Shown one piece after another: positions 1-37,395 of a DNA stretch of 37,395 nucleotides. Position 1 is the first letter of the stretch, and every line of letters begins with the position of its first letter. Under the pieces are notes generated by a model. It saw only the letters and a list, made by a program, of their open reading frames with translations. It did not search any database and was not told the origin of the DNA. The position numbers and the translations under genes are program-made. The stretch is from an uncultured Clostridia bacterium (GTDB taxonomy: Bacteria > Bacillota > Clostridia > Oscillospirales > Oscillospiraceae): NCBI GenBank assembly GCA_946542465.1, contig CAMNKQ010000004.1, positions 1-37,395 on the forward strand. The letters are read 5' to 3'.

Positions 1-5
1 TATAT

Positions 6-80
6 GGCGCCATAGCCAAGTGGTAAGGCAGCGGACTGCAAATCCGCGATTCCCCAGTTCAAGTCTGGGTGGCGCCTCCA
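6..80 (+). tRNA. tRNA-Cys (anticodon GCA), CCA encoded
   Basis: Acceptor stem GGCGCCA/TGGCGCC, anticodon context CTGCAAA, T-arm GGTTCAAGTC-like (CAGTTCAAGTCTG), 3' TCCA. Confidence 0.95.
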
Positions 81-82
81 GC

Positions 83-119
83 AAAAACGCGTGATTTGTT
101 TATCAAATCACGCGTTTTT
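83..119 (+). terminator. Intrinsic terminator after tRNA-Cys
   Basis: Near-perfect hairpin AAAAACGCGTGATTTG-TTTAT-CAAATCACGCGTTTTT. Confidence 0.85.
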
Positions 120-295
120 GAATGATGTTTGCCTTTGAGGCCAATGATGCCGCCCTTGGCAATGATGCGTGCTTCGCACATGATGTTTCCTGCGGAATGT
201 GTGGAGCAAACATCACATCCTTGTGAGCGAAGCGAACAACATCATTTACGAGCTTTGCGAGAAAACATCATTTGCCGCCATCGGCGGCATCATCC
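120..295. repeat. Modular AATGATG / CATCATT inverted array with small hairpins between modules
   Basis: AATGATG at 121, 143, 161 and CATGATG at 179; then CATCACA at 211, CATCATT at 240 and 266, CATCATC at 288. Spacers contain mini-hairpins such as GCCTTTGAGGC, GTGCTTCGCAC, TTCCTGCGGAA, GCCGCCATCGGCGGC. Confidence 0.75.
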
Positions 296-351
296 TTGAG
301 TATTTGCTGTTTATTATTACACGATGTGAAACGAAATCAGGGGTAAGGTGT

Positions 352-711
352 ATGAAAGAGAACAAACTCGCCGATATGTCCATGTCTTTTTCTGTTCAGA
401 TCATCGATCTTGTAAAAGAACTCAAATCCAAACATGAAACGATAATCTCCAATCAAATCGGCAGAAGCGGTACCTCTATCGGAGCTAACATATATGAGGC
501 TAACTATGCCCAAGGGCCAAGAGATTTTATCTCCAAGCTTGAAATCGCACTGAAAGAAGCTAGCGAAACAGGCTATTGGCTCGATCTTCTGTACCGGACA
601 CACTACATTGACGAGACGAAATATCAATCGCTGAACCGCCTGTGCACTTCCATTCGAGTCATGCTGATTTCCTCTTGTCGAACAGTAAAAAAGAACCATC
701 CGGCAGATTGA
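352..711 (+). CDS. Four-helix bundle protein, 23S rRNA intervening-sequence protein (S23/IVP) family
   Basis: MKENKLADMSMSFSVQIIDLVKEL...QIGRSGTSIGANIYEANYAQGPRDFISKLEIALKEASETGYWLDLL is the characteristic IVP-family pattern. Internal ATG chosen over the ORF-track start. Confidence 0.85.
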   Translation: MKENKLADMSMSFSVQIIDLVKELKSKHETIISNQIGRSGTSIGANIYEANYAQGPRDFISKLEIALKEASETGYWLDLLYRTHYIDETKYQSLNRLCTSIRVMLISSCRTVKKNHPAD

Positions 712-750
712 GCATTGTCAGTTTACCTTGAACTATCCCTCGCAATGGCC

Positions 751-781
751 CGCTGCAAGTAATACGCTTGCAGCGATTTTT
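751..781 (+). terminator. Intrinsic terminator
   Basis: CGCTGCAAG-TAATACG-CTTGCAGCG followed by ATTTTT. Confidence 0.75.
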
Positions 782-800
782 CATAAAAGGACGTGATTCC

Positions 801-1697
801 ATGAAAAAAACACACATCGGCCCTGTGCTGATCCTGCTGGCCGGATGCTTCTGGGGCAGCATGGGGCTCTTTGTCCGGACGCTGCAGGGCCGCGGTTTCG
901 GCCCGATGCCCATCACCTCCATCCGTCTGGTGCTGGCCGGACTCTTTTTCGCGCTGCTCCTGCTGCTGAAGGATCCCAAGGGCTTTCGCCTGCGGGCGCG
1001 GGATATCCCGCTTTTTCTCGGCCTGGGCCTGGGCAGCATTCTCTTCTTTACCCTCTGCTATTTCTCCGCCATCACTCTGCTGCCCCTCTCCACAGCGGCC
1101 ATCCTTCTCTACACCTCGCCCATCTGGGTCACGCTGCTCTCGGCGCTGGTGTTCAAGGAGAGGCTGACCGGGCGAAAGCTCCTGGCCCTGGCGCTGGCCT
1201 TCGGCGGCTGCGCGCTGGTCTCCGGTCTCTCCGGCGGCGGCATCAGTACCCTCGGATTGCTGCTTGGTCTGGGCTCCGGTCTGGGCTACGGGCTTTACAG
1301 CATTCTCGGCACCGTCGCGCTGCGGCGCTATTCTCCGCTGACCGTCACCACCTATACCTTTCTGATCGCCGGGCTGGGTTCCTGTTTTGTCTGCCCGCCG
1401 GGGGAGACCCTGGCCGCGTTTCAAGCCGCGCCGGGCTCTCACGGCCTGCTGGCCCTGGGGCTCGCCGCCATGGCGCTGATCACCGCGGTGATCCCCTTCC
1501 TGTCCTATACCCGGGGTCTGCAGAGCGTCCCCGCCGGCAAGGCCGCGATCCTCGCCACGGTAGAGCCTCTGGTGGCCGCGCTCTTCGGGGCGCTGGTCTT
1601 CCATGAGGCGCTCACGCCCCTCTCCTGCCTCGGCATCCTGCTGATCCTCGCGGCGGTGGTTTTGCTGAACCGGCCGGGCAAAAAGGAAAAGGCCTGA
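801..1697 (+). CDS. DMT-superfamily transporter (EamA family)
   Basis: About ten hydrophobic segments; EamA-like LLAGCFWGSMGLFVRTL and two-fold repeat architecture. Confidence 0.88.
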   Translation: MKKTHIGPVLILLAGCFWGSMGLFVRTLQGRGFGPMPITSIRLVLAGLFFALLLLLKDPKGFRLRARDIPLFLGLGLGSILFFTLCYFSAITLLPLSTAAILLYTSPIWVTLLSALVFKERLTGRKLLALALAFGGCALVSGLSGGGISTLGLLLGLGSGLGYGLYSILGTVALRRYSPLTVTTYTFLIAGLGSCFVCPPGETLAAFQAAPGSHGLLALGLAAMALITAVIPFLSYTRGLQSVPAGKAAILATVEPLVAALFGALVFHEALTPLSCLGILLILAAVVLLNRPGKKEKA

Positions 1698-1814
1698 GCC
1701 TTGGCGTCCAGGTTTTTCCAGTATAAAGCCCGCTTTCTTAAGATATCTTCACTTTTATTTTGGGCCACGTTGTTGTATAATGGCCTCAGTCAGAAAAAGG
1801 AGCGCGTAAAGCGA

Positions 1815-2657
1815 ATGAAGAAGCCAGTCAAAATTCTCTTGTTTGTCCTGTGCGCCGTCTTTGCCGGCGTATTCCTCTTCAGCGGATGGAAGCTGTTCAC
1901 CATGTGGAAGGGCTATCACGATTCCCGCCAGCAGTATGACAGCCTGACCGACCGCTACACCTCCGCGGCCACCCCGGCCCCGACGGCCGAGGCCTTTGCC
2001 GCGCCGGATCCGGCGGCCGCCACGCCCGCGCCGCAGGCGGCGGAGGTCTCCCCGATCTATGTGGACTTCAACCAGCTCCAGTCCGAAAACCCCGATGTGG
2101 TGGGCTGGATCTACTCCGAGAACACCAAGATCAACTACCCCATCGTGCAGGATCACAACAACGACAACTACTATTATCTGCACCGTGACATTCACGGCGA
2201 CTACTCCGGCAACGGCATTCCCTTTATGGACGTCAAATGTGCCCGGGACTTTTCCAGCTACAACACCATCGTCTACGGCCACCACATGAACGACGGCTCC
2301 ATGTTCGCCTCCATCAGTGACTACCGCACCGAGGGCTATTATGCCGAGCATCCCACCCTGTACCTGAACACCCCCGGGCAGGATTACCGGATCGACGTCT
2401 TCGCCGGCTATGTGACCGACGCCGACTCCAACACCTACATCATTTCCTTCCCGGACACCTCCAGCTTCCAGCTCTACTGCCAGGACATGAAGGCCCAGTC
2501 CGATTTTGCAAGCGATGTGGTGATCGAACCGGGCGACCGGATCATCACCCTCTCCACCTGTTCGTATGAATACTACGACGCCCGCTACGTGATCCAGGGC
2601 AAGCTGGTTCCGCTGGGCGTTGAGACCGGCGAGACCACCGTCTCCGCGGTCGGCTGA
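1815..2657 (+). CDS. srtB: Class B sortase
   Basis: N-terminal TM, catalytic His in NTIVYGHHM, TLSTC catalytic Cys motif, downstream Arg in DARYVIQGKL. Confidence 0.92.
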   Translation: MKKPVKILLFVLCAVFAGVFLFSGWKLFTMWKGYHDSRQQYDSLTDRYTSAATPAPTAEAFAAPDPAAATPAPQAAEVSPIYVDFNQLQSENPDVVGWIYSENTKINYPIVQDHNNDNYYYLHRDIHGDYSGNGIPFMDVKCARDFSSYNTIVYGHHMNDGSMFASISDYRTEGYYAEHPTLYLNTPGQDYRIDVFAGYVTDADSNTYIISFPDTSSFQLYCQDMKAQSDFASDVVIEPGDRIITLSTCSYEYYDARYVIQGKLVPLGVETGETTVSAVG

Positions 2658-2692
2658 TTTCCCCTGTATATTTTATAGTTGAGGTGATTTTG

Positions 2693-5600
2693 ATGAAACT
2701 GAAAGGAAAAGCTCTCCTGAGCCTGCTTATGGTACTGACTCTCGTGATGCAGCTCTTCTCCGTCTCCGCCTTCGCGGAGGGGCAGATCAACGGCAGCGAG
2801 CCGCTGGTCTACGCCATTTACGCCAAGGATGAGAGCGGCGCCGTCGCTCAGATCCCGGCGGAGAACGAATATGTGCTGGAGAACAAGAGCTACAGCATCA
2901 CCGTGGGCGAGAAACAGCTCAGCCGCTCCTCCAATGACGTGAGCATGAGCGATCTGATGAACAGTGATCTGTGCATCACGCCCCCCGACGGCTGGTACGT
3001 GGCCAAGGCCTGGCTCTACGGCGACAGCTTCGACGACAGCGTCGCGCTGCCCCTGACCGCCGCCAACCCCAACAGCACGCCCGCCACCGCCGTCACCCTG
3101 AACCGCAACGACTGCATCGCCTACGTGCAGGACGGCTGGAACAACATTTTTGACGATTCCCTCGTCGGCTCCTTCGGCGGCATGTACACCCTCGGCGTGT
3201 ACTTTGAGCCGCTGGATGAGAACAATGTCACCGGCGGTTCCCACGCGGCCGGCGAGACCATCACCACCGAATACGGCGATCCCGCCCAGGGCTTTGCCGG
3301 CTGGGATCTCTACTATCCCATCAACGGCTCCCATGTCCTGCTGGACAGCTACGAGACCGTCACCCCCTACGCCAGCTTTGAGCTCAATGCCGTGTACGCC
3401 CCGATCTTCTCCGTGAAGGTACAGGATCTGACCCTCGCCGAGGGCACCTCTCTGAGCGACGCCTATGCCATGCTCCAGGTGGAGACCCTGAACGCCGTGC
3501 CCGGCTACAGCCTGGCTGACACCCAGATGAGCATTGAGGGCGCCCCTGATCCCCTGGCCGCCGGCCAGTATACGCTGATCGTCTCCGGCCGTCTCGTGGC
3601 CGACAACGGCAAGGCCGTCCAGCCCCGCGACGTCATGCTCAGCACCCAGGCCGGCACTCTGACCGTCGAGGCCGCGGCTGTGCCCGCGGAACCCGCGCAG
3701 GAAGAGATCGTGATCGATGATCAGTCCGCGTACGTTCCCGAGTCCGTTCCCGTCTATGTCCCTGTGGCGCGCAGCATCAGCGTCTCCGGCAGCCCCTACA
3801 CCCAGAACACCGCAGACGGCGTCAGCCTCTATCTGGACGACGGCACCGCGGACTTCAGTTATGACCTGACGGTGGACAGCATCTCCGTCGACCCCGGCTG
3901 CTACACCGTGTATGAGGACAATGTGTCCCTGGCCAACTGGTATCTGGACGACCTCAACGAGGGCGACCACAGCGTTCACCTGAACTTCTCCAACGGCGAT
4001 TACGCCGATGCCACCTTCTCCGTGGCCGCGCCCGCGCCCGTCGTCTATACTCCCACCGTGACCGGCAGCCCCTGGACGCGCGGCAGCGCCGAGGGCGTCA
4101 GCTTCGACTTTGGCGACGACATCTATGAGTTCACCGCTCTGAGCCTTGGCGACAGCCCGGTGGACGCCGCCAACTACAGCATCGATAACGGCGCCGTCGT
4201 TCTGAACGCCGCCTATCTGAACACTCTCGCCGCCGGCGAGTACGGCGTCCACTTCGATTTCAGCGACGGCTACGCCGATGGCAGCTTCGCCGTGCAGGAG
4301 CCCGCGCCTGTCGAGCCCGTGGTCTACACGGTCAGCGTGACCGGCAGCCCCTGGGTCCGCAACAGCACGGAGGGTCTCCGCCTCAACCTGGACCGGGAGA
4401 TCGGCCAGTTCACCGCCCTGAGCATCGACGGCAGCCCCCTGGATCCCGCCTACTACTATGTGGACAGCTCTCTGGACAACGCCTTTATGGTGGCGCCCGA
4501 TTATCTGAACACCCTGTCCGCCGAGACGCACAGCATCCGCTTTGATTTCACCGACGGCTATGGCGAAGCCAGCTTTGTCGTGGAGGAGCCGGCCCCGCCC
4601 GAGCCTGTGGTCTACGCGATCATCGGAGCTGACCAGAGCCCCTGGATGATCGGCAGCAGCGAGGGCTTCCACTTCCAGTTCGATAAGGAGCTCGGTTCTC
4701 TGACCGGCGTCACCGCCGATGGCAGCGCCCTCTCCGCCGACAGCTTCAGCGCCTCCGGCACCATCGTCACCCTGACGCCCGCCGCTCTGAGCTCTCTGGG
4801 CGTCGGCACCCACAGCATCGACTTCCTCTTCTCTGACGGTCATACCAGCGCCCCGGGCAGCCTCAGCATCGAGCAGACTGTGGTCGACTACAGTCTGACG
4901 GTCTCCGGCTCTCCCTGGGCCAAGAACAGCAGCGAGGGCATCACGCTGACGGTTTCCGGCGCGGATATGAGCCAGCTTCTGTCCGTTGAGGTGGACAATG
5001 CCGCGATCTCCTCCGAGAACTACAGCATCGGCACGGATATCGTTCTGAGCAGCGCGTATCTGCAGCAGCTCGCCTCCCAGGATCACAGCGTCAAGGTCGT
5101 GTTCTCCAACGGCTCGGCCAGCGGCAGCTTTACCGTCGCCGACCCTGTCTATTACCACTATGGGATCAAGTCCGTCTCCGGTTCTCCCTGGACCAAGAAC
5201 AGCGACGCGACTGTCCGCATCGCCATTGACGCCGACATGAGCAAGCTTGAAAGCGTCGAGATCGACGGCAGCGCCGCCGACTACACGCTGGACGGCGACG
5301 CGGTGGTGCTCTCCGCCTCCCTGCTCCAGAACCTGAGCTCCGCCACCCACAAGTTTGTCGCGAAGTTCAGCGACGGCGAGGCCGAGACCTCCATCGAGAT
5401 CAACGATCCCAACCCCATCGAATACACCCTCACCGTGAGCGCCAGCCCCTGGAAGAAGGGCACCGGCATCGGCCTGGACTTCACCGGCAACGCGGACATG
5501 AGCAAGCTCACCTCCGTGGCGGTGGACGGCGCCCCCATTGCCAACGGCTATGGCGCCACCGGCGGCACCCTCTCCCTGACCTCCACCTATCTGGAGACCC

Positions 5601-7339
5601 TCAGCGTCGGCAACCACAGCCTGAAGCTGAACTTTAGCGATGGCTTTGCCAACGCCGCCTTCACCGTGGCCAAGGCCGATCCCATCGAGTATAAGATCAT
5701 CGCCGTGAACACCAGCCCCTGGGTCAAGGCCAGCCCCGCCGGCATCAGCTTCAAGATCGACGCCGACGCCGTGAAGTTCAGCTATGAGGTGTTCGTGGAC
5801 AACAACAAGATCCCCGGCGCCGCTTTCTCCACCACGGCCGACCGCACCACCGTCACCATCAGCGCCAGCTATCTGGAGAGTCTGAGCGTCGGCAAGCATG
5901 AGATCAGCTTCAACTTCAACGACGGCTTTGCCAAGGGCAGCTTCAGCATCGAAGCCCCGGCGGTGACGCCTCCTCCCTCGCCCAGTCCCTCCCCCATCTC
6001 CTACGGTTTCCTGGAGGGCACCAGCACCCGCTATATCCGCGGCTCGGCGGATGGCATGACCCTGAAGGTCAACGCCGATATCAGCAAGTTCAGCTTCCTC
6101 GTGCAGATCGACGGCAACCAGATCAGCGCGGCCAACTACTCCGTGACCTCCGGCAGCACCGTCGTCACCCTGGCGAGCGCCTACCTGAACACGCTGGCCG
6201 TCGGCAGCCACACCATCGTCATCAACTTCAGCGACGGCGCCGCCACCGCCCTCTTCACCGTGGAGGAGGCCGCGCCCGAGACCACGCCCATCCCCTTGCG
6301 CATCACCGGCCGGAACGTCAGCAAGACCTATGACGGCGCCGCCTACAACCTGGCCAACTACGGCGCCAACAACCAGGGTGTTACCGCCACCTTCCATCTG
6401 GTGCAGAACGGCCAGTGGGTCAACCAGGCCGTGAACATCGGCAGCTACGACATCTATCTGGACTCCGTTCAGGCCGCCGACACTTCCCGGACCTATAAGG
6501 TCGTGGTCTACGACGCCAACGGCAACCTGGTCTCCAACGACTTCAAGAACAACTCCGTCAAGGTCGGCACCCTGTCCATCACGGGCACCCGCGCCGTGGT
6601 CGTCACGGTGAAGGATCAGTCCTGGACCTACGACGGCCAGGCACACCAGCTCGACCCGAGCGCCTACACCGTGGAGGGTCTGGACCCCGGCGACAGCCTC
6701 AACATCAAGCTCACCGCGCTGGACGCCAACGGCCGCACCGTCGGCAGCATCATCAACGCCGGCAGCTATAACATCAAGGCTGAGTACACCGGCGGCGCCA
6801 ACGCCAGCAAATACAGCGTGACCATCGGCAACATGGGCAAGCTGACCGTCAGTCCCTTCAAGCTGACCCTGACCGCCGAATCCGCCTCCAAGGCCTATGA
6901 CGGCACCGTGCTGCGCAACAGCAACGTGAAGGCCACCGGCCTTGTCAGCGGCCACAAGTTCCGCTCGGGCGACGGCGTGAAGTTCTCCGTCTACGACGCC
7001 AAGGGCAACCTGATCAAGAACGGCCCCGTGGAGGTCGGCACCTACTCCAAGAAGGTCACCGAGGTCCACATCGTCGACGCCAACAACAGCGAGGTCACCT
7101 CCAACTACGACATCACCCGCGTGGACGGCACCCTGACCATCATCGCCAGCGGCAACAACAGCCCCAAGACCGGCGACCAGAACAACCTCACCCTCTGGAT
7201 CGTCCTGCTGCTGATCTCCGCTCTGGCCGTGGCCGCCGTGCTGATCACCCTGCGCCTGCGCAGCAAGAAGCTGCGGGCCGCCCGTGACAAAGCCGGCGAA
7301 GCCCCCAGCGAGCAGACCCGCCGGGTGAAGCGGCAGTAA
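2693..7339 (+). CDS. Sortase-anchored repeat surface protein: nine ~85-95 aa repeats plus three YDG/MBG-type domains
   Basis: Signal peptide MKLKGKALLSLLMVLTLVMQLFSVSAFA; recurring VSGSPWxxxSxxGxxL...YLxxLxxGxHxxxxxFSDGxxxxxFxV unit; C-terminal SPKTGD, TM, basic tail. Confidence 0.93.
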   Translation: MKLKGKALLSLLMVLTLVMQLFSVSAFAEGQINGSEPLVYAIYAKDESGAVAQIPAENEYVLENKSYSITVGEKQLSRSSNDVSMSDLMNSDLCITPPDGWYVAKAWLYGDSFDDSVALPLTAANPNSTPATAVTLNRNDCIAYVQDGWNNIFDDSLVGSFGGMYTLGVYFEPLDENNVTGGSHAAGETITTEYGDPAQGFAGWDLYYPINGSHVLLDSYETVTPYASFELNAVYAPIFSVKVQDLTLAEGTSLSDAYAMLQVETLNAVPGYSLADTQMSIEGAPDPLAAGQYTLIVSGRLVADNGKAVQPRDVMLSTQAGTLTVEAAAVPAEPAQEEIVIDDQSAYVPESVPVYVPVARSISVSGSPYTQNTADGVSLYLDDGTADFSYDLTVDSISVDPGCYTVYEDNVSLANWYLDDLNEGDHSVHLNFSNGDYADATFSVAAPAPVVYTPTVTGSPWTRGSAEGVSFDFGDDIYEFTALSLGDSPVDAANYSIDNGAVVLNAAYLNTLAAGEYGVHFDFSDGYADGSFAVQEPAPVEPVVYTVSVTGSPWVRNSTEGLRLNLDREIGQFTALSIDGSPLDPAYYYVDSSLDNAFMVAPDYLNTLSAETHSIRFDFTDGYGEASFVVEEPAPPEPVVYAIIGADQSPWMIGSSEGFHFQFDKELGSLTGVTADGSALSADSFSASGTIVTLTPAALSSLGVGTHSIDFLFSDGHTSAPGSLSIEQTVVDYSLTVSGSPWAKNSSEGITLTVSGADMSQLLSVEVDNAAISSENYSIGTDIVLSSAYLQQLASQDHSVKVVFSNGSASGSFTVADPVYYHYGIKSVSGSPWTKNSDATVRIAIDADMSKLESVEIDGSAADYTLDGDAVVLSASLLQNLSSATHKFVAKFSDGEAETSIEINDPNPIEYTLTVSASPWKKGTGIGLDFTGNADMSKLTSVAVDGAPIANGYGATGGTLSLTSTYLETLSVGNHSLKLNFSDGFANAAFTVAKADPIEYKIIAVNTSPWVKASPAGISFKIDADAVKFSYEVFVDNNKIPGAAFSTTADRTTVTISASYLESLSVGKHEISFNFNDGFAKGSFSIEAPAVTPPPSPSPSPISYGFLEGTSTRYIRGSADGMTLKVNADISKFSFLVQIDGNQISAANYSVTSGSTVVTLASAYLNTLAVGSHTIVINFSDGAATALFTVEEAAPETTPIPLRITGRNVSKTYDGAAYNLANYGANNQGVTATFHLVQNGQWVNQAVNIGSYDIYLDSVQAADTSRTYKVVVYDANGNLVSNDFKNNSVKVGTLSITGTRAVVVTVKDQSWTYDGQAHQLDPSAYTVEGLDPGDSLNIKLTALDANGRTVGSIINAGSYNIKAEYTGGANASKYSVTIGNMGKLTVSPFKLTLTAESASKAYDGTVLRNSNVKATGLVSGHKFRSGDGVKFSVYDAKGNLIKNGPVEVGTYSKKVTEVHIVDANNSEVTSNYDITRVDGTLTIIASGNNSPKTGDQNNLTLWIVLLLISALAVAAVLITLRLRSKKLRAARDKAGEAPSEQTRRVKRQ
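3766..6273 (+). repeat. Nine protein-level tandem repeats (SPW/FSDG repeats) inside the surface protein
   Basis: Repeat starts: ISVSGSPYTQN, PTVTGSPWTRG, VSVTGSPWVRN, IGADQSPWMIG, LTVSGSPWAKN, KSVSGSPWTKN, LTVSASPWKKG, IAVNTSPWVKA, LEGTSTRYIRG. Confidence 0.88.
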
Positions 7340-7364
7340 GAAACGCAAACACCCCATAAAAACA

Positions 7365-7407
7365 ATCCGCCCGGAACCGTTTCGGTTCCGGGCGGATCTC
7401 TTTTTTT
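7365..7407. terminator. Intrinsic terminator between convergent genes
   Basis: ATCCGCCCGGAACCG-TTT-CGGTTCCGGGCGGAT followed by a T-tract. Confidence 0.85.
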
Positions 7408-7414
7408 ATTCTTT

Positions 7415-7966
7415 TTATTCCTCGCTGGTTTTCGTCTGGAAGGGCACCAGCCCGGTTTTGCCCAGGGCCAGCATCACCGCCGGGATCAGCACCAGATGGA
7501 GGAGGATGCCCGGGATCGCCTCCAGCAGCGCTCCGGCCACGAACATCTTGAAGGTGAAGGGCGCGCCAAAGCCCAGCAGCGCGCAGCGGGCCAGGCCCCA
7601 GACCACACGCCCGGCGATCATGGCGGTGATGAGCGCGACATAGCAGGAGCGCAGGCAAAAGTAGCCCTTGCGGAAATACACCAGACCCGAGACCAGGCCG
7701 TAGGTGGCCAGCTCAAAGGCCATGGCGATGCCGTTGGGAAAGAGCACCGGCATGCCGAAGAGCGCCCCGCGCAGCAGGGGCAGCGCGAAGCCCAGGGCGA
7801 TCCCGTAGGGCCAGCCGCAGATCAGCCCGCAGAGGAAGACCGGAATGTGCATCGGGCAGAGCATGCGGCCGATCTGGGGGATCTGCCCGGTCAGGAAGGG
7901 CAGCACCAGCCCGAGGGCGAGCAGCATGGCGGTCGTGGTCAGGCGACGGGTTTTGGATTGCCTCAT
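7415..7966 (-). CDS. ECF transporter S component (solitary in window)
   Basis: Multi-TM protein of ~180 aa with the ECF S-component pattern MLLALGLVLPFLTGQIPQIGRMLCPMHIPVFLCGLICGWPYG. Confidence 0.75.
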   Translation of the reverse strand: MRQSKTRRLTTTAMLLALGLVLPFLTGQIPQIGRMLCPMHIPVFLCGLICGWPYGIALGFALPLLRGALFGMPVLFPNGIAMAFELATYGLVSGLVYFRKGYFCLRSCYVALITAMIAGRVVWGLARCALLGFGAPFTFKMFVAGALLEAIPGILLHLVLIPAVMLALGKTGLVPFQTKTSEE

Positions 7967-8020
7967 ACTTGGTTTCCCTCCTGTTTATACGATTCTTCAC
8001 TAAAACGATAAAAATCGGTA

Positions 8021-9643
8021 TTACTTGTGCTTTCGGCCGAGAATGTAATGGAACCAGGCCAGGTATTCCGCCCCGAGGCGGCCCACCAGCTCCTCGGCCT
8101 CGCCGGGCTTCCGCTGGGCCAGATACAGGCACTGCTGGGCCAGCTGATAGCGCCGGGCGACCGAGAAGCGGGCGATCTCCTCATCGGTATAGCGGCCCAA
8201 GCCCTCCAGCTGCTCCTGGGCGCGGAAGAAGCGGAGGAAGGCCTCGGCCGTGTCCTTGCCCACGATGGGGCCCAGCAGGGAGAAATCGTTGCCGGAGGAG
8301 TCCAGCACGCGGGAGACCATCTCCCAGCGGCGGGGATCGGCGTGGCCCTCCGTGCCGGTGTAGGCCGTGCGGAGGTAGAGGTCGTTGTTGGCCAGAAATT
8401 CCAGCACATAGGGGTTGAGACCCTTGTTCACCGCCCAGGGCATCCAGTTTGCCACGGTGGTGCGGATGTAGATATGGGCAAAGCGGCCGAAGAGCGGCTC
8501 GGCCAGATCGTGGGCCGCGCTGGACTCGCTCCGGTCGTTGCCGGCGGCGACGATGCGGGCGTTGGGCGGCAGGGGCCAGCGGTTGTTCACCACCCGCTCC
8601 AGCACGATCTTGAAGATGACGGACTGGGTCTGCTTGGTGGCGTTGGTCAGCTCATCGAAAAAGAGGATGTGCAGCTCGCCGTCCTCACACAGGCGCTCCA
8701 GCTTCACCAGCCACACGGGCTTGACGTCGATGATCTCGTCCCGGCTCTCGTTGTAGATGGCGCGGCCGTTGATGGTCTCGGGCGTCTCGTTCACCAGCTC
8801 GATGTCCAGCACCTGGGGATCCAGCTCCTTGACGCGGTCGCTCTTGCCGTCGCCGGAGAGGCCGTGGAGAAAGACCGGGATGTCCGCCTTGACGTAGGCG
8901 GCGATCAGGCTCAGCTCATCGTGCTCCTCCACGCGGAAGGCCGCGTTCTCCGGCAGCGCCTCCGGCTCCGTCCAGCGCAGCTCCTCCAGGAAGCGCTCGT
9001 CCAGCCAGGCCGCGGCCTCCTCCCGGCTCAGGCCGCCCAGCAGGGCCGTGCCGCTGAGCAGCAGGCGGTTTACCGCATCGTAGTACCAGCGCACCGGGCG
9101 CAGCTCGAGAAACACGCTCTCCCCCTCGCTGAGCACCGTCCCGTCCGAGAGCTGGACATAGCCCGTGGCCCCGCCCTGGGGCGCCGTCAGGCGCAGGATC
9201 TGCCGGCCGCCCAGGCGGTAGACCGGGCAGTCCTCCCCGTTCAGGCGCAGCACCCGGCCCGTTGCGGCCAGGCTTCCCTCGGCGTACTGCTTCGCCGCCA
9301 TGTCCCGCAGCGCCGCGTCCAGGATCGCCGTGGGCCAGGTCCCGAACTCCGCCGTGGCCAGATCGCCGCTGCGGCGGATGTTTTTCAATTCCTTCTCCTC
9401 TCCCGGCTCCAGCAGGAGCGCCGGGCGCAGCGCCGCCTGGGCGCAGTCGTTGAGGCGTCCGAAGCGGTCGGCGCAGTCGCCGCCGCTCAAATACCAGTTC
9501 ACGCTGCCGCTGTCCACGGTAAAGCCGTCGTCCACCGTCGTCAGCAGCACCAGATCCGTGGCCGCCGCCATGGCGCCCACCGCCTGAAACAGGGGCAGGG
9601 GCCGGTCGAAGACCTGCTCACGTGATAAGAAAATCGATCTCAT
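8021..9643 (-). CDS. MoxR-type AAA+ ATPase with ~250 aa N-terminal extension
   Basis: Walker A GLSGDGKS, Walker B ILFFDELTNA, sensor-1 RIVAAGNDRSES, adjacent to a VWA partner. Confidence 0.85.
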   Translation of the reverse strand: MRSIFLSREQVFDRPLPLFQAVGAMAAATDLVLLTTVDDGFTVDSGSVNWYLSGGDCADRFGRLNDCAQAALRPALLLEPGEEKELKNIRRSGDLATAEFGTWPTAILDAALRDMAAKQYAEGSLAATGRVLRLNGEDCPVYRLGGRQILRLTAPQGGATGYVQLSDGTVLSEGESVFLELRPVRWYYDAVNRLLLSGTALLGGLSREEAAAWLDERFLEELRWTEPEALPENAAFRVEEHDELSLIAAYVKADIPVFLHGLSGDGKSDRVKELDPQVLDIELVNETPETINGRAIYNESRDEIIDVKPVWLVKLERLCEDGELHILFFDELTNATKQTQSVIFKIVLERVVNNRWPLPPNARIVAAGNDRSESSAAHDLAEPLFGRFAHIYIRTTVANWMPWAVNKGLNPYVLEFLANNDLYLRTAYTGTEGHADPRRWEMVSRVLDSSGNDFSLLGPIVGKDTAEAFLRFFRAQEQLEGLGRYTDEEIARFSVARRYQLAQQCLYLAQRKPGEAEELVGRLGAEYLAWFHYILGRKHK

Positions 9644-10664
9644 TCTTCTCTTTCTCCTCGGGTTGTTTCACATAGATCACGCGCCCGCCCTTGGGATGGA
9701 CGGGCATATCGCTGTAGATGAGCCAGATGGCGTCGCAGCGCTGCTCGGGCATCTCGGCATAGCCGTCGGTGAAGATGATGCGGGTCTCGGCGTCGCCGGT
9801 GAAGGCGTTCACCGCCGCCTCAAAGCTGGTGCCGCCGCTGCCGCGCAGCTCCAGATGCTCGATGTCCTGCTCGCTGCGGATCTCCTGAAAGCCGTAAAAC
9901 TCGGTGTCGAAGCAGCCGACGCGCACCACGGCGTCGTTTTGCAGCAGGCCCTTTACGCCGCGCACAAAGGAGCGCAGGAGATTGGCGTCCACGGAGGCGC
10001 TGGTGTCCAGCAGGATCTCCGCGTGGGGCACCGGATAGGAGCGGAACTTCTCCCGCAGCATCCCGTCCCGGATCGTATCCCCCGGGAACCAGTCGTAGTC
10101 CAGCTGGAGGCTGGGCTCCAGCAGCTCGGCCAGGCCGGCCACGGCCTCCGCCAGGCCCGGGTCCTCGATCTCCCGCTCCCTGGCCCCCTGCTCCACGTCG
10201 GCGATCTTGCCCTGTCGGGAGACCTTGGGGCGGCGCACTGTCCGGACCGACTCCTCTTCCTCCTCGGGCTTTTTCTCCTCGTTTCCCAGCAGCAGGCTGT
10301 AGAGCTCCTCCGCGCTGCGGCCGATGGCCTCGGGCGGCAGCGTCAGGCCCGCGGGCAGGGAGAAGCCGTCCTCCAGCAGCATGGCGTTGACCACCGCGTC
10401 CGCGGCCCGCTTCCAGGTCTCCGGCTCCTTGCCCTCGCCGCGGGCGGCGTGGGCCAGCTGGATGTGCAGCAGCTGCTGGGCCAGATAGAAGCGCTGGCTC
10501 TCCTCCGGCAGCTCCCGCAGGAGGCGGCCGTTATAGCAGATTCGTTGTCCGTCGTTGTCGACGGGTTTGGCGTCCGGGCTCTCGCGCAGCTCCAGCACGC
10601 GGATGATCTCCCGCCACTGGGGATAGCGCTCCGCCAGTTCCAGACGCAGGGCATTGATATCCAT
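9618..10664 (-). CDS. VWA-like protein with N-terminal putative metallopeptidase-like region (DUF2201-type)
   Basis: MIDAS-like ILLDTSAS, GSGGTSFEAAV, IIFTDGYAE; N-terminal QQLLHIQLAH. Overlaps the MoxR gene by 26 nt. Confidence 0.8.
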   Translation of the reverse strand: MDINALRLELAERYPQWREIIRVLELRESPDAKPVDNDGQRICYNGRLLRELPEESQRFYLAQQLLHIQLAHAARGEGKEPETWKRAADAVVNAMLLEDGFSLPAGLTLPPEAIGRSAEELYSLLLGNEEKKPEEEEESVRTVRRPKVSRQGKIADVEQGAREREIEDPGLAEAVAGLAELLEPSLQLDYDWFPGDTIRDGMLREKFRSYPVPHAEILLDTSASVDANLLRSFVRGVKGLLQNDAVVRVGCFDTEFYGFQEIRSEQDIEHLELRGSGGTSFEAAVNAFTGDAETRIIFTDGYAEMPEQRCDAIWLIYSDMPVHPKGGRVIYVKQPEEKEKNEIDFLIT

Positions 10665-10717
10665 GGTATCTCCGATAAAACGGCAGGCGGCGCAGCCGCC
10701 GCCTGTCCGCCCAGGTA

Positions 10718-10999
10718 TTATTTTTCCGGTTTCGTGACCCAGTAGGCCAGGACCACCGTGAGCAGGGAGAGGGACACCGCCGTGGCGATGATCGTCGCCT
10801 CAAAGCTGAAGGGCAGGACCTTCCGCAGCAGGAACACCGTGCCCAGGGCGATCAGATCCACCGCCGTGCGGGCCGTGTTGGCGCCGAGCATGGCGGCGTT
10901 GGTACTCTTTTTCAGCGCGGCCTGGTTGATCTTCAAATTGACAAAGGCGGCCAGTGCGCCCCAGAGCAGCCCGGCCAGCGCCCCAAAAACATAGTTCAT
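10718..10999 (-). CDS. Small membrane protein, AtpI-like
   Basis: 93 aa with four predicted hydrophobic stretches (MNYVFGALAGLLWGALAAFVNLKINQAALKK...). Confidence 0.6.
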   Translation of the reverse strand: MNYVFGALAGLLWGALAAFVNLKINQAALKKSTNAAMLGANTARTAVDLIALGTVFLLRKVLPFSFEATIIATAVSLSLLTVVLAYWVTKPEK

Positions 11000-11029
11000 G
11001 TCATCTGTCTCCTTTTGGGATGGAACTGT

Positions 11030-11346
11030 TAGTCAATTGCGAAACTCGTTTCGCAATTGAGGACTCATGCTTTCGTCGTCACAAGCTCCCTATCGCTCGC
11101 TTCCGTGAGTAACACGAAAGCTCGTTCAGTCCGCTGCTCCTCCTCTCAAAATCAAAGCATCTGCTTTGATTTTGCAAAGGAAGAAGGAGGGAACAGAGCG
11201 TAGTTTTCGCCATGCCTGGCGGAAACGGAGCGGCGTGAGCTTCTTCTGACGTCGGCATGAGGGCTCGCTTGGCTCACCTCAAAAACGGATTTCAATACCC
11301 TGCGGGGCAAGAATCCAAGCTTGTTTGCGACTTTCGCAACCGGCTA
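11030..11346. mobile_element. MITE-like palindromic element A1
   Basis: Ends TAGTCAATTGCGAAA / TTTCGCAACCGGCTA; near-repeat flanks GGATGGAACTG (11018-11028) and GGTTGGAACTG (11347-11357); core shared with 17221-17607. Confidence 0.75.
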
Positions 11347-11457
11347 GGTTGGAACTGCTGTCAGTCTATCACAAAGATGCCGAACCGTAAACGCTGTTTT
11401 TTAAATTTTTGCCGTCTTTCCGCCCGGCCCTGCGCAGCGGAGAAGTCTCTCCCGGGC

Positions 11458-11486
11458 TTGAAGCGGCCGGGGCGCTGTGGTATAAC
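11458..11486 (+). promoter_or_regulatory. Putative sigma-A promoter for the methyltransferase gene
   Basis: TTGAAG-17 nt-TATAAC. Confidence 0.6.
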
Positions 11487-11518
11487 AGGATCAAAGACCG
11501 CAGACGGGAGGCACCGCG

Positions 11519-12274
11519 ATGAACATCACCCAGACCTTTTACGACAACATGGCCAGCCGGTACGACAAGCTCTTTTTCGACTGGCAGGCGACGACGCGGG
11601 AGCAGGCCCTGATCCTGGAGCGGATCTTCCGCGACCAGGGCTTTGACCGGACGGCCCGCGTGCTGGACTGCGCCTGCGGGATCGGGACCCAGGCGATCGG
11701 CCTGGCCGCGCTGGGATACCCGGTGACAGCTTCGGACATCAGCGAGGGAGAACTGGCCGAGGCGCGGGAACGGGCGGCAAAAAACGGCGTGGCGATCCGC
11801 TTTGCCCGCGCGGACTTCTGCGCCCTGTCGGAGAGCTTTGCCGAGACCTTTGATATCCTGATCGCCATGGACAACGCCCTGCCCCATATGCTGACTGCCG
11901 AGGCGCTGGCGCGGGCGGTCGGCAGCATTGCCGCCCAGCTCCGGCCGGGCGGGATCTTCGTCGCCAGCATCCGGGATTACGACAGCCTTCTGCCAAGCAA
12001 GCCGCCCTATTCCCCGCCCTATATTCACAAGACGGATAAGGGCCAGCGGGTCTCTTTCCAGACTTGGGAGTGGGCCGAGGAGAACTACCGGCTGACGCAG
12101 TACATCATCGAGGACGAGGAGGCGCTGCAGATCAGCAAGTTCGCCTGCGAATACCGGGCGACCCGTCGGGAGGAGTTGACAAAGCTGCTTCTGAACGCCG
12201 GGTGCCGGGAGGCAGTCTGGAAGTTTCCCGAGGAGACGGGCTTTTACCAGCCCATTGTCGTCGCAAGGAAATAA
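11519..12274 (+). CDS. Class I SAM-dependent methyltransferase
   Basis: Motif I VLDCACGIGTQAIGLAALGYPVTASDIS, motif post-I and acidic DILIAMDNALPHM. Confidence 0.9.
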   Translation: MNITQTFYDNMASRYDKLFFDWQATTREQALILERIFRDQGFDRTARVLDCACGIGTQAIGLAALGYPVTASDISEGELAEARERAAKNGVAIRFARADFCALSESFAETFDILIAMDNALPHMLTAEALARAVGSIAAQLRPGGIFVASIRDYDSLLPSKPPYSPPYIHKTDKGQRVSFQTWEWAEENYRLTQYIIEDEEALQISKFACEYRATRREELTKLLLNAGCREAVWKFPEETGFYQPIVVARK

Positions 12275-12315
12275 GCACGGTGCCCGCGCTTCCGGTCAGT
12301 GCAAAACACGTATAA

Positions 12316-12367
12316 GGAGCGGCAGCCGATTTTCTCTCGAAAGTCGGCTGCCGCTCCGCTGTTTTTT
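12316..12367. terminator. Intrinsic terminator between convergent genes
   Basis: GGAGCGGCAGCCGA...TCGGCTGCCGCTCC then GCTGTTTTTTT. Confidence 0.85.
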
Positions 12368-12372
12368 TGAAA

Positions 12373-14181
12373 TTAAAACCGGATCGTGAGCACGTTCATG
12401 CCCAGGATGTTCTGGTATTCCAGCTCCCGCGCCGTCTTGAACACGATGCGCAGGCCGATGTTTTTGGTCGGGTCCTCCCCTTCCGCCAAGCGCTGGCGCT
12501 CACCGGGGTCAAAGGGCTCGCAGTCATCCTTCAGACGCAGGATCACGTCCTCATTTTTATGGACGACACGCACGTCCACGCTGTGGCTCTTTTTGTCTTT
12601 CTCAAAGCCGTGCTCCACGATATTGCCCGCCATCTCCTCCATGGCCAGGCCGGCCAGATAGGCGCGGCGCTCGTCGACCCCCTTCTCCCGGCAGAAGTCC
12701 TGCACCCGGCGGGAAATGGTGATGACTTCGCCCATGTTCCGCACGGAGAGATCCATGCGCTCCGTGTCCGGGGCGCCGAAGTCCGCCGGGATGGCCATGA
12801 GCTCATCCATATTGCGGGGGAAGCCTTTTTTCTTGATCCAGGCATAGGCGACGATCACAAGCAGCGAAACGACGCCGTTGAGGACATTGGCGATATAGAC
12901 GCTGTTGAGCCCCAGGGGCCGGATCAGCAGGGCCGAAAAGGCCGCCACGCTGACCACGCCGTCCAGCAGGGAGAGGAGATGGACCAGGCCCTGTTTCCCC
13001 GAGCTCTGCCCGTAGCAGACAAAATGCATGCAGATGACGCTCAGCGGCATGCACAGCGGCAGGATCCGCAGGCCCCAGGCCGTCATCTTATAGACCGGCT
13101 CGGCAGGATTGCGGAAGAAGATCCGGGTCATCGGGACGGCACAGGCGATCAGCAGCAGCGAAATCAGCGACATTAAGGGCACAAAGCGCCGGAACATCAC
13201 GCGCATCACATCGGTGAGCGTGCGCCGGTCCTCTTCCCCGATGCTGACGCTGATCATCATGCGGGAGACCGCCAGCATGCCCGCCGGGATCGCCCAGAAG
13301 GCGGCCAGGAGATTGTTCGCCGCCGCGAAGGCCGAGATTCCCATCGATCCCACAAAGGCCTCGATCAGCCAGTTGACGATCAGGCCGCGGGCGGTCTGAT
13401 AGCCGTTGTTGAGAGCGCCCGGCACACCGACCCGCAGAATTTCCCCGGTCTCCTTCCACTCCAGGCCCGTCGTCCTCACCTTCAGATGGGACTTGCCCGA
13501 GAGGAAATACTGCGCCTGCACGATGAAGAAGATCCACAGTCCCAGAGAGGAGGCCAGCGCCAGGCCGAGGGCGCCCATCCGCAGCACCTTGACAAACAGG
13601 ACATTCAGCACCAGATTGACCCCGATGTAAATCAGGCTCGCCACCGTTGTGAGCGTCCCTTTATTCTCCATGGAGAGGAAGGCCGAGAGCTGATTGCCCA
13701 GCATCAGCGGGAGAACGCCGATCGCCTGCCCCAGCAGATAGCGGTTAAAGTGCGGGCGGACCAGCCGGTCATGGGTGAAAAAGCCGGTCAGGTCGAAGCT
13801 CCCCAGGATCAGGAACAGCGCGACAAACACGAGGGAGAGCTGCGTGGACACCGCGATATCCACGGAAAACACGTTCTGGAGCTTGTCCTGCTCGTTCCGG
13901 CCCATGTACTTGCCGCACAAGATGACAGAGCCGCCCATCAGCATCGTGCAGATCGCCATAATCAGCTGATTGACCGGGCCGTACAGACCGACCGCGCTCA
14001 TGGCGTCGATCCCCACATAGTTGCTGGCAAAGTAGCTGGCCAGGATGCCGTTGATCGCGCCGACCGTCGCCAGAAGGATCTGGATCGGCAGCAGGCGGAA
14101 CATCACCTTTGCCAGCATCTTCATCGTCGCAGTTTGCTTGTTTGATTCTTCCATCTTCCTTAGCCCTCTCTGTAAGTCCAA
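12373..14181 (-). CDS. MATE-family transporter fused to C-terminal RsbW/SpoIIAB-like HATPase domain
   Basis: N-terminal ~450 aa multi-TM MATE; C-terminal ~140 aa with N-box AMEEMAGNIVEHGF, G1-like LRLKDDCEPFDP, G2-like NIGLRIVFKTARELEYQ. An internal ATG (MEESNK) is an alternative start. Confidence 0.88.
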   Translation of the reverse strand: MDLQRGLRKMEESNKQTATMKMLAKVMFRLLPIQILLATVGAINGILASYFASNYVGIDAMSAVGLYGPVNQLIMAICTMLMGGSVILCGKYMGRNEQDKLQNVFSVDIAVSTQLSLVFVALFLILGSFDLTGFFTHDRLVRPHFNRYLLGQAIGVLPLMLGNQLSAFLSMENKGTLTTVASLIYIGVNLVLNVLFVKVLRMGALGLALASSLGLWIFFIVQAQYFLSGKSHLKVRTTGLEWKETGEILRVGVPGALNNGYQTARGLIVNWLIEAFVGSMGISAFAAANNLLAAFWAIPAGMLAVSRMMISVSIGEEDRRTLTDVMRVMFRRFVPLMSLISLLLIACAVPMTRIFFRNPAEPVYKMTAWGLRILPLCMPLSVICMHFVCYGQSSGKQGLVHLLSLLDGVVSVAAFSALLIRPLGLNSVYIANVLNGVVSLLVIVAYAWIKKKGFPRNMDELMAIPADFGAPDTERMDLSVRNMGEVITISRRVQDFCREKGVDERRAYLAGLAMEEMAGNIVEHGFEKDKKSHSVDVRVVHKNEDVILRLKDDCEPFDPGERQRLAEGEDPTKNIGLRIVFKTARELEYQNILGMNVLTIRF

Positions 14182-14189
14182 GGCTTCTC

Positions 14190-14486
14190 TTATTCGTTCG
14201 CCAGCAGCGTGTTGAGCCCGGTGATCTCGAAAATCTCACGGATCATATCATTGGCCTTTACCACCCGCATCGTGCCCCGATGCCCGAGAGTCTGAACCGT
14301 CCAGATCAGGACGCGCACTCCGGCGGAGGACATATACTCCAGCTTCTCAAAATCCAGGACAAGCTCCTTCACGCCAAAGAGGCTGTCCCCCAGTTCCTTT
14401 TGGAATTCGGGCGCGCTCTCCGAGTCCAGGCGACCCTCCAGGGCGATGTCCAGGCGGCTGTCGGTCATGGTTTTCACGGTTTTCAT
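14190..14486 (-). CDS. STAS-domain anti-sigma factor antagonist-like protein (RsbV/SpoIIAA family)
   Basis: LDIALEGRLDSESAPEFQKEL...ELVLDFEKLEYMSSAGVRVLI is the canonical STAS pattern. Confidence 0.92.
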   Translation of the reverse strand: MKTVKTMTDSRLDIALEGRLDSESAPEFQKELGDSLFGVKELVLDFEKLEYMSSAGVRVLIWTVQTLGHRGTMRVVKANDMIREIFEITGLNTLLANE

Positions 14487-14632
14487 CTGTCCGTCTCCTT
14501 CTCTCCTCGGTTTCCCGGACTTCTGCGGAAGCCCGGCTCCTGCGATTTCTTTTGATTATACTCTCTTGTCTCTGCCATTTCCATTCTTTTTGACGGCATT
14601 CGCCCGAAAAGCCCTTGTCGGGTAGATGCCCT

Positions 14633-16381
14633 TTACGCCGGTCTCGAAGCTCCGCCGCCCCGGTATTCCAGGCAGAGCATGGTCAGGTCGTCAAACTGCT
14701 TGGCCTGCGCGGTAAAGGCGTCCACATCCGCCTTGACCCCCTGCAGCAGCGACTTCGGGTCGCCGTCCGCGGTTCGGTTCAGCGCCGCCTCCAGCCGGTC
14801 CATGCCGTAGAACTCCCCTGCGGCGTTGTTCGCCTCCGGCACGCCGTCGGTATAGACAAAGACCGCGTCCCCCGGTTCCATCCGGATCTCATAGTCCCGG
14901 TATTGGGACAGGTCCAGCGCGCCGACAACAAGCCCGTGCTTATCCTTAAAGATGCGGAACACGCCGTCCCGGCCCCGGATGACCGGGTACTCGTGCCCGG
15001 CATTGGCGCACTGCAGCACGCCGCTCTCCAGATCCAGAATGCCGAGCCACACCGTGACGAACATCTTGGAGTCGTTATTCTGACAGAGCTGGGCGTTCAC
15101 CGCGCTCAGGATCTCGCTTGGGCTGCCGCCCAGCCGGGCGCGATAGTTTAAGAGGATCTTGGCCGACATCATAAAGAGCGCCGCCGGCACGCCCTTGTCC
15201 GAGACATCGGCGATCAGCACGGCCAGATGCCCCTCGTCGATCAGGAAGAAATCGTAGAAATCGCCGCCGACCTCCTTGGCCGGCGTCATGCTGGCATAGA
15301 GGCAAAACTCCTCCCGGTCCGGGAACTGGCTGGGCAGCGCGGACTCCTGGATCTGGGCGGCGGTGCGCAGCTCGGTGCTCACCCGTTCTCTCTCCGCCGT
15401 GACGCGCTCCAGGTTGTCGGTGTAGTCTACGATGCGCGTCTCCATGGATTGGATATCCCGGTAGAGATCGCCGATCTCGTCATTTGAGCTGGGCGGAAGC
15501 CGCAGGATGTCATCCCGGGTGAAGGCCCTGCCCGCCTCGCCAAAGCGGGTGGCGGCCTCGGCCAGCTTCCGCAGAGGCCGCACGGCGGTGCGATTGAGCA
15601 GGAGGGTGGCCGAAAGGATCGAGATAATCAGCAAAACGGCCACAAAGATGAGGCACTGCCGCAGGAACAAATAGCGCTCGTTGACCACGTCGGTCATGTC
15701 AATGTCCACACCGGCGACAGCGACGGCCTCCCCCGTGTCGTGGTCCACGACCGGTACCACCGCGGTAAACAGCCAGCCGAAAGAGGAGCGATAGGACAGC
15801 GGCGGGATCTCCACATTTCCGGAATACCGGGCAAATTCCGGGATTGGCTCTTCAACCGTGCCGATGTACAGGCAGTTCTCATCCGGATCCACGAGATTGT
15901 AGGTCGTGCCGCCCTCACAGTACTGGTAATAGACGCTGTCCATGGCAAACAAGTCCTTGATGACCTGGATCGCGTTCAGCAGGTATTCATAGTCGTCCAG
16001 CAGGGTGTATTCCGTCTCGGCCGCCATCGCCTCTCCCTCTGTTTTCGTTATTTCCGCCGCCTGCAGGTCGTCGATACACGGTCGCGTCCGGAGCCAGTCC
16101 TTGATGATCTCCTCGTCGTTGGCCGCTTCCGCCCGAGCGTGTACTTCTCTGAATTCCTCCGTGTTGATTTGATTCCAGAAGTTCTTCAGCACAGGCGGTT
16201 CCGAGTTGCGCGAGGCGGCAACGGCCGCATAGTAAAGCTGCTGGCTGTAGCGCTCGTCCGCCCGCTGGCAGAAGAAGTAATAGCTGATCAGCATTAGGCC
16301 CAAGGCGACGGCCAGAATACTGCCGATCACCAGAGCCGTCAGTTTCACTCGTATGCTCCGTCTACGCGGTGAACGCTCCAT
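14633..16381 (-). CDS. Membrane sensor, HAMP-like, SpoIIE/PP2C-type serine phosphatase (RsbU-like)
   Basis: Two TM segments flanking a ~200 aa extracytoplasmic Cache-like region; SpoIIE motifs VGGDFYDFF, LIADVSDKGVPAALFM, CANAGHEYP, VFVYTDGVPEA. Confidence 0.9.
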   Translation of the reverse strand: MERSPRRRSIRVKLTALVIGSILAVALGLMLISYYFFCQRADERYSQQLYYAAVAASRNSEPPVLKNFWNQINTEEFREVHARAEAANDEEIIKDWLRTRPCIDDLQAAEITKTEGEAMAAETEYTLLDDYEYLLNAIQVIKDLFAMDSVYYQYCEGGTTYNLVDPDENCLYIGTVEEPIPEFARYSGNVEIPPLSYRSSFGWLFTAVVPVVDHDTGEAVAVAGVDIDMTDVVNERYLFLRQCLIFVAVLLIISILSATLLLNRTAVRPLRKLAEAATRFGEAGRAFTRDDILRLPPSSNDEIGDLYRDIQSMETRIVDYTDNLERVTAERERVSTELRTAAQIQESALPSQFPDREEFCLYASMTPAKEVGGDFYDFFLIDEGHLAVLIADVSDKGVPAALFMMSAKILLNYRARLGGSPSEILSAVNAQLCQNNDSKMFVTVWLGILDLESGVLQCANAGHEYPVIRGRDGVFRIFKDKHGLVVGALDLSQYRDYEIRMEPGDAVFVYTDGVPEANNAAGEFYGMDRLEAALNRTADGDPKSLLQGVKADVDAFTAQAKQFDDLTMLCLEYRGGGASRPA

Positions 16382-16628
16382 CGCTTTCCGCTCCTTTATC
16401 GTTCAAGGGGCCCTCTGGTCTATCCCTCCGGGCGCGGCCCGCTTGTGGTGCTCTGCTTGTATCCCTTGTCAGGCTTCTCACATGTCGCAGCGGCGAAAGT
16501 AAGACTTGACAACGTACTGGAACCATGTAACATTGTTATTATATCACAGGAGCACTCCGATCGCATAGAGCATCCGATAAAAAAACGAAGATCCTTTTCC
16601 CTCTCTGACAAAAAAACGAAAAAAAGGA

Positions 16629-16717
16629 CAGAAGTGTGCGAGCGTCTTTCGACGCGAGTGCGCGCGCTGGGCTGCATCCCCTCTGTCGGCAAAGCCTTTT
16701 GGCTTTGTCGACAGCTT
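16629..16717 (+). repeat. Palindromic repeat family C, copy C1 (partial)
   Basis: By eye, 89/89 nt identical to the reverse complement of 26400-26488; ends in GGCAAAGCCTTTTGGCTTTGTCGACAGCTT. Confidence 0.9.
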
Positions 16718-16835
16718 AAAAAAAGAATTGCCTATGTGACGCTTTTGTGACAAAAGTCGTGGTATGATGCAGCTGTAAGCAAGAGAAGCGGAACACAAAC
16801 CGTCGACTTCTCAAATATGAAAGGAGATAAAAACA

Positions 16836-17099
16836 ATGTCTGACGAAATCAAAGTCAATGCAAGCGAACTCGAGGATGTCACCGGCGGTGTCGGCAGCTG
16901 GCAGCAGTATGCAAAGGGTCCCTTTGTCAACTATGGCAGCTACATCGTCTACACCGTTGTGAGCGGCGATGCTCTGTCCGGCATCGCGATCCGCTTCGGC
17001 GTGACCATCGGCCAGATCCAGAGCTGGAACGGCATTGCCAATCCCGATGTGATCCGCGTCGGCCAGAAGCTCACCATCTATCCCACCATCATTCGCTGA
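16836..17099 (+). CDS. LysM-domain small protein with double-glycine-type leader
   Basis: MSDEIKVNASELEDVTGG | VGSW... then LysM YTVVSGDALSGIAIRFGVTIGQIQSWNGIANPDVIRVGQKLTI; RBS AAAGGAGAT upstream. Confidence 0.88.
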   Translation: MSDEIKVNASELEDVTGGVGSWQQYAKGPFVNYGSYIVYTVVSGDALSGIAIRFGVTIGQIQSWNGIANPDVIRVGQKLTIYPTIIR

Positions 17100-17111
17100 G
17101 CGTAAACAAAC

Positions 17112-17155
17112 AAAAAATACCTCCGCTGTCCACAAAGGACAGCGGAGGTATTTTT
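17112..17155 (+). terminator. Intrinsic terminator after LysM gene
   Basis: AAAAAATACCTCCGCTGTCC-ACAAA-GGACAGCGGAGGTATTTTT. Confidence 0.9.
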
Positions 17156-17220
17156 CTTCGGCATAAAGTCAGCGCACCGGGAAATACTGAAAACAGAGGA
17201 TCGAAATACGATCCTGTTTT

Positions 17221-17607
17221 TAGCCGATTGCGAAAGTCGTAATCAAGCTTGGATTTTTGCCCTGGAGGGTTTTGAATCCGTTTTTGAGGCAGCTTTGCCG
17301 CTTCAAAAACACCCCAAGCCGAGCATCCCGACGCGCGGGAAGCGTGCGACGATCCGAGCTTGCCATGCGAGGCCTCGCGCCGTCGTCAAACGAAACTCAC
17401 TCCATTTCGCTTCCGCCTTTGGGCGAAAGCTCCCTATCCATTCCTTCCGTTTTCCTCTCAAAATCAAAGCCGATGCTTTGATTTTGGTAAGGAAGAAGGA
17501 GGGAGCAGAGCGGAGTTTTCGTCATGCCTGACGGAAACGGAGCGTTGCGAGCTTCTTCTGACGTAAGCGCGAGTCCTCAATTGCGAAACGAGTTTCGCAA
17601 TTGCCTA
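17221..17607. mobile_element. MITE-like palindromic element A2
   Basis: Ends TAGCCGATTGCGAAA / TTTCGCAATTGCCTA; exact 11-bp direct repeats GATCCTGTTTT at 17210-17220 and 17608-17618; core shared with A1. Confidence 0.8.
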
Positions 17608-17633
17608 GATCCTGTTTTGGAAAGGAGAGTCCC

Positions 17634-17807
17634 ATGACAAGCAAAGAACTTCTCTATGTGGAGGACGCGCTGGCCCATGCCCAGCTCCTGAAAACCCAGT
17701 TTCAGGCCGCGGCGGCTCAGCTGCAGGATCCGACGCTGCGCGCCCAGGTGCAGAAGCTGGCCGACAGCGAGGAACAGATCTGCCGGCAGATCTACCATCT
17801 TGTGTGA
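17634..17807 (+). CDS. Small CotF-like spore coat protein
   Basis: 57 aa MTSKELLYVEDALAHAQLLKTQFQAAAAQLQDPTLRAQVQKLADSEEQICRQIYHLV; adjacent to a CotF-like gene. Confidence 0.65.
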   Translation: MTSKELLYVEDALAHAQLLKTQFQAAAAQLQDPTLRAQVQKLADSEEQICRQIYHLV

Positions 17808-17818
17808 GGTGAAGAACA

Positions 17819-18067
17819 ATGGATGACAAATGCATTATGGAAGGCCTGCTCAACAGCGTCAAGTCCAGCTGCAATCTGCTGGCCTATGCCTCCATGGAGG
17901 CCGCGACGCCGAACGTGCACCAGACCTTCCACACCGCGCTCAACAGCGCCCTTGGCATGCAGAACAGCCTCTATTCCGATATGGCCAGCCGCGGCTGGTA
18001 CGCCCCGGAACAGGCGCCCCAGCAGAAGATCGACCAGGTCAAGCAGAAATTCGCCAGCGTTCAATAA
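17819..18067 (+). CDS. CotF-family spore coat protein
   Basis: GMQNSLYSDMASRGWYAPEQAPQQKIDQVKQKF is a CotF-like signature. Confidence 0.8.
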   Translation: MDDKCIMEGLLNSVKSSCNLLAYASMEAATPNVHQTFHTALNSALGMQNSLYSDMASRGWYAPEQAPQQKIDQVKQKFASVQ

Positions 18068-18071
18068 GTCT

Positions 18072-18103
18072 GAAACGTCCGCCCTCTTGGGGGCGGACGT
18101 TTC
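18072..18103. terminator. Terminator copy T1 flanking repeat B3
   Basis: GAAACGTCCGCCCTCTTGGGGGCGGACGTTTC. Confidence 0.85.
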
Positions 18104-18279
18104 AATGTGTAGACAAAGCTCAAAACATGTCATTCCGAGCCAGTGCGCACACTGGCGTGGGAATCCGTTCTCCGGTAAAAATGTCAGTGAACATGCAGTT
18201 TTCGGGGAATACGGATTGCCACACCAGTGACGTCGGTCACTGGTTCGCAATGACAAAAACCGACTTTGTCGACAGCTTG
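18104..18279. repeat. Palindromic repeat family B, divergent copy B3
   Basis: TGTAGACAAAGCT...TGTCATTCCGAGCCAGTG...CACTGGTTCGCAATGACA...CTTTGTCGACAGCTT. Confidence 0.8.
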
Positions 18280-18317
18280 AGACGTCCGCCCCCAAGAGGG
18301 CGGACGTTTGCTGTTTT
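18280..18317. terminator. Terminator copy T2 (inverted copy of T1) flanking repeat B3
   Basis: AGACGTCCGCCCCCAAGAGGGCGGACGTTT, followed by GCTGTTTTT. Confidence 0.85.
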
Positions 18318-19474
18318 TACGGTTTGGGCAGCTCCACCACGCTCACGCGCGGCCCGGCGGGCCGGAGCTTCTCCTCCGCCATGGCCGTCTGCAGTTCCGC
18401 TCCTTCGTCCGCCATCACCGCCGTGCAGGCGATGCCCCCATCCCGGCGGTAGATGAGATCCAGATCCTCCGCCCGGAGGGCCTCCCGATAGGGGTTGAGG
18501 GAGGCGTTCACCATCGCCAGCCATGGCTCCAGCTCCAGGATCGTATAGCTGTAGCCGTCCACGGTGTCCAGCGCCGTGGGCGCGGTATAAAAGCGGATGT
18601 CCTCGCTCTTGCACTGGAGCGTCTGGCGCAGGAGCCAGGCGATGTTCCCGGCCGAGACGTTGGTCTCCAGATGCTCGGCCAGAATCTGCACCACCTTGGG
18701 GAGATTCGGGATCTTTCCCAGGCTGATGAATTGCTCGGCGCAGCTTTTCAGGAAGCGCTGCTGCATCTCGATCCGGCCCAGATCGGCGTTGGAATAGCCG
18801 CTGCGGTAGCGGCACAGGCCCATGGCCTGCTGCCCGTTCAAGAGCTGCTCCCCGGGTTTCAGATGGATGCTGAGGCCCTGGCTGCGGTCCTCATAGTCCA
18901 TGGCCATCGGCACCTCGAAGCGCACGCCGCCCATGGCGTCGATCACCTGGCGGAAAGCGTCCAGATCCAGAATGGCATAGCAGTCCGGCTCGAAACCGGT
19001 GAGACGGGCGATCTGCCGGCTCAGGCTCGCCGCGCCGCTCTCGTTGTTGTAGGGCCCCATGGCATAGGCGGCGTTGATCTTGCGGATCTTCCAGGCGGTG
19101 TTGATCATCGTATCCCGTGGGATGGACACCACGTCGATCCGGTGTTCCCCGCTGTCCAGGCGCGCCACCATCAGGGTGTCGGTGTTGGCGTTGCCGTCGT
19201 CCTGCCCGGCCAGCAGCAGGGTGTAGACGCCGTCCCGCCGGGCGGACACCGGGGCCGTCTCCGTCGGCTGCGGCAAAGGCGTCGCCTCGGGAAGCAGGCG
19301 GTTCACCGCCAGGACCTCCGTCCTCTCTGGCGCGCTGGCCGGCTCCGGCGCCCGCTCCCATTGAAGATAGCTGCACAGCGCCGCCGTCAGGATCAGCACC
19401 GCCGCGCTCAACCCGCCGCGCAGGATTTTCCCTTTTGTCGTCTTGCTTTGTTCCATACCGCACCCCCGGCTCAT
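18317..19474 (-). CDS. LytR-CpsA-Psr (LCP) family protein
   Basis: N-terminal TM; DVVSIPRDTMIN, KINAAYAMG, LNGQQAMGLCRYRS, DLGRIEMQQRFLKS. Confidence 0.92.
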   Translation of the reverse strand: MSRGCGMEQSKTTKGKILRGGLSAAVLILTAALCSYLQWERAPEPASAPERTEVLAVNRLLPEATPLPQPTETAPVSARRDGVYTLLLAGQDDGNANTDTLMVARLDSGEHRIDVVSIPRDTMINTAWKIRKINAAYAMGPYNNESGAASLSRQIARLTGFEPDCYAILDLDAFRQVIDAMGGVRFEVPMAMDYEDRSQGLSIHLKPGEQLLNGQQAMGLCRYRSGYSNADLGRIEMQQRFLKSCAEQFISLGKIPNLPKVVQILAEHLETNVSAGNIAWLLRQTLQCKSEDIRFYTAPTALDTVDGYSYTILELEPWLAMVNASLNPYREALRAEDLDLIYRRDGGIACTAVMADEGAELQTAMAEEKLRPAGPRVSVVELPKP

Positions 19475-19585
19475 GCCCTTGTTCGTCGGTTATAAGCTAT
19501 TCGCCGGGCCGCCGACTTATGAGCCGAGCGATAAAACGCACAAAAAGCCCCTGTCGAGAATCGGAAAAACAGGTAAAATTTCCTA

Positions 19586-19614
19586 TTGACTTCAATACCA
19601 AAAAGTGCTAAAGT
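19586..19614 (+). promoter_or_regulatory. Putative sigma-A promoter for the TrpXYZ-like operon
   Basis: TTGACT-17 nt-TAAAGT. Confidence 0.65.
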
Positions 19615-19643
19615 GTTGGCATATTCAAGAGGAGGACAGAAGG

Positions 19644-19691
19644 ATGATGCTTCGTTACGCCGCACGATATTACCGCTATTCTTTTTTGTAA
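19644..19691 (+). CDS. Putative aromatic-rich leader peptide MMLRYAARYYRYSFL
   Basis: RBS-like AGGAGG upstream of an ATG; 15 codons including 4 Tyr and 1 Phe; stop overlaps a GCTATTC...GAATAGC hairpin. Confidence 0.5.
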   Translation: MMLRYAARYYRYSFL

Positions 19692-19809
19692 AAGAGGAAT
19701 AGCTGTTTGTGCTGCTCGAAGGGCCTCCGCTTTTTTGATCTGTCAAACCTGACGCCGCATGGACATGTACCGCGCGGCGTTGTTTATTTGTTTGAAAGGA
19801 AGGACTACC

Positions 19810-20784
19810 ATGAAAAAGATTCTTGCTCTCGCTTGTGCCCTGTGCATGATTGTTGCGCTGGGCGCCGCCTCCGCTTCCGCCGCCGACAGCTATGAGGTCG
19901 GCATCTGCCAGTTGGTGCAGCATCCCGCGCTGGACGCCGCCACCCAGGGCTTCATCGACGCTCTGAATGAGGAGCTGGGCGAGGGCGTTGTCAGCTTCAA
20001 TAACCAGAACGCCTCCGGCGACTCCGCCAACTGCGCCATCATCTGCAACCAGTTCGTCTCCGACGAGGTGGATCTGATCCTGGCCAACGCCACCCCGGCC
20101 CTGCTGGCCGCGCAGGCTGCCACCAACCAGATCCCCATCCTGGGCACCTCCGTCACCGACTATGCCAGCGCCCTGGACTTTGACGAGGACGAGTGGACCG
20201 GCGCCACCGGCACCAACATCTCCGGCACTTCCGACGGCGTGCCCGCCGAGGAATATGCCAAGCTCCTCAACGAGCTCTTCCCCGATGTGAAGAACGTGGG
20301 CATCCTCTACTGCTCCGGCGAGCCCAACTCCAAGTTCCAGGCCGACCAGATCCGCCCCTTCCTGGAGGAGATGGGCTACACGGTCGCTGACTACACCTTT
20401 GCCGACTCCAACGACGTGGCCGCCGTCGCCAACAACGCCTGCGACGACTGCGACGTGCTCTACATCCCCACCGACAACACCGCCGCCTCCAACGCGGAGC
20501 TCATTAACAACGTGGTGCTGGAGAAGAAGATCCCCGTGGTCGCGGGTGAGGAGAACCTCTGCGCCGGCTGCGGCTGCGTGACGCTGTCCATCTCCTACTA
20601 CGATCTGGGCCTTGTCACCGGTCAGATGGCCGCCAAAATCCTGACCGGCGAAAGCGATGCCGGCGAGATGCAGATCGAGTACGCCCCCTTCGAGAAGAAG
20701 TTCAACGAAACCAACTGCGAGATCCTTGGGATCGAGGTCCCCGAGGACTTCATCGCCATCGAGGTCGAGGAAGACGCCGCCTGA
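19810..20784 (+). CDS. ABC transporter substrate-binding protein (PF04392/TrpX-like)
   Basis: Signal peptide; YEVGICQLVQHPALDAATQGF...ANATPALLAAQAATNQIPILGTSVTDY typical of the ABC_sub_bind family. Confidence 0.9.
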   Translation: MKKILALACALCMIVALGAASASAADSYEVGICQLVQHPALDAATQGFIDALNEELGEGVVSFNNQNASGDSANCAIICNQFVSDEVDLILANATPALLAAQAATNQIPILGTSVTDYASALDFDEDEWTGATGTNISGTSDGVPAEEYAKLLNELFPDVKNVGILYCSGEPNSKFQADQIRPFLEEMGYTVADYTFADSNDVAAVANNACDDCDVLYIPTDNTAASNAELINNVVLEKKIPVVAGEENLCAGCGCVTLSISYYDLGLVTGQMAAKILTGESDAGEMQIEYAPFEKKFNETNCEILGIEVPEDFIAIEVEEDAA

Positions 20785-20808
20785 TCCTCTTTCCCTTGGC
20801 ATAATGAC

Positions 20809-20958
20809 GGGCCTGTTGCAAAATGCAAGTCGCCTGTCATTCCGAACCAGTGTCGCAACACTGGTGTGGGAATCCGCTTCCTTTTCAAGAGAAAACGGAT
20901 TGCCACAGCCCCTGGCGGGGCTTCGCAATGACACGTACGGGCATTTGGCAACAGGCCC
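20809..20958. mobile_element. MITE-like repeat B1
   Basis: Terminal inverted repeats GGGCCTGTTGCAAAATGC / GCATTTGGCAACAGGCCC; nearly identical to 31385-31531. Confidence 0.88.
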
Positions 20959-20985
20959 ATGAGAACGCTTTAAGGAGTTTCGTTT

Positions 20986-21930
20986 GTGAGTATTGCTGCT
21001 TATTTCGCCTCCCTGAACCTGCTCAAGCTGGTCAAAAACCTGCCGGGCGGTGTTTCCCAGGGAATCATCTGGGGCATCATGGCCCTGGGTATCTATATCA
21101 CCTTCCGCCTGCTGGACGTGGCCGATCTGACCGTGGACGGCTCCTTCACCACGGGCGGCGCCGTCACGGTCATGCTGATTCTGGGCGGCTGGCCTGCCTG
21201 GGCCGCGCTGCTGGCGGCCCTATGCGCCGGGCTGCTGGCCGGTATGGTGACGGGGCTTCTGCACACCAAGCTGGGCATCCCCGCCATTCTGGCCGGTATT
21301 CTGACCCAGTTCTCCCTCTATTCCATCAATCTGCGCATCATGGGCATGTCGGCCAACAAGGCCGTCAGCGTGGATAAGTACCACCTGCTGCTCTCCTCGC
21401 GGCACATCCCCGCTGCCATCCTCACCGGGGCGCTCATCGCGCTGGCGCTGATCTCCCTCTTCTACTGGTACTTCGGCACCGAGCAGGGCTCCGCCCTGCG
21501 CGCCACCGGCAACAACCCGGCCATGAGCCGGGCCCTGGGCATCAACATCGACAACATGAAGGTGCTGGGCCTGTCCCTCTCCAACGGCATCGTCGCCCTG
21601 TCCGGCGGTCTGCTGGCCCAGTATCAGGGCTTTGCCGACATCAACATGGGCCGCGGCGCCATCGTGATCGGCCTGGCCGCCGTGATCATCGGCGAGGTGA
21701 TCGGCCACGCGATCCTCGGCAAGCGGATGAACTTCTACGGCACGCTGACCTTCACCGCCATCGGCGGCGTGATCTACTATCTGGTCATCGTGGTCGTGCT
21801 GTGGCTGCGCCTCAACTCCAACGATCTGAAGCTCTTCACCGCCGTGGTCGTGGCGCTCTTCCTGGCCGTCCCCTATCTCCGCGCCCAAAAAACGAGTTCC
21901 TTCGCCAAGCTGCGCCGAAAGGGGGGCTGA
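20986..21930 (+). CDS. ABC transporter permease (TrpY-like)
   Basis: BPD_transp_2-type multi-TM protein (DVADLTVDGSFTTGGAV, ALRATGNNPAMSRALGIN). Confidence 0.88.
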   Translation: MSIAAYFASLNLLKLVKNLPGGVSQGIIWGIMALGIYITFRLLDVADLTVDGSFTTGGAVTVMLILGGWPAWAALLAALCAGLLAGMVTGLLHTKLGIPAILAGILTQFSLYSINLRIMGMSANKAVSVDKYHLLLSSRHIPAAILTGALIALALISLFYWYFGTEQGSALRATGNNPAMSRALGINIDNMKVLGLSLSNGIVALSGGLLAQYQGFADINMGRGAIVIGLAAVIIGEVIGHAILGKRMNFYGTLTFTAIGGVIYYLVIVVVLWLRLNSNDLKLFTAVVVALFLAVPYLRAQKTSSFAKLRRKGG

Positions 21931-21933
21931 GCC

Positions 21934-22731
21934 ATGCTGGATCTGCAGAGCATCTCCAAGACCTTTAACCCCGGCACCATCAACGAGAAAAAAGCCCTCA
22001 ACGGCCTCTCCCTCCACCTGGATCCCGGCGATTTCGTCACCGTCATCGGCGGCAACGGCGCGGGAAAATCCACCATGCTCAACGCCATCGCCGGCGTCTG
22101 GCCGGTGGATGAGGGCCGCATCGTCCTCGACGGGAAGGACATCACCGCCCTGCCTGAGCACAAGCGCGCCAGCCTCATCGGCCGCGTGTTCCAGGATCCC
22201 ATGATGGGCACCGCGCCCAACATGCAGCTGGAGGAGAACCTGGCCCTGGCCCTGCGCCGCGGCGAAAAGCGCGGCCTGCGCTGGGGCGTCACCCGGGACG
22301 AGCGCGGCTCCTACCACGAGGTGCTGAAAACCCTTGGCCTCGGCCTGGAGGACCGCATGACGGCGAAGGTTGGCCTGCTCTCCGGCGGCCAGCGCCAGGC
22401 GGTCACGCTGCTGATGGCCTCTCTGCGCAAGCCCAAACTCCTCCTCCTGGACGAGCACACCGCCGCCCTGGACCCCGCCACCGCCGCCAAGGTGCTGGAG
22501 CTCTCGGACAAGATCGTGGCCGAGAACAAGCTCACCACCCTGATGATCACCCACAACATGACCGACGCCATTGCCCACGGCAACCGGCTCATCATGATGA
22601 ACGAGGGACACATCATCCTGGACGTGCGCGGCGAGGAGAAACAGCATCTGACCAAGCAGGAGCTGGTGGAAAAGTTCGCCCATCTCTCCGTCACTGCTCT
22701 CGACAGCGACCAGGTATTGTTAAGCAAGTAA
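21934..22731 (+). CDS. ABC transporter ATP-binding protein (TrpZ-like)
   Basis: Walker A GGNGAGKS, signature LLSGGQRQA, Walker B LLLLDEHTAALD. Confidence 0.92.
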   Translation: MLDLQSISKTFNPGTINEKKALNGLSLHLDPGDFVTVIGGNGAGKSTMLNAIAGVWPVDEGRIVLDGKDITALPEHKRASLIGRVFQDPMMGTAPNMQLEENLALALRRGEKRGLRWGVTRDERGSYHEVLKTLGLGLEDRMTAKVGLLSGGQRQAVTLLMASLRKPKLLLLDEHTAALDPATAAKVLELSDKIVAENKLTTLMITHNMTDAIAHGNRLIMMNEGHIILDVRGEEKQHLTKQELVEKFAHLSVTALDSDQVLLSK

Positions 22732-22743
22732 GAACCGAAACAC

Positions 22744-22776
22744 AAAAGCGGAGCAGGTTTTCCCTGCTCCGGTTTT
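22744..22776. terminator. Terminator copy flanking repeat C2 (left)
   Basis: AAAAGCGGAGCAGGTTTTCCCTGCTCCGGTTTT. Confidence 0.85.
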
Positions 22777-22968
22777 CAGCTTGTCAAAAAAGCCTCGCAG
22801 AGTTTTTCGCTCGCAAGCGAAAAATCAGTCAAATCCGTTTTTTCCGGGGGCGTGTACCTCGGAAAAAACACCTCTCACCCTGCAAGTGTGCGAGTGTCTC
22901 CCGCAAACGAGTGCGCGCGGCAGGGTGCAGCCCCTCTGTCGGCAAAGCCTTTCGGCTTTGTCGACAGC
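22777..22968 (+). repeat. Palindromic repeat family C, copy C2
   Basis: AGCCTCGCAGAGTTTTTCG...GTGCGCGCGGCAGGGTGCAGCCCCTCTGTCGGCAAAGCCTTTCGGCTTTGTCGACAGC. Confidence 0.88.
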
Positions 22969-23002
22969 AAAAGCGGAGCAGGTTTTCCCTGCTCCGTTTT
23001 TT
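22969..23002. terminator. Terminator copy flanking repeat C2 (right)
   Basis: AAAAGCGGAGCAGGTTTTCCCTGCTCCGTTTTTT, direct copy of 22744-22776. Confidence 0.85.
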
Positions 23003-23009
23003 ACGTTGT

Positions 23010-23621
23010 TCACTTTTCCGGGAAATACCCTTCCAGACCGATCTGGTTCTCCTGGGCCCGGATTTTCTCCTTCCAGCACTTGTGGCACATGGCCACATAG
23101 CTGTCGTTGCCGCCCAGCATGACCTGGCTGCCCGCGGTGACGATCTTTCCCGCGCCGTCGATGCGGGCGTTGACCGTGGCCTTCCGGCCGCAGGCGCAGA
23201 CGGTCTTGATCTCGGTCAGGGAGTCGGCCAGCTCCATCAGCCGCTGAGCGCCCGGGAAAAAGTGGGTCAGAAAGTCGGTGCGCAGGCCGAAGCACAGCAC
23301 CGGCAGATCCTCCTCGTCCACCAGATCCCGCAGCTGGTCGATCTGCGCGGGGGTGAAGAACTGGGCCTCGTCGGCGATGATGACGTCATGGCGCCCCGCC
23401 GCGTGGTAGGCCGCCTTCACGTCCTCCTCCGGGGTGATGACCCGGGCCGAGCACTGCAGGCCGATGCGGCTGCGGATGATGTCGGCCCCATCCCGGGTGT
23501 CGATGCTGGGCTTGATGAGCCAGACCAGCATGCCCAGCTCCTCATAGTTGAACTTGGTGATCAGCGCCTGGGCGGATTTGGAGGAGCCCATGGCGCCGTA
23601 TTTAAAGTAGAGCTTGGCCAT
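23010..23621 (-). CDS. tdk: Thymidine kinase
   Basis: MAKLYFKYGAMGSSKSAQAL, IIADEAQFF, zinc-binding Cys pairs (CACGRKA, CHKC). Confidence 0.95.
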   Translation of the reverse strand: MAKLYFKYGAMGSSKSAQALITKFNYEELGMLVWLIKPSIDTRDGADIIRSRIGLQCSARVITPEEDVKAAYHAAGRHDVIIADEAQFFTPAQIDQLRDLVDEEDLPVLCFGLRTDFLTHFFPGAQRLMELADSLTEIKTVCACGRKATVNARIDGAGKIVTAGSQVMLGGNDSYVAMCHKCWKEKIRAQENQIGLEGYFPEK

Positions 23622-23623
23622 GC

Positions 23624-24268
23624 TTATTCCTCACTCTCCAGATGGGCCCGCACCCGCTGGATGACCATGTCCAGCGCCACCAGGTTGTGCCCGCCCTCGG
23701 GGACGATCACGTCCGCGCGGCGCTTGGAGGGCTCCACAAAGGCCTCGTGCATGGGCTTGACGGTGCTGAGATACTGGCTGATCACGCTCTCCAGGCTGCG
23801 TCCGCGGTCCCGCACGTCGCGCACGATGCGGCGCAGGATGCGCACGTCCGCGTCCGCGTCCACAAAGATCTTGATGTCCATCTGATCGCAGAGCTCCCGG
23901 TTTTCATAGATCAGGATGCCCTCGACGATGATGACGCGGGTGGGCCGGATGGTGACGGTCTGATCCGTGCGGTCGTGGATGGAATAGTCGTAGACCGGAC
24001 ACTGGATGCTCTTGCCCTCTTTCAGCAGCTTCAGATGCTCGATGAGCATGTCCGTGTCAAAGGAATCCGGATGGTCGTAGTTGAGCAGGGCCCGCTCCTC
24101 ATAGGGCATGTCGTGATGGGCCTTGTAATAGTTGTCGTGGTGGATGACGGAGACGTCCCCGCCAAAACGCTCGATCAGGCGTTTGGTGATGGTGGTCTTG
24201 CCGCTGCCGGTGCCGCCGGCGATGCCGATGACCATGATCTTGCTCATGTTCATGTCCTCCTGCGTCAT
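23624..24268 (-). CDS. udk: Uridine kinase
   Basis: GIAGGTGSGKTTI, DNYYKAHHDMPYEER, NYDHPDSFD, VIIVEGILIY. Confidence 0.95.
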   Translation of the reverse strand: MTQEDMNMSKIMVIGIAGGTGSGKTTITKRLIERFGGDVSVIHHDNYYKAHHDMPYEERALLNYDHPDSFDTDMLIEHLKLLKEGKSIQCPVYDYSIHDRTDQTVTIRPTRVIIVEGILIYENRELCDQMDIKIFVDADADVRILRRIVRDVRDRGRSLESVISQYLSTVKPMHEAFVEPSKRRADVIVPEGGHNLVALDMVIQRVRAHLESEE

Positions 24269-24323
24269 TTTCTATTTGTATTCTACCATATTCGACAGGG
24301 CTTAGGCAATAGGACAAAGCTAT

Positions 24324-24352
24324 TTGACTTTTCGCTTTCTATCCTCTATAAT
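24324..24352 (+). promoter_or_regulatory. Putative sigma-A promoter for deoD
   Basis: TTGACT-17 nt-TATAAT. Confidence 0.8.
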
Positions 24353-24396
24353 TTTTTATAAAGGAAGCAAAAATTTTCACATAGGAGGAAACAAAC

Positions 24397-25134
24397 ATGT
24401 CCATTCCCACTCCCCATATAAACGCCAAGGTGGGCGAGATCGCCAAGACCGTGCTGATGCCCGGCGATCCCCTGCGCGCCAAGTTCATCGCCGAAACCTT
24501 CCTCACCGATCCCGTCCTGGTCAACAACGTCCGCGGCGTCCAGGGCCATACCGGCACCTGGAAGGGCGTGCCTGTGACGGTCATGGCCTCCGGCATGGGG
24601 ATCCCCTCCATCGGCATCTACAGCTGGGAGCTGTACAATTTCTATGACGTGGACAACATCATCCGCATCGGCTCCGCCGGCGCCCTGCAGGACGATCTGA
24701 AGCTGCGGGACGTGGTGGCCGGCATGGGTGCCTGCACCAATTCCAACTACGTCAAGTCCTTCGGCCTGGGCGAGACCGCGACCTTCGCCCCCATCGCCGA
24801 CTTTACCCTGCTCTCCAAGGCCGTGGAGGCCGGCAAAGAGCACGGCGTGGACGTGAAGGTGGGTAACCTCCTCTCCTCCGATACCTTCTATGCCGCCGAG
24901 GGCTGCGGCAAGAACGATCAGTGGAAGCGCATGGGCGTGCTGGCCGTGGAGATGGAGTCCGCCGCGCTCTACGCCAACGCCGCCTACGCCGGCAAGCGCG
25001 CCCTGTGCATCTGCACCATCTCCGACCACATCTACCGCCCCGAGGACAATCTCCCCGCCGAGGAGCGCCAGAACTCCTTCACCCAAATGATGGAGATCGC
25101 TCTGGATACGGCGGTGAAAATGGCCCAGCTCTAA
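24397..25134 (+). CDS. deoD: Purine-nucleoside phosphorylase
   Basis: TPHINAKVGEIAKTVLMPGDPLRAKFIAE, GTWKGVPVTVMASGMGIPSIGIY, VEMESAALY. Confidence 0.96.
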   Translation: MSIPTPHINAKVGEIAKTVLMPGDPLRAKFIAETFLTDPVLVNNVRGVQGHTGTWKGVPVTVMASGMGIPSIGIYSWELYNFYDVDNIIRIGSAGALQDDLKLRDVVAGMGACTNSNYVKSFGLGETATFAPIADFTLLSKAVEAGKEHGVDVKVGNLLSSDTFYAAEGCGKNDQWKRMGVLAVEMESAALYANAAYAGKRALCICTISDHIYRPEDNLPAEERQNSFTQMMEIALDTAVKMAQL

Positions 25135-25150
25135 TTCCCTCATATTCTTC

Positions 25151-25180
25151 TTGATTTGTCCCGCTTCGCCATGGTATAAT
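25151..25180 (+). promoter_or_regulatory. Putative sigma-A promoter for BMP-family SBP gene
   Basis: TTGATT-18 nt-TATAAT. Confidence 0.7.
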
Positions 25181-25241
25181 TATTCTGTTAAAAGGCGGAG
25201 TTTCGAGCTCTGTCAAAAATAATAACATATGGAGGAAAAGC

Positions 25242-26354
25242 ATGAAAAAGATTCTTTCTATCGCTCTGGCCCTGTGCATGATCTTTGCCCTGGCCGCTCC
25301 CACCGCGTTCGCGGAAGGCGAATGCAAAGTCGCGATGATCACCGACTACGGCGATATCACCGACCAGTCCTTCAACCAGACCACCTATGAAGCCTGCAAG
25401 GCCTTCTGTGAAGCCAACGGCGTGGACTTCACCTATTACAAGCCCGCCTCTGACTCCGATGAGGACCGTATCTCCATGATCGAGAAGGCCATCGACGACG
25501 GCTTCACCGTCATTGTGATGCCCGGCTTCGCTTTTGCCCCCGCCATCGCCGCCACCGTCGAGGACTATGACGATGTGACCTTCATCGCGCTGGACGTCTC
25601 CGAGTTCGACCTGACCTCCGCCGGCCTGGAAGAGCTGCCCGACAACCTCTACTCCGCTGTCTATCAGGAAGAGCTCTGCGGCTACATGGCCGGTTACGCG
25701 GCTGTGAAGCTCGGCTACACCAAGCTCGGCTTCCTGGGCGGCATGGCTGTCCCCGCTGTTGTCCGCTATGGCTACGGCTTTGTTCAGGGCGCTGACGCCG
25801 CTGCTGCCGAACTCAGCGCTGACGTGAGCATCAAGTACGCCTACGGCAACCAGTTCTACGGCGATGCCGACATCACCGCTGCCATGGATACCTGGTATGC
25901 CGACGGCACCGAGGTCGTCTTCGCCTGCGGCGGCGGCATCTACACCTCCGCTGTCGACGCTGCCAAGAAGGTTGACGGCAAGGTCATCGGCGTTGACGTT
26001 GACCAGGCCGGCGTTATCCAGAACTATGCCGAGGCCGAGGATACTTCCATGACCATCACCTCTGCCATGAAGGGCCTGGCCGCCACCGTCAATACGGAGC
26101 TCGCCGCTGTTCTGGACGGCAGCTTTGAGGGCGGCAAGGTTGAGAACCTGGGTCTGGTCTCCGAGATTCCCGAAGAGAACTATGTCCAGCTCGCCGGCTC
26201 CACTCAGTTCTCCGATGCCTTCAGCGTTGAGGATTACACCGCGCTGGTCGGTGCCATGCTCAAGGGCGAGATCGTGGTCTCCAACGACATCACGGTCAAC
26301 GCTGCCGATCTGGCCACTGTTGTGACCGTCAACGATCTGGGCAACCTGAAGTAA
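25242..26354 (+). CDS. BMP family (PnrA/Med-like) substrate-binding protein, likely nucleoside-binding
   Basis: VAMITDYGDITDQSFNQTTYEACKAF typical of BMP proteins; next to deoD and Nup-type ABC genes. Confidence 0.9.
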   Translation: MKKILSIALALCMIFALAAPTAFAEGECKVAMITDYGDITDQSFNQTTYEACKAFCEANGVDFTYYKPASDSDEDRISMIEKAIDDGFTVIVMPGFAFAPAIAATVEDYDDVTFIALDVSEFDLTSAGLEELPDNLYSAVYQEELCGYMAGYAAVKLGYTKLGFLGGMAVPAVVRYGYGFVQGADAAAAELSADVSIKYAYGNQFYGDADITAAMDTWYADGTEVVFACGGGIYTSAVDAAKKVDGKVIGVDVDQAGVIQNYAEAEDTSMTITSAMKGLAATVNTELAAVLDGSFEGGKVENLGLVSEIPEENYVQLAGSTQFSDAFSVEDYTALVGAMLKGEIVVSNDITVNAADLATVVTVNDLGNLK

Positions 26355-26370
26355 TTGTTCTCCGCACATA

Positions 26371-26399
26371 GAAGGGACAGGCTTTCGGCCTGTCCCTTC
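26371..26399. terminator. Terminator copy flanking repeat C3 (left)
   Basis: GAAGGGACAGGCTTTCGGCCTGTCCCTTC. Confidence 0.85.
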
Positions 26400-26609
26400 A
26401 AGCTGTCGACAAAGCCAAAAGGCTTTGCCGACAGAGGGGATGCAGCCCAGCGCGCGCACTCGCGTCGAAAGACGCTCGCACACTTCTGGGCTGAGAAGTG
26501 TTTTTTCCGAGGCGCATGTCCCCGGAAAAAACGGATTGGATTGATTTTTCGCCTTGCGAGGCGAAAAACTCTGCGAGGCTTTTGCTTCAATAGAGTTTGT
26601 CTACAGTCT
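26400..26609 (-). repeat. Palindromic repeat family C, copy C3
   Basis: Reverse-orientation family C element; 26400-26488 is the exact reverse complement of 16629-16717. Confidence 0.9.
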
Positions 26610-26638
26610 GAAGGGACAGGCTTTCGGCCTGTCCCTTC
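26610..26638. terminator. Terminator copy flanking repeat C3 (right)
   Basis: GAAGGGACAGGCTTTCGGCCTGTCCCTTC, identical direct copy of 26371-26399. Confidence 0.85.
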
Positions 26639-26692
26639 TTCTTTTCCCCGTTCTGCGGCCACATTTTTCTTTTCGTCCTGATTCGGTTTTTA

Positions 26693-26722
26693 TTTACAAG
26701 CCCCCGCCTTTTGTAGTATTAT
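26693..26722 (+). promoter_or_regulatory. Putative promoter of the nucleoside ABC operon
   Basis: TTTACA-18 nt-TATTAT. Confidence 0.5.
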
Positions 26723-26735
26723 AGAGTATAGAATT

Positions 26736-26903
26736 TTATACTGATATCTGATAGGAAGGTCGGAAATGATTTTCGAGCCAGAATTGCGCCAGACAAGGCG
26801 GACTCCGCAGAGCATAATGGAGATATATGGTCAAGGAGGCCAACGCAGTATGACACAATTCTGGCCGGAAAGAATCCGAGATTTCTATCAGATATCAGTA
26901 TTA
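26736..26903. repeat. Large palindromic leader element
   Basis: 17-bp perfect inverted repeat ATACTGATATCTGATAG / CTATCAGATATCAGTAT plus inner GCCAGAATTG / CAATTCTGGC. Confidence 0.8.
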
Positions 26904-26936
26904 TATAAAAATTCAGGAAGAGGGAGGTAGATACGC

Positions 26937-28475
26937 TTGGATTACCCATACGCAATTGAAATGCTTCACATTACGAAGCGTTTCCCTGGTATCATCGCCA
27001 ATGACGATATCACATTGCAGCTCAAGCGGGGCGAAATCCACGCTCTGCTGGGTGAAAACGGCGCCGGCAAATCCACTTTGATGAGTGTTCTGTTCGGTCT
27101 GTATCAGGCGGAAGAGGGTATCATCAAGAAGGACGGGAAAGAGGTCAAGATCAACAATCCCAATGACGCCAACGATCTGGGCATCGGCATGGTGCACCAG
27201 CACTTCAAGCTGGTGGAGTGCTTCTCGGTGCTGGACAACATCATCCTGGGCGTCGAGCCCAACAAGGCGGGATTCCTGCAGAAGAAAGAGGCACGGGAAA
27301 AGGTCATGGCCCTGTCTGAAAAATATGGACTGGCCGTGGATCCGGACGCGCTGATTGAGGACATCACCGTCGGTATGCAGCAGCGTACCGAGATTCTCAA
27401 GATGCTCTACCGGGACAACGAGATCCTGATCTTCGACGAACCCACCGCGGTTCTGACCCCGCAGGAGATCGATGAACTGATGCAGATCATGAAGAATCTG
27501 GCCGCCGAGGGCAAGAGCATCCTGTTCATCTCCCACAAACTGGCCGAGATCATGGCCGTGGCCGACCGCTGCACCGTGCTGCGCAAAGGCAAGTACATCG
27601 GCACGGTGGAGACCAAGAACACCACGATGGAGCAGCTCTCCGCCATGATGGTGGGCCGCAACGTCAACTTCCATGTGGAGAAAAAGCCCTGTACACCGGG
27701 TGATGTGATCCTTGATGTACAGGACATGAGCGTGGCCTCCAAAGTCCACAAAAACGACGCCGTCAAGCACGTTAGCTTCAAGGTGCGGGCGGGTGAAATC
27801 GTCTGCATCGCCGGCATCGACGGCAATGGCCAGACGGAGCTGGTTTACGGTCTGAGCGGTCTGGAGCCGCTGAAAAGCGGCAAGATCCTTCTCAATGGCA
27901 AGGATATAACCCACGCCTCCATCCGCAAGCGCTCTACCTCCGGCATGAGCCACATCCCCGAAGATCGGCACAAACACGGTCTGGTGCTGGACTATTCCCT
28001 TGAGTACAACATGATCCTGCAGCGCTACTTTGAGCAGGACTTTACCAGCCGCGGCGGTTTCCTGCGCCGCCCCAACATCCGCGAATACGCCGACCGACTC
28101 ATCGAGCAGTATGACGTGCGTTCCGGTCAGGGCGCCATCACCACCGCCCGCGCTATGTCCGGCGGCAACCAGCAGAAGGCGATCATCGCCCGTGAGATCG
28201 ACAAGGATCCCGATCTGCTGATCGCTGTGCAGCCCACCCGCGGTCTGGACGTGGGCGCCATCGAGTACATCCACAAGCAACTGGTCGCCCAGCGCGACGC
28301 CGGTAAGGCCGTTCTTCTGGTCTCCCTGGAGCTGGACGAGGTCATGGACGTGCCCGACCGCATCCTGGTCATGTACGAGGGTGAGATCGTCGGCGAGCTT
28401 GACCCGAAGACGACCACCCAGGAGGAGCTGGGCCTCTATATGGCCGGCGCCAAGAGAGATGAGGTGAAGGCATGA
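26937..28475 (+). CDS. Nucleoside ABC transporter ATP-binding protein (two NBDs; NupO/YufO-like), TTG start
   Basis: GENGAGKSTLMSVLFGLY, VHQHFKLVECF, second-half ARAMSGGNQQKAIIARE; GGGAGG RBS before TTG. Confidence 0.92.
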   Translation: MDYPYAIEMLHITKRFPGIIANDDITLQLKRGEIHALLGENGAGKSTLMSVLFGLYQAEEGIIKKDGKEVKINNPNDANDLGIGMVHQHFKLVECFSVLDNIILGVEPNKAGFLQKKEAREKVMALSEKYGLAVDPDALIEDITVGMQQRTEILKMLYRDNEILIFDEPTAVLTPQEIDELMQIMKNLAAEGKSILFISHKLAEIMAVADRCTVLRKGKYIGTVETKNTTMEQLSAMMVGRNVNFHVEKKPCTPGDVILDVQDMSVASKVHKNDAVKHVSFKVRAGEIVCIAGIDGNGQTELVYGLSGLEPLKSGKILLNGKDITHASIRKRSTSGMSHIPEDRHKHGLVLDYSLEYNMILQRYFEQDFTSRGGFLRRPNIREYADRLIEQYDVRSGQGAITTARAMSGGNQQKAIIAREIDKDPDLLIAVQPTRGLDVGAIEYIHKQLVAQRDAGKAVLLVSLELDEVMDVPDRILVMYEGEIVGELDPKTTTQEELGLYMAGAKRDEVKA

Positions 28476-29602
28476 GAAAAGCACTGAAAAACAACGCCGT
28501 CCAATCTCTGATCGCTTCGCTGATCTGTATCGTACTGGGCCTTCTGATCGGCTATATTGTGCTTCTTTTCATCAATCCCAGCGGTGCCGGAGAGGCGATT
28601 CTGGCGGTCATCAAGAATTTCTGGAACTACTCCCGGGCGAATCTCCAGCTCAAGAACTTCGGCAGCACCCTGGTCAAAACCGCGCCGCTGCTGATGTGCG
28701 CCTTGAGCGTCCTGTTCGCCTATAAAGTGGGCCTGTTCAACATCGGCGCTGCCGGACAGTATGTCATCGGCACCTGCGCCTGCCTGTATGCGGCGCTGGC
28801 CTGGGGCTGGGGCTGGCTCCCCTGCCTGCTCTTCGCCCTCGTCTGCGGCGCGCTGTACGGCGCCATTGTCGGCCTGCTCAAATCCTTCTGCAATGTCAAC
28901 GAGGTCATCTCCGGCATCATGCTCAACTGGATCGGACTTTACAGCACGAATATGCTTCTGTCCAATGTGAAGGAATCGACCAGTCCTTATACTCTGCATC
29001 TGAAGAACGCGGCACCCCAGTCCATGCTCCCGACGCTGGGCCTGGAGGAGCTCTTTAACAACAAGAACGTGACCATCGCCGTGCCGCTCTCCATTCTGAT
29101 CGCGGTAATCATTTTGATCATCCTCGACAAAACACGTCTGGGCTATGAGCTGAAAGCCACCGGCAACAACAAAAATGCCGCCAAATATGCCGGCATGGCC
29201 GAGCGGCGCAACATCATCCTGACTCTGATGATTGCGGGCGCCCTGGCAGCCGCCGGCGGTGCTTTCCTGTACCTGACGGACTTTGAGCAGTGGTCGGTCA
29301 CCCAGTCTTCCGTGCCGGGCATGGGCTTCAACGGCATCGCCGCCGCCTTCCTCGGCGGTCTGAATCCCATCGGCACGATCTTCGCCTCCTACTTTATCCA
29401 GCATATCACGGTGGGCGGCGCCTTTGTGGACAAGACCATGTACTCCTCGCAGATCTCCGATTTGATTTCCTCGATCATCATCTATCTGTGCGGCTTTGTT
29501 CTCTTCATTAAGTACGCCATGAATCAAGGCATTGCCCGCAGCGAGGAAAAGCAGAAGCAGAAAACGGCGTCTGCACAGTCTGGGAAAGGAGGCGAACAGT
29601 AA
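28472..29602 (+). CDS. Nucleoside ABC transporter permease (NupP/YufP-like)
   Basis: Multi-TM; AYKVGLFNIGAAGQYVIGT, LKATGNNKNAAKYAGM. Overlaps the upstream gene by 4 nt. Confidence 0.9.
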   Translation: MRKALKNNAVQSLIASLICIVLGLLIGYIVLLFINPSGAGEAILAVIKNFWNYSRANLQLKNFGSTLVKTAPLLMCALSVLFAYKVGLFNIGAAGQYVIGTCACLYAALAWGWGWLPCLLFALVCGALYGAIVGLLKSFCNVNEVISGIMLNWIGLYSTNMLLSNVKESTSPYTLHLKNAAPQSMLPTLGLEELFNNKNVTIAVPLSILIAVIILIILDKTRLGYELKATGNNKNAAKYAGMAERRNIILTLMIAGALAAAGGAFLYLTDFEQWSVTQSSVPGMGFNGIAAAFLGGLNPIGTIFASYFIQHITVGGAFVDKTMYSSQISDLISSIIIYLCGFVLFIKYAMNQGIARSEEKQKQKTASAQSGKGGEQ

Positions 29603-30543
29603 TGCTGCTTCTGATCCAGTATACCTTGATTTTCGCCTCGGTGCTGCTTCTGGTGGCACTGGGAGGCTGCTTCTCTGAGCATTCGGGCGTCATTAACCTG
29701 GGCCTGGAGGGCATCATGGTCATCGGTGCCCTCGGCGGCGCCCTGATGATGCGCTTTCTGCCCGCGTCGACGCCGGCCCTTGCGATGATTCTGCTCGTGC
29801 TGCTGGGCGCCGTTGTGTTTGGCGTGGCCTACTCGGCACTGCTCGGCGTGGCCTGCATCAACTTCAAGGCCGACCAGACGATCGTCGGCACAGCGCTGAA
29901 TATGCTGGGCGTCGCCGCCGCTACGGTTCTGGTCAAGGCGATCAACACCGCTGCGAATCCGGATGACGTCTCTTCCGAGATTCAGTATGCCGGCGCTAAG
30001 AGAGCTTTCCTGGTCAACATCAACGGTTTTGAGTTCAACTGGTTCATGCTGATCGCCGTGATCATGCTCATCATTGCCTATGTCGTGCTCTACAAAACCC
30101 GCTTCGGTCTGCGTCTGATGGCCTGCGGCGAGCATCCCCAGGCGGCGGACTCGGTCGGCATTAACGTCTACAAGATGCGTTGGGCCGGCGTACTGATCTC
30201 CGGCGTCTATGGCGGCCTCGGCGGCATCTGCTACATTCTCGCGGGCGTGAGCCTCTGGAAATTTGAAAATGGCGTGGCCGGCTTCGGTTTCCTGGCTCTG
30301 GCCGTCATGATCTTCGGTCAGTGGAAGCCCACGCGGATCGCGCTGGCGGCGCTGCTCTTCGGCTTCTTCCGCGCCTTGTCCAACGTCTACTTTGGCTTCC
30401 CCTTCCTGATGGCGCTGAATCTGCCCGGCTCCATCTACAACATGATGCCCTATATCATCTCCCTGCTGGTGCTGGCCTTTACCTCCAAGAATTCCCGGGC
30501 CCCCAAGGCCGAGGGTATCCCCTACGACAAGGGCTCGCGCTGA
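29602..30543 (+). CDS. Nucleoside ABC transporter permease (NupQ/YufQ-like)
   Basis: CFSEHSGVINLGLEGIMVIGALGG, LRLMACGEHPQAADSVGINVYK. Confidence 0.92.
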   Translation: MLLLIQYTLIFASVLLLVALGGCFSEHSGVINLGLEGIMVIGALGGALMMRFLPASTPALAMILLVLLGAVVFGVAYSALLGVACINFKADQTIVGTALNMLGVAAATVLVKAINTAANPDDVSSEIQYAGAKRAFLVNINGFEFNWFMLIAVIMLIIAYVVLYKTRFGLRLMACGEHPQAADSVGINVYKMRWAGVLISGVYGGLGGICYILAGVSLWKFENGVAGFGFLALAVMIFGQWKPTRIALAALLFGFFRALSNVYFGFPFLMALNLPGSIYNMMPYIISLLVLAFTSKNSRAPKAEGIPYDKGSR

Positions 30544-30553
30544 ACCCAACTTA

Positions 30554-30589
30554 AAAAAATTTCCCATCCAAAAGGATGGGAAATTTTTT
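30554..30589. terminator. Bidirectional intrinsic terminator
   Basis: AAAAAATTTCCCATCC-AAAA-GGATGGGAAATTTTTT. Confidence 0.9.
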
Positions 30590-30896
30590 ATACAAGTCCG
30601 TAGGGCCAGCCGACCAGGCCGCCGATGTCGTAGACGGTCTCATAGCCGAAATCTGCCAGCTTGTGGGCGGCGATGTTGCTGCGGTAGCCGGAGCGGCAGT
30701 AGACCAGCACCGGCGTGGAGAGGCTGGGGATCGCGTCCAGCGCGGTCTCGTCTGTCAACTCGTCCACCGGGAGCAATACCGCGTCCACCGCGTGGCCGGT
30801 GATGTACTCCGCCTCCTCCCGCACATCCAGCAGCACCTTGTCCGGCAGGGTATCCAGCAGCTCCTTGGCCTCGGCAAAGCTAATCCGTTTGATCAT
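30588..30896 (-). CDS. Rhodanese-like domain protein
   Basis: LLDVREEAEYITGHAVDAVLLP...VLVYCRSGYRSNIAAHKLADFGY; ATG overlaps the upstream stop. Confidence 0.92.
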   Translation of the reverse strand: MIKRISFAEAKELLDTLPDKVLLDVREEAEYITGHAVDAVLLPVDELTDETALDAIPSLSTPVLVYCRSGYRSNIAAHKLADFGYETVYDIGGLVGWPYGLV

Positions 30897-31360
30897 ATCC
30901 CGTTCTCCTTGCACAGTTCTTTTTCGAGGATGCCGGCGAAGGCCTCCAGCCCCTCCTGATCCTCCCGGGTAAAGCGGTTTAGAAGCGGGCTGTCGATGTC
31001 CAGCACGCCGAAGACGCTGCCGTCCGGGCGGCGCAGAGGCAGTACGATCTCGGAATTGGAGGCCGAATCGCAGGCGATATGCCCCGGAAACAGGTGCACG
31101 TCCGGCACCAGCTGGGTCTTGTTTTCCGCCGCCGCCGTGCCGCAGACACCCCGGCCCCAGGGGATCTCGATGCAGGCGGGCTTACCCTGGAAGGGGCCCA
31201 GCACCAGAATCCCGCCCTCGCGCAGATAGAAGCCGGCCCAGTTGATCCCCTCCAGGCTCTCCCACAGCAGCGCCGCGGCGTTGGCCAGATTGGCGGTGGG
31301 ATGGGGCACACCGGTGATCAGGGCGGAAAGGCGCTCGTTCAGCAGTGAATAATCACACAT
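30893..31360 (-). CDS. GAF-domain protein, free methionine-(R)-sulfoxide reductase-like
   Basis: NWAGFYLREGGILVLGPFQGKPACIEIPWGRGVCGTAA...HIACDSASNSEIVLPL. Confidence 0.9.
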   Translation of the reverse strand: MCDYSLLNERLSALITGVPHPTANLANAAALLWESLEGINWAGFYLREGGILVLGPFQGKPACIEIPWGRGVCGTAAAENKTQLVPDVHLFPGHIACDSASNSEIVLPLRRPDGSVFGVLDIDSPLLNRFTREDQEGLEAFAGILEKELCKENGI

Positions 31361-31384
31361 GTTTCTCTCTCCTTGTGAAAAGGA

Positions 31385-31531
31385 GCCTGTTGCAAAATGC
31401 AAGGTTGCCTGTCATTCCGAACCAGTGTCGCAACACTGGTGTGGGAATCCGCTTCCTTTTCAAGAGAAAACGGATTGCCACAGCCCCTGGCGGGGCTTCG
31501 CAATGACACGTACGGGCATTTTGCAACAGGC
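31385..31531. mobile_element. MITE-like repeat B2
   Basis: GCCTGTTGCAAAATGC ... GCATTTTGCAACAGGC; nearly identical to B1. Confidence 0.88.
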
Positions 31532-31539
31532 CCCTCTGT

Positions 31540-31782
31540 TCAATGCAGGCCAAACAGCAGGCAGGCGACGCCCACCACCAGCCCCAGAACCGCCACGGCC
31601 GGGAGAAACACAGTCAGGAAGCCCGCCAGCAGCATGGCCGGCAGATCGCCCTTCTCCATCTCCTCGCGCAGGGCCGGGATCTCCCGGAAATCCTCGCCCT
31701 CCAGCTCCGCGGGCTCCTTGTCCAGTCCGCGCTGGCGGCGCTGTAGATCTCTGGCGCGATCCAATCGGTGTTGAAACAGCAT
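31540..31782 (-). CDS. Small single-TM hypothetical protein
   Basis: 80 aa, charged N-terminus and C-terminal hydrophobic segment; position upstream of repeat B2 fits. Confidence 0.5.
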   Translation of the reverse strand: MLFQHRLDRARDLQRRQRGLDKEPAELEGEDFREIPALREEMEKGDLPAMLLAGFLTVFLPAVAVLGLVVGVACLLFGLH

Positions 31783-31804
31783 GGGTCGTCTCCTTCAGGC
31801 GAAA

Positions 31805-33322
31805 TCAGGCCTGGGTGTCAAATTTGCCGTCGCCGAAAAGCGGATGGTGGCAGGCGACAAAGTGCTTGGGCTCCAGCTCGCGCCACTCGGGCACGATGTG
31901 CTTGCAGATATCGGTGCAATAGCGGCAGCGGGTGTGGAACTTGCAGCCCTTGGGCGGATTCACCGGGCTGGGGATATCGCCCTCCAGGATTTGCAGCTCC
32001 TTGCTGGCGTCCGGGTCGGTGGTGGGAATGGCGGCGATCAGCGCCTGGGTGTAGGGGTGCATGGGATTGGTGAAGATCGCGTCGGACTCGGCCAGCTCCA
32101 CCATGTTGCCCAGATACATGACGCCGATGCGGTCGGAGATGTATTTCACGACGGACAGGTCGTGGGTGATAAACAGATAAGTCAGATCCTGCTTCTCCCG
32201 CAGGTCCTGCAGGAGGTTGATGATCTGGGACTGGATCGACACGTCCAGGGCGGAGACCGCCTCATCGCAGACCACGAACTTGGGATTGACCGCCAGGGCG
32301 CGGGCGATGCTGATGCGCTGGCGCTGGCCGCCGGAGAACTGATGCGGGAAGCGGTGCAGGAAATAGGGCTGCAGACCGCAGTCGTCCATGACCTTGAGGA
32401 TGTACTCCTGCATGCGGGCGTTGTTCTTGCGATAGATGTTGTGGGCCATCAGACCCTCGCCGATGATCTGACCGATGGTCATGCGGGGGTTCAGCGAGGA
32501 ATAGGGGTCCTGGAACACGATCTGCAGGTCCTGACGCAGCAGGCGGATCTCGTTATACTCCAGGCGGGCCAGGTCAATGCCGTCGTCCCGCAGAGCGTCA
32601 AACTTCTGAAATTCCGGATCGTTCAGATACGGGGCGCGGAGCTGCTCGATGGCGTCCAGCGAGACCTGGATCTCCTGATCCAGGGTCTTGAGCTGCTCGT
32701 CGATCTCCTTGAGCTTGGCATCGTCGGCGCTGACGTCCTTGTTTTCAAAGGCCCGGTCATCCCGGCGCACCTGCAGGGCGGCGCGCTTTTCGCGCAGGTT
32801 CCGGCGCCGCAGGGCCAGGTCGTAGTTCTTCTCGAAGGCGGCGGCCACCGGCTTCAGATCTTCCACGGTCATGAGACCGCCGATGAGGTTGGCCACGTCC
32901 AGCAGCGCGTCGTTGGCGGCCTTCTTCGCCGCGTCCAGCTCCGCGTGCTTGGCATAGCGCTGCTCCTCGGTCATACCGTCGTAGGCCTTCTGCAGCTCGT
33001 CCCGCCTGGCCTCCTTGGTCTTGATCTCCGCGCGCTTCCTGTCCAGATTCCGGATGGTATTGAGCATGTACTTGGGCGCCACGTCGTCCAGCGTGCGGCC
33101 ATAATACATGGTGCGGCCGTCGGTCTGACGGTAGAGCTGGAGCAGCGTGCGGCCCAGGGTGGACTTGCCGCAGCCGGACTCGCCCACCAGGCCGAAGACC
33201 TCGCCCTCGTAGATGTCCAGGGAGATGCCGTCGTTGGCCTTGACAAAGAGGCCGCGTTTCTTCAGAGGAAAGTACTGCTTCAGATTGCTGATGCGCAGCA
33301 GAACCTTTTTATCTTGTGGCAT
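31805..33322 (-). CDS. Oligopeptide ABC transporter ATP-binding protein (OppF/DppF-like) with large internal insertion
   Basis: Walker A GESGCGKST, Q-loop IVFQDPYSSLNPRMT, SGGQRQRISIARAL, C-terminal GCKFHTRCRYC; ~165-175 aa charged insertion. Confidence 0.93.
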   Translation of the reverse strand: MPQDKKVLLRISNLKQYFPLKKRGLFVKANDGISLDIYEGEVFGLVGESGCGKSTLGRTLLQLYRQTDGRTMYYGRTLDDVAPKYMLNTIRNLDRKRAEIKTKEARRDELQKAYDGMTEEQRYAKHAELDAAKKAANDALLDVANLIGGLMTVEDLKPVAAAFEKNYDLALRRRNLREKRAALQVRRDDRAFENKDVSADDAKLKEIDEQLKTLDQEIQVSLDAIEQLRAPYLNDPEFQKFDALRDDGIDLARLEYNEIRLLRQDLQIVFQDPYSSLNPRMTIGQIIGEGLMAHNIYRKNNARMQEYILKVMDDCGLQPYFLHRFPHQFSGGQRQRISIARALAVNPKFVVCDEAVSALDVSIQSQIINLLQDLREKQDLTYLFITHDLSVVKYISDRIGVMYLGNMVELAESDAIFTNPMHPYTQALIAAIPTTDPDASKELQILEGDIPSPVNPPKGCKFHTRCRYCTDICKHIVPEWRELEPKHFVACHHPLFGDGKFDTQA

Positions 33323-34301
33323 GGCGTTCCCTCCTGTCCGGATAGAAGCAGCGGATCTGCTGCTCGTCGCTGACCGCGGTCAGCTGCGGTTCCTCCTGCA
33401 GGCAGCGCTCCGTGCAATACTTGCAGCGCGGGGCGAACTTGCAGCCCTTGGGCAGATTCAGCGGATGGGGCACGGCGCCGGGGATGGACTCCAGACGCTC
33501 GTCGCTGGCCGCGTCCAGCCGCGGGATGGAACGGAGCAGGCCCTCGGTATAGGGGTGCATGAAATCGCTGCCGGCGAAGATGTTCCGCACCGGGGACATC
33601 TCCACGATCTGGCCGCAGTACATGACCGCCACATCGTCCGCCATCTGGTTGATGACGCCCAGGTCATGGGTGATGAAGAGGATCGAGGTACCGAACTCCT
33701 TTTTCAGTTCGTTCATCAGACGCAGGATCTGCGCCTGAATGGTCACGTCCAGAGCCGTGGTGGGCTCGTCCGCGATCAGAAGCTTGGGCCGGCAGGCCAG
33801 GGCCATGGCGATCATGACGCGCTGGCGCATACCGCCGGAGAGCTGGTGGGGATACTGCTTGGCGACGACCTCAGGATTCGGGATCTTCACGTCGGCCAGC
33901 ATCTCCACGACCTTGGCGGCCGCTTCCTTTTTGCTCATGCCCTGGTGGATGATAAAGGGCTCCGAGACCTGCTTCTCCACGGTAAAGACCGGGTTGAGGG
34001 AGGTCATCGGCTCCTGGAAGATGACGGAGATATCGTTGCCGCGCACCTTGTACATCTCGTTGATGGAGAGCTTGGTGAGCTCGCGCCCGTCGAACATAAC
34101 GGAACCGCTTTCGATATAGCCGTTGGCATCCAGCAGACGCAGGATGCTCATGGCGGAGACGCTTTTGCCCGAGCCGGACTCGCCGACCAGGCCCAGCGTA
34201 CGCCCGGCCTCCACGGAATAGGAGACGTCGTTGACGGCCTTGACAATGCCGCGCTTGGTCTTAAAGAAGGTATGCAGATTTTTGACTTCCAACAGTGCCA
34301 T
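33309..34301 (-). CDS. Oligopeptide ABC transporter ATP-binding protein (OppD/DppD-like)
   Basis: GESGSGKSVSAMSIL, QEPMTSLNPVFTV, LSGGMRQRVMIAMAL, GCKFAPRCKYC. Confidence 0.94.
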   Translation of the reverse strand: MALLEVKNLHTFFKTKRGIVKAVNDVSYSVEAGRTLGLVGESGSGKSVSAMSILRLLDANGYIESGSVMFDGRELTKLSINEMYKVRGNDISVIFQEPMTSLNPVFTVEKQVSEPFIIHQGMSKKEAAAKVVEMLADVKIPNPEVVAKQYPHQLSGGMRQRVMIAMALACRPKLLIADEPTTALDVTIQAQILRLMNELKKEFGTSILFITHDLGVINQMADDVAVMYCGQIVEMSPVRNIFAGSDFMHPYTEGLLRSIPRLDAASDERLESIPGAVPHPLNLPKGCKFAPRCKYCTERCLQEEPQLTAVSDEQQIRCFYPDRRERHATR

Positions 34302-34314
34302 CGGTTTCCCTCCT

Positions 34315-36144
34315 TTAACGTCCCAAAGATTTCGGATCCACCGCGTCGCGGATCGCATCGCCGATGAGGTTGATGCAGATGGTGCAGACGCCGAAGATCG
34401 CGGCCGGGAACACCCAGCGCCACCAGTACTGCTGGATGACGATGGAGTTGTTGGCGCCGGTCAGCATATTGCCCCAGGTCGGGGTCGGGGGCGAGATACC
34501 AAAGCCCAGATAGCTCAGGGAGGACTCGGTCAGCATACAGGTGGCAAACTGCAGCGTGGCCTCCACCAGCAGGATGGAGAGGACATTGGGCAGGATGTGC
34601 TTGAAGATGATGCTGCCTTCCCGCACGCCCATGGCCTGAGCAGCCAGGACGAACTCCTTCTCGCGCTCGGCCAGGATCTGGGCGCGGATCAGACGGCAGA
34701 TGCCGGTCCAGCTCAAGACGCCCAGGACGACCATGATGAGGTACATGCGCATCTCCACGCTGATGCGGGTGCCGATGATGGCGGAGAGCAGCAGCGCGAA
34801 GGGCAGGAAGGGCAGGCCGCCCACCACCTCCGAGATACGCATGATCAGCATATCCGCCTTGCCGCCGAAGTAGCCGGCGATGCCGCCCATGACCACGCCG
34901 ATGACCAGCGCGATGATGACGGACACGGCGCCGACCGTCATGGTGACCTGACCGCCGTTGACGATCCGGGTCAGCACGTCGCGGCCCATGTTATCGGTGC
35001 CCAGCAGGTGACCCTTCAGGCCCCAGGTGTGCACTTTGCCGTTGACGTCCACGGCATAGTTCTGATAGAAGCCGGCGTAGACGGTGTCGATCGCGGCGCC
35101 GTTGACGGCGGCCGGCACGTTAGACTGGTTGTGGCTGTTGTCGCCCCAGCTGAACACGTCGCCGTTTTCCATCAGCGCGGTGTAGTGGTAGCGTCCGCCA
35201 TAGAGCTCCACCGGGCGGCTCTCGGATTCGGGGACGTTCTTCTCGCCGTGGGTGGCGTTGCCCCAGACGACGATCTTGCCGTTTTCTTTCACGGCGGCCA
35301 TGGACTCACCGGTGGCGGCGATGTCCACCACGCCGCTGCCAAGCTCGGCAGGGATGTTCGTGAAGGCGTTATTCTTCTGCGTGCCGCCGTAGACGACGGA
35401 GCCGTCATCCAGCAGCAGGCAATAATTGTAAGTGGCGATGGCGATCTTCTTGATGTGGCCCTGATAGGCCTTTTTCACGTCGATATCCGCCATGTTGCTG
35501 TTGCCCCAGAAGTAGGCCTCACCCTCGTCGGTGACGGCGCCGCTGATCTGGAAGCCGGCCTCGATCTGGATGATGTTTTTGGGGCCCTTGGTGCGGGAGG
35601 GCTTCAGCTCGCTGGGTACGCGGTCCTGGCCCAGACGCTTGCTGCCCCAGACGTAGAGATTGCCCTCGTCATCCAGCGCGACCACGTGGTCATAGCCGGC
35701 CGCCACGTCCACGATCTTGGCGTCCAGGACTTCCTGGGGGATGTTCTTCAGGTCGATGGTATCGGTGATCTTGGTATAGCCCCAGATGTAGGTCTTGCCG
35801 TTCCTGTCGCAGCCCACGCCAAAGGTGGTGCCGGCGGCGATGGCCTGGATGTTGCCATCCAGCTCCGCGGGTACGGAGAGCATCGTGGAGGTGGGCGGGA
35901 CGTTCAGCTGGGTGTTGTCGGTGTCGCCCAGATCCAGATGGAAGATGTAAGGGCCGACGACCACAAAGATCAGGATCGCCAGGAAGATGATCAGGCCGGT
36001 CATGCCCAGGGGATTGTGCAGGAAGTTGTTGAGCATCATGCGGCCGGGGCTCTGGATCTGCTCCTCCACCAGGTTGTCCACGTTCTTGTTCCGGTTGCCG
36101 AACAGTCTGCCGAGGAGAGACGTCTTGTTATTCGTGTTTGCCAT
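34315..36144 (-). CDS. Oligopeptide ABC transporter permease (OppC/DppC-like) with RCC1-like repeat insertion
   Basis: N-terminal TM then seven RCC1-like units, then GTDNMGRDVLTRIVNGGQVTMTVG and a normal C-terminal permease domain. Confidence 0.93.
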   Translation of the reverse strand: MANTNNKTSLLGRLFGNRNKNVDNLVEEQIQSPGRMMLNNFLHNPLGMTGLIIFLAILIFVVVGPYIFHLDLGDTDNTQLNVPPTSTMLSVPAELDGNIQAIAAGTTFGVGCDRNGKTYIWGYTKITDTIDLKNIPQEVLDAKIVDVAAGYDHVVALDDEGNLYVWGSKRLGQDRVPSELKPSRTKGPKNIIQIEAGFQISGAVTDEGEAYFWGNSNMADIDVKKAYQGHIKKIAIATYNYCLLLDDGSVVYGGTQKNNAFTNIPAELGSGVVDIAATGESMAAVKENGKIVVWGNATHGEKNVPESESRPVELYGGRYHYTALMENGDVFSWGDNSHNQSNVPAAVNGAAIDTVYAGFYQNYAVDVNGKVHTWGLKGHLLGTDNMGRDVLTRIVNGGQVTMTVGAVSVIIALVIGVVMGGIAGYFGGKADMLIMRISEVVGGLPFLPFALLLSAIIGTRISVEMRMYLIMVVLGVLSWTGICRLIRAQILAEREKEFVLAAQAMGVREGSIIFKHILPNVLSILLVEATLQFATCMLTESSLSYLGFGISPPTPTWGNMLTGANNSIVIQQYWWRWVFPAAIFGVCTICINLIGDAIRDAVDPKSLGR

Positions 36145-36156
36145 GTTCTCTCCCCC

Positions 36157-37176
36157 TTACTTGTCGATGCGCACGCGCGGGTCGACGAGACCGTAGCTCA
36201 GGTCGATGACCAGAGCGCCGATCAGGCTGACCACGGTGTAGAACATCTGGATCGCCAGAGCCAGCTCATAATCGTGGTTGTTCAGCGCGCCGATATAGAG
36301 CTTGCCCATGCCGTTGAGGTTAAAGGTGTTTTCAATGATGACCGAGCCGCTGAAGATGCTGAGGAACCAGCCGATGATCAGCGTGATGACCGGCAGCAGG
36401 GCGTTGCGCCAGGCGTGGGAGTAGATGACGACCTTCTCCCGCACGCCCTTGGCCCGGGCGGTCTTGATGTGGTCCATGCTCAGCGCGTCGATCATGGCGG
36501 AGCGGACGTAACGGGTCATGCCGCCCAGGGAGCCGAAGGTCATGACGATGAGCGGCAGGGAGAAGTAATAGAGCTTATCCCAAAACGCGCGCATGCCGGT
36601 GTATTCGGCGCCGGGCGTCCCCATGCCGCTGACCGGGAACCAGCGCAGCAGCACGGCAAAGATGTAAATAAACACCAGGGCGATGATGTAGATCGGGATG
36701 CTGTAGCCGATGATGGTAAAGACCTGGGTGAAGTTATCAAACTTGCCGCCCTTGTGCACCGCGCAGTAGATACCCAGGGGGATCGTGATGCCCAGAGCCA
36801 GGATGGTGGCAAAGATGTTGATAAAGATCGTGTTGCCGATGGGCGGCAGGATCACTTCCACCACGTTCTTCTTGAAGTAGGACGAGTAGCCGAAATTGCC
36901 CTCCAGCAGGCCGTGGAGCTTGCCTGTCTGCTTGTTGGCCGACAGGCCCATCCATCGGGCGTATCGCACCAGGATATTATCGTTCAATCCCATCTCTTCC
37001 CGCAATTCCTGATACATGCGTTCATAGACTTCGGGCTTGAGGGATTTTTTCATCCCTTCCAGTTGGTTTCTGGCCGGGTCGCTGGGGATCAGATTGTACA
37101 GACAGTACATCAGGAAGGAGACAATGAAGAATACCAGGATCAGATAGGCGATTCTTCGTAAAATGTATTTTGTCAC
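36157..37176 (-). CDS. Oligopeptide ABC transporter permease (OppB/DppB-like)
   Basis: MTKYILRRIAYLILVFFIVSFLMY...GSVIIENTFNLNGMGKL, standard BPD_transp_1. Confidence 0.93.
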   Translation of the reverse strand: MTKYILRRIAYLILVFFIVSFLMYCLYNLIPSDPARNQLEGMKKSLKPEVYERMYQELREEMGLNDNILVRYARWMGLSANKQTGKLHGLLEGNFGYSSYFKKNVVEVILPPIGNTIFINIFATILALGITIPLGIYCAVHKGGKFDNFTQVFTIIGYSIPIYIIALVFIYIFAVLLRWFPVSGMGTPGAEYTGMRAFWDKLYYFSLPLIVMTFGSLGGMTRYVRSAMIDALSMDHIKTARAKGVREKVVIYSHAWRNALLPVITLIIGWFLSIFSGSVIIENTFNLNGMGKLYIGALNNHDYELALAIQMFYTVVSLIGALVIDLSYGLVDPRVRIDK

Positions 37177-37240
37177 AGCCGTTCCTCCTCTTTCTATGGC
37201 AGATATCTTGGTACTGTCAGCAGGAAACCAACGCTCAGCC

Positions 37241-37395
37241 TGTCGACATAGTCGGTTTTGTCATTGCAAACCAGTGACCGATGTCACTTACTACAAGTTC
37301 TTGGCGACAAAGGAGCCTTAGAACTTGTGTATGCTGTGTAGGTGTGGCAATCCGCATCTCCAAAAAGCCGCAGAATTTCAGGCTTTTCAAGGAGA
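37241..37395 (-). repeat. Family B-like palindromic repeat, truncated by window edge
   Basis: CTGTCGACATAGTCGGTTTTGTCATTGCAAACCAGTGACC...GTGTGGCAATCCG resembles the reverse complement of B3. Confidence 0.6.

Follow-up and report, generated by a model that had tools for sequence, protein, structure and literature searches.

The window, a 37,395-nucleotide stretch of DNA from an uncultured Clostridia bacterium of the rumen, carries three consecutive open reading frames on its minus strand that are predicted to form one operon and encode a SpoIIE phosphatase, a STAS protein and a MATE transporter with an additional C-terminal domain; their positions and Pfam matches agree with the original prediction of adjacent genes supplying partner-switch parts. 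The first is a SpoIIE/PP2C phosphatase of 582 aa (14633..16381, minus strand; full-length Pfam SpoIIE match, 4.2e-49), predicted to be membrane-bound, in which an ectodomain between two likely TM helices is followed by a HAMP domain (aa 261-313; Pfam HAMP 1.8e-07), matching the HAMP-like linker originally described, and then by a helical linker and a PPM domain (aa 382-573). The ectodomain had also been described as Cache-like, a designation that Pfam does not support, making no Cache call there even at E<1. The aspartates of the GGD, ADVSDKG, TDG and FDD motifs in this phosphatase are conserved with neighbours, and the catalytic Asp residues are kept in 25-26 of the 26 SpoIIE proteins encoded near such fusions.

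The second gene (14190..14486, minus strand) encodes a STAS-only protein of 98 aa and of the RsbV/SpoIIAA type (Pfam STAS 2e-13, TIGR00377 3.5e-18), whose PDB matches are SpoIIAA, RsbV and 4hyl. The SS[AG]G motif is kept in all 28 STAS-only proteins neighbouring fusions, and Ser54 in MSSAGV is, judging from the motif alignment, the likely phosphoacceptor. The gap between the SpoIIE and STAS genes contains a promoter-like site (TGGAAA-17-TATAAT, 14555..14583, minus strand) that fits 10 of 12 consensus positions but is weak, because such sites are no commoner than in shuffled sequence; STAS and MATE might be transcribed from it separately from SpoIIE. At the other end, in the gap where the MATE gene and a methyltransferase gene converge, a strong palindrome of 19 pairs (12316..12357) is a probable terminator. 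No match to sigma-70 region 2 occurs anywhere on the window's contig (C4), which bears out the claim that no sigma factor gene is nearby and disposes of a hidden adjacent one. Elsewhere in the genome a SigF-like gene lies with spoIIAA/AB-like genes on contig C38, canonical kinase domains are found on contigs C20 and C70, and further STAS and kinase proteins are encoded. A SigB-type system was considered and rejected: the region-2 matches read closely resemble the SigF, SigE and SigK types plus one ECF-like protein, the others being unclassified in a genome that is 68% complete.

The fusion protein and its transport domain

The third gene (12373..14181, minus strand) encodes 602 aa when read from a TTG codon, with MatE (1.6e-18) and HATPase_c_2 (3.3e-12, aa 485-601) matches that both exceed the Pfam gathering scores. 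Translation likely starts at the ATG at 14154, giving 593 aa, rather than at the TTG at 14181, because family members are about 590 aa long and a Shine-Dalgarno-like stretch precedes the ATG. The transport domain (aa 20-450; 12832..14124, minus strand) belongs to the MATE family of the MOP superfamily, with DinF-BH as a PDB phmmer match (1.3e-11) and Foldseek matches to the solved transporters PfMATE (TM about 0.86), VcmN and DinF-BH. What sets the window protein apart from DinF-BH and PfMATE, with which it shares fold and Pfam family, is its C-terminal tail (aa 462-602; 12376..12798, minus strand). Searched alone with Foldseek, the tail is closest to SpoIIAB (1tid_A, 4.6e-07), followed by RsbW (6m37, 4.7e-06) and UsfX, structures that come mostly from complexes with STAS partners, and a profile match to RsbW 6m36 (3.5e-4) points the same way. 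Pfam and Foldseek thus confirm the RsbW/SpoIIAB-like domain originally noticed at the C-terminus.

The AlphaFold2 model of the whole fusion reaches a pLDDT of 93.5 and a pTM of 0.91, and the latter suggests a fixed arrangement of the two domains in the predicted structure. This weighs against a reading in which the tail is a mere membrane anchor, or sink, for STAS that is uncoupled from both transport and sensing, as does the fact that an entire MATE domain has been conserved and diversified although one helix would do as an anchor. We regard this reading as very improbable, even though the fusion would indeed bring a fold that binds STAS to the membrane and unphosphorylated STAS proteins have no known target in several non-canonical systems (PMC8256260).

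The transport domain departs from its relatives at the site of cation coupling. In a phmmer alignment Ala48 (14038..14040, minus strand) takes the place of the TM1 Asp, D40 in DinF-BH; this Asp is absent from all 32 members of the window clade and present in 24/26 divergent fused MATEs and 11/11 unfused MATEs. In DinF-BH the D40A mutant has no activity, and transport is lost with D40N (PMC4866600). The missing Asp argues against ordinary H+ antiport in the window clade, and polar residues that are invariant in and specific to the clade, E172, R265 and D407 among them, point to a cavity that has changed. Coupling residues of NorM-type MATEs differ from D40, so loss of this Asp is no proof of lost transport, and the clade may have turned to sensing or to another mode of coupling. 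One might accordingly picture the MATE domain as a transceptor, in which a ligand bound by a transport-dead MATE alters the tail, the tail captures or modifies STAS, and the signal passes to other targets. The clade-wide loss of the Asp, the failure of the DinF-BH mutants, the altered cavity and the further STAS and kinase proteins of the genome, as possible signalling targets, would all suit such a sensor. We nonetheless consider it unlikely: the divergent fused MATEs mostly retain the Asp, export fits the fusions found in biosynthetic operons, and the SpoIIE phosphatase already serves as the sensor of the operon.

Nucleotide-site motifs of the tail

The motifs of 107 MATE tails were compared with those of 29 canonical kinase domains encoded next to fusions. 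The N-box of the window tail (E515-E516-M-A-G-N520-I-V-E-H-G; 12607..12639, minus strand) is retained, and E516 is found in 107/107 and N520 in 100/107 MATE tails, a conservation that is partly ascertained because an N-box pattern served to retrieve part of the set. The G1 box, DDCEPFDP (12505..12528, minus strand), keeps D552 but has Cys554 in place of Gly; only 5/107 tails have the Gly, which is present in 29/29 canonical kinases, and 96/107 have Cys. The G2 box reads NIGLRI (12445..12462, minus strand) instead of the canonical GGLGI of operon kinases, its first Gly surviving in 7/107 tails as against 29/29 canonical domains and its fifth position being Arg or Lys in 104/107. The lid, too, is shorter, usually 18 residues compared with 22. 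Of the two motifs originally thought to be retained, the N-box, with E516 and N520, has therefore held up, and the G2-like NIGLRIV has not.

These substitutions bear on whether the tail could be a working RsbW-type kinase that phosphorylates the adjacent STAS protein, with SpoIIE reversing the reaction and the tail acting as kinase and regulated domain at once. The window tail and most of its clade keep the Glu and Asn of the N-box and the Asp of G1, so that ATP binding or phosphorylation may persist, and no other HATPase domain was found in the window or at the loci L083, L084, L093, L140 and L144 within the sequence examined at each. Against it stand the replacement of the G1 and G2 glycines, seen in nearly every tail but not in the operon kinases, the shortened lid, and the distant tails, which lack the N-box Asn and further ATP-site residues and some of which adjoin an RsbW. 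A canonical kinase domain separate from the tail is moreover encoded in many sister operons: among 39 partner-switch loci, 23 have exactly one, 16 have none and none has two, and the domain is either standalone or part of SpoIIE or of a STAS-APH protein. The window operon itself has no local canonical kinase, which counts against the tail being a receiver; no domain with intact N, G1 and G2 boxes was found there, and the MATE tail would be the sole candidate. Weighing both sides, we find a working kinase doubtful, and the RsbW kinase role at first assigned to the tail does not sit well with the family-wide replacements and the separate kinases of sister operons.

Distribution and neighbourhood of the fusion

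Surveying MatE+HATPase_c_2 architectures together with their neighbours, the check proposed with the original prediction, finds the fusion conserved and recurrently beside SpoIIE and STAS genes. In GTDB genomes 523 relatives match, mainly from rumen and gut Clostridia and including Butyrivibrio isolates, and the same MATE-tail fusion occurs at more than 100 loci of a pattern-limited survey set, which rules out a chance fusion or an assembly chimera. Among 80 relatives, an RsbU-type SpoIIE phosphatase is encoded in 29/29 fusion genomes and in 17/51 others (Fisher p=3.9e-10); the association persists within the same genus (25/25 versus 12/24, p=2.9e-05) and at completeness >=80% (19/19 versus 13/43). 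For 40/106 fusions, in several separate lineages, a SpoIIE gene, a STAS gene or both are found no more than 6 kb away, SpoIIE being near 29 fusion loci where an estimate from gene density would expect about 1.5. This adjacency recurs in divergent fused subfamilies, and all 6 distant Bacillota loci examined, from four genera, have SpoIIE close to the fusion.

It would be scarcely credible, given these figures, that a MATE with a decayed ATPase domain has merely come to lie beside an unrelated partner switch. Such an incidental association would accommodate the 66/106 fusion loci with neither SpoIIE nor STAS within 6 kb, some on contigs that end close by; yet all 29 fusion genomes have an RsbU-type SpoIIE, the adjacency recurs in separate lineages, and the tail shows a specific conserved signature rather than decay. 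Some fusions adjoin NRPS-like, GH3 or ATP-grasp enzymes, as expected of exporters. A possible second transporter type, represented by L155, an ABC ATPase that ends in a HATPase_c_2-like tail, was considered and rejected, its match falling below the Pfam cut-off.

A membrane transporter as the proposed partner-switch output

The explanation that we favour, with a probability of roughly one half, is a partner-switching module that has a membrane transporter as its output and the MATE tail as a STAS-docking receiver. In its favour, none of the parts is missing and each is intact. The membrane-bound SpoIIE phosphatase would detect an outside signal and dephosphorylate STAS, opposed by a separate canonical RsbW-type kinase, encoded alongside in sister operons and, in the window's genome, possibly supplied from contigs C20 and C70. 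The tail, with its SpoIIAB/RsbW fold and altered nucleotide-lid motifs, has most likely lost the kinase role and would receive STAS, probably in the unphosphorylated form, whose binding would change the behaviour of the MATE domain; in the window clade, which lacks the canonical TM1 Asp, the output may therefore take the form of altered transport or of sensing. If the tail receives phosphatase and STAS signals in this way, a transporter, and not a sigma factor, would be the target of the switch. Of the alternatives originally offered, the first, control of the transporter by STAS, agrees best with the evidence, the tail being the receiver; the second, a sensing MATE protein, may still hold for the window's own clade, from which the TM1 Asp has been lost.

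In most known partner switches the final target is a sigma factor or a cytoplasmic enzyme. The phosphatase, STAS and kinase folds of the window operon are those of RsbU/RsbV/RsbW and SpoIIE/SpoIIAA/SpoIIAB, its tail being nearest to SpoIIAB/RsbW; unlike in these systems, no sigma factor is adjacent, the kinase fold is part of a MATE transporter and has its canonical G1 and G2 glycines replaced, and many sister operons add a separate kinase domain. In CbrA, the histidine kinase of a two-component system, a transporter-type membrane domain is likewise joined to a GHKL ATPase-fold domain, but the window tail is of the SpoIIAB/RsbW type and is found together with STAS and SpoIIE. Outputs other than sigma factors have been proposed or shown for SiaABCD, which controls a diguanylate cyclase, for SypE/SypA and for BtrUVW (PMC9239204, PMC8256260). 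Like the window module, these combine a PP2C phosphatase with a STAS protein and a HATPase kinase; the window module would differ in that its output is a membrane transporter, reached through a fused kinase-fold domain. SLC26/SulP proteins also wire a transporter to a partner-switch-type domain, but in their case it is the STAS domain that is joined to a transporter, one of unrelated fold (PMC8256260), whereas here the kinase-fold partner is fused to MatE and STAS is a separate open reading frame, which sets the window protein outside the SulP-STAS group. A search of open-access papers found no description of the MATE-tail architecture.

More tentatively, and at somewhat less than even odds, the module would be widespread in gut Clostridia as a partner switch that gates a transporter directly, in which a catalytically reduced, MATE-fused tail docks STAS and replaces the sigma factor, and which in some lineages controls the export of linked biosynthetic products. 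The fusion is carried by cultured Butyrivibrio (B. hungatei DSM 14810 and B. proteoclasticus P6B7), where the proposal can be tested. If it is true, partner switching would act on membrane transport directly and fast, bypassing transcription, and the tail would plainly exemplify a signalling kinase that has become a docking domain while its active relative is encoded in the same operon. It would also offer a way into the control that rumen bacteria exert over the export or sensing of small molecules.

Operon structure and predicted fold

Computational reading of the ORFs and their Pfam matches bore out the placement and identities of the three minus-strand genes proposed in the original prediction. 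The first (16381-14633) encodes a SpoIIE phosphatase in which a HAMP domain accompanies a complete PP2C/SpoIIE domain. The second (14486-14190) encodes a STAS protein that matches anti-sigma antagonist models and recovers SpoIIAA and RsbV in sequence searches. The third (14181-12373, likely with its true start at ATG 14154) encodes the MATE-tail fusion, in which MatE and HATPase_c_2 both score above the Pfam cut-offs. The operon is closed by a strong palindrome common to a convergent methyltransferase gene, and the SpoIIE-STAS gap contains just a weak promoter-like site. Divergent from the operon lies a gene for a small LysM-domain protein (16836-17099, plus strand), whose N-terminus resembles a precursor leader (ELEDVTGG, double-Gly-like).

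The AlphaFold2 model of the fusion, built from an alignment with 95 relatives, is of high confidence (pLDDT 93.5, pTM 0.91) and is least certain around the ATP-lid region. Its transporter part matches the structures of PfMATE, VcmN and DinF-BH. Modelled alone (pLDDT 86.5), the tail is closest to SpoIIAB (1tid, 4.6e-07), followed by RsbW and UsfX, with a weaker match to SiaB; most of these entries are complexes with STAS partners. RsbW and SpoIIAB are also recovered by the tail sequence profile.

The nucleotide-binding motifs of the tail

The tail had been predicted to be an RsbW/SpoIIAB-like kinase. The fold and the N-box residues agree with this assignment, but the glycines of the G1 and G2 boxes are replaced and 23 of 39 loci with partner-switch genes encode exactly one separate, canonical HATPase domain (the other 16 have none, and no locus has two). 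Among 107 MATE tails, Glu516 and Asn520 of the N-box are kept in 107 and 100, respectively, and Asp552 of the G1 box in all; 80 loci were retrieved by an N-box pattern, so that N-box conservation is partly ascertained, while the G1/G2 result is unaffected. The G1 glycine survives in 5/107 tails (Cys in 96) and the first G2 glycine in 7/107 (Asn in 83), the fifth G2 position is Arg or Lys, and the lid is usually four residues shorter than in the separate HATPase domains of these operons. The latter, which are free-standing or carried by SpoIIE or STAS-APH proteins, have complete G1 and G2 glycines in 29 of 29 cases. Because the replacement residues are themselves conserved, they point to a changed role of the tail, not to decay. 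The N-box Asn is gone from tails of distant lineages (L201-L205), as is often the G1 Asp, and the RsbW adjoining some of these tails is canonical.

The window forms contig C4 of a MAG of 1.71 Mb and 68% completeness, in which two other contigs, C20 and C70, carry canonical HATPase domains. With the G1/G2 motifs replaced in the tails and canonical domains present elsewhere in the operons or genome, the most plausible reading of the MATE tail is that of a STAS-docking receiver. It would have lost kinase activity and would bind the STAS protein; any assignment of the partner kinase or of the signalling direction is provisional.

The C20 domain belongs to a second partner-switch operon (L181:7329-11392) of STAS, a SpoIIE sensor phosphatase of 724 aa and a 529-aa STAS-APH-HATPase protein that unites a STAS, a phosphotransferase-fold and an RsbW-type domain in one chain. 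The C70 domain is fused to a SpoIIE phosphatase (L184:3051-5096), adjoining two cyclic-nucleotide-binding-domain-like proteins, one with a putative ParB-like end. At another locus (L155:11751-12842), an ABC transporter ATPase carries a C-terminal HATPase_c_2-like tail that scores below the Pfam cut-off (0.0043); it might represent another type of transporter ending in an RsbW fold.

Spread of the fusion and its partner-switch company

A survey of MatE+HATPase_c_2 architectures found that the fusion recurs in relatives, with SpoIIE/STAS neighbours at many loci. Of 80 relative genomes, 29 contain the fusion, in some in several copies. A scan of GTDB genomes yielded 523 relatives, and the best 80 of these 523 come from gut and rumen Oscillospiraceae, Lachnospiraceae (including Butyrivibrio isolates), Erysipelotrichaceae and others. 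In an evenly drawn sample of 299 Bacillota genomes the tail profile matched eight, the window's own included, seven of them with a frame of fusion size. Six distant loci all contain the fusion with SpoIIE nearby; one of them (L206), whose contig equals in length that of L144 of B. hungatei, is probably the same locus as L144. With the MATE part as sole query, every one of the 34 top hits belongs to a long fused frame, bar one (G002) whose frame is broken by a contig end, and unfused MATEs first appear at E=2e-16. On a tree, the fused proteins largely form their own grouping, with two unfused proteins inside it on weak support. An unfused MATE gene (L189:1078-2741, 445 aa), followed after 23 bp by a STAS gene and the contig end, is weakly placed among fused MATEs and may have lost or split off its tail. 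The open-access papers searched yielded no account of this architecture, an absence that does not prove novelty.

An RsbU-type SpoIIE phosphatase is encoded in 29/29 genomes with the fusion vs 17/51 others (p=3.9e-10; such p-values are optimistic since phylogeny makes genomes non-independent), and the co-occurrence persists inside the genus and in more complete genomes. For 40 of 106 fusions, SpoIIE and/or STAS are encoded on the same strand no more than 6 kb away; several loci are parts of contigs, where a missing neighbour is not always a real absence. SpoIIE is near the fusion at 29 loci, vs ~1.5 expected by chance, by our estimate from the SpoIIE density of these genomes. The near/not-near state requires nine changes on the tree, and the link is therefore not one inherited event. 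Three loci (L099, L141, L152) are tightly packed operons of STAS, STAS-APH-HATPase, PHP-domain and MATE-tail fusion genes, L099 with an additional HAD hydrolase; at 14 other loci the fusion has an M15 D-Ala-D-Ala dipeptidase family gene in its vicinity.

The transporter domain and its possible output

In 32/32 members of the window clade, Ser, Thr or Ala stands where DinF-type MATEs have their TM1 Asp; the Asp is present in 24/26 of the divergent fused proteins and in 11/11 of the unfused ones. In DinF-BH, the D40A variant is inactive, and transport is likewise abolished by D184N even though Asn is the natural residue at that position in NorM types (PMC4866600). The window protein therefore does not qualify as an ordinary DinF-type H+ antiporter; another mode of coupling and a sensory role are both possible, and the tail or STAS protein may affect transport.

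Elsewhere in the family, fusions adjoin biosynthetic genes, company that suits export. GH3 acyl-amide synthetase family genes lie next to them in genomes of two different families, one encoding a GH3 protein with its own C-terminal STAS domain (L052:349-6382), the other with an ATP-grasp gene between GH3 gene and fusion (L205:285-7571). At a further locus (L073:2-9761), a pair of NRPS-like proteins, one an A-PCP-reductase and the other an A-PCP-thioesterase, is directly followed by the fusion, a SpoIIE-HATPase and STAS, an arrangement suggestive of a peptide-like product whose export is regulated.
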